This document shows positions 1 through 64,000 of a stretch of DNA of 64,000 nucleotides, in pieces. The notes beneath the pieces are model-generated. The model had not been told where the DNA came from. It did not search any database and saw only the letters and a program-made list of their open reading frames with translations. The DNA is from Rhizobium etli CFN 42. Its GTDB lineage: Bacteria > Pseudomonadota > Alphaproteobacteria > Rhizobiales > Rhizobiaceae. The stretch lies in contig NC_004041.2 in the NCBI RefSeq assembly GCF_000092045.1, positions 62,001 to 126,000 of the forward strand, in the 5' to 3' direction. A program made the translations under genes and the position numbers. Numbering within the stretch: the stretch's first letter is position 1; each line of letters starts with the position of its first letter.

Positions 1-2
1 AG

Positions 3-569
3 CGCAGCGTGCTCTCCGCCTTTTTCAAGAATACCGGGACGACGGTTGGCGCCGTTGCCGGCGTCGCTTGGCTGCCGGTGGAATATTACCAGTTCCTGCA
101 GGGGCTCACCAGTGGCAAGGGCGATCCGGTCGATCTCATCTTCATGGGTATCGGAACCGCGGCGGACACGGTCGGCGCGATCGAGGGCATCGCAGGCGTT
201 GCCAATATGCTGGTGAATTCCACCTTCCTCGGGCGCACGGGCGCAACGGTAGCGCTCGTCTCCGGCGGCTTCTCGCTCGCCTTCGCGATCGCCGGCGCGG
301 TGTCCTGGGCGGCCTGGGCGGGCTTTGCCATCTACCAGAGCATCAAGCAGGAAAAAGCCTTCCACAAGCAGACCGACATGATGAACGACATGCTTAAGCG
401 CACTGTCAACGACACGGTCGGCATCTACGCCAAAACAGGTCAGCGCGTCGGCGCCAAGGGCGGCGTCGCCCCCGCGCCCCGCGACCCGGAACAGCGCGAG
501 CTGACCCCTGAGAACTGGGACGCGATCATCGCCGATATCGAGAAGCGCCGCGGTACGGCGGTGGGCTGA
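3..569 (+). CDS. C-terminal part of a probable T3S translocator (HrpK-like)
   Basis: The frame is open from the window edge, so the N-terminus probably lies upstream; a GTG at 9 is the first possible start inside the window. The visible 186 residues hold several Gly/Ala-rich hydrophobic stretches (about residues 12-30, 42-66 and 74-108) followed by a charged tail. This is typical of pore-forming translocator proteins rather than of enzymes. It lies just upstream of the sctI-sctU operon, where R. etli-type T3S clusters are known to carry a HrpK-like gene. The family assignment is an inference from position and hydrophobicity, not from a motif. Confidence 0.45.
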   Translation, partial: RSVLSAFFKNTGTTVGAVAGVAWLPVEYYQFLQGLTSGKGDPVDLIFMGIGTAADTVGAIEGIAGVANMLVNSTFLGRTGATVALVSGGFSLAFAIAGAVSWAAWAGFAIYQSIKQEKAFHKQTDMMNDMLKRTVNDTVGIYAKTGQRVGAKGGVAPAPRDPEQRELTPENWDAIIADIEKRRGTAVG

Positions 570-605
570 TCCGGGACGCTTTCGCAACACCAAATATCTG
601 GGTAC

Positions 606-644
606 TCACAGGCCCGGTTGGCGTAGAGGCGGTCGGGCCTGTGA
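606..644 (+). terminator. Stem-loop terminator after the HrpK-like gene
   Basis: A perfect 11-bp inverted repeat (TCACAGGCCCG at 606-616 and CGGGCCTGTGA at 634-644) lies 37 bp after the stop codon and is followed by ATATTTGATAG. The T-run is weak, so it may act as a 3' stabilising structure as much as a terminator. Confidence 0.55.
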
Positions 645-872
645 ATATTTGATAGCAATAAATTTAAGTATGAATTTCATGCGCAATCTGGATATCTGCT
701 GCGCTTTATGGATAAAAACGTTCAATTTTAATATAAAGGTCGAGAAAGTTGTCAAAGCGATTGTAATTTCCGAAAATTAACCATCGGTTAAGTTTAAACA
801 ATTGACCGGCCGTTTTTTTATCCATATCAAATCATGCATTCATTTTGATAACTCCTTGATGGAAGTGCTCAT
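645..872. other. AT-rich promoter region before the T3S operon
   Basis: About 230 bp, clearly more AT-rich than its flanks, separate the upstream terminator from the first small gene of the operon. The promoter for the sctI-sctU unit presumably lies here. I could not pick out a tts box, nod box or a sigma54 site with correct spacing. Confidence 0.4.
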
Positions 873-1130
873 ATGGCCGTAGATGCAGTGAATTCCGACC
901 TGAACCTGGCGCCTGCAAACCCTGTCTCGGTGGAGCTGACGACTGATAAGACAGATTCCAAGGACACCACCGGCAGCACGACGAAAAAGGTCGATCCGAA
1001 CAGCGAGAGCGAGATACTCTCCGCTGCCGTGGACGCGTTTCTGCCAGGCATGATTTCCAACACCCTGATGCTGAACAATTCGCTTTTCAATTTCGCCAAG
1101 GAGGCGATCGACGAAGGCAGCGACGAGTAG
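873..1130 (+). CDS. Small T3S-associated protein, 85 aa
   Basis: Unrecognised 85-residue acidic protein with a Thr/Asp/Ser-rich, probably unstructured N-terminal half and a hydrophobic C-terminal helix (about residues 48-78, rich in Ala, Leu, Phe and Met). It starts with ATG at 873 behind GGAAG and is the first gene of the T3S operon, 50 bp before the sctI-like gene. Its size, lack of Cys and C-terminal helix would suit a secreted needle/pilus subunit, a chaperone or an early secreted protein. A better needle candidate lies at 12626-12784, so I leave the function open. Confidence 0.5.
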   Translation: MAVDAVNSDLNLAPANPVSVELTTDKTDSKDTTGSTTKKVDPNSESEILSAAVDAFLPGMISNTLMLNNSLFNFAKEAIDEGSDE

Positions 1131-1180
1131 CGTTCCCGTTCATCGTTTGCAGTTGACGTGTACCGAGTTGAGGAATTGCA

Positions 1181-1657
1181 ATGAGCGGAGAAGAACTTAC
1201 CGGCCGCGCCTTTACGCCGCCCGTTGATGGCGTATCGACAGGCAATGTGCTGAAGACCTCGGAGATCGTGGCGGAGCGGATCGGGCTGCAGCCGGCGGAT
1301 TTCGCCGGCCTTCGGCCAACCGAACTCACCTCCATTCCCAACATCCAGGGCCGCAAGATCGCGCCTGAGTCCGACGCCGTCCCGCCCTCCTATTCACCGG
1401 AAGGCAATACCAGGCCCTCCAGCATTCTCGACCGGCTGTCGGCATTCTTCATGCCGGTGGCCGGGAACGGCCAGCCGGAGACGCCGCTGGTGCGATTTGC
1501 CGCGGACAAGGATCACAGCGGCCCGAAGATCGAAGACATCACGACATCGATCGACCGGCTGGAGAAATCACAGCAATTCGCGACCGGCACGACGCTGCTG
1601 TCGTCACTCACCCAGTCGGTGATGTCGTCGTCCAAACGGCTGACGCAGGGCCAGTGA
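1181..1657 (+). CDS. nolB: T3S inner-rod protein SctI (NolB-like)
   Basis: A 158-residue protein, mostly polar and Pro/Ser-rich, ending in a short amphipathic segment (about residues 134-158, with TLLSSLTQSVMSSSKRL) like the C-terminal helix of YscI/HrpB/NolB rod proteins. In rhizobia nolB directly precedes rhcJ-nolU-nolV-rhcN, which is the order here. Its TGA stop overlaps the GTG start region of sctJ (1654-1657), implying translational coupling. The start ATG at 1181 is preceded by GAGG. The assignment rests mainly on synteny and the C-terminus. Confidence 0.65.
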   Translation: MSGEELTGRAFTPPVDGVSTGNVLKTSEIVAERIGLQPADFAGLRPTELTSIPNIQGRKIAPESDAVPPSYSPEGNTRPSSILDRLSAFFMPVAGNGQPETPLVRFAADKDHSGPKIEDITTSIDRLEKSQQFATGTTLLSSLTQSVMSSSKRLTQGQ

Positions 1658-2484
1658 ATATCATGATCACATCGGCCCTTGCGAGATCACCGATCACTTC
1701 GCCCGCGCGCAAAGTCCTTCCGAAGGCCGCCATGCTCGCTTTCTGCCTGTTCCTCGCCGCCTGCAGCCAGGACGTGCTGACGGGACTCGATCAGCGCGAT
1801 GCGCTGGATGCTCAGGTCCTGCTCGAACGCGCCGGCATCTCCGTCACCATGAGGAGCGAAAAGGGCGGGACCTATGCGATCGCCGCTGAATCAGCCGATC
1901 ATGCCCGGGCGATCGAGTTGCTGGCGGGCGCCGGTCTGCCGCGTCAGTCGTTCGGAAATGTCGCCGAACTCTTTCCCGGCAACGGCTTCCTTGTGACGCC
2001 TTACGAACAAAAAGCCCGGATGAGCTACGCCATCGAGCAGCAGCTTGCCGAAACGCTTTCGGGGCTTGACGGCGTGGCGACGGCGCGCGTCCATGTGGTG
2101 CTGCCGGAGGAAAACGGCCGCGGGCTCATCAAGGAAAAGGCGAGGGCGGCGGCCGTGTTGCAATATCGCCCCGGCGCCAATCTCAACGAGATCGACATGA
2201 AAAGCCGGTCCGTTCTGGTCAACAGCATCCGTGATCTCTCTTACGAAGATGTCTCGGTGGTGGTCAGCCCCTGGTCGGAGGTCGGCGCGCCGGCGGCCCC
2301 GCCGGCAACGGCAGCATCGGCCCCGGCGGCAACCGTGACGCCGGCACCCGCCGCAGCGCCATTCTCGATGGTGCAAAGCGCTCTCTCGGCTTTCAAGGCC
2401 CCCAATCTGGCCGTGATCGGCGCAATTATCCTCGCCATCGGGGCATGCCTGCTGCTGCTGTTGCCGCAGCGGAAGGAGCGCTGA
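1654..2484 (+). CDS. rhcJ: T3S inner-membrane ring lipoprotein RhcJ (SctJ)
   Basis: Forms the inner-membrane MS-type ring with SctD. The N-terminal hydrophobic segment ends in a lipobox (LAAC at about residues 34-37), followed by the YscJ/FliF ring domain. A Pro/Ala-rich linker (about residues 208-235) leads to a single C-terminal membrane helix (about 248-270) ending in QRKER. About 276 aa is normal for SctJ. GTG 1654 overlaps the upstream stop; an ATG at 1663 is an alternative start. The downstream sctK gene begins 2 bp after the stop. Confidence 0.9.
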   Translation: MNIMITSALARSPITSPARKVLPKAAMLAFCLFLAACSQDVLTGLDQRDALDAQVLLERAGISVTMRSEKGGTYAIAAESADHARAIELLAGAGLPRQSFGNVAELFPGNGFLVTPYEQKARMSYAIEQQLAETLSGLDGVATARVHVVLPEENGRGLIKEKARAAAVLQYRPGANLNEIDMKSRSVLVNSIRDLSYEDVSVVVSPWSEVGAPAAPPATAASAPAATVTPAPAAAPFSMVQSALSAFKAPNLAVIGAIILAIGACLLLLLPQRKER

Positions 2485-2486
2485 GC

Positions 2487-3116
2487 ATGCGCACGCCGCG
2501 TTCGGACGGCGAGGCGATCTCGGATGCGGCGAGGATCCGCAGGGCAGCGCTGCTTTCCGCGGATATGCTGACGGCCGCCCGATGGGATGGGACCGCGCCG
2601 CTCCTTGCCGATGGGTCTACCCTGTCGCGGCGGCTGCACCGGCGGCTTTTCACGGAGATCGCAGAAGCCCATGGCGACCCCGCCACATTTACCGACGGCG
2701 CCCGCCGCCTGATTTCCATGGACGCGGACGGACTCTCAAAGGCCGCGTTCCGGGCGGGCTTCGCCTATCATCTCGCAGCCTTCTGCCCCGCGGTCGATCG
2801 CCCGACCCTTGCGAGGCTCAGGGCCGCCTACGGCGAGGAAGCGGTCGCATTCGCCCTCGGCCACATCAATCTTTCCACGGCAACGCCGCCGCTTGATCTG
2901 TTGAGCGAGCAGGCAAGGCATGTCGTCGAGGCCGATGGCTGGTCGATGCTGACGCTTCTGGCAGACGAATATCGGATCTCTGCGGCATGGCGGTGGGCGG
3001 GCTGGCGCGACATGGCCGAAAACGGCTCGGCTTCCCTGTTGAAGAGCCCGGCGCTCGTTCTGGCGACGGCCGCCGTCGACGAGGTCGCCTCCACACAGGA
3101 AGGCGCCGGACGATGA
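2487..3116 (+). CDS. nolU: T3S sorting-platform protein SctK (NolU-like)
   Basis: A 209-residue soluble protein between sctJ and sctL, the place of NolU/SctK in rhizobial clusters. SctK links the cytoplasmic sorting platform (SctQ/SctL/SctN) to the SctD ring. The ATG at 2487 was chosen over an earlier in-frame start at 2445 because it has AAGGAG at good spacing and avoids a long overlap with sctJ. Its stop (TGA 3114-3116) overlaps the ATG of sctL at 3113. Sequence in this family is poorly conserved, so synteny carries most weight. Confidence 0.7.
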   Translation: MRTPRSDGEAISDAARIRRAALLSADMLTAARWDGTAPLLADGSTLSRRLHRRLFTEIAEAHGDPATFTDGARRLISMDADGLSKAAFRAGFAYHLAAFCPAVDRPTLARLRAAYGEEAVAFALGHINLSTATPPLDLLSEQARHVVEADGWSMLTLLADEYRISAAWRWAGWRDMAENGSASLLKSPALVLATAAVDEVASTQEGAGR

Positions 3117-3676
3117 GCTCGGGATTTGCACGCCACGACCGCATCATTCCGGCGGAAAACTTCGGCCAGATCAGGGAGGCGGCGCAAATTCTGGCGGCTG
3201 CCCGCCAGGACGCCGCCCAATCCCAGGCCACACTTGCAGCCGCCAGCGAGCAGGCCGCCCAATACGGCTATCGCGACGGGTTCGAACAGGGCGTTCGTGA
3301 TGCCGCCGCACGGCTTGCCGCCTCGCTCGGAAAAGCCGAACAGGAGATTGCCAATCTCGACAGCTGGGTCGAGGCGGTGGTTCTGAAATCGGTCGGATTG
3401 ATCCTCGGATCGATGGAGGCCGACGAACGCACCAGGCGATTGGTCCGCCACGCCATATCCCAGACCGCAGAGGCCCAGGAGATCGCCCTCCATGTCGCCC
3501 CCGAGGATGCCGCCATGATCGCCCAGGCAATTGCGGATATCGATCATCGCATCACTATCGAAACGGATCCGCTGATGTCTGCCGGCGAGATCGTCCTGGA
3601 GACATCGGCGGGACGAAGCCAGATCGGCTTGAAAGACCAGCTCGCCACCGTGATCGAGGCCCTCGTCCATGGCTGA
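3113..3676 (+). CDS. nolV: T3S stator protein NolV/RhcL (SctL)
   Basis: A 187-residue SctL/FliH-type protein: an Ala/Gln-rich helical N-terminal part (about residues 20-60, AAARQDAAQSQATLAAASEQAAQYGYRDG-like heptads) followed by the HrpE/YscL globular domain. It holds the T3S ATPase at the export gate and controls its activity. The start at ATG 3113 overlaps the sctK stop and has AGGAAGG upstream; the frame stays open to 2987, but that would run deep into sctK. The end overlaps the start of the ATPase gene by 8 bp. Confidence 0.82.
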   Translation: MSSGFARHDRIIPAENFGQIREAAQILAAARQDAAQSQATLAAASEQAAQYGYRDGFEQGVRDAAARLAASLGKAEQEIANLDSWVEAVVLKSVGLILGSMEADERTRRLVRHAISQTAEAQEIALHVAPEDAAMIAQAIADIDHRITIETDPLMSAGEIVLETSAGRSQIGLKDQLATVIEALVHG

Positions 3677-4988
3677 CGCATTGCTTCGCATGGAGCGGAC
3701 GCTCGAACAGACGGACGTGCGGCGGCAGAGCGGCCGCGTGACGAGTGTTTCGGGCCTGCTGGTGCGGGCGCTCATCCCCTCGGTTCGGATCGGCGAGCTC
3801 TGCGAACTGCATGAGCCGGGCAGGGGCCGCATCGGCCTCGCCGATGTCGTCGGTATCGACGGCGAGACGGCACTTCTCTCGCTTCACGGCGAAACCCGCG
3901 GCATCTCCCAGCGCACGGAAATCGTCCCGACCGGCCGGGAGCCGGCGATCTCTGTCGGCAACTTCCTGCTCGGCGCGGTCGTCGATGCGCACGGCAACGT
4001 CCTGCGTCCCTCCGCCAATCCGGCCGGCGATGACGCGCGTTTCCTGCAGCCGCTCTACGGCCAGCCGGTCAACCCCTTGTCGCGCCGTCCCATCCGCCAG
4101 CCGTTCACCTCGGGGATTGCCGCCCTGGACGGATTGCTGACCTGCGGGCAGGGCCAGCGCATCGGTATTTTCGGCGCGCCCGGCGCCGGCAAGTCGACGT
4201 TGGTGTCCCAGATCGTCGCCAACAACAAGGCCGATGTGATCGTCTGCGCGCTGGTGGGGGAACGCGGACGCGAGGTCGGCGAATTCGTTGCCGACAACAT
4301 GCCGGAAGGCGTTGCCTCGAATGTGGCGCTGGTTCTGGCGACATCGGATCGCCCGGCGCTGGAGCGGTTCAAGGCGGTGATGACGGCAACGGCGATCGCC
4401 GAATATTTTCGCGAGCAGGGAAAACATGTGCTGCTCGTCATCGACAGCGTCACCCGCATGGCCCGCGCCTTGCGCGAAGTCGGGCTTGCTGCCGGCGAAC
4501 CGCCGGTGCGGCGCGGCTTTCCGCCTTCCGTATTCGCCGTCTTGCCGCAGATCTTCGAGCGCGCCGGCAACAGCGCAAACGGCACGATGACGGCTTTCTA
4601 TACGGTCCTCGTCGAAGGCGAAGAGCAGGACGATCCGATCGCCGAAGAAACCAGGTCGCTGCTGGACGGCCATATCGTGCTCTCTGACAAGATTGCCAGG
4701 GCGGGCAATTTTCCGGCGATCGATGTGCTGGCCAGCCGAAGCCGGACGATGAGCGCGGTGGTGAGCGAGAGCCATCGCCAGGCAGCCGACAGGCTGCGCG
4801 CCCTGCTGGCCCTCTATGACGAGGTGGAACTGCTGATCCGCGTCGGCGAATATCGCCAGGGGCGCGATGCCGCCGTCGACGAGGCCGTCGCCAAACACGG
4901 GCTCATCCAGCGCTTCCTGTTTGACGGCCAGGGCAAGCCGCAGCCGTTCGGCGCGATCGTCGAAGCGCTCGAGGAGCTTGTCCGATGA
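3669..4988 (+). CDS. rhcN: T3S ATPase RhcN (SctN)
   Basis: F1-type ATPase that unfolds and strips chaperones from substrates at the base of the injectisome. The Walker A motif GAPGAGKST is at about residue 170, a Walker B-type segment (HVLLVIDSVTRMAR) at about 254, and the family-typical RGFPPSVFAVLPQIFERAGN and GEEQDDPIAEETRSLLDGHIVLS motifs follow. At 439 aa it is full length. It is coupled to both neighbours by overlaps (8 bp with sctL, 4 bp with sctQ). Confidence 0.97.
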   Translation: MADALLRMERTLEQTDVRRQSGRVTSVSGLLVRALIPSVRIGELCELHEPGRGRIGLADVVGIDGETALLSLHGETRGISQRTEIVPTGREPAISVGNFLLGAVVDAHGNVLRPSANPAGDDARFLQPLYGQPVNPLSRRPIRQPFTSGIAALDGLLTCGQGQRIGIFGAPGAGKSTLVSQIVANNKADVIVCALVGERGREVGEFVADNMPEGVASNVALVLATSDRPALERFKAVMTATAIAEYFREQGKHVLLVIDSVTRMARALREVGLAAGEPPVRRGFPPSVFAVLPQIFERAGNSANGTMTAFYTVLVEGEEQDDPIAEETRSLLDGHIVLSDKIARAGNFPAIDVLASRSRTMSAVVSESHRQAADRLRALLALYDEVELLIRVGEYRQGRDAAVDEAVAKHGLIQRFLFDGQGKPQPFGAIVEALEELVR

Positions 4989-6004
4989 ATATCGCCGCGC
5001 CCGCATGGCCCGACTCATCGATGGCCGGGAGCTTCTTTTCCCGTTCCGGCACGACGATGCGCGCCGCCTGGCAAATTCCGGTCCGGGAGCAGACGCTTTC
5101 CGTTCGCCCGCTGTCCCCCGATATCGCGGCCACGCGGATCGCCGATCCTGTCGGCATTCTCTGCCGCGTCGGCGAGCAGGATCAGATGCTGATTGCTTCG
5201 GCCGGAGCATTGCGGCTGCTGGCCGAAAGGCTGGAACCGCTGCTGCTCTGGGAAAAACTGTCACCGCATGAAAAGGCGGCGGTGGTGGAACATCAGTTCG
5301 CCGAGGCCTTCGAGGCAATCGAGAACAAGATCGGCATCGGCCTTTCGCTGCTGGAGATCGGCGCGCAGCCGGAGCCGGATTTTAGCGGCAATTTCGGCTT
5401 CGAAATCGGCTGGAGCGGCATGAGCCTGCCCTTGAGCGGCCGTTTCGATGAAACCTTCCTTGCCGGCCTCGTCGGCTGGGCAAGCCGCCTACCGCGCCGC
5501 ACGCTCAATGCCCTGACGACGGCGGTCAACATCCGGCGCGGTTATGCCGTGCTGTCGGTCGGTCAGATCAAATCCCTGCGATTGGGGGACGGCATCGTCA
5601 TCGATGGGGGGGCACCGGAGACCGTGGTCGCGATCACGGGTGAACGTTACCTTGCAACCTGCATGCGCTCGGACAAAGGCGCGGTCCTCACCGAGCCGCT
5701 CCTGTCGACGCCAACCGGACCAATGAGGCATTTCATGACGAATGACACCGTCGATCAGGAATTGCAGGGCGAGCCGCGTCCGTCGCCTGTCGACAGCATC
5801 CCGATCAAGCTGGTCTTCGATGCCGGACGGCTGGAGTTGCCGCTGCGCACACTCGAGACGATCGGCGAGGGCTATGTGTTCAACCTCGACAGGCCATTGT
5901 CGGACGCCGTCGATATCATCGCCCAGGGCCGCATTATCGGACGGGGCGAAATCATTTCCGTGGATGGGTTGAGCGCCGTTCGCGTCACGGCGCTGCACGA
6001 CTGA
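4985..6004 (+). CDS. rhcQ: T3S cytoplasmic ring protein RhcQ (SctQ)
   Basis: A 339-residue SctQ/FliM-N-type sorting-platform protein with a clear SPOA domain in the last 75 residues (about 262-337, including DRPLSDAVDIIAQGRIIGRGE). The start overlaps the rhcN stop (ATGA) and the stop overlaps the rhcR start. Rhizobial type I clusters usually have an SctO gene between sctN and sctQ; here the two are directly fused by overlap and the SctO-like gene is at 13596, a rearranged order. Confidence 0.87.
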   Translation: MNIAAPAWPDSSMAGSFFSRSGTTMRAAWQIPVREQTLSVRPLSPDIAATRIADPVGILCRVGEQDQMLIASAGALRLLAERLEPLLLWEKLSPHEKAAVVEHQFAEAFEAIENKIGIGLSLLEIGAQPEPDFSGNFGFEIGWSGMSLPLSGRFDETFLAGLVGWASRLPRRTLNALTTAVNIRRGYAVLSVGQIKSLRLGDGIVIDGGAPETVVAITGERYLATCMRSDKGAVLTEPLLSTPTGPMRHFMTNDTVDQELQGEPRPSPVDSIPIKLVFDAGRLELPLRTLETIGEGYVFNLDRPLSDAVDIIAQGRIIGRGEIISVDGLSAVRVTALHD

Positions 6005-6657
6005 TGGAACAGAGCTTTCCTCTTGCCCAGAGCCTCGCGGCAATGGCGGCGATCTCGATGCTGCCGGTCATTGCCGTGATCGCAACCTCCTTCACCAAGA
6101 TTTCAGTCGTCCTGCTGATCGTGCGCAATGCGATCGGCATCCAGCAGACGCCGCCGAATCTCCTGGTCTTTGCGATTGCCATCGTGCTCTCGGCCTTCGT
6201 GATGAACCCGGTGCTGCAAAACAGCTGGCAATTGCTGCTCGCCCATAGCGGCGATTTCGGCACGGTCAGTGGCATGGCGGACGGCATGATCAAAGTGGCA
6301 GCGCCGCTGAAGGATTTCATGCTGAAATTTTCCGACGCCGAGGTGCGCGACTTTTTCGTGCAGGCGTCGCAGAAGATCTGGGCAAACGCGCCGGCAACCC
6401 CCATTGCCTCCGACGATATCACCGTGCTGACGCCAAGCTTCCTCGTTTCGGAACTGACGCGGGCCTTTGAAATCGGATTTCTGATTTATCTGCCCTTCCT
6501 GATGATCGACTTCGCCGTCTCCGCCATTCTGGTGGCGCTCGGCATGCAGATGATGTCCCCGACCGTGGTGTCGACACCGCTGAAGCTGCTGCTGTTCGTC
6601 TCGATCGACGGCTGGCGGCGATTGCTGGAAGGTCTGGTGCTGTCCTATGCGCAGTGA
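6004..6657 (+). CDS. rhcR: T3S export-gate protein RhcR (SctR)
   Basis: Core channel subunit of the export gate. The N-terminal half contains the near-invariant FTKISVVLLIVRNAIGIQQ segment (about residues 30-48), and the C-terminal part has the DF(A/V)SAILVALGMQMMSP motif (about 168-183). Four hydrophobic segments and a length of 217 aa match the family. It starts within the last codon of rhcQ. Confidence 0.96.
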   Translation: MEQSFPLAQSLAAMAAISMLPVIAVIATSFTKISVVLLIVRNAIGIQQTPPNLLVFAIAIVLSAFVMNPVLQNSWQLLLAHSGDFGTVSGMADGMIKVAAPLKDFMLKFSDAEVRDFFVQASQKIWANAPATPIASDDITVLTPSFLVSELTRAFEIGFLIYLPFLMIDFAVSAILVALGMQMMSPTVVSTPLKLLLFVSIDGWRRLLEGLVLSYAQ

Positions 6658-6722
6658 GCATCGCGCCTTGACGAAAGCCCCGGTTCGAGCGCCTGCCGCG
6701 CCCACGCGAAAGGCCTGCCACC

Positions 6723-6992
6723 ATGGGTGAAGACCAGGTCGCAGCTGAAATCGGCATGTCCGTCATGGCGACCTTCGCCTTGGCCGGCCCCATTCTGGGC
6801 CTGGCCGCGCTTCTCGGGCTGATCATCGCCATTTTCCAGGCTGCAACGCAAATCCAGGAACAGACCATCGCGCAGATCGTCAAGATTTTCGTGATCTCCA
6901 TCACCCTGCTGCTGTTCGGCCGGGTGCTGGCAACGCCGCTGATCGAACATTCCGTTCATATCCTGAACGACTTCCCGACCATGGTTCAGTGA
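6723..6992 (+). CDS. rhcS: T3S export-gate protein RhcS (SctS)
   Basis: An 89-residue protein with two membrane hairpin segments (about 17-41 and 52-74) and the conserved LGLIIAIFQAATQIQEQT signature of SctS/FliQ. SctS packs around the SctR5T1 channel core. The ATG at 6723 has AAAGG upstream. The gap of 65 bp after rhcR is the largest in this part of the operon and holds no other gene. Confidence 0.95.
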   Translation: MGEDQVAAEIGMSVMATFALAGPILGLAALLGLIIAIFQAATQIQEQTIAQIVKIFVISITLLLFGRVLATPLIEHSVHILNDFPTMVQ

Positions 6993-7002
6993 GGCGGGGC
7001 GG

Positions 7003-7812
7003 ATGGGGCCGGATCATCTTCCGCTCGTCGGCATCGAGGTCGCGGCACCGGCCGCAGCCATGCTCGGCGCCGCCCGCGCGCTCGGGATCCTGCTGATCTT
7101 CCCGATCTTCTCGCTGTTCAGCATCGTCGGCATTCTGCGTTTCGGCCTGGCAATCGGCCTTTCGGCGCCCTCCGTCGCCTTCGCCTATTCGGTGCTGGCT
7201 ATCGGAGATACGTCCTGGTTCGATCTGGCCGCCCTTTCGATGAAGGAACTTTGCTTCGGGGCGCTCATCGGCATGGGGCTCGGCATTCCCTTCTGGGCGG
7301 CCCAGGCGGCGGGTGATATGACCGATGTCTATCGCGGGGCCAATGCCGCCAATCTCTTCGACCAGATCAACGCGCTGGAAACCGCGCCGCTCGGCTCGCT
7401 GATGATGTCGATCGCCCTGGTGATTTTCGTCAGCGCCGGCGGCATCATCGATCTGGTCGCGATTTTCTACAAGTCGTTCGAGTTCTGGCCGCTCTTCAAG
7501 CTCATGCCCGCCATGCCCGACGATCCGCTCGACATGATCCTCGGTGTATTCGGCCGGCTGTTCAAAGCGGCCGGATTGCTTGCCGCCCCGTTCATGATCG
7601 TCACCTGCGCGCTCGAATTGTCGCTGGCCTTCGTTGGCCGCTCGTCGAAACAATTCCCGCTGAACGATAGCCTGCCGGCCATCAAGAACTTCGCGGTCGT
7701 GGTCATTCTCGTCATCTACACGGCCTTTATCTCCAGCTATTTCCACGATCTCTGGATCGACGGATTCAACGAGGTGAAAGCCATGCTGGAGGTGACCCAT
7801 GGCCAAAAATGA
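7003..7812 (+). CDS. rhcT: T3S export-gate protein RhcT (SctT)
   Basis: A 269-residue SctT/FliR-type protein with about six hydrophobic segments. The loop GIPFWAAQAAGDMTDVYRGAN (around residues 100-120) corresponds to the SctT motif that carries the family's conserved G-D-D/R residues. Length is normal. It lies 10 bp after rhcS and overlaps rhcU by 14 bp. Confidence 0.94.
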   Translation: MGPDHLPLVGIEVAAPAAAMLGAARALGILLIFPIFSLFSIVGILRFGLAIGLSAPSVAFAYSVLAIGDTSWFDLAALSMKELCFGALIGMGLGIPFWAAQAAGDMTDVYRGANAANLFDQINALETAPLGSLMMSIALVIFVSAGGIIDLVAIFYKSFEFWPLFKLMPAMPDDPLDMILGVFGRLFKAAGLLAAPFMIVTCALELSLAFVGRSSKQFPLNDSLPAIKNFAVVVILVIYTAFISSYFHDLWIDGFNEVKAMLEVTHGQK

Positions 7813-8596
7813 CGATACCGAGGAAAAAACCCTGCCGCCGAGCCGGGTGAAGCTCGATCGGCTCCGCCGCGAGGGCCAGGTTCCCCGCTCGAAGGAAATC
7901 CCGGTTGCGATCTCCGTCCTTGCCATCGCCGTCTACGTCACCTGGGGCTTGCCTGATATCCTCGAGGATTTCACCCGCAGTTTCGATGCCGGCCTTCAGT
8001 CCGCCGCGCGAGCCGACGTCTCCGACGCCGTCACTGTCGGCTTGAGCGAAACCGGCGTGGCGCTGCTCGATCTCATCTGGCTGCCGCTTGCCATGGGTCT
8101 TGCCGCGACCATCCTGGTGTCGATCCTCGACGGGCAGGGGTTTCCCGTATCGTTCAAACATATGAGCTTCGATTTCACCCGGCTCAATCCGTTCGAGGGC
8201 ATCAAGAGGCTTTTTTCGCTCGCGAGCATCGCCGAGTTCGTCAAGGGGCTCGTCAAGTTTGTCCTGCTCGCAACCGCCGGCGGCGGTGCGATCCTCTATT
8301 TCCTCAACAGCATCTTCTGGTCGCCTCTTTGCGGAGAAGCATGCACGCTCTCCACGACAGCCCATCTCCTCGGCTCGATCCTCGTCATTGCCGCCGGCAT
8401 CATGGTGGCGGCGGCGTTTTTCGATATCCGCATTTCGCGCGCGTTGTTCAGGCACGAACACCGCATGACCAAGACCGAGGCGCGGCGCGAATACAAGGAT
8501 ACCCAGGGCGACCCGAAGCTGAAATCGGCGCGCCGGCAAATCGGCGCGGAAATGCGCAGCAGCCCGCCGCGCAGGCAAGGATCAGGCCGGCAATGA
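7799..8596 (+). pseudogene. rhcU: Truncated T3S switch protein RhcU (SctU without its C-terminal domain)
   Basis: The first about 240 residues are a normal SctU/FlhB membrane domain with four hydrophobic segments, ending in the conserved linker MTKTEARREYKDTQGDPKLK (about residues 222-241). The protein then ends at residue 265 with a short Arg/Ser/Pro-rich tail. SctU proteins are normally about 345-360 aa, and their cytoplasmic domain carries the self-cleaving NPTH motif that switches substrate class. No NPTH-like sequence occurs downstream in any frame before the convergent gene at 8657, so this is a loss of about 85-95 residues rather than a simple frameshift. Export could therefore be blocked or stuck in one mode. 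It could also be a natural short variant; I think decay is likelier. Confidence 0.75.
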
Positions 8597-8647
8597 AAAG
8601 CGGGAGCCTAAGCCGCCCGCTTGATCTTCGCTTTGCGGTTCCGGTGG

Positions 8648-8668
8648 TCGGGCGTCTCAGACGCCCGA
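8648..8668. terminator. Palindrome between rhcU and the HrpW-like gene
   Basis: A perfect 10-bp inverted repeat with a 1-nt centre (TCGGGCGTCT / AGACGCCCGA) sits between two convergent genes and overlaps the stop codon of the minus-strand gene. There is no T-run on either side, so a bidirectional terminator role is only plausible. Confidence 0.35.
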
Positions 8669-9580
8669 TTGGTTGTCACCTACACGCGTCCAGTTCTTCA
8701 CATCGTCCAGCGTGATATCGGAGAGGAACGTCACGCTGGCAAGTGAGCTGTCGGTGCGGAAGACGTTGCTGCCGTGGGAGAACGCCCCGCCATCGATGGT
8801 GACGTCGGCGTCGATCTGCTTGCCGCCGTTGGTGCGCACGAGCGTGGTAAAGCCGTCAGCGACGAAATCCTTCAGATAGAACCTCGTGTCGGCATTGATC
8901 TGGAAGATCTTGTCGGTCGCGCCCTTGGCGGAGCCACCGATAATAGTGATGTCGCCGGCGCTTTTTACCGTCAGCGCATCCTCGCCGACATTCTGCCAAT
9001 TGACGTTTTCGAGCGTCGCGCCGTCATAGACGTGGATTCCGTCGGCGCCATTCTCGCCGAGATCGACATTCTTGAGCGTCGCGCCGTTCTTGAGAATGAA
9101 CAGCGGCGATTGGGTTTCGGACTGGCCGCCATCGCCGAGCTTGGACGAGGCCGTATAGGTCGCGCCCTTGCCGTCGAACACGCCGCCATCCACGACGATC
9201 GGCTCGTTGACGACGATGACGCTGCCCTCTTTCGAGAGGTCGGGTTTTTCCGTCGTGGTCTGCAAAGTCGTGGCCTGTTTCTCGTCGGATGGATCCACCT
9301 TCTTGGAGTCGGATTGCCAGTTGATGTGCTTGCGCAGCAGATCCTTGGGGTCGGAATCCATGCCGTTTTCCGACGTTTCCCGCGAATTCGGCACATAGGA
9401 GGTCAGTGTCGGCGGGTTGCCGGAGAAATCTTCGAAGGGCGAGACCTTGCGGGTTCGGATGGTGGTGAAATCCGTGTCGGCCCTATTGCTGCCGCCAAGG
9501 CAATCGGACTCAAGGTCGAAACGGGAGGTTCTGTCGAAGTCTATGGGCCTTTGTCCATCTACGCCACACATTGCATTCAT
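8657..9580 (-). CDS. HrpW-like secreted protein with pectate lyase (PL3) domain
   Basis: A 307-residue protein. The N-terminal about 105 residues are polar and low-complexity (Ser/Asp/Thr/Lys-rich), as in T3S-exported harpins. The rest (about 115-290) reads as a right-handed beta-helix of the PL3 pectate lyase type, with repeated V-DGG-F-DGKGATY, FILKNGATLKNVDLG, GADGIHVYDGATLENVNW, GEDALTVKS and DKIFQINADTRFYLKDF rungs. HrpW family proteins combine these two parts and act in the plant cell wall. The gene is inside the T3S cluster, upstream of nothing else on its strand, with GGGGATGA before the ATG. Whether the lyase site is active cannot be judged here. Confidence 0.8.
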   Translation of the reverse strand: MNAMCGVDGQRPIDFDRTSRFDLESDCLGGSNRADTDFTTIRTRKVSPFEDFSGNPPTLTSYVPNSRETSENGMDSDPKDLLRKHINWQSDSKKVDPSDEKQATTLQTTTEKPDLSKEGSVIVVNEPIVVDGGVFDGKGATYTASSKLGDGGQSETQSPLFILKNGATLKNVDLGENGADGIHVYDGATLENVNWQNVGEDALTVKSAGDITIIGGSAKGATDKIFQINADTRFYLKDFVADGFTTLVRTNGGKQIDADVTIDGGAFSHGSNVFRTDSSLASVTFLSDITLDDVKNWTRVGDNQSGV

Positions 9581-9613
9581 CCCCAGTTGGTCTCGTCTAC
9601 TTCACTTGCTCTA

Positions 9614-11545
9614 TCAGCCCGGCCTTTGTTTGGAGCCGGCAGCGTTCCGGATTTGCCCGATCTCTCCGATGGTTTCGATCGTTATATCCCTGTCGATCTC
9701 CTCCGCCGCCAGCACCGGAATGCGGCAGTTGTGGTGGATCATCAGCGTCTGGGTGAGCAGGCGCCACTCGCCCGGCACGATGATGATGGGATCGTATCCC
9801 CGCTCGTTGGCGTCCTCGAGAGCCTGCCTGGCTTTCTCGGCCAGCAGGCGCAGCCTTTCGGCTATCTCGATCTTCTCGGTCGCTCCAGCGGCGTCATAGG
9901 AGCGGATGAAGTGGTCCCATTCGGTGGGAAGCACCAGCGCCGGCAGCAATCCGCGCCGGTCGAGAAGCCCGAAGGCGATCTGCTTGACCAGCGCGGCGCG
10001 CGCCATTTCGGCCAGGGCATCCGGCGCGTGATCGGTGCCGGCGTGCAGCATCACTTCCAGCAGTCCGCGCGGCTGGGAAAGCGTCACGCCGGAATCCAGC
10101 AGGCGTCTGACGACCGCGACCGTCAGCATCAGCGGCACCTGGGTGGCGACGTCGATCGCCAGTTTGCCGAGACGCGGTTCGAGGCTGCCCAGCCATTGTG
10201 CCGCGTCGTCGACGCTGAACAGGGCGCCGATATGGCGGCGGACGATGCGCACGATGCCGTCGGCAATCTGTTCGGCCGTCCGTTCGGGACCGCAGCTGAC
10301 GAGACCGGCGGGCACGTTTTCGACCTGAAGGTGGATCAGATCCTCGGCCATGCGGGGATCGGCGTTGAACGTCGGCACCGTCACGGAGACGCCGACGGCG
10401 CGCGCCGCCATGCGGATCCGCCCGTCCAGCATTTCGCCGAGTCGCATCGCCTCAAGCCGCGCCAGCGTTTCCACCGCGACGGTGGCGATGACGGGATCGC
10501 CATATTTCGTCCTGTCGAGCGGATAGGAATTGGCGCTTTCCACGGCATTCGCCGATGCGGCCGCGGCTGGGCCGGCGCGCCGGCGATGCACCATGAAGGC
10601 AAGGCCCGCCAGACACAGGCCGATCGCGCCGAGCACGCCTGTGGGAAATCCCGGCACGAAGCCCGCGCAGATCGTCAGCGCCGCCGCAATCGCCAATGCA
10701 CGGGGCTCCCGGAAGAGTTCGCGGCCGATATCGCTGCCGAGACTGCCGTTGCCGTCATCGGACACGCGGGTCACGACGATACCGGCCGAGACTGCCATCA
10801 GAATGGACGGAATCTGCGACACCAGACCGTCGCCGATCGACAGCAGCGTATAGAGATGGGCGGCCTCGGCGAAGCTCAGGCCCTTCTGGAAGATACCGAT
10901 CGCCAGGCCGCCGATGAGATTGACGGCGACGATCACCAATCCTGCGACCGCATCGCCCTTGACGAAGCGCATCGCGCCGTCCATCGCCCCGAAGAACTGG
11001 CTCTCCTGTTCGAGGCGCGACCGGCGCTTCTGCGCGGCTTCCGTGGTGATATGGCCGTTACGCAGGTCGCTGTCGATGGCGAGCTGCTTGCCGGGCATGG
11101 CGTCGAGCGTGAAACGCGCGCCGACCTCGGCGATGCGCTCGGCGCCCTTCGTCACCACGATGAACTGCACCAGCGCCACGATCAGGAAAATGATCAGCCC
11201 GACGACGACATTTCCCGCAACGACGAAATCGCCGAAGGCCATGATGATCTCGCCGGCATCGGCGTCCGCCAGCACGAGCCGGGTCGAGGAAATCGTCAAG
11301 GCCAGGCGGAACAGCGTGCCGATCAGAATGACCGCGGGAAAGGTCGAGATTTCAAGCACGCTCTTCAGATAGGTCGTGGTGATCAGCACCACGAAAGCGA
11401 AGGAGAGATTGAAAGCGATCAGCACGTCCAGAACGATTGTCGGAAGCGGCAGCACCAGCATCGTCACGACGGAGGCGAAAAACACCGCAAGCAGCATATC
11501 GGTGCGTTGCGCAAGCATGGCGATGGCGGATGACCTTACCTTCAT
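9614..11545 (-). CDS. rhcV: T3S major export-gate protein RhcV (SctV)
   Basis: A 643-residue SctV/FlhA protein. The N-terminal half has about eight membrane segments and the hallmark loops TFPAVILIGTLFRLALTISSTR (about residues 48-69, split here by hydrophobic stretches) and KGAERIAEVGARFTLDAMPGKQLAIDSDL (about 132-160, the FHIPEP region). The C-terminal about 300 residues form the nonameric cytosolic ring that docks substrates. It is intact and 33 bp upstream of the HrpW-like gene on the same strand. A very long open frame on the opposite strand is only its shadow. Confidence 0.96.
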   Translation of the reverse strand: MKVRSSAIAMLAQRTDMLLAVFFASVVTMLVLPLPTIVLDVLIAFNLSFAFVVLITTTYLKSVLEISTFPAVILIGTLFRLALTISSTRLVLADADAGEIIMAFGDFVVAGNVVVGLIIFLIVALVQFIVVTKGAERIAEVGARFTLDAMPGKQLAIDSDLRNGHITTEAAQKRRSRLEQESQFFGAMDGAMRFVKGDAVAGLVIVAVNLIGGLAIGIFQKGLSFAEAAHLYTLLSIGDGLVSQIPSILMAVSAGIVVTRVSDDGNGSLGSDIGRELFREPRALAIAAALTICAGFVPGFPTGVLGAIGLCLAGLAFMVHRRRAGPAAAASANAVESANSYPLDRTKYGDPVIATVAVETLARLEAMRLGEMLDGRIRMAARAVGVSVTVPTFNADPRMAEDLIHLQVENVPAGLVSCGPERTAEQIADGIVRIVRRHIGALFSVDDAAQWLGSLEPRLGKLAIDVATQVPLMLTVAVVRRLLDSGVTLSQPRGLLEVMLHAGTDHAPDALAEMARAALVKQIAFGLLDRRGLLPALVLPTEWDHFIRSYDAAGATEKIEIAERLRLLAEKARQALEDANERGYDPIIIVPGEWRLLTQTLMIHHNCRIPVLAAEEIDRDITIETIGEIGQIRNAAGSKQRPG

Positions 11546-11568
11546 GATCCGGCTTCCGACGCCATCGC

Positions 11569-12537
11569 CTATTCTTGTTCGCTGCTGGAAATTTCGGCGA
11601 GCTTCGGCTCGGCACTGCCGGCGGGGGCGAAATTGACCGTATCGTCCTCACTGTCGCGGGAAACGGTCATCTGGTCTTTGCCGATCTCCTTGATCCGCCA
11701 GCCGCTCGAAACGACATCGCCTTCCTCGTAGCGGCGGCCGTCGGAGCCGATGATGAATCTGACGGGCGTATAGCCGGCGGCGGCGACGAAGCCGTCGAGA
11801 CCGGAAGAGAGGGCGGTGAGATCGACGATGGAAACGGAACCGCGCCGGCTCATCGAGGCGATGATGCTGCGCAGCTTGGCCTTGTCGGGCAGGCAGAGAG
11901 GGCGCGATCCTTCGCCGATGCGAATCTCGTCGGCGGTGGCGACGATGCTCAGATCTTGGGGAAGCTGAGCCATACGAATGACCTGGCGGATTTCGGCAGC
12001 AATTGCCGCCGATGACGGCGCCGGTTCCGGCGCGGCGGAAACCCTGACGAGCGGGGCTTCGTGAGCCGGCGCATCGCTGTTGTAAAGCCCGGCCAGCAAA
12101 AGCAACGCCGCCAGCCCGAGAAGGCCGGCAGCCGCAATCCGGCGTGGCGCGAACCGCACGCGCCCGGCGCCGAGACCTTCGAGTTCGCAGGCCGTGCCGT
12201 CGAAGGAGATGGTCTGCCTCTTCGTAAGGGTCATCGTCCGATCGCGTGGGATGGAACGACCGTTGATCACGACGTCATCCCGCAGCGCGGTCAACGACAC
12301 CGTGTCGGAGCCGCGGGAGCGCTGCAAACTGATGGCAAAGGCGGGTTCTGGTTTGGCGCCGAGGATGATCAGGTCGCAATCGGCGCTGCCGCCGACCACC
12401 TGCCGCTCCGCCGTCAGCGGCAGATTGGAGCTGCGCCCGGCACGCGTGATGCGCAAGACCGGTCCGCCGCTGCCTGACGCAGCGTTGCCGGCGTTACCTC
12501 TGAATGTCGGCGAAGAGGAATCTAGATCCATAACCAT
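11569..12537 (-). CDS. T3S inner-membrane ring protein SctD (HrpQ/YscD-like, FHA domain)
   Basis: A 322-residue protein. The N-terminal cytoplasmic part (about residues 25-125) has an FHA-like fold (RITRAGRSSNLPLTAERQVVGGS ... LTALRDDVVINGRSIPRD in separate strands), the docking site for SctK. A single membrane helix follows at about 137-157 (AAAGLLGLAALLLLAGLYNS), then a periplasmic ring-building part to the end. This architecture is that of SctD. It lies 23 bp before rhcV on the same strand and 88 bp after the pilin-like gene. Confidence 0.8.
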   Translation of the reverse strand: MVMDLDSSSPTFRGNAGNAASGSGGPVLRITRAGRSSNLPLTAERQVVGGSADCDLIILGAKPEPAFAISLQRSRGSDTVSLTALRDDVVINGRSIPRDRTMTLTKRQTISFDGTACELEGLGAGRVRFAPRRIAAAGLLGLAALLLLAGLYNSDAPAHEAPLVRVSAAPEPAPSSAAIAAEIRQVIRMAQLPQDLSIVATADEIRIGEGSRPLCLPDKAKLRSIIASMSRRGSVSIVDLTALSSGLDGFVAAAGYTPVRFIIGSDGRRYEEGDVVSSGWRIKEIGKDQMTVSRDSEDDTVNFAPAGSAEPKLAEISSSEQE

Positions 12538-12590
12538 CTTGTTCCCGAACCGTCCGTCGAGCGGCTTTTATTGTCTTCGAGAGCGGGGAA

Positions 12591-12614
12591 GCGAGACGGG
12601 CGAACCCGTCTCGC
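12591..12614 (-). terminator. Stem-loop between the pilin-like gene and sctD
   Basis: A perfect 10-bp stem (GCGAGACGGG / CCCGTCTCGC) with a 4-nt loop lies between the stop of the pilin-like gene (12626) and the sctD start (12537). In the minus-strand transcript it is not followed by a T-run. It more likely protects or attenuates mRNA, giving more of the small upstream protein than of SctD. Confidence 0.5.
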
Positions 12615-12625
12615 CATTGTTTCAA

Positions 12626-12784
12626 TCAGCCTGGGCCGATCTTCTTGATGGCGTTTGCGACGCCGTTGATCTTGGTGATTTCGGTTGCAACCTTCAGGCT
12701 CTGCTCGGTCGCTTCGTTCTGGGCCGACTTGAAGGCGGAAATCGCCGAGCCGATGCCCGCATCAAGTGTCGAAGTACTAGCCAT
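12626..12784 (-). CDS. Candidate T3S needle/pilus subunit, 52 aa
   Basis: A short gene with a strong start (AGGAG 8 nt before ATG at 12784) and a good stop at 12626. The protein begins MASTSTLDAGIGSAISAF and is Ser/Ala/Thr-rich, without Cys, Trp or Tyr. It is predicted to be almost fully helical with a small basic C-terminus (NAIKKIGPG). Size, composition and position directly upstream of sctD fit an SctF/NopA-type needle or pilin subunit, and the stem-loop behind it fits high expression. No signature motif exists for this family, so the role is inferred. Confidence 0.6.
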   Translation of the reverse strand: MASTSTLDAGIGSAISAFKSAQNEATEQSLKVATEITKINGVANAIKKIGPG

Positions 12785-13037
12785 GTCTTGAACTCCTTGC
12801 ATGGTTTTGGCGGCCAGAGCCTTGCAGAATTCAAGATCGAATTCAATAGCTTATGTTAAAAAGTTATTAATTCGCGATATGTACAACAAATGCGCGAAAT
12901 GGATATCCGTCCTGTTCCCAGCGGACCGATGATCTGCAACAGTAGATCAGATAATTATTAATAGATTGGATTTCGCAGCCCTGCCTTCATTCGTTCATTA
13001 GTTGTCGGGCGATATCCGGATCGTGAGGTAAACTCAG
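12785..13037. promoter_or_regulatory. Divergent promoter region, pilin-sctD-sctV versus rhcC1-sctO
   Basis: About 250 AT-rich bases between two divergent T3S units must carry both promoters. I see no convincing tts box or correctly spaced sigma54 site. Confidence 0.4.
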
Positions 13038-13586
13038 ATGTTTGCGCGTTTTGTTTACATGGCCGCTATCGGACTGCTGGCCTCCTTTCCTCCACCGGCC
13101 GGCGCCAGCGAGCGGGAGGTGCGCCTGGATGTCGTCTCCCTGCCGCTTGGCGATGTCGTCCAGACGCTGTCCTTCATGTCCGGCATCCCGGTCACGACAG
13201 TCGGGACGCTGAGCGGCAAGGTCGAGCACTGGTCCGTCCGGGAAAGCGGAGCCAAGGCCTTTGTCAAGCTTGGCGATGCCAGCAATCTCTTCGTCGCCTA
13301 TGACGGCAGCCGCATCATCATCGCGCCGAAGCAGGAGGTCTCCACCGTTGTCCTCGATCGCGGCGGCCGCAGCTGGAAGACCGAGCAAAACGCCATTCGC
13401 GCGCTGTTCCCGCTGCTGCCGGACGATGCGCTGCGTGAAGATCCCGCCAGCGGCTTGGTGCTGGTGCGCGGGCCCGCCGTCTTCACCAAGGCCGTCGAAG
13501 ACGTGCTGAGCCGGCAGCAAGCCGACAGCATCAAGGTCATCAAGGGCGGCCAGCTGGAAATCCTGACGACGAACAACGGTGCCTGA
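13038..13586 (+). CDS. rhcC1: T3S secretin N-terminal half RhcC1 (SctC)
   Basis: A 182-residue protein with a signal peptide (about residues 1-27, ending PPAGASE) and the periplasmic N0/N1 ring part of the outer-membrane secretin (VRLDVVSLPLGDVVQTLSFMSGIPVT is the start of the N0 domain). Normal secretins exceed 500 aa. Rhizobial T3S systems of the R. etli type are known to have the secretin split into two genes, so the short length is expected rather than a truncation. The pore-forming half (rhcC2) is not in this window. Confidence 0.82.
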   Translation: MFARFVYMAAIGLLASFPPPAGASEREVRLDVVSLPLGDVVQTLSFMSGIPVTTVGTLSGKVEHWSVRESGAKAFVKLGDASNLFVAYDGSRIIIAPKQEVSTVVLDRGGRSWKTEQNAIRALFPLLPDDALREDPASGLVLVRGPAVFTKAVEDVLSRQQADSIKVIKGGQLEILTTNNGA

Positions 13587-13595
13587 GCGGCTGAT

Positions 13596-14009
13596 ATGAA
13601 GGCGATGAAATCTCTCAGGCAGTTGCTGCAGATCCGCAGCCTGCGGGCGGACAATCTTTCCCGCAGCCTCTCCGAGGCGCGGGCGGATGCCGAAAGCGCG
13701 CGGGAGCGGGAAACGAAAGCCTCCGAAGCGCTCGACATCGCGGCAAGCCGGGCCGCCGGCAATCCTGTCGTCGACGTATTGCGCAAGAGTGGTGTCATCG
13801 CCGCCGCCGAGCTTCAGGACGCGCTGATGCGACAATCCGTATTGCGCAGCCATGAAGCCGATGCCGGCCTATCGCTTGCGCAACACAAAGCCGCCCGGCG
13901 CGCCGCGCAAGAGCGGGCAGAACACGTCGCCGCCGATTTTTCGCGAGCACAGAAGGCGGTATTGCGCGTCGAATTTTCGCTTGAAGCAGCGGAGAAAATC
14001 GACCGGTAG
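13596..14009 (+). CDS. T3S coiled-coil stalk protein SctO (HrpO/YscO-like)
   Basis: A 137-residue, almost wholly helical protein rich in Ala, Glu and Arg with heptad-like spacing, as expected of FliJ/YscO/HrpO proteins that insert into the ATPase hexamer. It begins 9 bp after rhcC1. The weak sequence conservation of this family makes position and coiled-coil content the main evidence. Its distance from sctN is unusual. Confidence 0.62.
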   Translation: MKAMKSLRQLLQIRSLRADNLSRSLSEARADAESARERETKASEALDIAASRAAGNPVVDVLRKSGVIAAAELQDALMRQSVLRSHEADAGLSLAQHKAARRAAQERAEHVAADFSRAQKAVLRVEFSLEAAEKIDR

Positions 14010-14013
14010 GGAG

Positions 14014-14511
14014 CTAAGAACCAGCAGATGAACCAACCGGCTTCTGTTCTTCCATCTCTTCATCGACAATCGAGCTGACGAGGGCAACGACCCGGCTGCG
14101 CACACGCGGAGAAAGGAGCAAAACGTCGTCTATCAGACGCCGTCCCTCCGCCGTGGAAATGTAGGCAATCTTCTCATCGATCTCTGTTATGATTTGCTGG
14201 CCCTGAGTGGTTTCGGGATCTGGAAGACCTTCGAAAAACCTCGAAACAGGGATCTTGAGGCAATTGGCAAGCTCGTAGAGCATCGAAGCGCTGACGCGGT
14301 TCTTACCGCTTTCATATTTTTGTACCTGCTGCAAACTGACCCCGATGCCGGCGCCGAGATCCCCTAGGGATACATTCGACTGCATTCGGCGGATACGGAT
14401 TTGCTGTCCGACATGCCGATCAACTGGATGCACCAACTCGCGCGCTACATTCGACTGTTCGGCTTGCGCAGGCCTCGAAGTCCGGACCTGTGCTGCTGCA
14501 TAGCGCTTCAT
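14014..14511 (-). CDS. XRE-family transcriptional regulator
   Basis: A 165-residue protein with a Cro/CI-type helix-turn-helix at about residues 34-90 (GQQIRIRRMQSNVSLGDLGAGIGVS ... QVQKYESGKNRVSASMLYELA in successive helices). This is the type common in alphaproteobacterial quorum- and stress-linked XRE regulators. The start ATG at 14511 is chosen because the upstream extension (to 14778) is compositionally unlike protein and the HTH domain is already complete. It converges on sctO with only 4 bp between stops. A link to T3S control is possible by position only. Confidence 0.85.
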   Translation of the reverse strand: MKRYAAAQVRTSRPAQAEQSNVARELVHPVDRHVGQQIRIRRMQSNVSLGDLGAGIGVSLQQVQKYESGKNRVSASMLYELANCLKIPVSRFFEGLPDPETTQGQQIITEIDEKIAYISTAEGRRLIDDVLLLSPRVRSRVVALVSSIVDEEMEEQKPVGSSAGS

Positions 14512-14862
14512 GGTGGACACCCCGATGGAGAGTTTCACGCGGTGCGCCCCCGCTGAAAACTCGCTAAACCCACTGATCGGGGAGTTGGAAACCGTACACG
14601 ACGGTCCTGTGGCCTTTAGTTCCGAGGAACCTGGACATACGCCACAGGCTCCTCGACCGAAGGTCAAGGAGTGTGATGCCGTTACGGCCGGCATCAACCA
14701 CGTGTAGGGGTTTCCACACCCCAGGGCAGCGCGTACTGCCCTATCGAAAAAGATAGCGGGAATCCGCCCGCTGCGCAACCGAATTCTTTACAAGATTCAA
14801 TAGCTTCGCTTTACGCTCGGACACTTGCCTCAAAAGCGAGAGGTCACGCTTCGGGCGGTAAA
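14512..14862. other. Gap with nothing recognised
   Basis: About 350 bp upstream of the XRE gene, presumably holding its promoter. No gene, repeat or clear site was seen. Confidence 0.5.
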
Positions 14863-15354
14863 GTGGTCAGAAAACCAAAGGAGGTGCGATCAGCGGAACG
14901 CCCATTGCGAGGATTGTCTGCCCACTCTCCCGGAAGAGATGACGATGACACCTGGGAGAGCGCGGACGTCGTGGCGATCGAGGAGACGGACGATACCGTC
15001 ACCGTACTTCTCTGGCATCTGAAATACTCGCAGGCAGTAATGGGGCGCCGGGCGGACGATCTTTACCTCGTTTGCGGTCAAGCACAGAAGGGGGTGAAGG
15101 GGACATGGAGCTTGAAGAACCTCATCAACCACCTGACCGTGAGAGAAACATCACATCTTAAGGGCCGGGCCCGTTTCATTCGAGGCAGCCTGAATGACTT
15201 GGCCACGCTTCGAAAGGCTGCCCGACGCAAGTTCATCGAGTACCGGATCGGGATTGTACAGCCGGGTCTTAACGGTGAAAACATACCCGCAGAACATCTT
15301 GCGCTTCTGGGAGCGACTGCCACTTCATACTGTCTGTCACCGGGTGTCCCCTAA
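14863..15354 (+). pseudogene. C-terminal fragment of a large DEAD/DEAH-box helicase-type protein
   Basis: The visible part includes VAIEETDDTVTVLLWHLKYS, RADDLYLVCGQAQKGVKGTW and YRIGIVQPGLNGENIP, as separate segments that resemble the extreme C-terminal domain of very large helicase/PLD-type proteins (often above 800 aa). The helicase motifs themselves are absent and the start region has poor coding character. I regard it as the tail left after deletion of the rest. The family match is from memory of the domain pattern. Confidence 0.5.
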
Positions 15355-15613
15355 TGACTGTCGCGAACCGCACCGATCCAGCTTAGCTGCCGGCCACCGT
15401 CTCCAGCGGCGCTACTTTCCATGACGGCAGGGCCGCCGCGAACTGTCACGGCCTTCTTGGGGCTTTCGATATCGAAATTGACGTTGTAGCGGTTCCACTC
15501 TGTAACAGCGGCAGAGCCGCCGACAAAATCAGGGGTAGGAATGCTCGATGTCCTGCCGATTGTTGCGGCGGGTGCATAGCTGCAGTGCAACATAGACGCT
15601 GGCTTCATGGCGC

Positions 15614-15629
15614 TGGCCCGAGTATTGCT
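15614..15629 (+). promoter_or_regulatory. Sigma54-like promoter before the small-RNA locus
   Basis: TGGCCCGAGTATTGCT has GG-N10-GC spacing and one mismatch to the TGGCAC-N5-TTGCW consensus. A start about 12 nt after the GC falls at about 15640, right at the first hairpin of the RNA. No TGT-N10-ACA NifA site was found upstream. Confidence 0.5.
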
Positions 15630-15637
15630 ATTTTCAT

Positions 15638-15797
15638 CGAAGCGATGCTTCCTCCCGCAACGCTTCGAAGTTTAGACGGCCCACTCCTCCTCCCAAAGGG
15701 ACGTCTGTGGGAACAGCGGCACTCCTCCTCCCAGGTCGCCGTTCGGTTCTTTTAGGAAAGCCTGCCGCACCTCCTCCCGCGGCAGGCTTTTCTATTT
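15638..15797 (+). ncRNA. Small-RNA locus with four anti-Shine-Dalgarno hairpin loops (cuckoo/alpha-r14-like)
   Basis: Four consecutive stem-loops each expose a C/U-rich CCTCCTCCC-type loop. Hairpin 1 is at 15638-15667 (stem CGAAGCG/CGCTTCG, loop with CTTCCTCCC). Hairpin 2 is at 15674-15706 (AGACG/CGTCT plus an inner CCC/GGG). Hairpin 3 is at 15711-15744 (GCGGC/GTCGC extended by GAAC/GTTC). Hairpin 4 is at 15760-15787 (perfect 9-bp stem GCCTGCCGC/GCGGCAGGC) followed by TTTTCTATTT, a good intrinsic terminator. Alphaproteobacterial trans-acting RNAs of the alpha-r14/cuckoo type and the CcsR RNAs of Rhodobacter carry the same loop motif, which can pair with Shine-Dalgarno sequences or Hfq-linked targets. 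Whether one transcript or several is made is unknown. Confidence 0.75.
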
Positions 15798-15911
15798 CGG
15801 GGCGATGGGCCGTCAGAGCCCGAGATCAAGTTGGGACTGGGGTCGTGCATTGCCGATCGGAGGTCGTCAGCGTTGAAAGCGTGACGCCGAGCAGCCGCAC
15901 TGGCCGCTTGA

Positions 15912-16484
15912 ATGGATAGACAGTCGCCAATCGACGGGGCATCGTTCGATGGTGTGCTCGAAGATCTTGGCTGGTTCGGCAAACGGTTCACGCCGGACAT
16001 GCGCGCCGATGTGCTGCTGTTTCGAGCGGGAGACCGGCGGCTGGTTGCCGTGGATCCCAAATGGATCCCGCTTCGGCTAACGTTGCGTTTTTATAAGATC
16101 GACAGGACGCGTGTGGCAAGCAACCAAGTTTTCCTATCTCCAGCGCCGGCTGCGGGCGAGGGCCCGGTCGCGTCTTTGAAGGCCATGATGTTCGGCTGCG
16201 TCAAGAGCGCGGCCATGGTCTATGACGATCAACCCATCGTCGACCATTTCCGGCGGATCGACGCCGAGAGGATCATGGGCGCGAAATTTCGCTCTGCGCA
16301 AGTAAGGCACGAACCGTCGAGACGGCAGTTCCTAATGAGCTCATCGAAAGGTCATATCATGCTGAAATACAAGCTCTACGTACTCGTGGTAAAAGCCGAC
16401 GGGAATCTCGCGATCCTCGCCGCGCTTGCCATGGTTCTTACCGCGATATGGCGCGGCGTTTTACCCATAGGAAGTTTCTACTAA
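15912..16484 (+). pseudogene. Fragment of a GXWXG/DUF4334 family protein
   Basis: Residues 8-55 (FDGVLEDLGWFGKRFTPDM, VDPKWIPL) and about 88-122 (KAMMFGCVKSAAMVYDDQPI, VDHFRRIDAERIMGAK) match the pattern of the GXWXG-DUF4334 family. The start of the GXWXG domain is missing: a stop codon immediately precedes the ATG. The C-terminal about 50 residues do not belong to the family and look like a read-through into other DNA. Probably a decayed gene of unknown role. Confidence 0.55.
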
Positions 16485-16553
16485 AAGACTGGAGGTGCAG
16501 GATCATTCCTGCACCCTCCTCACATATCACCACGTTCGCAGTACGCGTGTCAC

Positions 16554-17303
16554 CTATCTCTCACGCGCAACAGCGGAAACGACAAGGTCTGTCATTTGAG
16601 AGTTACCCGGAGCGCCCCACCAGTCGCAGAGGGACAGGTAGGAGAAGTCGCTCACACTGTCACCGTAGCCGATCACTGGGCGACCTGGATGCTCCGTCCG
16701 AAGCTTTTTGAGCAGAAATTGTGAGGCCACCCGTTTTGAGATCGCAGGCGGAACTAGCGCAAGGTTATTGCCGTTGTGGTGTCGAACCCAACCCCGTTTT
16801 TCTCGAATGATCGGCACAATCTCTTCAAGGCGTGAGCCGTCTCCGTCAATCTCTTTGAAGACAACATATGTCGCGAGATCAGCTTCCATCACCGACCAGC
16901 ACCGGATGTGGACGCCAAGTTCCCTCGCCTTGGTCCTGCCCTCATCGAGGAGCTTATCGAAAAAGCCGGCAAGCGGCCGGAGCTCCCTTGCGACGACCTC
17001 ATGCCATTCGGCGTCAGGCTTGCCGTCCTTTTTGAGGATGACGGCACCGTTCGATACGATTGAGTAGCTTTCAAACGCGATCGTAACGCGCGAAAGAGCC
17101 TCAGAGCCGCGCGCCGTAACCGGGATGGCCTCCGTGGAGACGAGCAGCCACTCGACAAAGGCAGCTTGAATCTTCGTCATATAGGAGTTGCTTCCATTAA
17201 TGGATTTGGACGCCAATACCAGATCGGCTTCCGCAATCTCCGGTATCTTTTTCTTGGTTTGAAACAAGGTGTCGTCGAGGTCCACCAGAGCAATGGGCTT
17301 CAT
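16554..17303 (-). CDS. HAD-family phosphatase of a Ter-linked biosynthetic module
   Basis: A 249-residue haloacid-dehalogenase-type hydrolase. Motif I is VDLDDTLFQT at residues 6-15 (nucleophile and acid Asp), motif II is the Thr in PVTARGS (about 62-66), and a late GYGDSVSDFSY segment gives motif IV Asp residues. A Cof-type cap lies between. It is the last gene of a minus-strand trio with a StiP/PELOTA protein and a PRTase-TRSP protein. In Ter-associated gene sets such a phosphatase is thought to dephosphorylate a nucleotide-like intermediate. GGAG precedes the ATG. Confidence 0.82.
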   Translation of the reverse strand: MKPIALVDLDDTLFQTKKKIPEIAEADLVLASKSINGSNSYMTKIQAAFVEWLLVSTEAIPVTARGSEALSRVTIAFESYSIVSNGAVILKKDGKPDAEWHEVVARELRPLAGFFDKLLDEGRTKARELGVHIRCWSVMEADLATYVVFKEIDGDGSRLEEIVPIIREKRGWVRHHNGNNLALVPPAISKRVASQFLLKKLRTEHPGRPVIGYGDSVSDFSYLSLCDWWGAPGNSQMTDLVVSAVARER

Positions 17304-17461
17304 ATGCGTACTCCAAAATGCGACTGGTTAAATATCTGATCGATTGCCAGATGTGAGCTTTCGCGGATTCTCCATTGGCAATGAATTTTACGATACGGAA
17401 TTTGTCACATCTCAGTTTCCTTGACCTGCGCGCCGAGCTCGTAAGTAGACATACGTGGAGA

Positions 17462-18562
17462 TTAGGAGACGTGCCGGATCAGCGTGACGGCGCGGTAGGG
17501 GGCGATCTTTCTAGGGGAGACGACATACGGGACGCCTTTGTTGTCGATCAGGTACATGAGGGCCGCGAGTTCTGGATCGGTTGGCGACGAGACGTACACC
17601 TTTTCCGGCACACGTCGCAGGATGGCCCTGGTCGCCTCCGCAATGCCCGGCTTTACTCGGTTGATGTTCGTTACGGCGTCCTCCCCCATCACCCAGGCGA
17701 CGGCAGCGGCGGCGGCATCGCGATGCGCCCGGCGGGTCTCGATACTCCAGACGCTCGGGATTTCGGTTGCAATCACAGTGGAGACATCATTCCACATACC
17801 ATCCACGAATGATCGGGAAATATCGTGTTCCGCGAGATTATCCCACTGGACGCAGGCGTGGAAGTCACCGGGACCGACGAGGGCAGCGTTGAGGATCGAG
17901 CGGCTGATAAGCCCGGATACGGTGCATCCTAGCATTCCGGAGGGAATAAGCCAGTCGTCGCCCGATGCGGCGAGCCATGCGCAGCCGCAGGGGTCGGCCA
18001 ATACAACTAGCCGCGCAGGCCGGTCTGAGTAGTCCTTGAAGCTCTTTTCGAGTTGGTTCGCAATTGCTCCTTTGCCCGTCCAGCTATCTACGAAGACGAT
18101 GCTCTCGACAGGACGCCTGGCAAGAATGTGGCGCATAGCCTCGTCGTCAACGCCCTTGTCGCGAATGATCGACAACCCGTAGTGTCCGACGTCCCGGCCG
18201 AGTAAGGCGATGGCCCTCTTGAGAAGGATGCCGAAGGGCACGCCGGCGCGGACCAAACTGACAAGGGTAATAGGACCCTCGACCGACTGCACGATCGCGA
18301 GGGCGAGGCGTGCCGTCTCGGCGCCCATGCGCGGGCCACCAGTGGCCATGGCCTTAGCAAACAGCTCCATGTATTCGCGGGTCGGGGCCATCTCGGCGGA
18401 AATCATTTCCGAGTAATGCCGCCGCCCGGATTGGATGGCCTCTTCCCTCGTGGCCGTGTCAGTAGGCTGAATATCCACTCTCTTGAGAAGGAGCGTCACG
18501 TCGTATTCGGCGTAGGAGCCTAGTGTGGCAGGGGAGGCGATGCTGTCATAGGTATCCCCCAT
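17462..18562 (-). CDS. StiP-like protein with C-terminal PELOTA domain (Ter module)
   Basis: A 366-residue protein. The body (about residues 20-260) shows a phosphoribosyltransferase-like fold with SVEGPITLVSLVRAGVPFG, a VFVDSWTGKGAI segment (about 155-166) and a DPCGCAW motif (about 188-194). The last about 70 residues (EKVYVSSPTDPELAALMYLID, then KGVPYVVSPRKIAPYRAVTL) match the PELOTA-like RNA-binding domain. This pair of domains is called StiP in Ter-associated operons, where it has been proposed to be a cysteine protease or PRTase-derived enzyme. Flanked on the same strand by the PRTase-TRSP and HAD genes. Confidence 0.75.
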   Translation of the reverse strand: MGDTYDSIASPATLGSYAEYDVTLLLKRVDIQPTDTATREEAIQSGRRHYSEMISAEMAPTREYMELFAKAMATGGPRMGAETARLALAIVQSVEGPITLVSLVRAGVPFGILLKRAIALLGRDVGHYGLSIIRDKGVDDEAMRHILARRPVESIVFVDSWTGKGAIANQLEKSFKDYSDRPARLVVLADPCGCAWLAASGDDWLIPSGMLGCTVSGLISRSILNAALVGPGDFHACVQWDNLAEHDISRSFVDGMWNDVSTVIATEIPSVWSIETRRAHRDAAAAAVAWVMGEDAVTNINRVKPGIAEATRAILRRVPEKVYVSSPTDPELAALMYLIDNKGVPYVVSPRKIAPYRAVTLIRHVS

Positions 18563-18676
18563 GGGAGTGATGTCCTTAGGTAACGCGACAGCAGTGTTGT
18601 GTCGCTGTGGACTGGCGGAAATGTCCGATCGAGTGAGCCGATTTCGAAGCGGCAGACCGCATGGCCTAAGGCGGCT

Positions 18677-19810
18677 TCATTCACCTTCTACGTCTGAAAG
18701 GACAATGGGATCGCCCAGTGCGGACATCAGGCTGGCACAGACATTTTCCGGGCCTGTCTCCGAGCAGAGTATAATTTTCGAGTACAGCGCTGGATCGACG
18801 TTGTAGAGGTAATGTGGAACCGTTCCGCCGTAGTTGTCGGAGAACGAAAGTACTGAACCGATCGCGTGGCCTTTCGACAGGGGAGAACGCGTCACGGATG
18901 AATAGAAAACCTCAGCGCCCTCCTTTTCCAAGCGCTCCGCAAGCAGGAAGGGCTGCCACACGTGTTCGCCCGTTCCGAGTACGAGGGTAATCCCGTCATC
19001 GGCAGCGTTTGCATTGAGACCCTGCAAGTGATCGACGACGCCGAGACGCGCCCAGTCTCGAGCGACGTCGGGACAGACCTCGGGCCGCTTAGGACGGTCA
19101 CAGGAAGGGACCTGCGGAGTAGCTGCCGTGAAATCCCCACGCGGAGTCCAACTGTACCGTCCGGAAACGATAGTAGCCTCACTGACTGTTCCCGTGATCT
19201 CCGCGCGGGCAGCGCCTTCTGACCAGTCGGTAAGCGTAAGTAGGACTGTGTGCTTCAGCTTCAAACGAATTTTTGCAGGAAGGGCAGCGAAGATGTTGGC
19301 AAATGTCTTACCTGTCGAAGCCTCATCGTCAACGAGTACCAAGCCGGTCGCACCATGAACCAAGTCGCGGAGCCTTGCCTCGCATGGTTCGTGCAGGAGG
19401 TGCCGCGGGGCATGGCTATGCTCTTCCTCAAATTCGCACAGCAGCGGCAGTTTAAGATCATGGCGAGTGGAGCAGATATATATTGCATCGCCGCGACCAG
19501 TGAGTTCGCGGAACCGCCGATGGACACCCGCACCAAGGCCAATGCCCGCTTCGGCTATTCCGATGAACAAAACCGGACCAGGAATATCGGCAGGAATCTG
19601 ACGTGCAAGGAGGTCGAATGCATTTCCCATGACCGAAGGGCGGATCGGCAGGAATCGACCAAGAACCTTGGAAACAAACAGAAACGAGCGGTTCGGGTTG
19701 ATTCGCTGCCCGAAGCCGAACATCTCGATGGGGGGTACAAGGCTTCGATCCACGTGAACCGAGATAGTGCCGTCGGCGAGTTGCGCAGAGTATGTTGAAG
19801 GATTCACCAT
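18677..19810 (-). CDS. Phosphoribosyltransferase with TRSP domain (Ter module)
   Basis: A 377-residue protein. The PRTase part has a PRPP-binding-like segment LVLVDDEASTGKTFANIF (about residues 155-172) and an upstream VLFIGIAEAGIGLG. The C-terminal half (about 240-370) contains ITLVLGTGEHVWQPFLLAERLE, SPLSKGHAI and FSDNYGGTVPHYLYNVDP, matching the TRSP domain that follows this PRTase in Ter-associated nucleoside-like metabolite operons. It is the first gene of the trio. The usual ATP-grasp, CitE-like aldolase and TerD-family partners are not in this window. Confidence 0.78.
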   Translation of the reverse strand: MVNPSTYSAQLADGTISVHVDRSLVPPIEMFGFGQRINPNRSFLFVSKVLGRFLPIRPSVMGNAFDLLARQIPADIPGPVLFIGIAEAGIGLGAGVHRRFRELTGRGDAIYICSTRHDLKLPLLCEFEEEHSHAPRHLLHEPCEARLRDLVHGATGLVLVDDEASTGKTFANIFAALPAKIRLKLKHTVLLTLTDWSEGAARAEITGTVSEATIVSGRYSWTPRGDFTAATPQVPSCDRPKRPEVCPDVARDWARLGVVDHLQGLNANAADDGITLVLGTGEHVWQPFLLAERLEKEGAEVFYSSVTRSPLSKGHAIGSVLSFSDNYGGTVPHYLYNVDPALYSKIILCSETGPENVCASLMSALGDPIVLSDVEGE

Positions 19811-20692
19811 TGCCAGCTTTCGAAAGTACGGACGTTTACCGTGGAAAAAATCCGTGCCATATGTTTCCGTGACGCCGCACGCTCATTGGCGTCTCGTTGA
19901 CGAGCAGGGTAGCACTTACCTCTCGAGGCTCAGAGTGCATCCGCGCCACGATATCGCAGGAGAATTCGCCGGCCCTTGGCGCGAAGGCCAGCACGGCCGA
20001 GCGCCTCCCTGGTTTCAGCTTCGTTGGGGCTAAATCCCGATCTGAGGCCTTCCTGCCCCGTCGATGCGGCTCGTGACCCATCTCCGACAAAGCGACTGGG
20101 GCGATAGAAATAGAGTTTACGTCAGTTCATCCTCGCTCTCTGCGGTGAATCAGTAGCATGAAGTGAAGCAAGGGACGTGCCACTCGGACATGCAGCACGA
20201 ATGGGAGCTGAATAGGCACCAGAACTCGAATATTGCATTCCAGGTCTCACGCGGCAGATGTCCAGATTGCCGGGAAATTTCGTATTGCATCCATAACGGC
20301 TTTGGGCGACGGATTGCGGGACCTGCCATGGCAAGCGCGTGCGGTCGCGAAACCTCAGATGGCGGCGAAGCGCTGCAGTTAAGAGAGATGCTGGAGCGTA
20401 TATTCGCCTAAACGCTGCTGACGTGGCGGTTGGGCCTTTGAACGGTGGACGAGATCAGCCGGGAAAAAAGGCGTAGCTTCATTGAAATCGGCAGGGTGTA
20501 CCCCGCCCACTACCGGGGATCAGAGCAGGCCAGCCTTGGCCCCAACCTGCGATGATAGCAGGTGCCTGGGGCACCTCCAGCACGTCGAGGGTTCTGCATC
20601 TTCGTGTCAGCCAATAGCCGACAGTTCGCACCACGTTTGTATTCGCTTTGTCTGCTTTACGACAGACTTAAGTCTTGATGCCTGCACTCAGC
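19811..20692. other. Gap upstream of the Ter-type trio, no gene called
   Basis: Nearly 900 bp. It presumably includes the promoter of the minus-strand trio. Short open frames (for example 19836-20090 minus and 20163-20411 plus) show no recognisable domain or convincing ribosome binding site. Part may be IS debris linked to the elements that follow. Confidence 0.4.
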
Positions 20693-20865
20693 CGTCGTTG
20701 TTCAGTCCCGGCATTTTCATGGAGCGGATCGAGGGTGAAACGTTCAGGCTGCGAAGTCTATGTCTTGCAGACGAACTCGTAGTGTGAGGCCCTTGAGGGT
20801 CTTGAGCCTGCGTGACCTGCCACTGAACTTTCATCCAGCGGCGATTAGAGCCTCGGCGGTTTTGA
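20693..20865 (-). pseudogene. IS481-type transposase tail remnant
   Basis: On the minus strand three reading phases together give the pieces AEALIAAGWK, RRLKTLKGLT, YEFVCKT, TSQPERFTLDPLHE and KMPGLNN, the usual C-terminal end of IS481-family transposases (rvE domain tail). At least two frameshifts and a TAG break it. Only this end is left, next to the IS256 copy. Confidence 0.6.
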
Positions 20866-21063
20866 ATACGCCAAGTGGCGCGGTGTGAGCAACCGGCAAC
20901 GCGGATCGTGTCCCAGCACCTGGTGTAGCTGACGGTAGGGAGTAAAGCCGAGCGCCCGCGCGCTTCTCGTTGCGCTGTAGCGGGTGATCGGCTTTGCGGG
21001 CGGCCATCAGTGTTTTCCGCTAGGGTCGGGTTGTTCAAGACCAACCTGACGGAAAGATCACCG

Positions 21064-22217
21064 ATGACCAATGACATGATGAACGTGCGTTCGCTTGTTG
21101 AGAAGAGTGCCGATGCAGATTTGTTGCGTGAGATGATTGGCTTTGCCGCCGAGCGGCTGATGGAGTTGGAGGTCGGCTCGGCCACGGGTGCTGACTTCGG
21201 TGTGAAGAACCCCATGCGGCTCACTCAACGCAATGGCTACCGTGACCGCGATTGGGAGACGCGGGCTGGCACCGTCGAGCTTCGCATTCCGAAGCTGCGC
21301 AAAGGCAGCTACTTTCCGAGCTTCCTTGAACCGCGCCGCATGGCAGAGAAAGCTCTGACGGCCGTTATCCAGGAAGCGTATATCCAGGGAATCTCGACTC
21401 GTTCTGTCGACGACCTGTGGTGGATGCGACCTATCTCAAGGTCCGGCGTGGCGGCCGCATCGTCTCAGTCGCCGTCATTATCGCGGTCGGCGTCAATAAC
21501 GACGGTCGGCGCGAGGTCCTGGGTATGGAAGTTGGCACCTCGGAGGCCGAACCGATCTGGACGGAATTCCTGCGCAGGCTAACGCGCCGCGGTCTACGCG
21601 GGGTGAAGTTGGTTGTCTCTGATGCACATGAGGGCATCAAGGCCGCCGTTTCCAAGGTTCTCAATGCCACTTGGCAAAGGTGCCGGGTTCACTTCATGAG
21701 GAACGTGCTCGCGCATGCTGGAAAGAGCGGCAGGCGGGTCGTATCCGCCTTCATCGCGACGGCCTTTGCCCAGGAGACCCCGGAGGCAGCAAGCGCACAA
21801 TGGCGCAGTGTCGCCGATCAAATCAGGCCGAAAGTGCCGAAGCTTGCCACCATCATGGACGACGCTGAAGAGGACGTGCTCGCCTACATGACCTTCCCCA
21901 AAGAGCACCGGGCAAAGCTGCACTCGACGAATCCAATTGAGCGTCTCAACGGCGAAATCAAGCGACGCACCGAGGTCGTCGGCATCTTTCCGAACGACGA
22001 AGCCATCGTCCGTCTCGTCGGTGCATTGCTGCTCGAACAGAATGATGAATGGGCCGTTCAACGCGCCAGGTATATGACGCTTGAGACCATGGCCCAAATG
22101 AGCGATGATCCCCAAATCAGCCTGCCCCGCTGTGATGTCGGGTCAGGAAACGAGCGGGACAGCAGGCTAATACACTGCCCGAATTGCCCCGTGTGGACGG
22201 CAAGCGTCAAGCCTTGA
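21064..22217 (+). pseudogene. IS256-family transposase, internally deleted and frameshifted
   Basis: The N-terminal part (from ATG 21064: [54 protein letters not shown]) continues in a second frame from about 21420 with [40 protein letters not shown] and STNPIERLNGEIKRRT. IS256 transposases normally have about 40 residues between SVDDL and the catalytic Asp in (V/I)DATY; these are missing and the frame changes at the join. It is therefore inactive. I could not define the terminal inverted repeats with certainty. Confidence 0.85.
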
Positions 22218-22407
22218 TGCCAAATTCAAACGGATATGAGTGGGGCTTCGCAGCTGCGGCGAGGTCTCGATAGGGTCCGACAGTAAGCCCGAATGAGTGG
22301 GCACAATGGGACTGAAAGTGGGATCACTTGGTGAGCCCGTTGTTCCCGCGCGGAGTTCCCGCCGCTATTCTCGCAAATGTCGGACAGCCGCCGCCCTTTG
22401 TCGCATT

Positions 22408-22423
22408 TGTCGAGATCACGACA
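22408..22423 (+). promoter_or_regulatory. Possible NifA upstream activator site
   Basis: TGTCGAGATCACGACA is an exact TGT-N10-ACA. It lies about 400 bp before the melA -24/-12 promoter, farther than the usual 80-150 bp, so it may be chance. Confidence 0.35.
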
Positions 22424-22808
22424 ATCGGTTTGTCCCGCTCTGCTCTACGCACCCGTCAAGCCACGGAGTGGTGCCTGCTTCGCAGCTTTGAATTTGAGAG
22501 CGAGCGGGCTACGGCTCCGTCATTGCTGGGGGTCCGATAGGGAAAGCCTGTTCGAGATGCGTGCTTCTCTATCGTCGCACAGGGCGTTTTCAGCATCTTG
22601 GGCCCTCTCACCGGTCTGAACAACTGTTTCAGCTTGATCATTTGAGGTTTTCGCAACCGAACGTGCTTGCCGTGGCTGGTCGGCAAGCCGTCGCTCGAAC
22701 GATCATGGAATGCGATACTAAGTTTTCCGGAATCTGGATTCCAACTGGAATGCAGGAATACGATCGGTAGTAGCGTTTTTAGCTCGCATTTTACGCTGCA
22801 TTTTCGAG

Positions 22809-22824
22809 TGGCACGTCGCTTGCT
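22809..22824 (+). promoter_or_regulatory. Sigma54 (-24/-12) promoter of melA
   Basis: TGGCACGTCGCTTGCT matches the RpoN consensus TGGCACG-N4-TTGCW exactly, with GG-N10-GC spacing. The expected start at about 22835 gives a leader of about 150 nt to the melA ATG at 22985. Rhizobial tyrosinase genes on symbiotic plasmids are known to need NifA and RpoN. Confidence 0.8.
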
Positions 22825-22984
22825 TCATTTCTCGTGCCGCCGATTCACCGAAACTCAGAAAGAGCCAACGCAAGCTCTATGGTGGTGCGAATTGCCCACT
22901 GCTCCCGCGCCCAGACGGCGCGGAACCGGCCTAAAAGCGGCATTAATCTTGGCGAAGGACAATTCAAATCCAAGGGAGAGTAAG

Positions 22985-24496
22985 ATGAGCATCACACGCA
23001 GACATGTCATCGTTCAGGGTGGCGTCATTGCAGCAGGCCTGCTCGCCAGCGGCCTACCGGGGACAAAAGCCTTCGCGCAGATACCGTCAATCCCTTGGCG
23101 GCGCTCACTGCAGGGCTTGGCCTGGAACGACCCGATCATCGAGACCTATCGCGACGCAGTGCGCCTTCTCAACGCCCTTCCCGCCAGCGACAAATTCAAC
23201 TGGGTCAACCTCTCGAAAATTCACGGCAGCGGTGACGTCGTCAAATACTGCCCGCATGGCAACTGGTATTTCCTGCCGTGGCACAGGGCCTATACGGCTA
23301 TGTACGAGCGCATCGTTCGGCACGTGACCAAGAACAACGATTTCGCTATGCCGTTCTGGGACTGGACCGACAATCCGTACCTGCCCGAAGTGTTCACAAT
23401 GCAAAAGACGCCCGACGGCAAGGACAATCCACTTTATGTTTCGTCGCGCACCTGGCCAATCACGCAGCCGATGCCGGACAATATAGTTGGGCCACAGGTT
23501 CTCAACACCATCCTAACGGCGAAGCCATACGAGGTCTTCGGCACCACCCGCCCCGAGGGACAGAACTCACTCGATCCTTCCTGGGTCACCACCAGCAGCG
23601 GCACGCAGGGGGCGCTGGAATACACACCGCACAATCAGGTGCACAACAATATCGGTGGCTGGATGCCGGAAATGTCGTCGCCCCGCGATCCGATCTTCTT
23701 CATGCATCATTGCAACATCGACCGCATCTGGGCGACCTGGAATTTGCGCAACGCCAACAGCACGGATCGACTCTGGGCCGACATGCCGTTCACCGACAAT
23801 TTCTACGATGTCGACGGCAACTTCTGGTCCCCGAAGGTCTCTGACCTTTATGTTCCAGAGGAACTCGGATACAATTATGGTTTCCGGACCTACTTCAAGG
23901 TCGCGGCGGCGAGCGCCAAAACGCTGGCCCTGAACGATAAACTCACGTCCGTGATCGCGGCGACGGCGACCGATGCTGCAATCGCCGGCGTGACGACCAC
24001 CTCCACGGACAACAGCAAGGCGGCAACGGAAAACGTGCCGCTTTCGCTGCCGATCAAGATCCCGGCGGGCGCATTGCAGGAGATCGTCCGCCAACCGCCT
24101 CTGCCATCCGGCATGGATACAATGGATTTCGGCGCGGCACAGGAGCAGGCGGCCTCCGCTCCTCGTGTGCTGGCATTCCTGCGCGATGTCGAGATCACCA
24201 GTGCCAGCACGACCAGCGTTCGGGTGTTTCTCGGCAAGAACGACCTTAAGGCCGATACGCCCGTCACCGATCCCCATTACGTCGGTTCTTTCGCCGTTCT
24301 CGGTCATGACGGCGACCATCATCGCAAACCATCCTTCGTCCTCGATCTGACGGACGCGATCCAGCGGGTTTACGGCGGAAGGGGGCAGACGGATGGCGAG
24401 GCCATCGACCTGCAGCTCATTCCTGTCGGATCGGGAGCGGGCAAACCCGGCGCCGTAGAGCCCGCAAAGCTAGAAATAGCCATAGTGTCCGCCTAA
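22985..24496 (+). CDS. melA: Tyrosinase MelA (Tat-exported)
   Basis: Binuclear-copper enzyme that oxidises monophenols and diphenols to quinones and so yields melanin. The start ATG at 22985 has GGGAGAG upstream and gives a signal peptide with a twin-arginine motif (SITRRHVIVQ, residues 2-11) and an AFA-Q type cleavage site near residue 35. Copper A ligands lie in CPHGNWYFLPWHRAY (about residues 89-103); copper B in HNQVHNN (about 216-222) and FFMHHCNIDRIW (about 238-249). A C-terminal beta-rich domain (about 390-503) resembles the shielding domain of plant-type polyphenol oxidases. An in-frame opening back to 22667 contains the promoter and is not coding. Confidence 0.95.
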   Translation: MSITRRHVIVQGGVIAAGLLASGLPGTKAFAQIPSIPWRRSLQGLAWNDPIIETYRDAVRLLNALPASDKFNWVNLSKIHGSGDVVKYCPHGNWYFLPWHRAYTAMYERIVRHVTKNNDFAMPFWDWTDNPYLPEVFTMQKTPDGKDNPLYVSSRTWPITQPMPDNIVGPQVLNTILTAKPYEVFGTTRPEGQNSLDPSWVTTSSGTQGALEYTPHNQVHNNIGGWMPEMSSPRDPIFFMHHCNIDRIWATWNLRNANSTDRLWADMPFTDNFYDVDGNFWSPKVSDLYVPEELGYNYGFRTYFKVAAASAKTLALNDKLTSVIAATATDAAIAGVTTTSTDNSKAATENVPLSLPIKIPAGALQEIVRQPPLPSGMDTMDFGAAQEQAASAPRVLAFLRDVEITSASTTSVRVFLGKNDLKADTPVTDPHYVGSFAVLGHDGDHHRKPSFVLDLTDAIQRVYGGRGQTDGEAIDLQLIPVGSGAGKPGAVEPAKLEIAIVSA

Positions 24497-24527
24497 CATC
24501 CGGACTGGCTGGGTTGTGGAGACATCG

Positions 24528-24983
24528 ATGCGCTATCATCGTTGGGTGCTTATCGCTATTCGTGCGGCGGCATTATCGATGCTGCGCATCGTCAGCCCGG
24601 TTCAAGCTAACGAGAGCGACATGCGGGCAACGACCAGTAAGCCCGCGACGATAACCATATCGAGCAGAGCAGTCCACTCATCGGTTGATACCAGTGCGCG
24701 GGTCGTCCTTACTGTCACTGGTTATGAACCGTCGACTTCAGGACCAGTGACGACGGTCGTTTCGCTTGACTGCGGCAGTAACGTTCGCGAAATTGGTAGG
24801 TTTGGTATTTTTCCGAACAAGGCGTTTTCGGTATTGGACGGGGCAAAGCCTCAACGATTTGGGTTTCCCTTGCCCGATGACCCGTCTTGCCGTCAGCCAC
24901 AGACCGTCATTATCCGGCTGGAGCCTCAAACAGGCGGCGGTTCGGGCGCCAGCATCACTATCAGCGACGCAAGCATCGAATAG
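24528..24983 (+). CDS. Small exported protein behind melA
   Basis: A 151-residue protein with an N-terminal hydrophobic signal-like segment (about residues 6-24, then VQANES) and a beta-strand-rich mature part with two cysteines (SLDCGSN and DDPSCRQ). It starts 31 bp after melA and so is probably co-transcribed. The order tyrosinase plus small exported protein recalls MelC1-type caddie proteins that deliver copper, but no His-rich copper motif is visible. Function unknown. An in-frame GTG at 24516 is an alternative start. Confidence 0.6.
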   Translation: MRYHRWVLIAIRAAALSMLRIVSPVQANESDMRATTSKPATITISSRAVHSSVDTSARVVLTVTGYEPSTSGPVTTVVSLDCGSNVREIGRFGIFPNKAFSVLDGAKPQRFGFPLPDDPSCRQPQTVIIRLEPQTGGGSGASITISDASIE

Positions 24984-25382
24984 ATTGGCAGTCGGGGCTG
25001 ATTTGCCGCTAGCTCCAGAACCTTGGCGGCAATGAAAGTCCGCCGGATAAAATAGAGGGTTTTGATAGGTTGTTGTGACAAAGGTCCAACGCGCAGCGCC
25101 TATCGTGGTCAACAGTTTACAGTCTTGCCGCTGCATTCGGCGACTGATGGTCGTCTGCAAGCAGGCAAAGGTTTTTGGCCGACCCGAGACTAGGCTCAAG
25201 ATAAAGTCGCTCTTAAAGGCATTGAACCAACGACGCGTTCCTAGATCAGTAAAGTGACTCTTCAACCACTTCAGATGCTTGCGCGGAGTCTGTCCGAAAG
25301 CTGCATTGACTTCGCACGCGGTCCAAAACCGATTCAGACTGCGCGTTCAATTCAAAACTGAAGATTAGACGTGTGCTTTTAA
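24984..25382. other. Intergenic region, no gene called
   Basis: About 400 bp upstream of the next sigma54-type promoter. It has no exact TGT-N10-ACA site and no recognisable coding sequence. Confidence 0.4.
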
Positions 25383-25398
25383 TGGCACTGGATTTGCA
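25383..25398 (+). promoter_or_regulatory. Sigma54 (-24/-12) promoter of the M28-like gene
   Basis: TGGCACTGGATTTGCA fits TGGCAC-N5-TTGCW exactly with GG-N10-GC spacing. The expected start at about 25409 leaves a 57-nt leader before the TTG start at 25466. Confidence 0.75.
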
Positions 25399-25465
25399 AG
25401 GACACGGGCGGCGTGCGGCCATAGGTATCGCTTCCATTCGTGATAGAGAGGCGCGGAGGTTAGTC

Positions 25466-26995
25466 TTGAAACGAAGAGATTTTTCGACTGTTGGGCTCAC
25501 TGCTCTTCTCGCCGGGATCGTATTCCCGGCTTTTCCCAGCACCGGATTCAGTGAGCAGCGAAAGCCGTCCATCCCCGCACTCCCTGATCAGCGGAAACTT
25601 TGGAGTTGGATCAAAAGGCTCAACAGTTTCGGCCCCCGATTGACCGGCAGCCCGGCGCAAGCACGGGCAATCGATTATCTTGCTGGTGAGTTGAGAGGGA
25701 TGGGCCTTGAGGTGAAGCGCGATCAACTCACGATGCGCCGGTGGATGCCACGAACCACCGCGTTCAAACTGTCAAATGGTGAAGTAATTGAGGTAGCGGC
25801 GCCGTTCCCGTATTCCGGGCTTACACCTCCCGGCGGTATCTCGGGTAAGATGGTTCTTTTCAACGGTCGGGTTCAGGCGTTTGAGAAAGCCCGCGGCAAA
25901 ATTGCGGTGGTGACGGTAAAGCGTCGGGATCTGGCGGCATTCCTCGAACTGGTGACCAATCGACGCGGCAGCCTGCCGGAAGGCATAGACTTTCCCAAAG
26001 CCGTAACCACGCCGCTTATCACCGGTTTGCTTGGCGTACCGATCGACAAGGCGCGTGAAGCAGGGGTTTTAGCCGTCGTTTGCATTTTCGAAGGCGTCTC
26101 GGAAGTGCAGTTGAAGGGGCAGGTGCTGCCATTCACCACACCGTATTGGGGCTTACCTGCAATATGGGTGGCGCAATCTGAAGGAGAGCGGATCAAAGCC
26201 GCGATCAAGCACGGTTTGAGCGGTCGCCTGACCTTGGATGGCACGTTGGAAGACGTTGCGACCGATACGATTTATGCGGTTTTGCCGGGCTGCAACCTGC
26301 TTGAGACAATCATCATCAACACCCACACCGATGGACCTAATGCGTGCGAAGAGAACGGCGGTGCTGGGGTACTCGCTCTGGCGCATTATTTCTCCTCGCT
26401 ACCGAAATCTGCCCGCAACCGAAGCCTCGTCTTCGTACTCGTCACGGGTCATTTCCAGCTTGCCCAGTTCGGCCGCCACGGGAATCAGGCGACGGCGACC
26501 TGGCTCGAAATGCATCCAGAATTGTGGGACGGCAAACCCGGCCATGCTAAAGCCGTTGCAGGAGCTACGATTGAGCATCTTGGATGTACCGAGTGGCGAG
26601 ATGACTTTGCAAAAGGGCACCCCGCGCCCACCGGGAAGCCGGAACTCGATTTGATCTATACCAGTAATAAGTCGATGAGTGGCGTGTACATCGCTGCCGC
26701 ACGCGGGCGCAAAAAGGTACGCGCGCTGATAGTCGCCCCAGCGGCGGCGCAGGTGATGTTGGGCGAAGGACAGCCATTATACGCATCAGGAATTCCGACG
26801 ATATCAAGCTGTCCGATACCGGACTATCTTTGCCAGGTCTTGCCGGGCGGAGGCTTGGACCGGCTCGACCCTGATTACGCCTTTCAGCAAGTCGAAACCT
26901 TTGCCCGCACGGTCGACTTGCTCGACAGGATGCCGCGTGGTGAGATCGGAATCGTTCCGTTTAACCTGTCCACTGTTATCGGTGATCTGCTGTAA
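25466..26995 (+). CDS. Exported M28-peptidase-like protein with altered active site
   Basis: A 509-residue protein. The TTG at 25466 is chosen because GGAGG lies 6 nt before it, it yields a Tat-like leader (KRRDFSTVG, then a hydrophobic stretch), and an upstream ATG at 25382 would fall inside the promoter. After the leader come PSIPALPDQRKLWSWIKRLNSFGPRLTGSP (read in parts, residues about 34-65), typical of the N-terminus of M28 aminopeptidases. A PA-like insert (about 110-240) and the metal-site region NTHTDGPNACEENGGAG (about 286-302) follow. Where M28 enzymes have a Glu-Glu dyad, this protein reads VLVTGHFQLAQFG, so the catalytic base is missing or replaced. It may bind rather than cleave, or use another chemistry. 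Confidence 0.72.
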   Translation: MKRRDFSTVGLTALLAGIVFPAFPSTGFSEQRKPSIPALPDQRKLWSWIKRLNSFGPRLTGSPAQARAIDYLAGELRGMGLEVKRDQLTMRRWMPRTTAFKLSNGEVIEVAAPFPYSGLTPPGGISGKMVLFNGRVQAFEKARGKIAVVTVKRRDLAAFLELVTNRRGSLPEGIDFPKAVTTPLITGLLGVPIDKAREAGVLAVVCIFEGVSEVQLKGQVLPFTTPYWGLPAIWVAQSEGERIKAAIKHGLSGRLTLDGTLEDVATDTIYAVLPGCNLLETIIINTHTDGPNACEENGGAGVLALAHYFSSLPKSARNRSLVFVLVTGHFQLAQFGRHGNQATATWLEMHPELWDGKPGHAKAVAGATIEHLGCTEWRDDFAKGHPAPTGKPELDLIYTSNKSMSGVYIAAARGRKKVRALIVAPAAAQVMLGEGQPLYASGIPTISSCPIPDYLCQVLPGGGLDRLDPDYAFQQVETFARTVDLLDRMPRGEIGIVPFNLSTVIGDLL

Positions 26996-27072
26996 ACCTG
27001 ACCAACACTAACGCCAGCGAAAATGGCGGTGTCACGCGGTCGGCACTTTAACTGGCGCCGAGGATCATCTGG

Positions 27073-27252
27073 CAGTTCACGATAGTGCCGGGTCATAGCC
27101 GTCCCATCTGGGCACGCTTCGTCATGCATGAGATGACCGGCCTGCGTTTCCACATCGCGGCCTTCGAGGCTCTCGGCGGCGCTCCGCGGGAGTGCTTTGC
27201 GACCGGATGAAGACTGCCGTCATCGGTGAGCGTCAGACAGAAGGCATCGTCT
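27073..27252 (+). pseudogene. IS21-family transposase (IstA) remnant
   Basis: One frame gives GHSRPIWARFVMHEMTGLRFHIAAFEALGGAPRECF in pieces, the next gives RMKTAVIGERQTEGIVYK. These are consecutive parts of the IstA integrase domain (the catalytic core and the RMKTAV motif) broken by a frameshift. The rest of the element is gone. Confidence 0.7.
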
Positions 27253-27433
27253 ATAAACCATGCCACCACCAGCCTTAGCCCCAACCAAAGCCACGCGGAC
27301 GGCCGCTGAAACATCCTAGTTGGTGGGATCCCACACCGCAGGCGAATCCATCACCTCCTGTCCTCCGATAGTCTCCAACGAGCTGGGAGAAACTGCTGAT
27401 CCAGGCTGAATGAAGACTTTGTGTGGCATTCCC

Positions 27434-27449
27434 TGGCGACGAGCTTGCT
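27434..27449 (+). promoter_or_regulatory. Second, weaker sigma54-like site
   Basis: TGGCGACGAGCTTGCT has the right GG-N10-GC spacing but two mismatches in the -24 box. It lies 51 bp upstream of the better site and may be chance. Confidence 0.25.
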
Positions 27450-27484
27450 GCCCCTCTCCCGGCGTAGCTGGCTGACCCAGTGCT

Positions 27485-27500
27485 TGGCATAGACATTGCA
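27485..27500 (+). promoter_or_regulatory. Sigma54 (-24/-12) promoter of the DUF3141 gene
   Basis: TGGCATAGACATTGCA matches TGGCAY-N5-TTGCW with exact GG-N10-GC spacing. The expected start at about 27511 gives a leader of about 146 nt. Confidence 0.65.
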
Positions 27501-27656
27501 GGGGATGAATGCGGCGGTAACTCGTTGGGGTCGGAAGTCGTCAAACTGCTTTCCTAGGCGTCGGCATTGCCTACCGAGCACCTCGCCAGACGGAAGCACG
27601 ATCGATCTGGCACGTATGTATGCGTACGGGATCATAACCATAGAGGAGTTGAAACG

Positions 27657-30047
27657 ATGGCGGATATTCTTACATCTCTAAACCCGCTCCGGTGGATTGA
27701 AGCGCCATCCACGGAACTGGAGAGCCAAGTGACCCAAAGTCTATTCCCGATGTTCCAACGCTTGGCGGAAGCGGGCGCTGAAACCGCTAAAATTCTGCAG
27801 GTTGCCTTATTGCGCCGCGTGCAAGTCATGTGCGACAGCCACTCTACCCGCCAGGGAAAGCTCTTTACTGAGGCCGAACGTCTTGCCGAGAGTCTACGCG
27901 AGGTGCACGGCAATGGGAATTTGGGCTACGCTTGGGCGGAATACCTGCGCGACGCTAGTGAGCGCGCCATATTGTGCATGGATCTTCTCCGACAGCGCGG
28001 CGACATCTTCCTCGAACATGAAGCGGCAGGCTGTCCGCCGGTTTTCTTCTGCGACTACGAGACAGTTATGGATGGAAACGATCTGCCCTTGAAATCCAAT
28101 TACGTGTTACTTCGAATGATCCCGCCCCAAGGTGTTAACGTCGATGACACGAAGCGCCCCTTCATAATCATTTGCCCGCGCGCCGGACATAGTCCCGGCG
28201 TCGGTGGCCACAAAGAAGACAGCCAGGTCGGCGTAGCGTTCCGGGAAGGTCACCCGGTTTATTTGGTGTCCTTCCGCCGAGAGCCAGAGGGGGGGCAGTA
28301 TCTCTCTAATGTCACGTATGCGGAAGCGGCCTTTGTTCGTGAGGTCATGCGCCTGCATCCGCTTGCCCGCCTTCCAGTCGTAGTCGGCAACTGCCAAGCT
28401 GGCTGGGCTACCCTTCTGATGGTTGCGACAAATCTCGACTTAGCTGGCCCGATCATCCTCAACGGATCGCCGGTGACACCTACCTCGGGAAATATCGGTG
28501 AAAATACCCTCCGCTACATGGCGGGCCTCTTCGGGGGAGCTTGGATAACCATGTTTTTGTCAGATCTGGGCGGAGGCATCTTCGACGGCGCCCATCTCGT
28601 ACAGAATTTCGAAACGCTCAATCCCGAGCGCCAGTTATTCATGAAGTATGTCGAACTGTTCCGAGATGTGGATGCGGCGAGCGAAGCCTTCCTTAAGGCT
28701 GAGAAGTGGTGGGGCGGCTTCTGCCTGATGCGGGGAGACGAGATCCGCTGGATAGTTGAGCACCTCTTTGTTGGTAATCGACTGGCGCACAACAAGGCGT
28801 ATGGGGAGCCGGACCGGCGGCATTTCGACCTTAAGAAGATCAGGGCGCCTATTATCATATTTGCCAGTCATGGCGACAATGTCACGCCGCCGCAGCAGGC
28901 GCTGAATTGGATCCCCGAAATCTATGACAACGAGGAGGAAATCCGCCTTCTCGGCCAGCACATTATTTATATGGTACACAACGACGTCGGTCACCTCGGT
29001 ACATTCGTTTCCTCGAGAGTAATCAACAAAGAATACAATGAGGTTGCAAGCACGCTCGAGGCAATTGAGGCGTTGTTGCCTGGCCTTTACGAGATGCGCA
29101 TCACGGACATTCAAGAAGATGCTGGACACAAGAGCTATAGTGTTGAACTGATCGAGCGCACCTTCGAGAATATCCGTGAGTTTAACGATGGCCATGACGA
29201 TGGAGGTCCCTTCGCTGCCGTCGCCCGCGTCTCTGAACTGCAAGCGCAGATCTATCACACAGTTGCCCGCCCCTTTGTGCAGGCCGCGGTCACAGACATC
29301 TCAGCAGACGCCAGCCGAATGTTCCATCCAAAGCGGCTGGAGCGATCGCTGCTGTCTTCTCAGAATCCGATCATGGTTGGCTATAAGTCAATTTCAGAGC
29401 AGGTACGGAACTCCCGGGCGAACGCAGCAGCGGAAAATCCTTTCCTGGCTGCGGAAGCGCTCTATTTCAAGGCTGTCGAACAGGCGATCGTGGTCATGCG
29501 CGACTGGCGCGACATGGGTTATGAGCTCGCGTTTCACATGATCTGGAACAACCCTTGGCAGCGATATTTTGACAATCCCCACGAAGCATACCGCAAAGGG
29601 ACGACACTTGACGATATGAGATGGCAGCCGGACATCGCCAATGCGCTCAGGAGGATCGCGATCGGCGGACTCGCCGATGCCATCATCCGTATGGTCGTAC
29701 TCCTGGTGAGCGATCGTGGCGGGATCCGACGCGACCGCCTGGCGCGCTGGTCACGGGTGCTGACCGAGGACGAGCCCTTCCGCTCACTAAGCGCTGATCA
29801 TTTGGCCGAAATCACTCGCGTGCAGACGGCTATCGTCACCTTTGAGCCGGAGCAAGCAATGGAGACGCTGCCGCTGTTGCTAACGGAACCGAGGCAACGG
29901 CAACTCGCTTATGCAGCCGCTTGCTATATCCCGGGCTCCAGGGCGGAGATGTCATCGAGTACTGTTGCCATGCTACAGCGCTTCGCGGACGTGCTTGGCC
30001 AGCCATCGATCGTCGATGTGATTGAGGATCCGCTGGCAGTGACATAG
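27657..30047 (+). CDS. DUF3141 protein, PHA-synthase-like alpha/beta hydrolase
   Basis: A 796-residue protein; ATG 27657 follows GAGGAG and fits the domain start. The middle (about residues 140-480) is an alpha/beta-hydrolase fold with RPFIIICPRAGHSPGVGGHK and a nucleophile-elbow region VVVGNCQAGWATLLM (about 240-254), where Cys takes the place of the usual Ser as in polyhydroxyalkanoate synthases. Later IIIFASHGDNVTPPQQALNW and HNDVGHLGTF supply the acid and His. The family is annotated as DUF3141 and often as poly(3-hydroxyalkanoate) synthetase, but its reaction is not established. The sigma54 promoter suggests expression under symbiotic, low-oxygen conditions. Confidence 0.82.
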   Translation: MADILTSLNPLRWIEAPSTELESQVTQSLFPMFQRLAEAGAETAKILQVALLRRVQVMCDSHSTRQGKLFTEAERLAESLREVHGNGNLGYAWAEYLRDASERAILCMDLLRQRGDIFLEHEAAGCPPVFFCDYETVMDGNDLPLKSNYVLLRMIPPQGVNVDDTKRPFIIICPRAGHSPGVGGHKEDSQVGVAFREGHPVYLVSFRREPEGGQYLSNVTYAEAAFVREVMRLHPLARLPVVVGNCQAGWATLLMVATNLDLAGPIILNGSPVTPTSGNIGENTLRYMAGLFGGAWITMFLSDLGGGIFDGAHLVQNFETLNPERQLFMKYVELFRDVDAASEAFLKAEKWWGGFCLMRGDEIRWIVEHLFVGNRLAHNKAYGEPDRRHFDLKKIRAPIIIFASHGDNVTPPQQALNWIPEIYDNEEEIRLLGQHIIYMVHNDVGHLGTFVSSRVINKEYNEVASTLEAIEALLPGLYEMRITDIQEDAGHKSYSVELIERTFENIREFNDGHDDGGPFAAVARVSELQAQIYHTVARPFVQAAVTDISADASRMFHPKRLERSLLSSQNPIMVGYKSISEQVRNSRANAAAENPFLAAEALYFKAVEQAIVVMRDWRDMGYELAFHMIWNNPWQRYFDNPHEAYRKGTTLDDMRWQPDIANALRRIAIGGLADAIIRMVVLLVSDRGGIRRDRLARWSRVLTEDEPFRSLSADHLAEITRVQTAIVTFEPEQAMETLPLLLTEPRQRQLAYAAACYIPGSRAEMSSSTVAMLQRFADVLGQPSIVDVIEDPLAVT

Positions 30048-30270
30048 TTTGTTCGTAGAGTAGCGTCTCGATCTCACCGAATCACATAATTATTGGTTTT
30101 CGCTCGTTGGTCACGGAGGCGCTTGAAACAATTCCATCGCAAATTCAGCCAGGACCGCAGATCGGAAAATTGCCATTGGACATCCGTCCTTTACAACGCA
30201 ACGATGCCGTAATCCGGTTCAGTGATCGGGCCGGCAGAGGGCGGATTGAAACTGTGGAGGAAGGCTCTCG

Positions 30271-30764
30271 TCATAGGGCTGGCGCTCGCTGCAAATCATC
30301 GTGATCGAACGCACTGGCCATACGGTTGATCTCGGCTGACCGCGCACCGACCGCCTTGGCGGTCTCGCGCCACCTTGCGGTGTCGCGACTTCCTTAATGA
30401 TCGCGCGAGCCTCGGCGAGCGTTAGGGCGTAGAGCCCTGCAGCTTCTTCCAGCAGGTCAAGGGAGCAGGTGCCTTCATCAAGATCAATGTTTGTCGTCAG
30501 CGCGCGCGCCTTGACATCCGTAGGCACTGGATTGAGGTCATAGGCAGGGGACAACGACCAGCTGGCTTTATTGAGCCACAGAAAGCCGTGATTTTTCTCC
30601 CCAGCTCAGAGCTAGAGCGGGCTGCAGCGAGAAGCGGCCGGGGTCCTCGAGCCAGGCACGATCATACTCAAACACGATTGTTTCGGCACCACGGGCGCGA
30701 TTGCTCCGGGCCAGATGGGACGTGTGCGGCCGTGAAGGTCGAGATGAACTTCGAAATCAGCCAT
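30271..30764 (-). pseudogene. hipA: HipA-type toxin kinase, decayed
   Basis: The start (MADFEVHLDLHGRTRPI from ATG 30764) shifts frame to RGAETIVFEYDRAWLEDPGRF. It then jumps straight to the C-terminal part GEKNHGFLWLNKASW / LSPAYDLNPVPTDVKARALT and, after another shift, WRETAKAVGARSAEINRMAS. About 300 central residues, including the kinase core, are missing. The toxin cannot be active. Confidence 0.8.
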
Positions 30765-31062
30765 CGCGTGACGATCCCGGTGATCGCCTTGGGTGAGCGT
30801 GCTTGGGCAACTCTGCATTGGCCAGAGACTGGCCGACGCTGTCGTTACGGATGTCGGCGACTTGGCTCAGCCCATCTAGCAGGCCGAGTGCCTGGAGGAC
30901 GCCTGCATAGATGCCGATGCTGACATTGGTGTCGCCGGCCTCGATCTTTTGAAGCGTTGAGCGTGAGGTGAAGGCACGTTCGGCTACTACCGCCATAGGC
31001 AGGCGGCGACGTCGACGTGCGTCGTGGATGTCTGCGCCCAGTTTGCGCAGCGCGCGCCGCAC
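30757..31062 (-). CDS. hipB: HipB-like XRE antitoxin/repressor
   Basis: A 101-residue protein with an HTH (KLGADIHDARRRRRLPMAVVAERA, then STLQKIEAGDTNVSIGIYAGVLQALGL in successive helices). In HipBA modules HipB neutralises the HipA kinase and represses the operon. The frame is intact and overlaps the start of the decayed hipA by 8 bp, the normal hipBA arrangement. An inverted repeat just upstream (31095-31142) is probably its operator. Confidence 0.75.
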   Translation of the reverse strand: MRRALRKLGADIHDARRRRRLPMAVVAERAFTSRSTLQKIEAGDTNVSIGIYAGVLQALGLLDGLSQVADIRNDSVGQSLANAELPKHAHPRRSPGSSRDG

Positions 31063-31094
31063 AGCGGCCGGAGCGTTGTGAGGAGTCGGAATTT

Positions 31095-31142
31095 GTCACC
31101 TTCGCACTACAGATTGCACTAGATATGTAGCACGAAGGTTAC
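31095..31142. promoter_or_regulatory. Inverted-repeat operator upstream of hipB
   Basis: Arms 31095-31111 (GTCACCTTCGCACTACA) and 31126-31142 (TGTAGCACGAAGGTTAC) pair at 14 of 17 positions around a 14-nt spacer. The position, 33 bp upstream of the hipB start, fits autoregulation. Confidence 0.5.
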
Positions 31143-31606
31143 AATTTTTCAAGAGAGATGGTCAGAGAGAAAAGTGGTTAGAATGGGAATCGCGGGAGCG
31201 ATAGCGCAAGTACGAGCCAGGCTGGCAGGCGAAGAAAGATGGCGGATCTTGAGGTGCTCAAGATCGATGCCGCCTCCGGACTGGAAGCGCGATCGGAACC
31301 ACTATCGTCTGCTGATGCGGCTTTTGCCGATTGCCAAGCTGCACCCGGCCCTTAGTCGAACGGGTGCTCCTGGAAGATGCGGTGGTGTCGGTGACCGTGG
31401 ACACCTCGTCGATCAGGGTCGCAACCGTGGCTGGTTTTGAGAAATCGGCGGGCGGACATTGTCGGCCATCAGGACACCAATTGAACTAGGCCATTTGGAC
31501 TAGAATTTCCACTTATGGCGCGCCAACCGATCGGTTCCTCATGGATCGGGAAGCCGACCTCTACACAGCGGGCTCAATCCTCTAGAATAGTTGCTAATGA
31601 CCGCTC
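31143..31606. other. Gap between hipB operator and gntR, no gene called
   Basis: About 460 bp with short open frames lacking recognisable domains. Likely gene debris plus the upstream region of the regulator. Confidence 0.4.
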
Positions 31607-31621
31607 ATCAGACAATCTGAT
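31607..31621. promoter_or_regulatory. GntR operator 1, before gntR
   Basis: ATCAGACAATCTGAT is a perfect palindrome with 6-bp arms and a 3-bp centre, 67 bp before the gntR start. It contains the core CAGACAATCTG (reverse CAGATTGTCTG) that recurs upstream of the catabolic genes. Confidence 0.65.
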
Positions 31622-31688
31622 TGAAAGTTCCCCGCGAAGCAGCCATATATTTAGCTCAAATTCATTAGTGCTACGTAGGACATTGATC

Positions 31689-32369
31689 ATGGTAGATGTG
31701 GAGCTGCAGGTCGCTCGGCAAAATGCCTCTCTTCGAGTGCAAGTCGAAGAAAGGCTCAGACAGGCTATTGCGACGGGCAAGTTCAAGCCGGGGCAAAGGC
31801 TCGTCGAGCGCGAGCTTTGCGAAATGATCGGCGTGGGTCGCACGTCCGTCCGTGAAGCGCTTCGGCAGCTTGAGGCAGAGGGATTGATCACAAGCTTCCC
31901 CCACAAGGGTCCAGTTGTCAGTATCATAACCTATGAGGAGGCCGCTCAGCTCTACACCGTCCGCGCGCTGCTCGAGGGGTTTGCTGGTCAGCAGTTCGCC
32001 GAAAATGGAACGGCGGAAGATATTGCCACTTTGCAAGATGCCGTTAGAGAATTCGAAGCGTCGGCGGAAAGCGGCGTGGGACACAGGCTCATCGCTGCCA
32101 AAAACGCCTTCTATGACTGCTTGATGGATGGCAGCAAAAACGTCTTCGTCAGGCAAATGCTAACATCGCTGCACAACCGGATCAATCTTCTGCGCATGAC
32201 TTCGATGACACAACCGGGGCGCCTCAAACATAGCATTGCAGAAATCAAAGAGATTGCCGAAGCGATCCAAAATCGCAACGGACCCAGGGCTGCGGCCGCT
32301 TGTAAGCACCACATTGATATGGCTGCGAAAGTCGCACTCGAGTACCTGCGCAACAACACCTCAGGCTGA
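31689..32369 (+). CDS. GntR-family (FadR/FCD type) transcriptional regulator
   Basis: A 226-residue regulator. The winged HTH (residues about 14-75) includes VQVEERLRQAIATGKFKPGQ, ERELCEMIGVGRTSVREALRQ and LEAEGLITSFPHKGPVVS; the remainder is an all-helical FCD effector domain (ARALLEGFAGQQ-like first helix, late His residues in KHHIDMAAK). FCD regulators usually repress catabolic operons and are released by a pathway acid. The ATG at 31689 begins the conserved N-terminus; the frame continues upstream without support. It lies at the head of the catabolic cluster, and eight copies of a matching operator are found in the window. A paralogue begins at 63893. Confidence 0.88.
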   Translation: MVDVELQVARQNASLRVQVEERLRQAIATGKFKPGQRLVERELCEMIGVGRTSVREALRQLEAEGLITSFPHKGPVVSIITYEEAAQLYTVRALLEGFAGQQFAENGTAEDIATLQDAVREFEASAESGVGHRLIAAKNAFYDCLMDGSKNVFVRQMLTSLHNRINLLRMTSMTQPGRLKHSIAEIKEIAEAIQNRNGPRAAAACKHHIDMAAKVALEYLRNNTSG

Positions 32370-32390
32370 TGCCATAAGATTTTCCGAAAA

Positions 32391-32407
32391 TTGACAGATT
32401 GTCTGAT
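32391..32407. promoter_or_regulatory. GntR operator 2, just after gntR
   Basis: TTGACAGATTGTCTGAT, 21 bp after the gntR stop. It lies in a near-copy of the sequence around operator 3 (both preceded by TTTTCCGA), so the two may be a duplication. Confidence 0.55.
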
Positions 32408-32598
32408 GCTGGAGGTGGCCGGGTGTAATTAAATCCTTCAGGGCACGGTGCTTTTGACAACGCAACAACCTCTCTGGTGTCCATCGGACGATAAGATGGG
32501 TGCTGCTTGCACGGTCATTTTAAGTGAGGTGATTGAAGAAGCGACGGCAAAATTGGCGTCGTAGCGAGGGAGGGCCGGCCCAAGCATGAATTTTCCGA

Positions 32599-32627
32599 TT
32601 GACAGATTGTCTGATAGGTCGTTAACT
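32599..32627 (+). promoter_or_regulatory. GntR operator 3 overlapping a promoter
   Basis: TTGACAGATTGTCTGAT at 32599-32615 contains a consensus -35 box (TTGACA); 17 nt later is TTAACT as a possible -10. The dehydrogenase gene starts at 32684. Binding here would block RNA polymerase. Confidence 0.6.
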
Positions 32628-32683
32628 ACTCCTCACTAACGGAGGTAGCTGATTGTGCTTGCCTCACATTCGGGAGCGGGACG

Positions 32684-33568
32684 TTGTCACCACGAAAAAA
32701 TCTGCGCGTCGCCTTTATTGGTCTCGGCGCAATGGGCGGGCCGATGGCACAACATCTGTTGTCGGCTCAATTCGAAGTCACTGGCTTTGATCTATCGGCC
32801 GAGGCTAGGGAAAGGTTCGCGGCCGTCGGCGGCGTTCCGGCAGAGACGGTAGCGGAAGCATTCAATGGCGCCGATGTTGCGGTTACCATGCTTCCCAACG
32901 GCAAGATTGTTCAAGACGCGCTCTTCAAGGATGGGGCCTGGCAATCCCTGAGTGCTGACGCGCTTGTCATCGACATGAGCTCATCGGCGCCCAATGATAC
33001 TCGTGAGCTCGCAGAGCGCTTGCATCAGAAGGGCTTGCGGCTGGTCGATGCTCCCGTGTCAGGCGGAGTGAAGCGAGCCGTCGAAGGCTCTCTTACTATC
33101 ATGGCAGGCGGTGCTTCTGACGATATCGATCAAGCTGATCCCATCCTGTGCGCCATGGGCGGCCAGATTTTTAGGACAGGCCCGATCGGCTCAGGGCACG
33201 CCATGAAAGCCATCAACAATTTCGTATCGGGAGCCGGGGTTCTGGCAGCTATCGAAGGCGTTCTTCTTGGCCGAACGTTTGGTCTCGATCCTAGAACGAT
33301 CGTCGATATTCTCAACTCGTCGTCTGGCAAGAACAACGCAACAGAAGTGAAGATGAAGCAGTTCATCCTCTCGGAGACTTTTGGCTCTGGTTTTGCTTTG
33401 GGGCTTATGGCGAAAGACATTAGGATTGCAGCGGACTTGTCGAAGGCGCTCAATCTCCAGCTGCCGACATTGGCCGGTACCGCTGATGCCTGGGATGCTG
33501 CTCGGCATGCTTTAGGCCCCGATGTCGACCATACGAAAATTGCGCAGTTCGTGAAAGATCAGGCCTGA
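32684..33568 (+). CDS. NAD-dependent beta-hydroxyacid dehydrogenase (3-hydroxyisobutyrate dehydrogenase family)
   Basis: A 294-residue enzyme that oxidises a beta-hydroxyacid to the semialdehyde or keto acid. The Rossmann motif is at residues about 10-20 (FIGLGAMGGPMA), the substrate-binding DAPVSGGVKRAVEGSLTIMAGG at about 122-143, and the catalytic Lys is in GHAMKAINNF (about 168-177). The start is a TTG behind GGGAGCGGG; no ATG exists before the Rossmann motif. Length is normal. Preceded by a GntR operator/promoter. The substrate could be 3-hydroxyisobutyrate, tartronate semialdehyde or a threonate-type acid; context does not decide. Confidence 0.87.
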   Translation: MSPRKNLRVAFIGLGAMGGPMAQHLLSAQFEVTGFDLSAEARERFAAVGGVPAETVAEAFNGADVAVTMLPNGKIVQDALFKDGAWQSLSADALVIDMSSSAPNDTRELAERLHQKGLRLVDAPVSGGVKRAVEGSLTIMAGGASDDIDQADPILCAMGGQIFRTGPIGSGHAMKAINNFVSGAGVLAAIEGVLLGRTFGLDPRTIVDILNSSSGKNNATEVKMKQFILSETFGSGFALGLMAKDIRIAADLSKALNLQLPTLAGTADAWDAARHALGPDVDHTKIAQFVKDQA

Positions 33569-33602
33569 CCGCGAAAAACTACGCCAAACTGACAGTTGAA
33601 AA

Positions 33603-33621
33603 TTGTCTGATAATCTGTCAA
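33603..33621. promoter_or_regulatory. GntR operator 4
   Basis: TTGTCTGATAATCTGTCAA, the reverse-strand form of TTGACAGATTATCAGACAA, 25 bp upstream of the next gene. A degenerate second arm (TTGAAAATT) precedes it. Confidence 0.55.
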
Positions 33622-33645
33622 ATATGATGAAGGGAGCGAAACCCA

Positions 33646-34074
33646 ATGGCCACTTTGGACAGGAAAGATAAGGGGTCTAAGGCCGGCGAGCGAACAGCTC
33701 CATCGGAGCAGTTCAAGCGCGGACTTGCTACTCGTCGGCAGGTGATGGGGGACGCTTACGTTGATGCGGCCCTCGGAAAGGCGACCGACTTCACCTGGCC
33801 GATGCAGGAACTCGTCACCGAGTATTGTTGGGACAATATCTGGAACCGACCTGGCCTCGACCGTCGCGCTCGATCGATCCTCAACCTTGGAATGATAGCG
33901 GTTTTAAACCGACCGCACGAGCTCAGAGGCCACATCCGCGGCGCCATCAACAACGGTGTTACGAAACAGGAGATCCAGGAGATCTTCCTTCAGGTGGCTA
34001 TCTACGTTGGTGTGCCAGCAGGCATCGACAGTTTCAGGCATGCCCAGGAAGTATTCACCGAAATGGGCATTTGA
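33646..34074 (+). CDS. Carboxymuconolactone decarboxylase family protein
   Basis: A 142-residue all-helical protein of the CMD/AhpD family. The core LNLGMIAVLNRPHELRGHIRGAI (read in parts, about residues 83-105) and the following QEIFLQVAIYVGVPAG (about 114-129) match PcaC-type gamma-carboxymuconolactone decarboxylases, and the first GLATRRQVMGDAYVD is their typical N-terminus. The CxxC of AhpD peroxidases is absent, favouring a decarboxylase or lactone-handling role. AAGGGAG precedes the ATG. Confidence 0.83.
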   Translation: MATLDRKDKGSKAGERTAPSEQFKRGLATRRQVMGDAYVDAALGKATDFTWPMQELVTEYCWDNIWNRPGLDRRARSILNLGMIAVLNRPHELRGHIRGAINNGVTKQEIQEIFLQVAIYVGVPAGIDSFRHAQEVFTEMGI

Positions 34075-34151
34075 GAATGTGCTGTCCCGTGAGGGGGCAT
34101 GTACAACATGCGCGGAGTTCTCAGCGCTTATCAACAAGGGAGGAGCCTAAA

Positions 34152-34535
34152 ATGGCGATAGATCTCAAGAAATTCATAGAATTCGTGCGGGAGGATTTCG
34201 AGTTCAAGCGCGAAACTCGTTATCTTAACGGTATATTAAAATGCGATTTCCCTACCCGCAGTGTAGCGCTTCATTTCGAGGACGGTACGTTGCTAAAGGT
34301 GGAAGAGGCCGAATACGACGACGACAAGTGCACTATCGTCATACGCGGGACCGGTTCACAGTGGGAGGCGCTGCTTCAGCACAAACCCTTGCCGTTTTAT
34401 CAGTGCTTGCAGTCATCAAACATCAAGCATGGCCTCTACCTTAGCAGTAACAACGAAACCTTCGCGTATCTGCCTGCTCTCAACCGCATGACCACCCTGA
34501 TGCGCAATGCCCGTTCTGAAGGAGCAGCAGCATGA
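34152..34535 (+). CDS. Unknown protein, 127 aa, coupled to an alpha/beta hydrolase
   Basis: A small soluble alpha+beta protein, mostly beta strands in the middle (SVALHFEDGTLLKVEEAEYD, KCTIVIRGTGSQWEALL), with a layout that resembles SCP2-like lipid-binding folds. The resemblance is weak and I do not assign a family. ATG 34152 follows GGAGGAG. It overlaps the next gene by 4 bp (ATGA), so the two proteins are likely made together and may act as a pair. Confidence 0.7.
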   Translation: MAIDLKKFIEFVREDFEFKRETRYLNGILKCDFPTRSVALHFEDGTLLKVEEAEYDDDKCTIVIRGTGSQWEALLQHKPLPFYQCLQSSNIKHGLYLSSNNETFAYLPALNRMTTLMRNARSEGAAA

Positions 34536-35428
34536 CCAAGTTTGACCCCATTATCGGCCGTTATCTCTATCTCACCGTAGAAGGTATCGAGTACCGCGTC
34601 TATTACGAAGAAGCGGGCCAGGGGATTCCGCTTCTCGTCGGTCATACGGCAGGGTCCGACGGTCGCCAATACCGTCATATGCTTTGCGATTCCGACGTGA
34701 CAAAAAATTTTCGCGTCATCGCGTTCGATCTGCCGTATCACGGCAAGTCCCTTCCCCCCTACGGCGTTCGCTGGTGGGAGAAGGAATACAACATGACCAA
34801 GAAGTTCATGATGGACTTCCAGCTCGAACTCTCAAAAGCGCTCGACCTAGACCGCCCCGTTTATTTGGGCAGCTCCATGGGCGGCCATCTCGCGATCGAC
34901 CTGGCATCGAACTATCCGGACAACTTCCGCGCCACGATCTCGGTCGAAGGTGCGTTGCGCTCGGCGGCGGAGTACGTCGACGTCGGTATGGCTGGCATCC
35001 GCAGGGAGTTCGACAATCCAAACGTCAATCGCACCTCCATCGGTGCGGCGATGATGCTGAATATCTCACCGTACTCGCCAGAAGCGAATGTCCGTGAAAT
35101 CCAGTGGGAATACAGCTGCGGTGGACCGGGAATCTTCGCGGGTGATCTTTATTACTACTACTACGACCACGATGTGTCGCCAGAGGAAGCCAGCAAAATC
35201 GATACGTCGAAATGTATGCTATACTTCCTCACGGGCGAATACGATCCAAACACGTCCCCGGCCGATACCAAGATTGCTGCAGACCTGGTCAAAGGCTCCA
35301 AGTTTTGGACAATGGAAAAGCTCGGACATTTTCCCGTTACTGAGGACTATAGCGAGTTCCGGAAGTATCTGTTGCCGATTCTTGAGGAGATCCAACAGTC
35401 ATCAGCAGCTCGGTCTAAGGTTGCCTGA
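34532..35428 (+). CDS. Alpha/beta hydrolase
   Basis: A 298-residue hydrolase. The oxyanion region is PLLVGHTAGSDGRQY (about residues 34-48), the nucleophile elbow GSSMGGH (about 113-119, Ser at the centre), the acid Asp in LTGEYDPNTSP and the catalytic His in EKLGHFPVTE (about 269-278). It lies in the operon between a CMD-like protein and the ABC transporter and could open a lactone or ester intermediate. The substrate is unknown. Confidence 0.85.
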   Translation: MTKFDPIIGRYLYLTVEGIEYRVYYEEAGQGIPLLVGHTAGSDGRQYRHMLCDSDVTKNFRVIAFDLPYHGKSLPPYGVRWWEKEYNMTKKFMMDFQLELSKALDLDRPVYLGSSMGGHLAIDLASNYPDNFRATISVEGALRSAAEYVDVGMAGIRREFDNPNVNRTSIGAAMMLNISPYSPEANVREIQWEYSCGGPGIFAGDLYYYYYDHDVSPEEASKIDTSKCMLYFLTGEYDPNTSPADTKIAADLVKGSKFWTMEKLGHFPVTEDYSEFRKYLLPILEEIQQSSAARSKVA

Positions 35429-35453
35429 TCCTTTTCTCGGGAGGAGAACTTCA

Positions 35454-36620
35454 ATGAGGTGCATTCTGAATGTCACACTTGGGGCGCTGATCTCGGTTAG
35501 CGCCCTGGCGACAACCGCTTACGCGGATGGTGTCGATCAGCTACCGGCTACAGAAAAGAAGATCTATGAAACTGTAGATCCGCAGATTCCATTGGGGGCG
35601 AGCGCCTACAAAGACTTCAAGCCCAAAAAGGGTCCTCCGTGGAAGATCGGCTATGCAAGCAGCTACGCTGGCAACACCTGGCGAGCCGCAGCTCTCGATG
35701 CGGTCATGAGCGATCTTTTACCGCGATCAAAGGCTGCGGGCCTGGTGTCTGATGTCGTGGTCACCCAGTCGGATCTTAAAGACGCCGTTCAGATCCAGCA
35801 GATGCGTCAGATGGTGGACGAAGGCGTCGATGCAATCATCATCTGCTGCTCGAACGTCACGGCTCTTAATCAGACGATCGAATATGCCTACAAAGCCGGT
35901 GTGCCGGTGTTCTCATTTTCGGGCTACGTGACGTCGCCATACGCCATCAATGGCGCGGCCAATCACGCGCAGGGCGGTGCCGAGATGGCGACGTGGCTGG
36001 CGGAAAAAATAGGAAAGAAGGGCAATATCCTTCTCGTTTCTGGTATTCCCGGTTTCGCTTCTTCGGACAGCTTTGACAAAGCGGCTAAGGAAGCACTTGC
36101 TAAGTACCCCGACATAAAGATCGTCGGTGAAGTTGCAGGGAAGTGGACCGACCAGGTGGCCCAGGTCGAAGTTCAGAAGTTTCTTGCGACGAACCCGACG
36201 AAGATTGATGGGATCCTCACGCAGGGGGCCCAAGAGAACGGCGTTCTCAACGCAATGCTGCAGTCAGGTCGAGACATGATCCCGATTACTCTCGGGGGGG
36301 AAGCTTCCGCCGCGTGCTACTGGCGCAAGAACCCCGAGTTTGTGGACAGGAGTTTCCATATTTGGCCGCCGCGTCGCGAGATGCAACAGATGTGGGAGAT
36401 CATGCTCCGCACATTGGAGGGACAAGGCCCTAAGGTTCAGTCCTTCCTTCGACCCGTCTTGCCTTACACCATCGATGAAGTCCGCGCGGCAATACCAGAA
36501 GATTGCGACTTGAACTCGACAGACTTCGTGGAGCCCAAGGCGGACGGGTGGTTTCCTGCTGCGATTGCTGCAGACTACTTCGAACGCCCGGCTGATCCCT
36601 GGAAGCCTGTGTCGAAGTGA
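35454..36620 (+). CDS. Periplasmic sugar-type ABC binding protein
   Basis: A 388-residue type I periplasmic binding protein (ribose/LacI fold, Peripla_BP_4). Signal peptide residues 1-24 (ending TTAYADG). Domain features include KIGYASSYAGNTWRAAALD, MVDEGVDAIIICCSNVTALN and NILLVSGIPGFASSDSFDKA. ATG 35454 has GGAGGAG upstream. It begins a binding protein-ATPase-permease-permease set. A close paralogue without transporter genes lies at 56412. The ligand is unknown. Confidence 0.9.
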   Translation: MRCILNVTLGALISVSALATTAYADGVDQLPATEKKIYETVDPQIPLGASAYKDFKPKKGPPWKIGYASSYAGNTWRAAALDAVMSDLLPRSKAAGLVSDVVVTQSDLKDAVQIQQMRQMVDEGVDAIIICCSNVTALNQTIEYAYKAGVPVFSFSGYVTSPYAINGAANHAQGGAEMATWLAEKIGKKGNILLVSGIPGFASSDSFDKAAKEALAKYPDIKIVGEVAGKWTDQVAQVEVQKFLATNPTKIDGILTQGAQENGVLNAMLQSGRDMIPITLGGEASAACYWRKNPEFVDRSFHIWPPRREMQQMWEIMLRTLEGQGPKVQSFLRPVLPYTIDEVRAAIPEDCDLNSTDFVEPKADGWFPAAIAADYFERPADPWKPVSK

Positions 36621-36623
36621 AAC

Positions 36624-36660
36624 TGTTCTGCCCGGTGGGTCTTGCCACCGGACAGAAGTT
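36624..36660 (+). terminator. Intercistronic stem-loop after the binding-protein gene
   Basis: CCGGTGG (36632-36638) pairs with CCACCGG (36645-36651), extended by TTCTG/CAGAA, followed by GTTTCTCTT. In ABC operons such a structure commonly protects the binding-protein mRNA and lowers expression of the genes behind it. Confidence 0.6.
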
Positions 36661-36711
36661 TCTCTTGTGGGAGGACCGCCTCGCGCGGCCGTTGGGATTA
36701 GAGGATCTCCG

Positions 36712-38265
36712 ATGCAAAACCAAACTACGATCAAGTTGATCAATGTTGCCAAGTCTTTCGGCGAGACTAAGGCCTTAAAGAAGTGTGATTTTGAAGCCCG
36801 GGCCGGAGAAGTGCACGCCATCGTCGGAGAGAATGGAAGTGGCAAAAGCACGATGGCGAAGATCATGTCTGGAGTGTTGCACCCAGATTCCGGGAGCGTT
36901 TCGGTCCTTGGAGAAGAGATTTCGACTCCGACTGACGCCAAGCGCATCGGGCTGACAACGATCTTCCAGGAAGTGCTGGTGGCCGACGAGGCCAGTGTAT
37001 TGGAAAACCTGTATGTCGGGCGCGACGGCATCTTCCGCTCGCAGGGCGGCAGTGGTCGGCGTACCGAGGCTGAGGAGATCCTGAAACGCCTCGTCGGCAA
37101 GCCCGTGGATCTCGATCAGAACGTTGGGGCATTGCCTCTGAGCGTCAAGCAATGGATAGTTATTGCGCGAGCGGTCTTGCGCAGGCCGAAGGTCCTCATC
37201 CTCGATGAATCGTCTGCGGCATTAGACCTCGATTCCACGATCCGCCTCCACGAGGAAATTGATCGTCTCCGTAGGGAAGGTGCGACCGTGCTGATCGTAA
37301 CGCATCGGATCGCTGAACTTGTCCGCATCGCCGATCGAGCCACGATCCTTCGCGACGGCGTCACGATTGGTACGCTCGAGAAGCATGAAATAACTGAAGA
37401 GAACCTGCTTTCAATGATGACGCCCGCGGACCGAAACGCATACGACGCGAAGGCGTTCAAATCAAAGCAAGTAGGCGCCGCCGCGCCGGCCGTGGTAGCG
37501 GTAAGAGACCTCGTTACTCACAGCGCGGCAGCGCCCTTCGATTTCGATCTACCGAAAGGAGCGATCATCGGTGTTGCAGGACTCGACGGGCAGGGGCAGG
37601 ACGCTTTCGTACGCGCCGTTGCGGGTATCATCCAGCCTTTTGGTGGTAATGTCCAAGTCTGGTCATCCAGCACCGAGAGAATGAAAAAGGTCGCATCGCT
37701 CGAAGACGCTACCAAAGCAGGAATCTCGTATATTTCCGGCGACCGCAAGCGTGAAGGTATCTTCCCTCAGCAGAGCATCTTCGAAAATCTTGCCATCGGC
37801 GTCTATCGCAAGAACCTCGGTCCTCTTGGTATAATCAATAAGGCCGGCCTCAAACCCATGTTCAAACGCGAGGTGGATCGGCTCCGGATTAAGATTGGAA
37901 GTCCGGCGAACAAGATCACCTCACTGTCGGGCGGAAATCAGCAAAAAGTTTTGATCGGCCGTGCCTTTGCAAACGAACCGTCCGTCATCGTCCTTAACGA
38001 TCCCGCTCGCGGTGTCGACCTCGGAACGAAGCGCGATCTCTACCGCGAACTGCGCCTGTTCACGGAGAAGGGTGGCAGCGTGATTTATCTATCAAGCGAA
38101 ATCGAAGAGTTCATCGGCTTTGCGGACCGCGTCGACGTCTTCTTTGCTGGAAGGCTTTTCCGGTCGCTAGCAGGCGAGGACATAGCGGAAGAGCCAATCT
38201 TGGCCGCAATGTTTGGAAAATCGCCAAACGCCTCCATCGAGTTCGATCTGGAAAGGACTGCATGA
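36712..38265 (+). CDS. Sugar-type ABC transporter ATPase (RbsA/XylG type)
   Basis: A 517-residue protein with two ABC domains. The first has Walker A GENGSGKST (about residues 37-45), signature LSVKQWIVIARA (variant) and Walker B VLILDES. The second has GLDGQGQDAF in place of Walker A (no Lys, typical of RbsA-type proteins) and an intact LSGGNQQKVLIGRA signature. ATG 36712 was chosen because it begins the first beta strand; the upstream extension covers the stem-loop. Confidence 0.94.
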   Translation: MQNQTTIKLINVAKSFGETKALKKCDFEARAGEVHAIVGENGSGKSTMAKIMSGVLHPDSGSVSVLGEEISTPTDAKRIGLTTIFQEVLVADEASVLENLYVGRDGIFRSQGGSGRRTEAEEILKRLVGKPVDLDQNVGALPLSVKQWIVIARAVLRRPKVLILDESSAALDLDSTIRLHEEIDRLRREGATVLIVTHRIAELVRIADRATILRDGVTIGTLEKHEITEENLLSMMTPADRNAYDAKAFKSKQVGAAAPAVVAVRDLVTHSAAAPFDFDLPKGAIIGVAGLDGQGQDAFVRAVAGIIQPFGGNVQVWSSSTERMKKVASLEDATKAGISYISGDRKREGIFPQQSIFENLAIGVYRKNLGPLGIINKAGLKPMFKREVDRLRIKIGSPANKITSLSGGNQQKVLIGRAFANEPSVIVLNDPARGVDLGTKRDLYRELRLFTEKGGSVIYLSSEIEEFIGFADRVDVFFAGRLFRSLAGEDIAEEPILAAMFGKSPNASIEFDLERTA

Positions 38266-39236
38266 TGTCTGGAATCGCATTCCGTCAAATCACCCAGGAC
38301 CGTTCCCTCTTCGTGCCGGCCGGCCTATTCATTGTCCTTTTGGTCGCCGTTGCCCTACGCGGACACGGGCTATTCACGAACAACGGCCTCGCAGGTGCAA
38401 TCCTTGTCGCCACGCCCTTGATTCTAACGGCGCTTGCCCTCACCCCCATTGTCATGGCGGGTCGTGGAGCAGTGGACCTTTCAGTTGGCCCCTTGATGGG
38501 GTTCATCAACGTTACCCTTATTACCTGGCTTGTGGGTAACGGAATTACCAACCCTATCGCAGTGATAGTATGGGCAGTCGGCCTGGGAGCGGCATTCCAG
38601 CTACTCCAGGCGCTGGTTATCATTTATGTGCGTGTCGCTCCGATAATCGTTACGCTGTCGGGTTTTCTTGTCCTCTCCGGGTTGAACCTGATGGTGATGT
38701 CCCGACCGGGTGGAGTCGCGCCCGACTGGATGCTTAGCTGGGGGGCGGGGACCGACATCATGTCACCTGTTTTGCTGTTGCTGGTTGCAGCGTATGCATT
38801 ATGGCTCCTTCTCAGGGGGACGATGTTTTACCGCAACCTTCGCATGACGGGTGCGGATGAGCGCATGGCGTATACGAGCGGCGTTCGAGTGGACGCAGTC
38901 CGCATCATCGCCCACGTTGTTGGTGGAGCATTCGCTGGACTTGCCGCCCTCAGCTACACGGCGCTGATCTCCTCTGGTGATCCGACGCAGGGCAGCACCT
39001 ACACCCTTCAGGCTGTTACGGCCCTGGTTCTCGGAGGTGCGAGCCTCTCCGGTGGTCGTGGTGGAGCACTTGGATCTACGCTTGGCGCGATCAACATGTT
39101 CCTCATCTCCTATCTCCTCTCCACCTTCAACTTCGGCACGGTTTCGGGGTTCGTTACCCAGATGGCATTCGGCTTAATCCTCGTCGGATCACTTCTCGTG
39201 AACGTCTTTGTCATCAGTCGCCGCGCGGTTGTGTAA
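38262..39236 (+). CDS. Sugar-type ABC transporter permease 1
   Basis: A 324-residue BPD_transp_2 permease with 8-10 hydrophobic segments; GRGAVDLSVGPLMGF is the conserved early motif (about residues 67-81) and VLGGASLSGGRGGALGS the late loop (about 258-274). Its ATG overlaps the ATPase stop by 4 bp. Confidence 0.92.
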   Translation: MMSGIAFRQITQDRSLFVPAGLFIVLLVAVALRGHGLFTNNGLAGAILVATPLILTALALTPIVMAGRGAVDLSVGPLMGFINVTLITWLVGNGITNPIAVIVWAVGLGAAFQLLQALVIIYVRVAPIIVTLSGFLVLSGLNLMVMSRPGGVAPDWMLSWGAGTDIMSPVLLLLVAAYALWLLLRGTMFYRNLRMTGADERMAYTSGVRVDAVRIIAHVVGGAFAGLAALSYTALISSGDPTQGSTYTLQAVTALVLGGASLSGGRGGALGSTLGAINMFLISYLLSTFNFGTVSGFVTQMAFGLILVGSLLVNVFVISRRAVV

Positions 39237-39247
39237 GGAGCAAGATA

Positions 39248-40267
39248 ATGGTCGCGACAGTTATGAATTCCGAAATCAAATCGGCTCAGAAGTCTAACCC
39301 GCTCAAGGCTCATCGGAGCATCGTCATTGGCTTTGTTCTTCTGGCCTCTCTCTTAGCACTCGGTGCATTGCTGGTCCCCGGCTTCGTATCATCCCAAAAC
39401 GCGCGTTCAATCCTTCTTCTCGCAGCGTTTCTGGGGCTTGCCTCCATTGGCCAGACCCTGTGCGCTCTGGTCGGTGCGCTCGATCTTTCGATACCATATA
39501 TTATTGGAGGCGCGAACATCCTCCTTCCCAGCCTTATGGTCGCAGGTATTCCCGCTCCCCTCGCGATGCTGGTTGTCATGCTCCTCGGTGCGCTTGTCGG
39601 GGCCGCCAATGGCGCCCTGAGCTTCCGTCTCCAAGGGCAAGCGCTGATCATGTCGCTCGGAGTTGGCTTCGCGGCCGTCGGTGCGGTCCAGATCTACACC
39701 TCACTCGGCTCGGCGTTTGGTGGTACAGTGTTTGCTCCGGTACCCGAATGGCTGAGGAACATTTCGGCGTTCAACGGAAAGTTTTTCGGCCTGTCGCTGC
39801 CTCCGGTCATCGTGATCTGGGCTATCGTCGCCATCGCGCTTGGATGGTTCATGTACAACACCTGGTTTGGCCGCAGCATTTACGCCGTCGGCGGAAGCCG
39901 GACGGCGGCCGCCCGCCTCGGAATCTCCGAATTCAAGGTCTGGACCGTCATCCATAGCGTCAGCGGTGCCATGTCTGCAATCACGGGCATGCTGCTACTA
40001 GGGTTTTCCGGTGGTGGCTTCGTCGGCGTGGGCGACCCTTATCTTTTCACCACCGTAGCAGCGGTGGTGATTGGAGGGACGTCGCTTCTTGGTGGGGCGG
40101 GCGGCTATGGCGCGACAGTGCTCGGTGTTCTTGTCCTGACTGTACTGACCTCGCTTCTAGTTGGCCTCGGACTGAACTTTCCGGCGCAGCAGGCTGTCGT
40201 CGGTCTGCTCATCGTTCCGATGGTCGCGATATACGCACGGTCACCACACATTCGAAATCAGATATGA
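39248..40267 (+). CDS. Sugar-type ABC transporter permease 2
   Basis: A 339-residue BPD_transp_2 permease, 11 bp after permease 1. ALVGALDLSIPYIIGGAN and VVIGGTSLLGGAGGYGATVLG are the family motifs. Together with permease 1 it probably forms a heterodimeric channel. Confidence 0.92.
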   Translation: MVATVMNSEIKSAQKSNPLKAHRSIVIGFVLLASLLALGALLVPGFVSSQNARSILLLAAFLGLASIGQTLCALVGALDLSIPYIIGGANILLPSLMVAGIPAPLAMLVVMLLGALVGAANGALSFRLQGQALIMSLGVGFAAVGAVQIYTSLGSAFGGTVFAPVPEWLRNISAFNGKFFGLSLPPVIVIWAIVAIALGWFMYNTWFGRSIYAVGGSRTAAARLGISEFKVWTVIHSVSGAMSAITGMLLLGFSGGGFVGVGDPYLFTTVAAVVIGGTSLLGGAGGYGATVLGVLVLTVLTSLLVGLGLNFPAQQAVVGLLIVPMVAIYARSPHIRNQI

Positions 40268-40290
40268 TCAATGCATAGAAAGGAAGATCC

Positions 40291-41778
40291 ATGGCAATCT
40301 CCAGCACCCTGCTAGGCCGTTTAAAGGACCAGACTCTCGTTCGCGAGCAGATGCTGGTTGGAGGAAAGTGGTCGAGCGAAGGGGTAAACGGCACACGCAT
40401 CAACGTGCTAAACCCCTCCACGATGGACGTCCTTGCCTCTTTGCCTAGCGCTGGCCTTGCTGAAGTGCGAGCCTCTATCGATGCTGCAAAGGCTGCACAG
40501 AAGAAGTGGGCTAAGGTTTCGGCGAAGGAACGCTCGCTGATCATGCGGAAGTTCTACGAAGAGGTGGTAGCTAACGCTGAAGACCTGGCCGTAATTCTGA
40601 CATCGGAAATGGGCAAGCCACTGGCGGAAGCGCGTGGCGAGATTGCTTACGGCGCTTCCTACATCGAATGGTTCGGTGAGGAAGCCAAGCGTGTCTATGG
40701 TGACACCATTCCAGGTCACCAGGCCGACAAGCGACTGCTTGTCATCAAGCAGCCGGTTGGCGTTGTGGCCGCCATCGCTCCTTGGAACTTTCCGTCGGCG
40801 ATGGTGTGCCGCAAGATCGCGCCGGCGCTCGCGTCCGGCTGCGCGATCGTATTCAAGCCTGCTGCCGAGACTCCGTTATCGGCGCTTGCATTGGCGATCC
40901 TCGCGGAGCGTGCCGGAATACCCGATGGCTTGTTCAGCGTCCTCCCGACGGATAATGCAAGAATGTTTGGCGAGGAGGTCTGCTCCAACCCGGTCGTCAA
41001 GAAACTGACCTTCACCGGTTCGACCGAAGTTGGCCGTATCTTGATGGCGCAAGGCGCCCAGAAGATCATGAAGCTGAGCCTGGAACTCGGCGGCAATGCG
41101 CCGTTTATCGTTTTCGACGATGCAGATCTCGACCAGGCGGTCGAGGGGGCTATGCTTTCTAAGTTTCGTAACGCGGGTCAAACCTGCGTGTGCGCGAACC
41201 GTATTTACGTACAGAGCGGGATCCATGACAGGTTCGTCGAGAAGCTGGCAATGCGCGTGAGTGCCTTGCAGGTTCTTGACGGGTTTGAGAGCGGGGCGAC
41301 GATCGGCCCGTTGATCAACGATGAAGCGGTAGCAAAGCTCTATGGTCATATCGATGACGCTGTGACCAAGGGTGCGACTGTCGTGGTTGGTGGTGACCGC
41401 GATGCTCGCGGAGGCACGTTCGTCCAACCAACGCTTCTCTCGGGTGCCACAAAGGATATGAAGGTTGCGCGTGAGGAAACCTTCGCGCCTCTGGCTCCGG
41501 TGTTCAAGTTCGATACTGTCGAGGAAGTCATCGAACTCGCGAACGATACGGAATTCGGCTTGGCAGCCTACTTTTTCGCCAACGACCTCAGGAACGTTTG
41601 GAAGGTCACAGAGGCGCTGGAATACGGCATGGTTGGCGTGAACACGGGTCTGATTTCCACCGAATTAGCGCCATTCGGCGGCGTCAAGCAATCCGGCTTC
41701 GGCCGAGAGGGCTCAAAGTACGGAATGGATGACTTCTTATCCATGAAATACGTCTGCATGGGCGGGATCGGCGCATAG
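40291..41778 (+). CDS. Succinate-semialdehyde-type aldehyde dehydrogenase
   Basis: A 495-residue NAD(P)-dependent aldehyde dehydrogenase of the GabD/SSADH subfamily. NAD-binding and catalytic features are PWNFPSAM (about 164-171), FTGSTEVGR (about 241-249), the general base Glu in LELGGNAPF (about 267-275) and the catalytic Cys in NAGQTCVCANR (about 297-307). It is the last gene of the transporter operon, 23 bp after permease 2, and would oxidise a semialdehyde formed by the pathway's dehydrogenases. The exact aldehyde is not determined. Confidence 0.92.
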   Translation: MAISSTLLGRLKDQTLVREQMLVGGKWSSEGVNGTRINVLNPSTMDVLASLPSAGLAEVRASIDAAKAAQKKWAKVSAKERSLIMRKFYEEVVANAEDLAVILTSEMGKPLAEARGEIAYGASYIEWFGEEAKRVYGDTIPGHQADKRLLVIKQPVGVVAAIAPWNFPSAMVCRKIAPALASGCAIVFKPAAETPLSALALAILAERAGIPDGLFSVLPTDNARMFGEEVCSNPVVKKLTFTGSTEVGRILMAQGAQKIMKLSLELGGNAPFIVFDDADLDQAVEGAMLSKFRNAGQTCVCANRIYVQSGIHDRFVEKLAMRVSALQVLDGFESGATIGPLINDEAVAKLYGHIDDAVTKGATVVVGGDRDARGGTFVQPTLLSGATKDMKVAREETFAPLAPVFKFDTVEEVIELANDTEFGLAAYFFANDLRNVWKVTEALEYGMVGVNTGLISTELAPFGGVKQSGFGREGSKYGMDDFLSMKYVCMGGIGA

Positions 41779-42313
41779 CGATCGCCCAAGGGTCGCTCGC
41801 CGACTGAACTTAAAGGGGGAGAGGTCTGTTGAATAGAGGCAGGACAGCAACATCCTCTCCGCCGGTTGCGAGGTCTCAAAAGGCTGGACTTTTCTAGAGG
41901 TTTCGCGGGAGCTGTCCTACGGATCTTCCCTTCCGACCCCTTCTGGGGCCGGCCTTGCAGACGAGATTTCTGCCTGTCTTTTCGATTGTCGATCCTTCCG
42001 CCAATGCCCTACAAGGTAAGTCTTTCCCAGATAGCTTGTAGCCTTCGAAGAGGTAACACGACATGAACGAGCTGTTGCACCGTGGCGTTGTCGTTTCAAC
42101 GTATCGGAGTCCTGAGCAGGAGCATGATCACCACCCGATCGATGCACGCGTTCGTCCTGAAATCGATCAGGCCGACGATGCTGCACGTGCCAGCGTGGAG
42201 GGTCAAGCGAAAGCCATTCGCGTCAACCAGCGACGCGTCAAGGTGTAGTTGTCGGCGGCCGCACCCTCAGTGTCGGTTTGACGTAGCCGCCGATCTTCGC
42301 CGGCGCCAGGCCT
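41779..42313. other. Gap after the aldehyde dehydrogenase, no gene called
   Basis: About 535 bp. The transporter operon must end here, yet I see no clean terminator. Open frames on both strands lack recognisable domains and probably represent IS or intron debris. Confidence 0.4.
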
Positions 42314-42819
42314 TTATGGTAGATCCGGATGCGTCCGGGTCATCCAGACGTCAAACGCGTAATGCAGGAAGAGATTCGATAGGATCGGGCTGACCACGCC
42401 CCCTTGCGGGGTACCACGCATCCGCTCAATGACTTCTCCGTTCTTTTCCATAGGCGCGGTCAACCATCTTTCGATGTAGAGCAGAGCCCAGTTGCATTTA
42501 ACGTCTTTTCTGACCGTCTTCAGCAAGAGATCATGCGGAAGATTGTCGAACAGCTTTGATGTCGGATTCCGGATCAATCATCTGCTTGACCACCATCTGC
42601 GCGATCCGATCACTGACCGCCGGTTCCAGATCTTGTAGAGATTTCTCGCAAGGTCTTTGTCAAACATCTCCAGGGTCTCACCGTCCACCCGGCTGCACCA
42701 CGGTTGGCTTTGACCGCTTTGTAAGCTTCGTACACTTGCCGCTTCTCAATCCGAAACGGCTTGTCTGTCGTACCTATCGAAGTCATCCTGTTTCCAGTTG
42801 TTCCAAACAATACGACCAC
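42314..42819 (-). pseudogene. ltrA: Group II intron reverse transcriptase/maturase fragments
   Basis: The upstream piece reads KPFRIEKRQVYEAYKAVKANRGAAG, the N-terminal LtrA motif. The downstream piece reads FDNLPHDLLLKTVRKDV and ERMRGTPQGGVVSPILSNLFLHYAFD, with the RT motif GTPQGGVVSP. The catalytic YADD region and the stretch between the two pieces are missing. Confidence 0.8.
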
Positions 42820-43301
42820 CTGATCCGATCCCTTTGCTCCTGCCCCATTACAGGGCCCTCAACGCTCATACGGATCGGTCCGCCCCAGTCTCCTGCATCG
42901 GTACTCTCGCCTTACGGTTTCTCCGCTTGGGCTTCTCCCTTGGCATCAGGAGCCTGGTTCCTGCAGTTCCGGGTGAAAGCCTGTGTCCAACTCACGCCCC
43001 CTCTACGCCGGTCGCCGCCCGCCCAATCATCAGGCACCCGGCGGACTTGTCCCAGGATGACGAAACAGTCCTGGTTTCGACGACGCTTATATTCATAACG
43101 GCGCGTCTTCGGAGGGTTCACTTTCGTTCGTCTTCGGACACGCACCTGCTCGGATCTCGTCCGAACTTTTCATCCGGCGCTCACCACCACGGCTCTTTAC
43201 CGCAGCAGCTCGGACTGGTTTGAGACCCGCTCCTGAAAGCCGATCCCGGAGGGCCATCCTCCATCATTCACGCAGCTTCACGTTACGGGGTTAGCTCACA
43301 C
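42314..43301 (-). mobile_element. Group II intron remnant
   Basis: On the minus strand an intron 5' end GTGTGAGC begins at 43301, directly after IS630-type coding sequence. About 480 nt of non-coding sequence with group II-like features (for example GAGCCGTGGTGGTGAGCGCC around 43170-43200) then leads into a broken reverse transcriptase. The 3' end and domains V/VI were not located, so the left border is only that of the coding fragment. Confidence 0.6.
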
Positions 43302-43785
43302 TGAACTCCTTCCGTGCCTCTGCAGCACACTTTCGTCGATGAAGATCAGTTTCTCCGGATCGAGGTCCAATTGACCATCGAACCAGGCGCGCCGGCGCTT
43401 CAGGACGTCCGGTCGGTCCTGCTCCAGTGCGTGTGCGGTCTTTTTTAAAGGTCCACCCACGGCTTCGAAGCCAAGCGCCAAGTGCGCTGCGGCTGATCTT
43501 CACCTGCCGCTCGACGGACAAGCGCTCAACCATCTCATCGAGCGTCACATCCCTACGCTCGTTGATCAACGCGACAACGAATTCCTCGTGTGCATCCACT
43601 GCCGAAGGTCGTCTCCAGCCCTGTGGCCGAGCAGTCAGCTCACCCTCTTTCGCTCTTGCAATCCAGCGGATCGCCGTCGAAATCCCAACTCCGAAACGAG
43701 CCGCAGCCTGTCGAGCCGACATGCCCGCCGCAGACGCTTTCAAAACCCGTATTCGAAGATCATCGCTCAGGGCCTGTCCCATCAT
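43302..43785 (-). pseudogene. IS630-family transposase, interrupted by the group II intron
   Basis: The N-terminal half (ALSDDLRIRVLKASAAGMSARQAA, GVGISTAIRWIARAKEGE) is a normal IS630 HTH domain; a frameshift follows near 43440-43480, where a second frame continues with RRRAWFDGQLDLDPEKLIFIDES (first catalytic Asp). The sequence stops at the intron 5' end, so the second half of the transposase has been lost. Confidence 0.75.
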
Positions 43786-43866
43786 CCACCTCTTCTCTGT
43801 GGAGTTGAATCAGCTTCGATGGACGCCGTCACATCACAATCGATTCATCGATCGCAGGACTTGCTC

Positions 43867-44917
43867 TAGAGCGGATCATTTCTTATCGGAATCGGTGCGG
43901 GATTCCCAAATCAGCAGATTTGTGATTCATGATGGATGCTGGAATGGAGGCCAGCATCCATGACGCGACCCTATTCGAATGATCTTCGCGAGCGAGTCAT
44001 TGCAGCGGTTGTGGACGGTCAGAGCTGCCGGGTGGTGGCGGAGCGGTTCAACATAGCTATCTCATCCGTGGTGAAGTGGTCGCAGCGTTATCGGGCCACC
44101 GGTAGTGTGTCGCCCGGTAAGATGGGCGGCCATCGCCGACGTGTGCTGGAGCCGCACCGCGCCTTCATTGTCGAGCAGATCGAGCAGACATCACATCTGA
44201 CGCTACATCGGCTGAAGGATGAGTTAGCCGCCCGCGGTGTGAGCGTCTCCCACAATGCCATCTGGCAATTCATGCGCCGCGAGGGCTTGAGCTTTAAAAA
44301 AAACGCTGTTCGCCCTTGAGCAGGGCCGCGCCGACATTGCCCGCCGCAGAGCTCGCTGGAAAGCCTGGCAAGACCGCTTCGATCCGAAGCGGCTCGTCTT
44401 TATTGACGAGACCTGGATCCGCACCAACATGGCGCCGTTACGCGGCTGGGGGCCGAGGGGCAAAAGATTACGCGGCTTTGCCCCGCATGGCCGCTGGCGC
44501 ACCCTCACCTTCCTCGGCGCCCTACGCTGCGACAAGCTCACTGCACCCTGCGTCTTCGACGGTCCCATCAATGGCGAATGCTTTCACGCCTATGTCCGCC
44601 AGCAGTTGATCCCGACCCTCAAACCTGGCGACATCGTCATCCTCGATAATCTCGGCTCTCACAAAGCCAAGGCCATCCGCGATGCCATCAGGGCCGTCGG
44701 CGCCAGGCTCTGGTTCCTGCCGAAATATTCCCCCGACCTTAACCCGATCGAGCAGGCCTTCGCCAAGATCAAGCACTGGATGCGCCAGGCCCAAAAGCGA
44801 ACCATCGAGGAAACCTGGCGCTATCTGGGCATACTCGCCGACACTATCAAGCCAGAGGAATGCGCCAACTACTTCTCAAATGCTGGCTACGCTTCCGTCA
44901 AAACATGAAAGGCTCTA
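43867..44917 (+). mobile_element. IS630-family insertion sequence
   Basis: The element is bounded by TA dinucleotides (43867-43868 and 44916-44917), the usual IS630 target. Imperfect terminal inverted repeats start AGAGC on both ends and end CGG after 22 bp. It carries one transposase in two frames and is about 1.05 kb. It sits directly beside the older IS630 remnant. Confidence 0.75.
43960..44908 (+). CDS. IS630-family transposase in two overlapping frames
   Basis: Frame 1 (43960-44319, ATG behind GGAGG) encodes the HTH part (MTRPYSNDLRERVIAAVVDG to LSFKKN). Frame 2 continues from about 44300 to 44908 with RLVFIDETWIRTNM (first Asp), VILDNLGSHK (second Asp) and LPKYSPDLNPIEQAFAKIK (final Glu), the DDE triad. 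The join is a run of eight A residues (44296-44303), so transcriptional slippage or programmed frameshifting would give the full protein; this is common in the family. If not, the gene is a pseudogene. Confidence 0.8.
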
Positions 44918-45229
44918 GGTCGCTCGTGGCGGGGCGAAACTCGGTTGCTGAAAACGATGATGCTCTTCGAACGGCGCCAAATAAAATTTTGCCGGCTGCA
45001 TCCTCCTTGTAAGCGCGGACGATCCATTGGACGCCTGACTATCCTTAAAACGTCGTCTTTTTGCATTCGAGACGGGCAGGAAAGGCTTCATTAACCAACG
45101 CAACCAATAGGTATTCTCAGCTATGTCACAGACCCACAAGATTGATCTGCCGTTCGAATGAATGAAACGGCAATTGGAAGATTTGAGTAGACAAGTCGAT
45201 CGTCCACCTCACCTAAAAGGTTTGCCTTT
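44918..45229. other. Gap between IS630 and the chemoreceptor gene
   Basis: About 310 bp presumably carrying the promoter of the chemoreceptor gene. No gene or clear -35/-10 pair was picked out. Confidence 0.4.
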
Positions 45230-47239
45230 ATGCCCAAGTCCATTAGACTCGCTTTATCTTTGATATTTGTTCTGCTCTCTCTTCTCGCGGCGGGCCAGGG
45301 CATCGTGAGTATCGTCAAGCTGCTGTCCATTAGGAGCAATATATCCGAAGTTGCCAGCAACTGGCTGCCATCGATCGATGTGATAAATCGGATCAATACG
45401 ATCACCGCGGACTACCGCATCCTGCAGTTCAGGCTGGTGACAAACTCATCAGATTCGACGAGCCTTGCGCATAATATCACCACCTTCCGCCAGAAGATGG
45501 AGGATCTCGCGAATGCCCGTGGTGAATATGAGCCGATGGTGACATCCGGCGAGGAGCGTCAGGCCTATGACGCGTTCTCCGCTTTGTGGACGCAATATCA
45601 GGAGGATGGCGAGCGGATTGTTAAACTAATGCAGGCAGGCAAGAAGGATGAAGCATTTGCTCTTCTAACGAGTGACGCCACGACGAAACTGTATAATGAT
45701 AGCGGAGCGCTCCTTGACCAGGATGTCGCAGTTAACAAGCGTGGTGGAGTCGCGGCCGTCGGAAACACGATGGGCGCCGTTTCATCGACGGTTTTGGTCA
45801 CCATTCTTGCCATGGCGCTGGCAACTACGACGGGCATTATAGCCCTGCTTTACTGCATCCGGAAGATTACCGATCCGATCTCGCGGTTGACTACCACGAT
45901 GGGCGTACTGGCAGATGGTAATCTCGACACTGAGGTTCCTTTCGCAATGCGCGCCGACGAAATCGGCAAGATGTCGAGAGCCGTTGAGGTATTCAAGCAA
46001 AACAGCATCAAGGCCCGCGATCTGAACGCGCAGGAGGCCGCGTTGCAGGCCAAGAGCGCCGACTTGCAGTCGAGCATTGCCGAGGTGGTGTCAGCCGCCG
46101 TAGCCGGTGACTTCACCCATCGCATCACCAAGAAATACGGCGATGCGGCTCTCGACCGTTTTGCAGGAAGCGTCAACGAGCTGGTCACCTCTGTTGACCG
46201 GGGCATCGCCGAAACTCGCCGAGTTATCTCAGCGCTTGCCGATGGGGATCTGACGGAAAACATGTGCGGCGAGTTTCAGGGAGCCTTTGGTGAACTGAAG
46301 AGTAATGTCAACGCCACCATGGCAGCCCTTCGATCCGTATTAGGCGAGGTTCGCTCCGCCGTCGACACGATCAACGGCGGAGCCGGCGAGATGCGCATCG
46401 CCTCAGGCGACCTTTCAAAGCGCACGGAACAGCAAGCCGCGGCCCTGGAGGAGACCTCTTCGGCGCTTGAGGAAATCACGGTGGCGGTAAAAAGCTCGAC
46501 AGAAAGAGCCACGGAAGCCAGCCATATGGTCGATGAGGCACGCAGAAGCACCGAGCAGTCGAGCGCGGTTGTCAAAGACGCGGTCGCCGCCATGGGCCGC
46601 ATCGAGCAGGCCTCGGATGAAATCGGCCAGATCATTAACGTCATTGACGAGATCGCCTTCCAGACCAATCTTTTGGCCCTTAACGCCGGCGTCGAGGCGG
46701 CGCGTGCGGGTGACGCTGGAAAGGGTTTCGCCGTTGTGGCTCAGGAGGTGCGTGAACTGGCACAGCGCTCCGCCACTGCCGCCAAGGATATCAAGGCGCT
46801 GATCAACCGGTCCGGCGACGAGGTCAAAACTGGGGTCAGGCTGGTAACGGCCACAGGCGATGCCCTTGGTCTAATCCGAGGCCACGTGATCAAGGTGAAC
46901 GAGCACGTTCATACGATCTCGACGGCGGCACGAGAGCAATCGACCGGGCTGGCGGAAGTCAGCACTGCGGTCAACCAGATGGATCAGACGACCCAGCAGA
47001 ATGCGGCGATGGTGGAAGAATCGACGGCGGCCACCAACCGGTTGGCGGATGAGGCTTCCAATCTGGCGCGGCTTATTGCGCGCTTCAGGCTCGACGGTTC
47101 GACTGTTGTACGGCGTGTTGCCCACCAGAACGGTAAGCCGGCCGCCTCGCCAGCGCGTGCCCTCTCCCAGAAGCTTGCCGGCGCCTTCGGCGGACGTACT
47201 ACAGCCGCTGTCGCGACTAAGGAATGGGAAGAGTTTTAA
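45230..47239 (+). CDS. Methyl-accepting chemotaxis protein with C-terminal WEEF pentapeptide
   Basis: A 669-residue chemoreceptor. Membrane helix 1 at about 7-29, a periplasmic four-helix-type sensor domain (about 30-185), membrane helix 2 at about 188-212, HAMP-like segments (about 213-265 and again about 285-360), then the signalling coiled coil with the hairpin tip [22 protein letters not shown] split across residues about 473-495. It ends KEWEEF: an aromatic-acidic C-terminal pentapeptide like this tethers the CheR methyltransferase and CheB in other bacteria. A broken cheW follows immediately. Confidence 0.94.
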
Positions 47240-47563
47240 TGAATCATGTCATAATTCACCGCAGGATATTATCGGTTTCCATCTGGCAGCCAGCAGTTCT
47301 GCATGAAGACGACGTTGATCCCGGAAATCCGGGGGTTAGCAGAGGCGACGCCGCTGCCCCTAACGCATGTTCTCGGTTCAGGGATCTGCCGGTTCTGTCA
47401 TTCCGGTGATAGAGCTTGCTGCCGAGATAACCAATCCCATCGGTCTAGCCACAGCGCCATTGTCGTCGTTGAGGTAGCAGATGGTATCATCGGCCCGGTC
47501 GTCGATCAGGTCTCTGGCATTCTATCGATCAACGGCGATCGGATCCAACCGGTTCGGACTTAG
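47240..47563 (+). pseudogene. cheW: cheW pseudogene
   Basis: Three frames in sequence give CheW-like pieces: GSQQFCMKTTLIPEIRGLAEATPLP, then GSVIPVIELAAEITNPIGLAT, then AIVVVEVADGIIGPVVDQVSGIL and NGDRIQPVRT before a stop. Small deletions separate them. CheW couples receptors to CheA; this copy cannot make a full protein. Position directly behind the receptor gene suggests a former mcp-cheW operon. Confidence 0.78.
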
Positions 47564-47760
47564 GCGCGACTTCGACCCAACCTTCAGCTACGGAATCACT
47601 CCGCTTGAACAAGGGATGGAATGCTTCCTTAGTTTTGAGCAAAGGTTTGGCACCAATCAGGACGCATCGCAGCTGCCTAGCAGACTTTTGCTTTTTCACC
47701 TTCCGCGACTGTCTTCCTTCAAGACGCGGAGTATTAACGAAATTCAACGAGAGTTCGAAG

Positions 47761-47946
47761 ATGTCCAAAGTTATCGCAATCAATTTCGGGCAACAGGCTA
47801 AGACAGATACCCACTTAGAAAGCCACGAAGATGCACAGTCGCAGCGCCTGGAGCAAGAGCGGCTGCAAATGATCCAAATCACCAATCACCTTGAAGCACT
47901 GTACGCTCGGCTGCTGACCGTCTGTGGCGACAGACCGAAAAATTAA
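47761..47946 (+). CDS. Small hypothetical protein, 61 aa
   Basis: A 61-residue polar protein (MSKVIAINFGQQAKTD start) with a Gln/Glu-rich helix at about residues 27-50. The ribosome binding site is only modest (CGAGAG). No family recognised. It lies between the cheW pseudogene and a convergent AraC gene. Confidence 0.4.
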   Translation: MSKVIAINFGQQAKTDTHLESHEDAQSQRLEQERLQMIQITNHLEALYARLLTVCGDRPKN

Positions 47947-48016
47947 GGGCGCAGCGATGGTATAGCCCGGTGGAGCGCTGCGAACCACAGCGCCATCGCG
48001 AAGGGCTATTTCCGGG

Positions 48017-49051
48017 TCAGCTTTCGGGCGGAGAGGCCTGCGAAGCACACATAGATCGCCTATGCGGCAGAACATCGCTCATATGCACTGTTTTAGATGG
48101 CAGTTCGCCGTAACGTCTCTTGTACTCTGCAGCAAAACGGCCGAGGTGTGTGAAGCCCCACTTAAGCGCTATTTCCGAAACGCTGATTTTAGCGCCGTTT
48201 TGCAGCAGTTCCTGTCGAGCTGCGCACATACGCAAGTCTCGGAGGTGCATTGTGGGGCTGGTATTACGAAATTGTCGGAAGCCGTGCTGCAAAGTCCGCA
48301 CGCTGACCTTGGCCGCAGCGGCGATATCGTTAAGGGAAATGGGTTGAGCCATATGCTCTTCCATAAACTCCATTGCCCGTTTCACGTGGCGAGGCGTGGG
48401 AGACGGAGACGGACGACGAAGTTCATCGGTATAGCGATGCATACAGCTTTCGATCAAAAGGTACTCTATCGCGTCGAGGAGCGAGCTATAGGCCGACGGG
48501 CATTGTCGCAGAGCCCCCCCGGCACTGAGGCCGCGATGGGCAGACAGGGCTAGTTCTCGCATGAGCGTTCCCGCGCTCGATGCAAGATCAAGGGTCGGCT
48601 GAATTTGCAGATTTCCGCTGATCGTCCGATCGAGCATGCGAGAAAGCTTGTCACGCAAGGATTGCGTATCGATCGTCAATGACAGTTGAGATCTTATGCC
48701 ATCTTGTCGGGCATTCAGCGGAGCATTTGCAACATGCGGCGACTCTACCTGTTGCCCAGACCAATGAAAGACTGCATTCCCGGACGCCGGCAGGAAGACC
48801 GTTACGACGTCAACTGGGGAATCTATCATGACCGAGAACGCCCCTTCATGATGGGCATCCGCAACGCCAAAACCATCAAGGGAAATTCGACTGCAGCGAG
48901 AGTTAAGCGATCTACTGTCGTGTTGAGCAAGGTCAGAGGACGCCAGGGGCGATGATATCAAAGGCAAAAGACGTTCGGGATCGGAGCCCTCGATAAAGTT
49001 GTCTTTCACTAAGGTCCCTTCATCGGGCTTGCTGAACAAACTTTCGGTCAT
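48017..49051 (-). CDS. AraC-family transcriptional regulator
   Basis: A 344-residue regulator with an AraC-binding-like sensor half (about residues 30-220) and a C-terminal double HTH (about 235-330): MEEHMAQPISLNDIAAAAKVS, SVRTLQHGFRQF, then ISVSEIALKWGFTHLGRFAAEYKRRYGE, the classic AraC signature. The tail adds about 20 residues. Target and effector are unknown. It is transcribed toward the small gene and the chemotaxis genes. Confidence 0.9.
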   Translation of the reverse strand: MTESLFSKPDEGTLVKDNFIEGSDPERLLPLISSPLASSDLAQHDSRSLNSRCSRISLDGFGVADAHHEGAFSVMIDSPVDVVTVFLPASGNAVFHWSGQQVESPHVANAPLNARQDGIRSQLSLTIDTQSLRDKLSRMLDRTISGNLQIQPTLDLASSAGTLMRELALSAHRGLSAGGALRQCPSAYSSLLDAIEYLLIESCMHRYTDELRRPSPSPTPRHVKRAMEFMEEHMAQPISLNDIAAAAKVSVRTLQHGFRQFRNTSPTMHLRDLRMCAARQELLQNGAKISVSEIALKWGFTHLGRFAAEYKRRYGELPSKTVHMSDVLPHRRSMCASQASPPES

Positions 49052-49341
49052 CCAATATAAACCTATCTATGAACACCAACTCGCACATGCCGGGACTAGT
49101 TTTCCAAACCTTCAAAGCTCGAGACCGGATGGCGTGCGAGCGATTTTGATCGCGTACATGACCGATTCGGACCTTTGTGGAGGCCGGTTGAATCTCTCAT
49201 TCCCTAGGCTTTCGTCATGGCGGATCATCACCAGCACCGACATCCACGTTCTCCCGCTCGAGATGGCCTCCTAGTTTTTCAGCGCTGCAGTTGGGAAGCC
49301 TCTAATGATGCGATGACTGGCTTCCACAAGCCTCGAACAGA
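49052..49341. other. Gap upstream of the AraC gene
   Basis: About 290 bp that probably contain the AraC promoter. No gene recognised. Confidence 0.4.
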
Positions 49342-49370
49342 TTGACAGATTGTCTGATATACGTTAATGC
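49342..49370 (+). promoter_or_regulatory. GntR operator 5 overlapping a promoter, cut off by IS66
   Basis: TTGACAGATTGTCTGAT at 49342-49358 again includes TTGACA; 17 nt later is TAATGC as a weak -10. Only 31 bp further the IS66 element begins, so this promoter is now separated from its original target. Confidence 0.55.
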
Positions 49371-49485
49371 TATTCCTGATCAAAGGCAAGGCAGCATCAG
49401 GGTAAGCGACAAGCAGACCCCATCTGGCGAAGCAGCTTAGCGGTCGGCTATCGGTAGCGGACACGATGAACTGCTGTGAGCTTCT

Positions 49486-49869
49486 ATGTCTGCGCCTAGC
49501 TCTGGAACTAGAACTTTTCATATGATCGAGGCTGTTGCGGACCGATTTGAGGGCGCGCCTCGGCAGCTTCGGCGGCGCTGGTCGGACGATTTTAAAGCGC
49601 GTGCAGTTGCAGAGGCACTCGAGCCTGGCTCGAGCGTGTCAGCGATCGCACGTCGGCTTGATATCCATCCGTCACAACTGTTTGGCTGGCGTCGCGCCGC
49701 CCTGGGCTCTCACAAGGAGAACATAGCGCCGATCGGTCATAAGGCAGTCACGCCATCTGCCGACGGCGCGATAATCGAAGTTCTGATTGGCGATGTCGTC
49801 GTGCGCGCTCCCGCCGATGTGGACGAAGCTCATCTGCAGCGTGTCATCCGGGCAGTTCGCTCAGCATGA
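49486..49869 (+). CDS. tnpA: IS66 accessory protein TnpA
   Basis: A 127-residue protein with a transposase-8-type HTH (WSDDFKARAVAEALEPGSSVSAIARRLDIHPSQLFGWRR, read across helices at about 30-68). Required with TnpB for IS66 transposition. An alternative start is ATG 49522. It overlaps tnpB by 4 bp. Confidence 0.9.
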   Translation: MSAPSSGTRTFHMIEAVADRFEGAPRQLRRRWSDDFKARAVAEALEPGSSVSAIARRLDIHPSQLFGWRRAALGSHKENIAPIGHKAVTPSADGAIIEVLIGDVVVRAPADVDEAHLQRVIRAVRSA

Positions 49870-50210
49870 TCCCCGCAGGTGTAAAGGTCTTCCTCGCCAG
49901 TCACCCCATCGACTTTCGTAAAGGGCCGGACAGTTTGCTGTCGCTGGTGCGCGACGCCGGCAGTGATCCGTTCAATGGCTCGCTTTATGTCTTCCGGGCG
50001 AAGCGGGCGGACCGGGTCAAGATCGTCTGGTGGGATGGATCAGGGGTCTGCCTCTATTCCAAGCGGTTGGAGAAGGCGCAGTTCTGCTGGCCGCGGATCG
50101 GCCACAACCGGGTGCAGCTCAATCACGCTCAGCTCATGGCGCTCGTTGACGGCATGGACTGGAAACGGGTGCGCTCAGTGGCGGTGAAGCCGCCGGAGAT
50201 TGTTGGGTAA
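49866..50210 (+). CDS. tnpB: IS66 accessory protein TnpB
   Basis: A 114-residue IS66 Orf2 protein: HPIDFRKGPDSLLSLV, LYVFRAKRADRVKIVWWDGSG and LYSKRLEKAQFCWPR are the conserved blocks. Start coupled to the tnpA stop. Confidence 0.95.
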   Translation: MIPAGVKVFLASHPIDFRKGPDSLLSLVRDAGSDPFNGSLYVFRAKRADRVKIVWWDGSGVCLYSKRLEKAQFCWPRIGHNRVQLNHAQLMALVDGMDWKRVRSVAVKPPEIVG

Positions 50211-50283
50211 AGGGCTGCGGCGAAGTGAATCAACCGCCTGAAAAGGCAGGAAAACCGGAGCAAATTGTGCTCTGGTAGGCCTC

Positions 50284-51876
50284 ATGACGCCGCCCGATCT
50301 ACAGCTCCCGGATGATGTAGAGACCCTGAAAGCCATGGTCCTTGCCATGGCCGAGAAGGCAGCGCGCACCGATGCTCTCGAGAGCGAGGTCGCAGACCTG
50401 AAAGCCAGAAACGCCGATGCCGACGAACGCATCGAGCGACTGACCCAGATCCTGAAAGCCTTCGATCGCGCCCGCTTCGGCCGGCAATCGGAAAAGCTCG
50501 GCTCTCCGGGCATCGATGATGAGCAGCAGGCTTTTGTCTTCGAGGAAATCGAGACCGGTATCTCGGCAATCCGAGCCAAGGTAAACAAGGGTGCCGCTGA
50601 TCCCGATGCGAAACGTGCACCCCGGCCGCGCAAGGGCTTTGCACCTCATCTGGAACGAGTCGAAGTGGTGATCGAGCCGGATGAACTGCACGAACACATC
50701 GGCAAACAGAAGGTGCTGATCGGAGAAGACGTCTCGGAGCGACTGGACGTCGTGCCGGCGAAGTTCCGCGTCATCGTCACCCGGCGGCCGAAGTATGCCT
50801 TCAAGAACGAAGACGGCGTCATCCAGGCAGCCGCGCCCGCGCACATCATCGAGGGTGGCATTCCAACGGAAGCGCTTCTCGCCCAGATCGCTGTCTCGAA
50901 GTATGCAGATGGCCTTCCGCTCTATCGACAGGAGGCAATCTATGCACGCGACAAGGTTGAGCTTGACCGGAAGCTGATGGCCCAATGGATGGGCAAGCTC
51001 GGCTACGAGCTCGATATCCTGGCCGACTACATCCTCGCCGAGATCAAGAAGGCTGAGCGCATCTTTGCGGACGAGACGACATTGCCAACGCTCGCGCCCG
51101 GATCCGGATCGGCAAAGACAGCCTGGCTATGGGCTTATGCGAGGGATGATAGACCCTTTGGCGGTAGTGGCCCGCCGATGGTCGCCTATCGCTTCGAAGA
51201 TAGCCGCGCTGGCGATCGCGTCGCCCGGCATCTGAATGGCTATCGCGGTATCCTTCAGGTGGACGGGCATGGTGCCTACAACAAGCTTGCCCGATCTGAC
51301 GGCGGCAATGACGGCGTGATGCTGGCCGGCTGCTGGTCCCATAGCAGGCGCAAGTTCTACGAACTCCACGCCTCGGACAGCTCCAAGATAGCCAGCGAGA
51401 CGGTGGAATTGATGGCAAAGCTCTGGGAGGTGGAAGCGGCGGCCCGGGGGCAGAGCCCTGACGCGCGTGTCGCGGCACGTCAGGCGACATCTGCTGCAGT
51501 TGTCACTGAGCTCTTCGCCCTGTGGCAAAAGACCCTGCCGCGGATCTCCGGCAAGTCGAAGCTCGCAGAAGCGATCCGCTATGCCACCTCGCGTCGCTCC
51601 ATCTTCGAACGCTTCCTTACCGACGGCCGCATCGAGCTCGACAGCAACATCGTTGAGCGTGCCATCAGGCCCCAGACGATCACGAGAAAGAACAGTCTCT
51701 TCGCCGGCAGCGATGGCGGTGGAAGGACCTGGGCGACTATCGCCACGCTCCTTCAGACGGCGAAGATGAACAACGTGGACCCGCAGGCTTGGCTCACCCA
51801 AACACTTGAGCGGATCGCCAACGGCTGGCCGAGCAGCGATCTCGATGCACTCATGCCGTGGAATTACGCGCGCTGA
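50284..51876 (+). CDS. tnpC: IS66 transposase TnpC
   Basis: A 530-residue transposase with an N-terminal coiled coil (about 10-70), the zinc-finger-like region, and the DDE core: ADETTLPTL (first Asp), LQVDGHGAYNKL (second Asp) and NIVERAIRPQTITRKNSLFAGSDGGG (final Glu). Full length. It ends 22 bp before the right inverted repeat. Confidence 0.95.
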   Translation: MTPPDLQLPDDVETLKAMVLAMAEKAARTDALESEVADLKARNADADERIERLTQILKAFDRARFGRQSEKLGSPGIDDEQQAFVFEEIETGISAIRAKVNKGAADPDAKRAPRPRKGFAPHLERVEVVIEPDELHEHIGKQKVLIGEDVSERLDVVPAKFRVIVTRRPKYAFKNEDGVIQAAAPAHIIEGGIPTEALLAQIAVSKYADGLPLYRQEAIYARDKVELDRKLMAQWMGKLGYELDILADYILAEIKKAERIFADETTLPTLAPGSGSAKTAWLWAYARDDRPFGGSGPPMVAYRFEDSRAGDRVARHLNGYRGILQVDGHGAYNKLARSDGGNDGVMLAGCWSHSRRKFYELHASDSSKIASETVELMAKLWEVEAAARGQSPDARVAARQATSAAVVTELFALWQKTLPRISGKSKLAEAIRYATSRRSIFERFLTDGRIELDSNIVERAIRPQTITRKNSLFAGSDGGGRTWATIATLLQTAKMNNVDPQAWLTQTLERIANGWPSSDLDALMPWNYAR

Positions 51877-51906
51877 ACGGTCTCAGCTTGCCGTTTACGC
51901 ATCAGG

Positions 51907-52598
51907 GAAATCTGCCACGGTTCTAGTGGAGTTCCCGCACGGCAAATCAATCTAAAGATGCCTCCCAAGGCGAGGGGTGACGGGCTGCTTTCGATCGCAG
52001 CCCGTCACGGGAAGGGTGGGAGTGCTATGAGTGGGAGAGAACCTACGCCAACCGACCTTGGAGGCCGTTGAGTCGACACGGAGAAAAATGATTGTGCTGT
52101 AGGATGGCCCCACGATTTCGCCACGCGCTGGTCCTCTTAACCTGCGCATCAGCATACTTCGGTTATGACGTATAAGAGAGGCACGCTCCAGGCTCAACAC
52201 TCGGAGACGCAAAGACGTCGACGAGTTCTTTTGGCCTACTAAGCGAGGCGGTCGCGGCAAATATCAATGCGTAAGCCGCGCCTCGTCGCATTGAGTTGAC
52301 TTTGCGCTCTTCTTAGCGGGTACGGACTCCGGGCGTCTGATTGGGCAAAAGAAGAGCTTAAGGACGAAACCTGATGATGGTCAAACAGCTTGTGCTGCCA
52401 TAGGCGTGCTGTTGTCTGTGCCGCGCGAACGCGAAAAGCGCGATCAAATCGGAACGTGGCGGCGAGAGAAGACTAACAGGAAAGACCACATCAAACTCAA
52501 CCGGGTGTCGGAATACCGATGCTTACGGCATTGCGTGCATGAGGCCTCAAAATGACGCCGGTCTCGACATGTGTCCGCCGAAAATCGCAAAAAAGGAA
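51907..52598. other. Gap right of IS66, no gene called
   Basis: Nearly 700 bp that originally followed operator 5. Apart from a 12-bp hairpin (51977-52008) I see no gene; open frames have no recognisable domain. If operator 5 drove a gene, it has decayed beyond recognition. Confidence 0.4.
51977..52008. repeat. Perfect 12-bp inverted repeat
   Basis: GTGACGGGCTGC and GCAGCCCGTCAC flank an 8-nt loop (TTTCGATC). No T-run follows on either strand, so it is not a typical terminator. Confidence 0.6.
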
Positions 52599-52627
52599 TT
52601 GACAGATTGTCGGACAAAAATTTTACT
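52599..52627 (+). promoter_or_regulatory. GntR operator 6 overlapping a promoter
   Basis: TTGACAGATTGTCGGACAA at 52599-52617 with TTGACA as -35 and TTTACT 17 nt later (or TACTAT two bases on) as -10, upstream of the leader ORF and the SDR-like gene. Confidence 0.6.
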
Positions 52628-52684
52628 ATATCGCCCGCGCATTGCTTGTTCGCGGGAGACGCAGCGACGGACCGGGAGTTATAA

Positions 52685-52756
52685 GTGCTAAACTTGGCCA
52701 AAAATGCACAAATTGTCGACCTTCTTAATCTGCCGGAAGCGGCGACCGGCGCGTGA
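52685..52756 (+). CDS. Possible 23-codon leader peptide
   Basis: GTG 52685 follows CGGGAG and opens a 23-codon frame (starting VLNLAKNAQIVDLLNLPEAA). Its TGA overlaps the GTG start of the SDR-like gene (52753), a pattern of translational coupling. It could also be the decayed start of an upstream gene. Confidence 0.35.
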   Translation: MLNLAKNAQIVDLLNLPEAATGA

Positions 52757-53502
52757 TACAAGCGTCTCTGACTCACAAGGCGTGTCATACTCCATCGACC
52801 GAGGTACTGGTTGAACGTGACAGTGACGCCAACATTTCTCCTGGGGAAAAAGTCTGTGTCTTGATAGGCGCGTCAAATCCTGTTGGTCTTTGTTTGGCGC
52901 GCTCATTTATAGAAAAAGGCTATCGGGTCGCCGTAGGCGACGCCAATCCCGCCGACTTCGCCTCCCTGGCTGAAGGCCAGGGAAACAATTTTTTACCGGT
53001 CAAAGTCAACCCGAACAGAGACGTTTACGTCAACTCAATGGCTGACCAGGTGTATTTGCGCTGGAGACGGGTCGACGTTCTGGTGAACATAGTTTTCCGC
53101 AGAAATGAAACAACCCAAACTGTAACGGGATCGCTATCCAGCGCGAATCTGGGGCTTGATGCCGTATCCAATCTAATCAGAGTTACAGGTGCCTTTAGCT
53201 CTCGACTTCAGGGCGCGGAGCTTGCCGTAGTGGACGTCGCATGGTTCGAAGAGACGACCTCGCTGGAAGCAGAAGCCGTCCTTCAAGCGGCGTTGCGCAC
53301 TACTACCTCCGCAATTGCTAGGCAATATTTCGGTTCCGGGCTGAGGATAAATGCTGTACACGCCAGCGATGTGAACTCTACGTCTTCAAGCGAAAATGAC
53401 GTGCTTCGAACAGTGATCCACGCCGTGCAATTCCTGGCGAATTCGGAACTGTCCGGAAAGCTGACAGGGAACGTGCTGGAGATCGATCCTCGGTGCAGAT
53501 AG
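52753..53502 (+). CDS. SDR-like protein without the catalytic residues
   Basis: A 249-residue protein with a short-chain dehydrogenase fold. The NAD motif is GASNPVGLCLARSFIEKGYRVAVGDAN (about residues 38-64, middle Gly of TGxxxGxG replaced by Pro); VDVLVNIVFR replaces the NNAG motif, and LRINAVHASDV near residue 205 matches the RVNAVxPG strand. The catalytic Ser and the YxxxK pair are absent (SLEAEAVLQAAL in that place). It is probably a non-enzymatic or regulatory paralogue. The start GTG overlaps the leader stop; another start further in is possible. The gene is preceded by a GntR operator. Confidence 0.65.
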   Translation: MIQASLTHKACHTPSTEVLVERDSDANISPGEKVCVLIGASNPVGLCLARSFIEKGYRVAVGDANPADFASLAEGQGNNFLPVKVNPNRDVYVNSMADQVYLRWRRVDVLVNIVFRRNETTQTVTGSLSSANLGLDAVSNLIRVTGAFSSRLQGAELAVVDVAWFEETTSLEAEAVLQAALRTTTSAIARQYFGSGLRINAVHASDVNSTSSSENDVLRTVIHAVQFLANSELSGKLTGNVLEIDPRCR

Positions 53503-53713
53503 ATCCACTCCCACGTTCTGATCCGGCAAATCTGCAGGTATTAACCTTCCGTTAAGTTTCTCGAAAGACGCAATGGGTAAGAGGTCAAATCCTAACAACA
53601 CGTAAAAAAGTTTCGATTGTTTTAGTGAAACTCTTATCCATGTTCGTTCAGGCTCAAACATTACTATTCCAAAAGCGAGGCCCCAGCACCGTTTGAGCCC
53701 TTTGGAGGTAAGT

Positions 53714-56227
53714 ATGTTCGTCGATCGCCTGTTATCCACCTTTACCATAAGAGCAAAGGTGTTATTGGTACTTGTACCCTTGATCCTGATATTGGCGGCA
53801 GTTGGTGGGGTCGGCTTAAAAGCAACTGGCTTGCTTCAGTCTCGTCTTCGGCTTTCAAATGAGGTTCTTCAGACCTTGAGCGGGTTTCGAAGTGTCGCGG
53901 AAAGCATGAACCGCTTTTTGGCGCAAAGCTCAACGGAGTACCGAGATGAGGCGCTGACAAGTTTAAACGGGCAGACCGCAACCATGCAGTCGCTCCAGGA
54001 AGCGGCGGCAGGTAGCGGGAGCGAAACTGGTGCGCTCGAAAACAGTGTATCGGCAATGTCCGTTATCTCGGGCAGCATCGGCCGCATGTGGTCTTTGCAT
54101 AATGACGAGGAATCCGTTCGCAGCGACATTGTTTCCAACTTGTCGAAGATCAAGGAGGTCGGAGGCGCCCTTAAATTGGCTGCGGTTGATGTGCGCTCAC
54201 AAGTACGCAATCAGGAGAACTCCGGGAAAACCATGCTCCGGGAGGCTACCCGCTCACTCGATACGGCATCAGTTATGCAACACATGGCGGAAGACTTGGT
54301 GAGCTTGCCGGACGGAGCGAAGCAGCCTCCGACTGTCGCCCAGCAAGGGCTTGTGATCAAAAAGTCGCTAAAAACAGTTAAGCGGGTAGTCTCGACTGCT
54401 GACGAGCAGGCCGTTACTAAAATTGAGAGGACTATCGCCAAGCTAATCGCCAACCCCGAATTTGTCGACCCTTCCACACGGCTTGCCGGCTCTGACCTAC
54501 AGAGCTTTGCGACGAACCTGCGAGTGGATGCGATCCAGCACATGATTGAAGGAACAAATGCGATCCGGGCGTTGGATAAAGCGTTGACGGATTCCGAAAT
54601 GCTTGTTGCGACGGCGACAACGATCGGCCAGGACGCCGATTCGATCGAAATCGAAATCAATAACCTGTTCCGTACAGCCAACGCAGAGAATCAGCAGCGC
54701 CTCGTTGAGCAACTTACAAAATTGGCGCGTGACACCGTGGCAGTTGGAGGCGTTGCCAGCTCGATATCTGGCTTCGATAAAATGCAGGAAGATCTATTCG
54801 CCCAGGTGGATTCTATCCAAGAGAACACAGAGAAGCTGGTCAAGATAGCGGAAGCCCGCCAAGCGCAATATTCTGAGGCGGACAAAACCGGTCAGGAGAT
54901 CTGGAAAAACCTCGTAACTTTTGCAGCAACTCAGGAAAACGATGCTCGCAATGAAAGCAATCTTGCCCGCTTGCTGTCAACTATCGCCACAGTGTCCGGC
55001 GTCTTGGTAGCCTTGGCGGCTGGCGCCGGCCTGATGGCGACACTTCGCGCCCCGATCGAACGGATCGCGAAGCGCATGCAAGAGCTGGCAAAGGGCGATC
55101 TTCGATCGCAGATTGTCGGACGTGACCGGAGAGACGAAATAGGTGAAATGGCTCGCGCACTCGAGGTTTTCCGTGAAAATGCTGTCTCGAAGATGGACAT
55201 CGAGACACGAACGGAAGCCGATAGGAAAACCGTTGAACAGGAGCGGATGGATCGTGAACGCGAACGCGCTCAGATGGAGGAGGAGGTCGCAACTGCCGTC
55301 ACCATTCTAGGAGAGGCGTTATCTCGATTGGCGCGTGGCGACATCTCTCAAGAAATTGACCGCCAATTCCATCCCAATCTTGAGCCGCTGAGGCGCGATT
55401 TCAATCACTCGCTTTCGATCCTGAGAGAGACAGTGTCTCATATCGACGAGAATACCAATCAAATTCAATGGGGAACCAGCGAGCTTTTCAAAGCCTCAGA
55501 TGATCTGTCGCGGCGAACTGAATTGCAAGCCGCCTCACTGGAGGAGGCTGCGGCCGCCGTCGAACAGGTGACGGTCACGGTCAGAAAATCATCCGAGAAT
55601 GCCTATGAAACCCAGGCTTTCGTGTCCGTTGTTAAAGAACACGCCGAGGGTGCGGCAACCATTGTGACCGATGCGATCAACGCAATGGGCAGAATAGAAG
55701 ACGCGTCCCACAAGATCGGCCAAATCATTGGTTTGATCGATACGATTGCGTTCCAGACAAATCTTTTGGCACTAAATGCTGGTGTCGAGGCGGCTCGTGC
55801 TGGAGATGCCGGAAAGGGTTTTGCAGTCGTAGCCCAGGAAGTGCGCGAACTTGCCCAGAAATCATCAGCTGCAGCCCGCGAGATTCGCCACCTGATTTCG
55901 GAATCCTCTTCGGAGGTGGCGATCGGCTCAGATTACGTGGGGAAAGCAGGTGAGGCGTTACACAACATAACGGCGTCGATCTTGAAGATTTCCGATCGGA
56001 TTGATCAAATCGTCAATTCGAGCCGCGAGCAAGCGGCGTCCCTCGCCGAGATCAACAATAACGTCAATGTACTTGACCAGGGAACACAACAAAACGCTGC
56101 CATGGCCGAGCAGACAAATGCCGCGGCAAAGACTCTCTCGGATCAGACTAACGAACTCAGCGAGCGGCTCGCTTCATTCAAATTGACCGAAGATAAGTCG
56201 ACGCGTCGGGTTAGGTTAGTGGCGTAA
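53714..56227 (+). CDS. Methyl-accepting chemotaxis protein, large
   Basis: An 837-residue chemoreceptor. ATG 53714 follows GGAGG. Membrane helix 1 at about 12-36, a long helical sensor region (about 37-420), membrane helix 2 at about 420-440, a HAMP domain (LMATLRAPIERIAKRMQELAKGDL and further) and the signalling domain with tip [20 protein letters not shown] (around residue 675). It lacks the C-terminal pentapeptide of the other receptor. The sensor region is unusually long and helical, as in HBM-type sensors. It lies next to an orphan binding protein that may present ligand to it. Confidence 0.93.
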   Translation: MFVDRLLSTFTIRAKVLLVLVPLILILAAVGGVGLKATGLLQSRLRLSNEVLQTLSGFRSVAESMNRFLAQSSTEYRDEALTSLNGQTATMQSLQEAAAGSGSETGALENSVSAMSVISGSIGRMWSLHNDEESVRSDIVSNLSKIKEVGGALKLAAVDVRSQVRNQENSGKTMLREATRSLDTASVMQHMAEDLVSLPDGAKQPPTVAQQGLVIKKSLKTVKRVVSTADEQAVTKIERTIAKLIANPEFVDPSTRLAGSDLQSFATNLRVDAIQHMIEGTNAIRALDKALTDSEMLVATATTIGQDADSIEIEINNLFRTANAENQQRLVEQLTKLARDTVAVGGVASSISGFDKMQEDLFAQVDSIQENTEKLVKIAEARQAQYSEADKTGQEIWKNLVTFAATQENDARNESNLARLLSTIATVSGVLVALAAGAGLMATLRAPIERIAKRMQELAKGDLRSQIVGRDRRDEIGEMARALEVFRENAVSKMDIETRTEADRKTVEQERMDRERERAQMEEEVATAVTILGEALSRLARGDISQEIDRQFHPNLEPLRRDFNHSLSILRETVSHIDENTNQIQWGTSELFKASDDLSRRTELQAASLEEAAAAVEQVTVTVRKSSENAYETQAFVSVVKEHAEGAATIVTDAINAMGRIEDASHKIGQIIGLIDTIAFQTNLLALNAGVEAARAGDAGKGFAVVAQEVRELAQKSSAAAREIRHLISESSSEVAIGSDYVGKAGEALHNITASILKISDRIDQIVNSSREQAASLAEINNNVNVLDQGTQQNAAMAEQTNAAAKTLSDQTNELSERLASFKLTEDKSTRRVRLVA

Positions 56228-56411
56228 GCTACGCATCGAACGGGACTGCCACGCGTCGGATGGCCACTGTGATAGCGGCGTTCTACTGAAGGGAAATCCG
56301 CTTACGGAAGCGAAATCCGGCCTTAGGCTCTTGGTCTCCCTTTCGCCGCCCGTCTGACTGTAAAAAACCCACCTAGAGCCGATCAACCTTCAAGAGATCA
56401 ACTGCTTTGCA

Positions 56412-57611
56412 ATGCTCAGAGACACGAGAGGTATCAAATCCGTGCGCATACGTGAAATTACAAGAGCCATTATTCTAATCACCGGCTTGGTGATCCCTTC
56501 TGTAGCGGCCGCCGGTGGCCTTACGGAATTGCCGCGGGAGGAACGAAAAACCTACGAGTTGCTCGATCCAAAGTTGCCTACAGGTGAATCTGTCTTCCGC
56601 ACGTTTAAGGCACAGCGAGCACCGCCGTGGAAAATTGGGTACGCATCGACATATGCTGACAATTCTTGGCGTGCGAGTATTCTTGATGAGTTCACAAACA
56701 AGATTGTTCCAGCTTTCAAGAAAGCGGGGCTGGTCTCCGAGTTCATCGTCACCCAGTCAAATCTTGAAGACGCTGTCCAGATCAGGCAGATGCGGCAGAT
56801 GGTAGACGACGGCGTTGATGCAATTATTATCTGCTGTTCGAACCTCACGGCGCTTAATCCTACGATAGAGTATGCGTATTCAAAAGGAGTGCCTGTGTTC
56901 TCGTACTCTGGTTACGTAACATCGCCGTTCGCCGTCAACGCAACTGAGAACAACATGCAAGGCGGGTTTGAGGCGGCGAAGTGGCTCGCTGAAGAAATCG
57001 AAGGAAGTGGCAATGTGCTTCTCGTTTCGGGGATCTCCGGCTTTGCCTCCTCGGACAGCTTTGACGTCGGCGCAAAGAAGGCTCTGGAGTATTATCCCGA
57101 GATAAAGATCGTAGGTCATGTCGACGGGAAGTGGACAGACAAGGTCGCGCAGGCCGAGGTGCAAAAATTCCTTGCAGCGAATCCCGGTCGAATTGATGGT
57201 ATTATCGTTCAGTCGGGAGCTGAGAATGGTGTTATCAACGCGGTGCGCCAGTCCGGGCGCGACATGATCCCAATCGTTCTAGGGGGCGAAGCTTCGGCAG
57301 CCTGTTACTGGCGACGGAACCCCGACTTCGTAAGCAAGAGTTTTCATTTCTGGCCGCCGCGCTCTGAGGCGGGTTTCGTATGGGACGTAATGATGCGAAC
57401 TCTTGAGGGACAGGGCCCCAAAATTCAGACAATCCTGCGGCCAGCAATTCCCAGTACCATAGAGGATGTAATGGCGGATTTGCCAGCTGATTGCGATCCT
57501 AACTCTGAGGATTGGATCGAGCCGAAGAATACAGCTTGGTGGTCTGCCAGCGCTGCTGCTAAATATTTCGATAACCCAGCGGATCCGCTCTCCTGGAAGC
57601 CGGCCGATTGA
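56412..57611 (+). CDS. Orphan periplasmic binding protein, paralogue of the ABC binding protein
   Basis: A 399-residue type I binding protein clearly paralogous to the one at 35454: both share PPWKIGYAS-YA-N-WRA, MRQMV(D/E)-GVDAIIICCSN, PVFS-SGYVTSP, NVLLVSGI-GFASSDSFD and ASAACYWR-NP-FV. A signal peptide ends near AAAGG. A GTG at 56442, behind GAGAGG, may be the true start. No ATPase or permease follows. It could feed the distant transporter or deliver ligand to the adjacent chemoreceptor. Confidence 0.9.
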   Translation: MLRDTRGIKSVRIREITRAIILITGLVIPSVAAAGGLTELPREERKTYELLDPKLPTGESVFRTFKAQRAPPWKIGYASTYADNSWRASILDEFTNKIVPAFKKAGLVSEFIVTQSNLEDAVQIRQMRQMVDDGVDAIIICCSNLTALNPTIEYAYSKGVPVFSYSGYVTSPFAVNATENNMQGGFEAAKWLAEEIEGSGNVLLVSGISGFASSDSFDVGAKKALEYYPEIKIVGHVDGKWTDKVAQAEVQKFLAANPGRIDGIIVQSGAENGVINAVRQSGRDMIPIVLGGEASAACYWRRNPDFVSKSFHFWPPRSEAGFVWDVMMRTLEGQGPKIQTILRPAIPSTIEDVMADLPADCDPNSEDWIEPKNTAWWSASAAAKYFDNPADPLSWKPAD

Positions 57612-58042
57612 AGATCGCATGCGGGGTCTGTGTGGAATGCGGTGCCTTCATGATCGGCTCTCGTGCAAGGTAGGCTGCGCTAAGGAATGACAGTTCAAAT
57701 TGGGAAATGCCCGGGTCGCCTCAGGAGACATGAGACAAGCGATCCGGTTCCAACGAACATATTTGCTCCGCGGTAGCATTCTTCCTCCGGCCCTCCTCTC
57801 GCCAAACGGGACAACATACTCATTGCGCCTTTCAATCTACGTGCTGCCGCGAAGGTTGTTGCTTCGAATGTGAAAGCAAAGTTCATTTCCGACCGCACTA
57901 TCCGGCTCAGGCCGACGCGCGGTTCGACGCCTTACTGACATATCTGCATCAATTTGTTGCTCGAATGATTTGGGTGGCGTTCCCGGAATTCCTGATCGGA
58001 TGGATGATGCATCTGTCTTGGCCCTCGGTAAGGAGCTTCACG
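57612..58042. other. Gap, no gene called
   Basis: About 430 bp between the binding protein and the GGDEF-EAL gene. Nothing recognisable apart from the ribosome binding site of the next gene. Confidence 0.4.
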
Positions 58043-60601
58043 ATGAATTCGACTTTACAACCGCTTTGGCAACGCTCCTTTTTTCAGAAAAGGCGCAATC
58101 GCCGGAGAGACGAAGCGCTGCATCATGATACCTCAGCCGACCGAGGAGCGCTGCTTGAAGCATTGATCGGCGTGTTGCCCCTCCCAATTTTCTTCAAAGA
58201 TCTGCACGGTCGCTATGTCGGTTGCAACAAGGTTTTCGAAGATCTCCTCGGTCGCTCGCGCGACGAGATCATCGGGAATACAGATTTTGATCTCAGTTCA
58301 ACGCAACTGGCGGAAATTTATTCTATTGAAGAGAAAGGCCTTCTTGAAAGGGGTGGAGCCCAAGTCTCCGAGCGTAAGATCGCTCTCGCAAACGGCGCCA
58401 TCCTGGATGTTGTCTGCAACAAGGCAGTTTTCAGAGGTCACGACGACGAGCCCGCGGGTCTGATTGGCGTTATCATCGACATAACCGAACACAAGTTGGC
58501 GGAGCAGGAACTCAAAAACGCTCTCGAACTAGCCCAAGGGATCGTCACCGCTATTCCAGACGTTCTGTTTGAGGTCGACGAGGATGGGCGATATCTTCAG
58601 GTCTGGACCAGAAATCCCGAACTACTAGCCCAGCAGCGGGAAATGCTACTGGGTAGGACGGTCGACCAAGTTCTTGCGCCTGATCAAGCGGCTATTGCAA
58701 TGGAGGCGCTTCGAACTGCAAGCAGTGAAGGAGTTGCCTACGGTCGATGCATTAGCGTATCCTTGCCAAACGGCGAGACCCGATGGTTCGAGTTGTCGGT
58801 GGCTAGACGACCAAGCGCCGATCCTGACGCCGCCACCACGCTCCTGGCATTTTCGCGTGATGTCACGGAACGAAGGCAGGCGGAAGACGCCATCAACTCC
58901 GTGCGGACGCAATTGCTAAGTGTGCTGCAAACCATTCCTGACATGGTTTGGGTAAAGAATGTCGATGGCGTACACCTGTTGTGCAATCATGCATTTGAGC
59001 GGCTGACCGGGAAATCGGAGGCGGAGGTCGTTGGAAAAACGGACCTTGAATTGTTCGGGGCTGAGAGAGCTCACATTTCCGGAAAATCTGATGAGGCCAC
59101 GATCGAAGCCGGTGGCATACTTATCGACGAGAATTGGGTGGTTTCCCCGGAGAACGGTCAGTCCATTCTTCTCGAAACACGTAAACTTGCGGTCCTCGGC
59201 GCCGGGGGAGAGGTTACAGGAGTCCTCGGGGTCTCTCGCGATGTCACGGAACTGAACGCCTCGCGGGAAAAAATCAGGCAAATGGCCTTTTACGATCCGG
59301 TGACTTCTTTGCCGAACCGCTTGCTGTTTAACGAGCGATTGCAAAAGGTCGTCAGTGACGCGTCGTCTCAACGTCGGCGGACAGGGGTAATGCTGATTGA
59401 CATCGACCATTTCAAAGTCGTGAACGATACGATGGGTCACCCTGTGGGTGATCAACTACTCTGCCAGGTCGCTACCCGGCTTAAGAAATCTGTCCGCGAT
59501 CTCGACACGGTTGCGCGTCTCGGCGGCGACGAGTTCGCGATTCTGTTGCCGGAAATCCAGACAACCGACGATCTCGATTGGGTTGCGTGCTCGATCCTCG
59601 AGAGATTCAAGGAATCTTTCCTATTGGATGGCAAGGAAGTCTACGTGTCATGCAGTGTAGGCATCGCGATCTCGCCCGACGACAGCACAGATGTCAACGA
59701 TCTGGTGAAATACGCCGACTCTGCGATGTATCTTGCCAAACGCTCGGGGAGAAACAGTTTTCGCTTTTATTCGAAGGATTTGACTGTGGGCGTGGAGGAG
59801 CGCATGCAGTTGGAATCTGAATTGCGCCGCGCTATCGAGCGCGAAGAATTGGAGCTGCACTACCAGCCCAAGGTGCTTCTGGACAGCGGCGTAATGATAG
59901 GATCGGAAGCGTTGTTGAGATGGCCTCATCCCGAGATGGGCATGATTCCGCCGGTTCGATTCATTCCGGTCGCTGAGGATACCGGGCTGATCGTTGAACT
60001 CGGGCGATGGGTGCTGCGTGAAGCGTGCAAGACGGCGAAGGAGCTGAACGCCGATTGCCACCACCTGCACAAGATTGCAGTCAACCTTTCGGGTAAGCAA
60101 TTCCAATGCTCACGGTTGGTAAACGAGATCGCTGCAATCCTCGGTGAAACCGGTTGCCGCGCGGAATGGATCGAAATCGAAATCACGGAGAGTCTGCTTC
60201 TCGATCGGAAGGGCGAGACCCTGCAGACGCTTCTTAAGCTGCGTCAAATGGGATTTTCGATTGCTATCGATGATTTTGGCACCGGTTACTCGGCGCTCAA
60301 CTATCTAGCCCGCTTCCCGATCGACACGCTGAAGATCGATCGGTCATTCATAAATAGCTCGGACAAAAGGAACGAAGAATTGGTCAAAGCGATTCTGTCC
60401 ATTGCACAATGTCTTGGGCAGGACGTGGTGGCGGAAGGTGTTGAGACCGCCGAGCAGGCAGCATTTCTCGCAGCGAACGGATGCGGTTCGGCGCAAGGCT
60501 TCTTTTACAGCAAGGCCCTGCCGAAGATGGAATTGATCGCTCTTTGGGTGCGCGCGTCCGCCACCGGCTTCGTTTCAGATCGTTACGCCGCTTCGCGATG
60601 A
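58043..60601 (+). CDS. PAS-PAS-PAS-GGDEF-EAL cyclic-di-GMP protein
   Basis: An 852-residue cytoplasmic protein. ATG 58043 follows AAGGAG at 8 nt; the frame stays open upstream without a ribosome site. Three PAS domains (about residues 30-150, 160-285, 290-410) precede GGDEF (LGGDEFAILL at about 492-501), with a canonical inhibitory I-site RDLD five residues earlier. Then comes EAL (SEALLRW at about 621, DDFGTGYSALNYL at about 750 and VVAEGVET near 800). Both domains keep their catalytic motifs, so it may make and break c-di-GMP, linking sensing to motility. No membrane segments are visible. Confidence 0.94.
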   Translation: MNSTLQPLWQRSFFQKRRNRRRDEALHHDTSADRGALLEALIGVLPLPIFFKDLHGRYVGCNKVFEDLLGRSRDEIIGNTDFDLSSTQLAEIYSIEEKGLLERGGAQVSERKIALANGAILDVVCNKAVFRGHDDEPAGLIGVIIDITEHKLAEQELKNALELAQGIVTAIPDVLFEVDEDGRYLQVWTRNPELLAQQREMLLGRTVDQVLAPDQAAIAMEALRTASSEGVAYGRCISVSLPNGETRWFELSVARRPSADPDAATTLLAFSRDVTERRQAEDAINSVRTQLLSVLQTIPDMVWVKNVDGVHLLCNHAFERLTGKSEAEVVGKTDLELFGAERAHISGKSDEATIEAGGILIDENWVVSPENGQSILLETRKLAVLGAGGEVTGVLGVSRDVTELNASREKIRQMAFYDPVTSLPNRLLFNERLQKVVSDASSQRRRTGVMLIDIDHFKVVNDTMGHPVGDQLLCQVATRLKKSVRDLDTVARLGGDEFAILLPEIQTTDDLDWVACSILERFKESFLLDGKEVYVSCSVGIAISPDDSTDVNDLVKYADSAMYLAKRSGRNSFRFYSKDLTVGVEERMQLESELRRAIEREELELHYQPKVLLDSGVMIGSEALLRWPHPEMGMIPPVRFIPVAEDTGLIVELGRWVLREACKTAKELNADCHHLHKIAVNLSGKQFQCSRLVNEIAAILGETGCRAEWIEIEITESLLLDRKGETLQTLLKLRQMGFSIAIDDFGTGYSALNYLARFPIDTLKIDRSFINSSDKRNEELVKAILSIAQCLGQDVVAEGVETAEQAAFLAANGCGSAQGFFYSKALPKMELIALWVRASATGFVSDRYAASR

Positions 60602-60880
60602 TGAGCGCGAATAAGGAAAAATGTCACCTGTCTGATGGACGGTGATGCGGTGCGCGCTGTGAGACAACTCAACTTGAGCCTCGTCAATCTCTGAATGTCT
60701 GCGGTTTTTCGCGGAACAGGGGGCAACGCTGGGTCAACGACCATGCGTTGTGCGGCCCCGCGAGCCGCATTCTCGAATGCTCTGCTCCTACTGCGCGGCA
60801 TTCGGTAGGCCGGGGAAAACGCGGTACACCGGCTCCTAAAGCAAGGCAGTCGCTCTCGATATGGCTTTCTTCAAAAATAT
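60602..60880. other. Gap upstream of the MBL gene
   Basis: About 280 bp without a recognised gene, ending in operator 7. Confidence 0.4.
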
Positions 60881-60907
60881 TTGACAGATTATCATACAAT
60901 CTGCCAA
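60881..60907. promoter_or_regulatory. GntR operator 7, extended palindrome
   Basis: Two arms, TTGACAGATT (60881-60890) and AATCTGCCAA (60898-60907), pair at 9 of 10 positions around 7 nt. This is the only copy with two full arms. It is 34 bp upstream of the MBL-fold gene start and includes TTGACA. Confidence 0.65.
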
Positions 60908-60941
60908 AAATGTCGCCAAGCACCTGATGGGAGGAAAATCA

Positions 60942-61838
60942 GTGTCTCTTAGTATGCATCACCTGGCCAAGCTTCCGTATTTTTATCCGTTCGAATTTGG
61001 CGATGGAAAAATCACGGTACTGTCCGACGGGCCGTTAGAGCTAGGAGATCCTCGCCTGAACTTCTTGGGGGTAGAGCCACGCACGGTCAGCCTGATGCTA
61101 GAGGACAATTTCCTGCCAACGAACAAAGTTGTACTCGAGCAAAACGTGCCGCTTGTTGAGATAAATGGAAGAACAATTCTATTTGATACCGGGATGGGGT
61201 CTTCCAAAGCTTTCGGGCCCACCACAGGTCGACTCCTAGCCAGCCTGAGAGAGGCAGGTCGAGATCCGACGGAGATCGATGCGGTGGTTCTGTCGCACGC
61301 CCATATCGATCATATCGGCGGTCTGTGCGATGCCAATGGAAGGTTAAATTTCCCGAACGCCGACATCTTCATCAGTGAGCGAGACTTCACGGACTGGACG
61401 GACGGGTCGTCGATCGATTCTTCATTTCAATTTCAAATCGATAACGCTCGGCGAAACCTGCTTCCCCACAAGGATCGGACCTTCTTTTTCAAAGACGGCG
61501 AGGAGTTCTTGCCGGGCGTTCACGCGATTTCGGCCCCCGGCCACACGCTCGGTCATCATTGTTTTATGCTGCAGTCGGGAAACGATCGCCTCTGTTTTCT
61601 CGGCGACCTTACGCACCATCATATCCTGTTGATGGAGAGGCCGATGATGGAATTCCGATACGACACGGACCCGAAGCTGTCAGCTAGATCCCGCACGCGC
61701 GTGCTTGATATGCTGGCGACAGATCGCATTGCGGTAATGTCCTATCACTTCGCATGGCCAGGTGCCGGGCATGTGGTGCGAAACGGAGACGGATTCCGCT
61801 ATATCCCCTCTCCAATGCAGTTGCTTGCACATCGATAA
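60942..61838 (+). CDS. Metallo-beta-lactamase-fold hydrolase
   Basis: A 298-residue hydrolase. Metal ligands are in VLSHAHIDHIGG (HxHxDH), a His in SAPGHTLGHH and an Asp in FLGDLTHHH, with a C-terminal SYHFAWPG. The GTG at 60942 is preferred because GGGAGG lies 7 nt upstream; the ATG at 60927 would include the ribosome site. It is the first of three genes behind operator 7 and 12 bp before the alcohol dehydrogenase gene. A lactone or ester hydrolase is plausible; a secreted enzyme is unlikely because no signal peptide is seen. Confidence 0.87.
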   Translation: MSLSMHHLAKLPYFYPFEFGDGKITVLSDGPLELGDPRLNFLGVEPRTVSLMLEDNFLPTNKVVLEQNVPLVEINGRTILFDTGMGSSKAFGPTTGRLLASLREAGRDPTEIDAVVLSHAHIDHIGGLCDANGRLNFPNADIFISERDFTDWTDGSSIDSSFQFQIDNARRNLLPHKDRTFFFKDGEEFLPGVHAISAPGHTLGHHCFMLQSGNDRLCFLGDLTHHHILLMERPMMEFRYDTDPKLSARSRTRVLDMLATDRIAVMSYHFAWPGAGHVVRNGDGFRYIPSPMQLLAHR

Positions 61839-61850
61839 GGAATTTCAAAG

Positions 61851-62978
61851 ATGCAGATGCGTTCGGTAATCCTCAGGGAGTCGGGTCTGCCGAAGCCCTA
61901 TTCAAATTCGAAACCTCTTAAGATTGAGCTTGTGGAACTGACGCCGCCTGGCCCCATGGAGGTGTTGGTCAAGATCAAGGCTGCCGGTGTCTGCCACTCT
62001 GACCTGTCCGCAATCAATGGGGACAGACCGCGTCCGCTTCCAGTCGCTCTAGGCCATGAGGCATCTGGCGTCGTCGCAGCAATCGGACCGAGTGTCGAGA
62101 AGGTTGAGGTTGGTGACCATGTAGTCATGTCATTTCTGCCGGTTTGTGGCCATTGCTCATATTGCGCTGAAGGCCGCGCCAGCCTCTGCGAACCGGGCTA
62201 CCAGGCCAATGCTGCAGGAACGCTTCTATCCGGCGGCAAGCACATCCGTTTGAGAGGATACGAAATTAACCACCATAGCGGCGTTTCTGCGTTTTCCGAA
62301 TATGCTGTCGTGTCGGCGAGCTCGGTAGTCAAAGTGACCAAAGATATCGATTTGGCGACAGCTGCTCTCTTCGGCTGTGCCGTTATGACCGGCGTTGGAG
62401 CTGTGATGAACACGTGTGGGGTCCGCCCAGGCCGTAGTGTGGCGGTAATCGGGCTCGGCGGCGTAGGCCTTTCGGCGATACTTGGCGCTGTTGCGAGCGG
62501 TGCAAGCGATATCGTGGCGATCGACCTAATCCAAGCGAAGCTGGATCTTGCCAAGGAGCTGGGAGCGACGAAGACTTTTTTGGCCACCTCGCCGAATATT
62601 GTTGCCCAAGTAAAAGGCGCGACAAGCGGCGGGGTAGACTACGCGATAGAGATGGCTGGATCCAAAAAGGCATTCGAGCTTGCATATGAGATTACCCGGC
62701 GCGGAGGGATGACCGCTACGGCCGGACTGGCCAGCGCAAATTCCCGTTTCGAGGTTTCGCCCTTGCCGTTGGTCGGAGAGGAGAGAACGATCAAGGGCAG
62801 CTATATGGGTTCCTGCGTGCCATCGCGCGACATACCCCGCTATATCGACCTTTACCTCAAAGGTAAGCTGCCAGTGGACAAATTGCTGTCGAGCACTGGC
62901 CCCCTTGATGAGATCAATGAGGTTTTCGACCGTCTTGACAGGGCCGAGATCAATCGACACCTAGTCTTGATGGACTGA
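61851..62978 (+). CDS. Zinc-dependent alcohol dehydrogenase
   Basis: A 375-residue class III-type medium-chain dehydrogenase. Catalytic zinc ligands are Cys in GVCHSD (about residues 46-51) and GHE (about 68-70); the four structural-zinc cysteines are in CGHCSYCAEGRASLC (about 99-113). The NAD motif is VIGLGGVGLSAI (about 199-210). It would oxidise an alcohol such as a hydroxybutyrate-type intermediate to the aldehyde, for which the dehydrogenase at 40291 could be the next step. Its stop overlaps the start of the next gene. Confidence 0.93.
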   Translation: MQMRSVILRESGLPKPYSNSKPLKIELVELTPPGPMEVLVKIKAAGVCHSDLSAINGDRPRPLPVALGHEASGVVAAIGPSVEKVEVGDHVVMSFLPVCGHCSYCAEGRASLCEPGYQANAAGTLLSGGKHIRLRGYEINHHSGVSAFSEYAVVSASSVVKVTKDIDLATAALFGCAVMTGVGAVMNTCGVRPGRSVAVIGLGGVGLSAILGAVASGASDIVAIDLIQAKLDLAKELGATKTFLATSPNIVAQVKGATSGGVDYAIEMAGSKKAFELAYEITRRGGMTATAGLASANSRFEVSPLPLVGEERTIKGSYMGSCVPSRDIPRYIDLYLKGKLPVDKLLSSTGPLDEINEVFDRLDRAEINRHLVLMD

Positions 62979-63772
62979 TGGCGGGGAGAATTCTCTTGAA
63001 CGAGTGGACAGTGCTCGCCATCCATTACGGCACCGCGCAAAGACCAGTAAGTGACCTGATACTAGAGACGAATGACATTCATGATCGTCCATCACAAATC
63101 GACTACTTCGTGTGGCTGATCCGTCTCGAGGACCGATTAATTCTTGTTGACACTGGTTTCGAAGCCGGAGAGGGCGCGGCCAGAGGGCGGACCCTCTTGA
63201 TCCATCCGGTGGCAGCACTGTGATGAACGTACAGTAGTTCATCAGAAATTACTGATGTCGTTGTGACACACCTGCACTACGATCACGCCGGAAACCTCCC
63301 GGCCTTTCCTAACGCCACTTTTCACATTCAGGATCGGGAGATGGCGTATGGAACGGGGCGGTGTATGTGCCATGAGCGAATGCGTCGGCCTTTTGCTACA
63401 GAAGGTGTCGTCGACGCGGTCCGGCTCGTTTTTCAGTCACGGGTACGGTTCCATGATGGGGATGGGGAAATTGTTCCTGGATGCAGGGTGCATCTGGTTG
63501 GCGGTCACTCGAAAGGTTTGCAAGTTGTTACGGTGGCAACAGGCGGCGCTTTGCTGGTTATCGCTTCCGACGCGCTTCATTTCCAGCACTATCTTGAAAA
63601 TGACGGCGCGTTTCCCCTGTTTGCAGATTACCTAGAGGTCATCGAGGGTTACAACAAGCTCCGCGTCCTTGCCGGAGCAAACGGACTCATCATTCCGGGT
63701 CATGACCCTGAGGTGCTACAGAAATTTTCTCCCCTTGCGCCAGACCTCCAGTTCGCTAGAGTTCTCCTGTGA
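62978..63772 (+). pseudogene. Frameshifted AttM/AHL-lactonase-like MBL hydrolase
   Basis: The first part (62978-63223) is a typical MBL start (LLNEWTVLAIHYGTAQRP, YFVWLIRLEDRLILVDTGF). After a stop the family continues in another frame from about 63250 with DVVVTHLHYDHAGNLPAFPN (HxHxDH site), VGGHSKGLQV, ASDALHFQHYL and IIPGHDPEVL. The break lies in about 40 bp around 63200-63245. Such two-domain order is seen in lactonases acting on homoserine or gamma-butyrolactones (AttM/AiiA group). A sequencing error is possible; if real, the gene is dead or only the second part is made. Confidence 0.72.
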
Positions 63773-63807
63773 CCCACAATAAACCGATTGAAATTTTTTG
63801 CTGTTTG

Positions 63808-63825
63808 CAGACAATCGGGTTGTCC
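63808..63825. promoter_or_regulatory. GntR operator 8, weak copy
   Basis: CAGACAATCGGGTTGTCC resembles the core CAGACAATCTG with one changed base in the second arm, about 70 bp before the second gntR. Confidence 0.35.
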
Positions 63826-63892
63826 TACGAAACGCTCCGGCAGTATATTGATTCTGTGCGTCACTAGAAATTTCATCGAAGGTTTGTTGTGA

Positions 63893-64000
63893 ATGGGAAC
63901 GATCGACCTCCAGATTAGACGTCAAAACGCCTCTCTTCGAATCCTTGTTGAGGATAAGCTCCGGCAGGCTATTTCAAGTGGCCGTTTCAAGCCCGGGCAG
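63893..64000 (+). CDS. Second GntR (FCD-type) regulator, start only
   Basis: The first 36 residues (from MGTIDLQIRRQNASLR) share 23 identical positions with the first 36 of the regulator at 31689, including RQNASLR and FKPGQ. The rest is outside the window. Together the two regulators bracket the scattered catabolic genes and may bind the same operator. Confidence 0.85.
   Translation, partial: MGTIDLQIRRQNASLRILVEDKLRQAISSGRFKPGQ

Follow-up and report, generated by a model that had tools for sequence, protein, structure and literature searches.

What kind of RNA is encoded on the forward strand at 15636-15800, and which sigma factor would transcribe it? Positions refer to the window, the whole 64,000-nt stretch of DNA that was analysed, which spans positions 62001-126000 of a 371,254-base replicon that we take to be the symbiotic plasmid p42d of Rhizobium etli CFN42. 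Type III secretion genes adjoin the RNA locus on this plasmid. A first-pass annotation had described four adjacent anti-Shine-Dalgarno (anti-SD) hairpins behind a sigma54-like promoter. Many nitrogen and symbiosis genes have promoters of this type. We find that the RNA is of a known kind and that, judged from sequence, its promoter is lineage-specific and most resembles the sigma54 type.

A four-hairpin RNA of the ar14/cuckoo family

The Rfam model ar14 (RF02344) matches the forward strand at 15668-15794 with 97.1 bits (cut-off 58.8). Together with the relatives described below, this score bears out the ar14/cuckoo link drawn in the first-pass annotation, and the RNA is a four-hairpin member of that family, whose small RNAs act in trans. 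The complete RNA folds at -71 kcal/mol (z = -5.1), an energy reached by 0 of 200 shuffles. Four hairpins follow each other on the forward strand: hairpin 1 (15637-15668), with the shortened anti-SD loop CTTCCTCCC at 15648-15656; hairpin 2 (15673-15707), with the loop CTCCTCCTCCC at 15684-15694; hairpin 3 (15711-15744), with the loop CTCCTCCTCCC at 15722-15732 and three internal loop pairs in the minimum-energy fold; and hairpin 4 (15755-15792), an intrinsic terminator with the loop CCTCCTCCC at 15770-15778 and a 14-bp stem with a GC-rich core, followed by TTTTCTATTT. The anti-SD motif CCUCCUCCC is present in all three hairpins covered by the ar14 model (2-4), and the extra hairpin 1, outside the model, holds only CUUCCUCCC of it. 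The earlier description of each loop as CCTCCTCCC-type therefore holds for loops 2-4 and is slightly generous for loop 1, which reads only CTTCCTCCC. Loop 1 is two bases shorter than that of the nearest relatives, and two bean-plasmid records (L080 and L081) carry a one-base variant of it.

Folded singly, hairpins 1 (z = -5.4) and 4 (z = -5.5) are both far from chance and hairpin 2 is modest (z = -1.7), while energy alone does not set hairpin 3 apart from chance (z = -0.2; 66 of 200 shuffles as low). Covariation was assessed in an alignment of 35 sequences, taken from the 62 loci introduced below. Double changes occur at 16 pairs and fill 56 cells, where shuffles average 18.7 and 0 of 500 reach that count. 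Pairing is possible in 95.1% of cells versus 92.2% in shuffles, a margin that is narrow because many RNA columns hardly vary, and versus 35.6-49.7% with slid partners, a control over which the tested structure is favoured, as it was derived from those same sequences. All nine pairs of helix 2 show double changes; 80.9% of its cells are paired, a value that partly reflects imperfect alignment there, and the helix is absent from the RNAalifold prediction on the same 35-sequence alignment. Helix 1 is nearly invariant, so its support comes from conservation and energy. With the fold of the complete RNA and covariation across 35 sequences in agreement, the four stem-loops are present as first described.

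Relatives were collected with a hairpin-1 pattern. Of 394 sampled Rhizobiaceae genomes, 39 contained it, with 51 matches in total; because the pattern requires the hairpin-1 core, it misses diverged members. A filter for at least three TCCTCC cores passed 45 of these 51 and dropped 34 pattern matches in all, 6 of them among the 51. The filtered genome matches, together with plasmid and named genome loci, make up 62 distinct promoter-plus-RNA sequences, a count of sequences rather than of independent lineages that does not imply four intact hairpins in each. For example, at one locus (L128, 1355-1519, reverse strand) a deletion has taken the loop and 3' arm of hairpin 2 as well as the 5' arm of hairpin 3, and units of the four-hairpin RNA can therefore be lost. 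Three of the 62 sequences are bean-plasmid alleles that share one promoter. At least 99% identity to the promoter and hairpin 1 was found in 34 plasmid records, with Phaseolus vulgaris as host or source in 31.

Within the R. etli genome itself the ar14 model gives seven matches, six of them above the cut-off. One paralogue, on a 505-kb replicon (C6, 443009-443130), is 83% identical over the common stretch and has the same four-hairpin layout; it retains the -10 hexamer TATGAT and has a DUF1127 gene upstream, whereas the p42d copy has neither. A second small RNA, ar35, was seen near ar14 sequences in two places: at 4578-4708 (reverse strand) of L009, on the Sinorhizobium C101 plasmid, where ar35 scores 88.8 bits and lies about 1.5 kb from the ar14 RNA, and at 2578-2719 of L007, in the R. 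etli genome itself, where ar35 scores 47.2 bits and an ar14 match below the cut-off is about 1 kb away.

A sigma54-like box at the family's -10 position

The TGGCC-N6-TTGCT box that had been read as a sigma54 promoter lies at 15614-15629 on the forward strand (TGGCCCGAGTATTGCT). Its GG (15615-15616) and GC (15627-15628) have the exact GG-N10-GC spacing, and the start near 15640 that was predicted from it falls 12 nt beyond the C at 15628. Alignment with relatives puts the ancestral start at about 15636; a start at 15640 drops the base of hairpin 1 yet leaves 8 of its 11 pairs. Across the 12 positions scored, the box has one mismatch to the sigma54 consensus, a C for the A of TGGCAC, which counts against sigma54 transcription.

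The box is derived. The hexamer TATTGC (15623-15628, forward strand) stands where the nearest relatives have a sigma70-type -10, TATGAT. The bean allele has TGC instead of GAT at 15626-15628 (G to T, A to G, T to C). These substitutions remove the -10 and create TGGCCCGAGTATTGCT; the ancestral bases are identical in five sisters and in L011. The sigma70-type -10 at the position typical of the ar14/NfeR1 family is thus absent from the p42d copy. Among the 59 loci outside the bean plasmids, 46 have a TAnnnT hexamer ending 5-7 nt before the conserved ATCGAAG, and the other 13 have hexamers such as TATAAC, TATATA, TATATG, TAAAAG or TGTATC. A sigma54 box with at most two mismatches was found at none of these 59 in a search that kept GG and GC fixed and ran, at all 62 loci, from -45 to +10 nt of the CATCGAAGC match, and the box is confined to the bean-plasmid lineage among the loci examined. 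At the aligned place the number of mismatches to the consensus is 5 in L134, 5 in L010, 7 in L009 and 9 in L074, versus 1 in the p42d allele.

Compared with five sisters (L010 and L134 are not homologous across the whole block), the p42d allele has 20 private changes in a 424-nt block, three of them adjacent and on the -10. The chance that three private changes adjoin somewhere in the block is 0.036, and all three adjacent changes match TTGC. Their location on the -10 and their spelling of a sigma54 element make coincidence less likely; since the reader who singled out the box had been searching for this kind of element, we place sigma54 transcription of the p42d RNA only a little above even. 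The nearly identical bean-plasmid copies mean that persistence of the box is not independent evidence for it.

Comparison strengthens the sigma54 control that the first-pass annotation proposed: the box is derived, occurs only in the bean-plasmid allele among 62 loci and replaces the -10. Against it, the accessible text of an R. etli tiling-array study reports no significant RpoN consensus upstream of 89 detected ncRNAs, a set that may not include the p42d locus, and points to previous work in which predicted R. etli ncRNAs gave the same outcome (PMC2881028). The p42d locus goes unmentioned in the available portions of two R. etli transcript studies (PMC2881028, PMC4167512). Nor was a report of the promoter change found in the literature searched, where texts were partly accessible and coverage of subscription journals is thin.

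Could sigma70 still drive the RNA, with the sigma54 match as a by-product? A possible shifted extended -10, TGCTATTTT, lies at 15626-15634 on the forward strand, and its TATTTT agrees with TATNNT, the lax -10 consensus of R. etli SigA. Both the LsrB-like box and the palindrome are retained upstream, and NfeR1, the most thoroughly studied ar14 RNA, from Sinorhizobium meliloti, uses sigma70 with LsrB according to the available parts of two studies (PMC7143759, PMC10746234). However, with respect to the activator box the shifted hexamer has moved by half a helix turn (6 nt), no good -35 lies 16-18 nt before it, and a sigma70 promoter leaves unexplained why the three changes spell TTGC. We consider it unlikely.

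Sigma54-type sites are enriched on the plasmid. A scan with TGGCACGN4TTGCW, GG and GC fixed, found 18 sites with at most one mismatch versus 3.3 expected from 20 Markov simulations. On the same plasmid, fixA and each of the three nifH copies have a box with one mismatch; the nifH boxes, found through a protein motif, have GA in place of GC and were therefore missed by the strict scan. Three identical one-mismatch sites that had been considered as the nifH promoters were ruled out once the nifH boxes had been located separately. Within the window, a perfect consensus at 20182 on the reverse strand (TGGCACGTCCCTTGCT) lies upstream of a same-strand PRTase_2/TRSP, StiP/PELOTA and HAD-like cluster (16554-19810), in which the HAD-like label comes from sequence reading, with no Pfam match. 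Another at 22809 on the forward strand (TGGCACGTCGCTTGCT) precedes what is probably the start codon (ATG) of a gene for tyrosinase (Pfam PF00264), presumably melA, and a one-mismatch site at 25383 (forward strand) is near the start of the open reading frame 25373-26995, which has no Pfam match.

Upstream boxes and the history of the block

The first-pass annotation went further and made the RNA a NifA/RpoN-activated switch that represses translation in bacteroids. The sigma54-like box and a place on a symbiotic plasmid beside type III secretion genes are compatible with such a switch. However, NifA control is not supported by the upstream region, as no exact TGT-N10-ACA occurs in 15201-15640, whereas fixA has one; two sites with one mismatch lie at 15359 and 15561. 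Exact NifA sites occur 30-300 nt before 4 of the 18 plasmid sigma54 sites, including that of fixA, and in 2.7% of random segments. Two of the three nifH copies have an exact site within 420 nt and one does not, so its absence at the p42d RNA still leaves room for NifA. The only exact regulator-like palindrome upstream is of the NtrC type, and its core is old. We regard the NifA-driven bacteroid switch as improbable.

Two other boxes were recognized upstream. An LsrB-like box, TGCGGCGGGTGCAT, lies at the family position (15564-15577, forward strand) and reads TGCG-N6-GCAT, one mismatch from TGCA-N6-GCAT, which the accessible text of the NfeR1 studies gives as the LsrB box about 72 nt before the NfeR1 start (PMC7143759, PMC10746234). 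Relatives such as L010 and L011 have the perfect form. A palindromic box, TGCATAGCTGCAGTGCA (15573-15589, forward strand), overlaps it and fits TGC-N11-GCA, the pattern described for NtrC in the same partly available studies (PMC7143759, PMC10746234). Its core is common to the sigma70-type relatives, and its distance of about 59 nt to the predicted start is short for an enhancer; both points, like the lack of an exact NifA site upstream, weigh against sigma54 transcription. If NtrC does activate through this retained box, its effect on the p42d RNA would be opposite in sign to its effect on NfeR1.

The promoter and RNA sit in a block (15507-15930, forward strand) with 86-89% identity to Sinorhizobium plasmids, which also holds a dinB remnant. 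The S. americanum alignment to the block begins at 15559, and L134, the second locus of a same-genus genome that also carries a copy with the bean-type hairpin 1 (G194), aligns over 15507-15816 at 86-89%. On the S. americanum plasmid the RNA lies tail to tail with a whole dinB, followed by ligD, a hypothetical gene and a DUF4334 gene. At the same place the window retains no more than the 3' terminal part of dinB (15812-15930, reverse strand, start approximate), and the DUF4334 gene (15912-16484, forward strand) comes directly after, with its predicted start within the remnant. Elsewhere in the window, a group II intron piece (RF01999, 114 bits) was seen at 43144-43262 on the reverse strand, and a Mutator-family transposase in two overlapping frames at 21010-22217 appears frameshifted or broken.

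The lost neighbours and the two lost loop bases are as in a decaying copy, but neither the terminator nor the anti-SD motifs of loops 2-4 have been damaged. The locus could be a decaying, silent copy in which mutation destroyed the -10 and the sigma54 match is coincidental. The shortened loop 1 and a DUF1127 gene not found within 700 nt upstream (home-made profile, positive at 21 of 62 loci) fit decay and weigh against sigma54 transcription, and the truncated dinB also fits. A TGC from three random changes has a chance of about 1 in 27, which is not negligible after a search for stories. On the other side stand the intact hairpins 2-4, with their motifs and terminator, and the stretch 15744-15802, which is identical in L134, L009 and L010. 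We judge decay to be doubtful.

The reading that we prefer is that an ar14/cuckoo RNA moved from a sigma70 to a sigma54 promoter on the bean symbiotic plasmid, and as a whole we put it barely past the point of balance. An RNA copy would have reached the ancestor of the bean (phaseoli) symbiotic plasmids together with the adjoining dinB segment and a sigma70-type promoter. The -10 would then have changed from TATGAT to TATTGC, which with a TGG at the right distance would complete a sigma54 -24/-12 promoter, and RpoN polymerase with an enhancer-binding protein would now make the RNA under conditions unlike those of its paralogues. By analogy with NfeR1 of S. meliloti, the CCUCCUCCC-type loops may bind the GGGAGGAGG-like Shine-Dalgarno regions of several mRNAs by base pairing and so prevent their translation. 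A mechanical open-reading-frame scan of plasmid Shine-Dalgarno regions gave 30 start/loop pairs with at least 8 complementary bases, uncontrolled candidate leads; among the 25 of these 30 that were listed, the best, likewise uncontrolled, are at plasmid positions 132855 (GGGAGGAGG) and 143731.

If this promoter move is real, one short mutation can bring a translational repressor with many targets under nitrogen and symbiosis control. Little is known about how symbiosis acquires its regulatory RNAs, and the locus offers a clean before/after comparison: 59 relatives without the box, 46 with a recognizable -10, one of these in the same cell, and one altered plasmid lineage. Tentatively, and at well below even likelihood, it may be a sigma-factor swap caught in the act, in which three adjacent changes turned a sigma70 -10 into a sigma54 -12 and a putative translation blocker entered the RpoN regulon; its relative NfeR1 works against NtrBC.

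Comparison with known systems

Four units in a row had been called striking. As a novelty this is ruled out, as RNAs with four CCUCCUCCC-loop hairpins were described in 2011 as the RFMSmelA099 class of the cuckoo family (PMC3927594) and our collection holds 62 distinct sequences with the hairpin-1 core and at least three TCCTCC cores. The class and the p42d copy share four consecutive CCUCCUCCC-loop hairpins, with loop 1 shortened in p42d. It has relatives in both R. etli strains, among which the p42d copy may or may not be, and one Agrobacterium tumefaciens member (L5) was confirmed by sequencing and Northern blot (PMC3927594). The available text of that description does not mention a promoter of a p42d copy (PMC3927594).

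The CcsR1-4 RNAs of Rhodobacter sphaeroides also come four in a row. The accessible text gives them a role in stress defence and describes them as cut by RNase E from a transcript shared with the DUF1127 gene (CcaF1), with an RpoHI/RpoHII promoter (PMC10253847). They are separate, DUF1127-linked sRNAs, whereas the p42d copy has no such link. The CcsR1 model (RF02791) does not match the p42d locus at an E threshold of 0.01. The genome has 10 DUF1127 matches, all of them away from the window's replicon, whereas the CIN1 layout would place one upstream on the strand of the RNA. With no DUF1127 found upstream and no CcsR1 match, a CcsR/DUF1127 operon was ruled out for the p42d copy. An annotated DUF1127 gene lies upstream in five of the seven annotated stretches outside the bean plasmids (L011, L077, L078, L079 and L082; absent from L009 and L010); L074-L076 carried no annotation and are outside the seven.

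A rhizobial sRNA under sigma54 would have predecessors, since RpoN motifs are predicted before the S. meliloti sRNAs MmgR, SmelC165 and SmelB033 in the accessible part of one source (PMC7143759). These are other RNAs, and the same table, as far as available, gives RpoD only for the ar14 member NfeR1 (PMC7143759).

In the available portions of the NfeR1 studies, ar14 RNAs are described with three hairpins; LsrB activates and NtrC represses NfeR1 (Smr14C2), whose promoter is of the sigma70 type, and the anti-SD loops of NfeR1 redundantly silence ntrB and other mRNAs (PMC7143759, PMC10746234). The p42d copy shares with NfeR1 the ar14 family, the anti-SD loops and the terminator, and may share the LsrB box, of which it has a one-mismatch form about 72 nt before the start; it differs from NfeR1 in having four hairpins and a sigma54-like box that replaces the -10.
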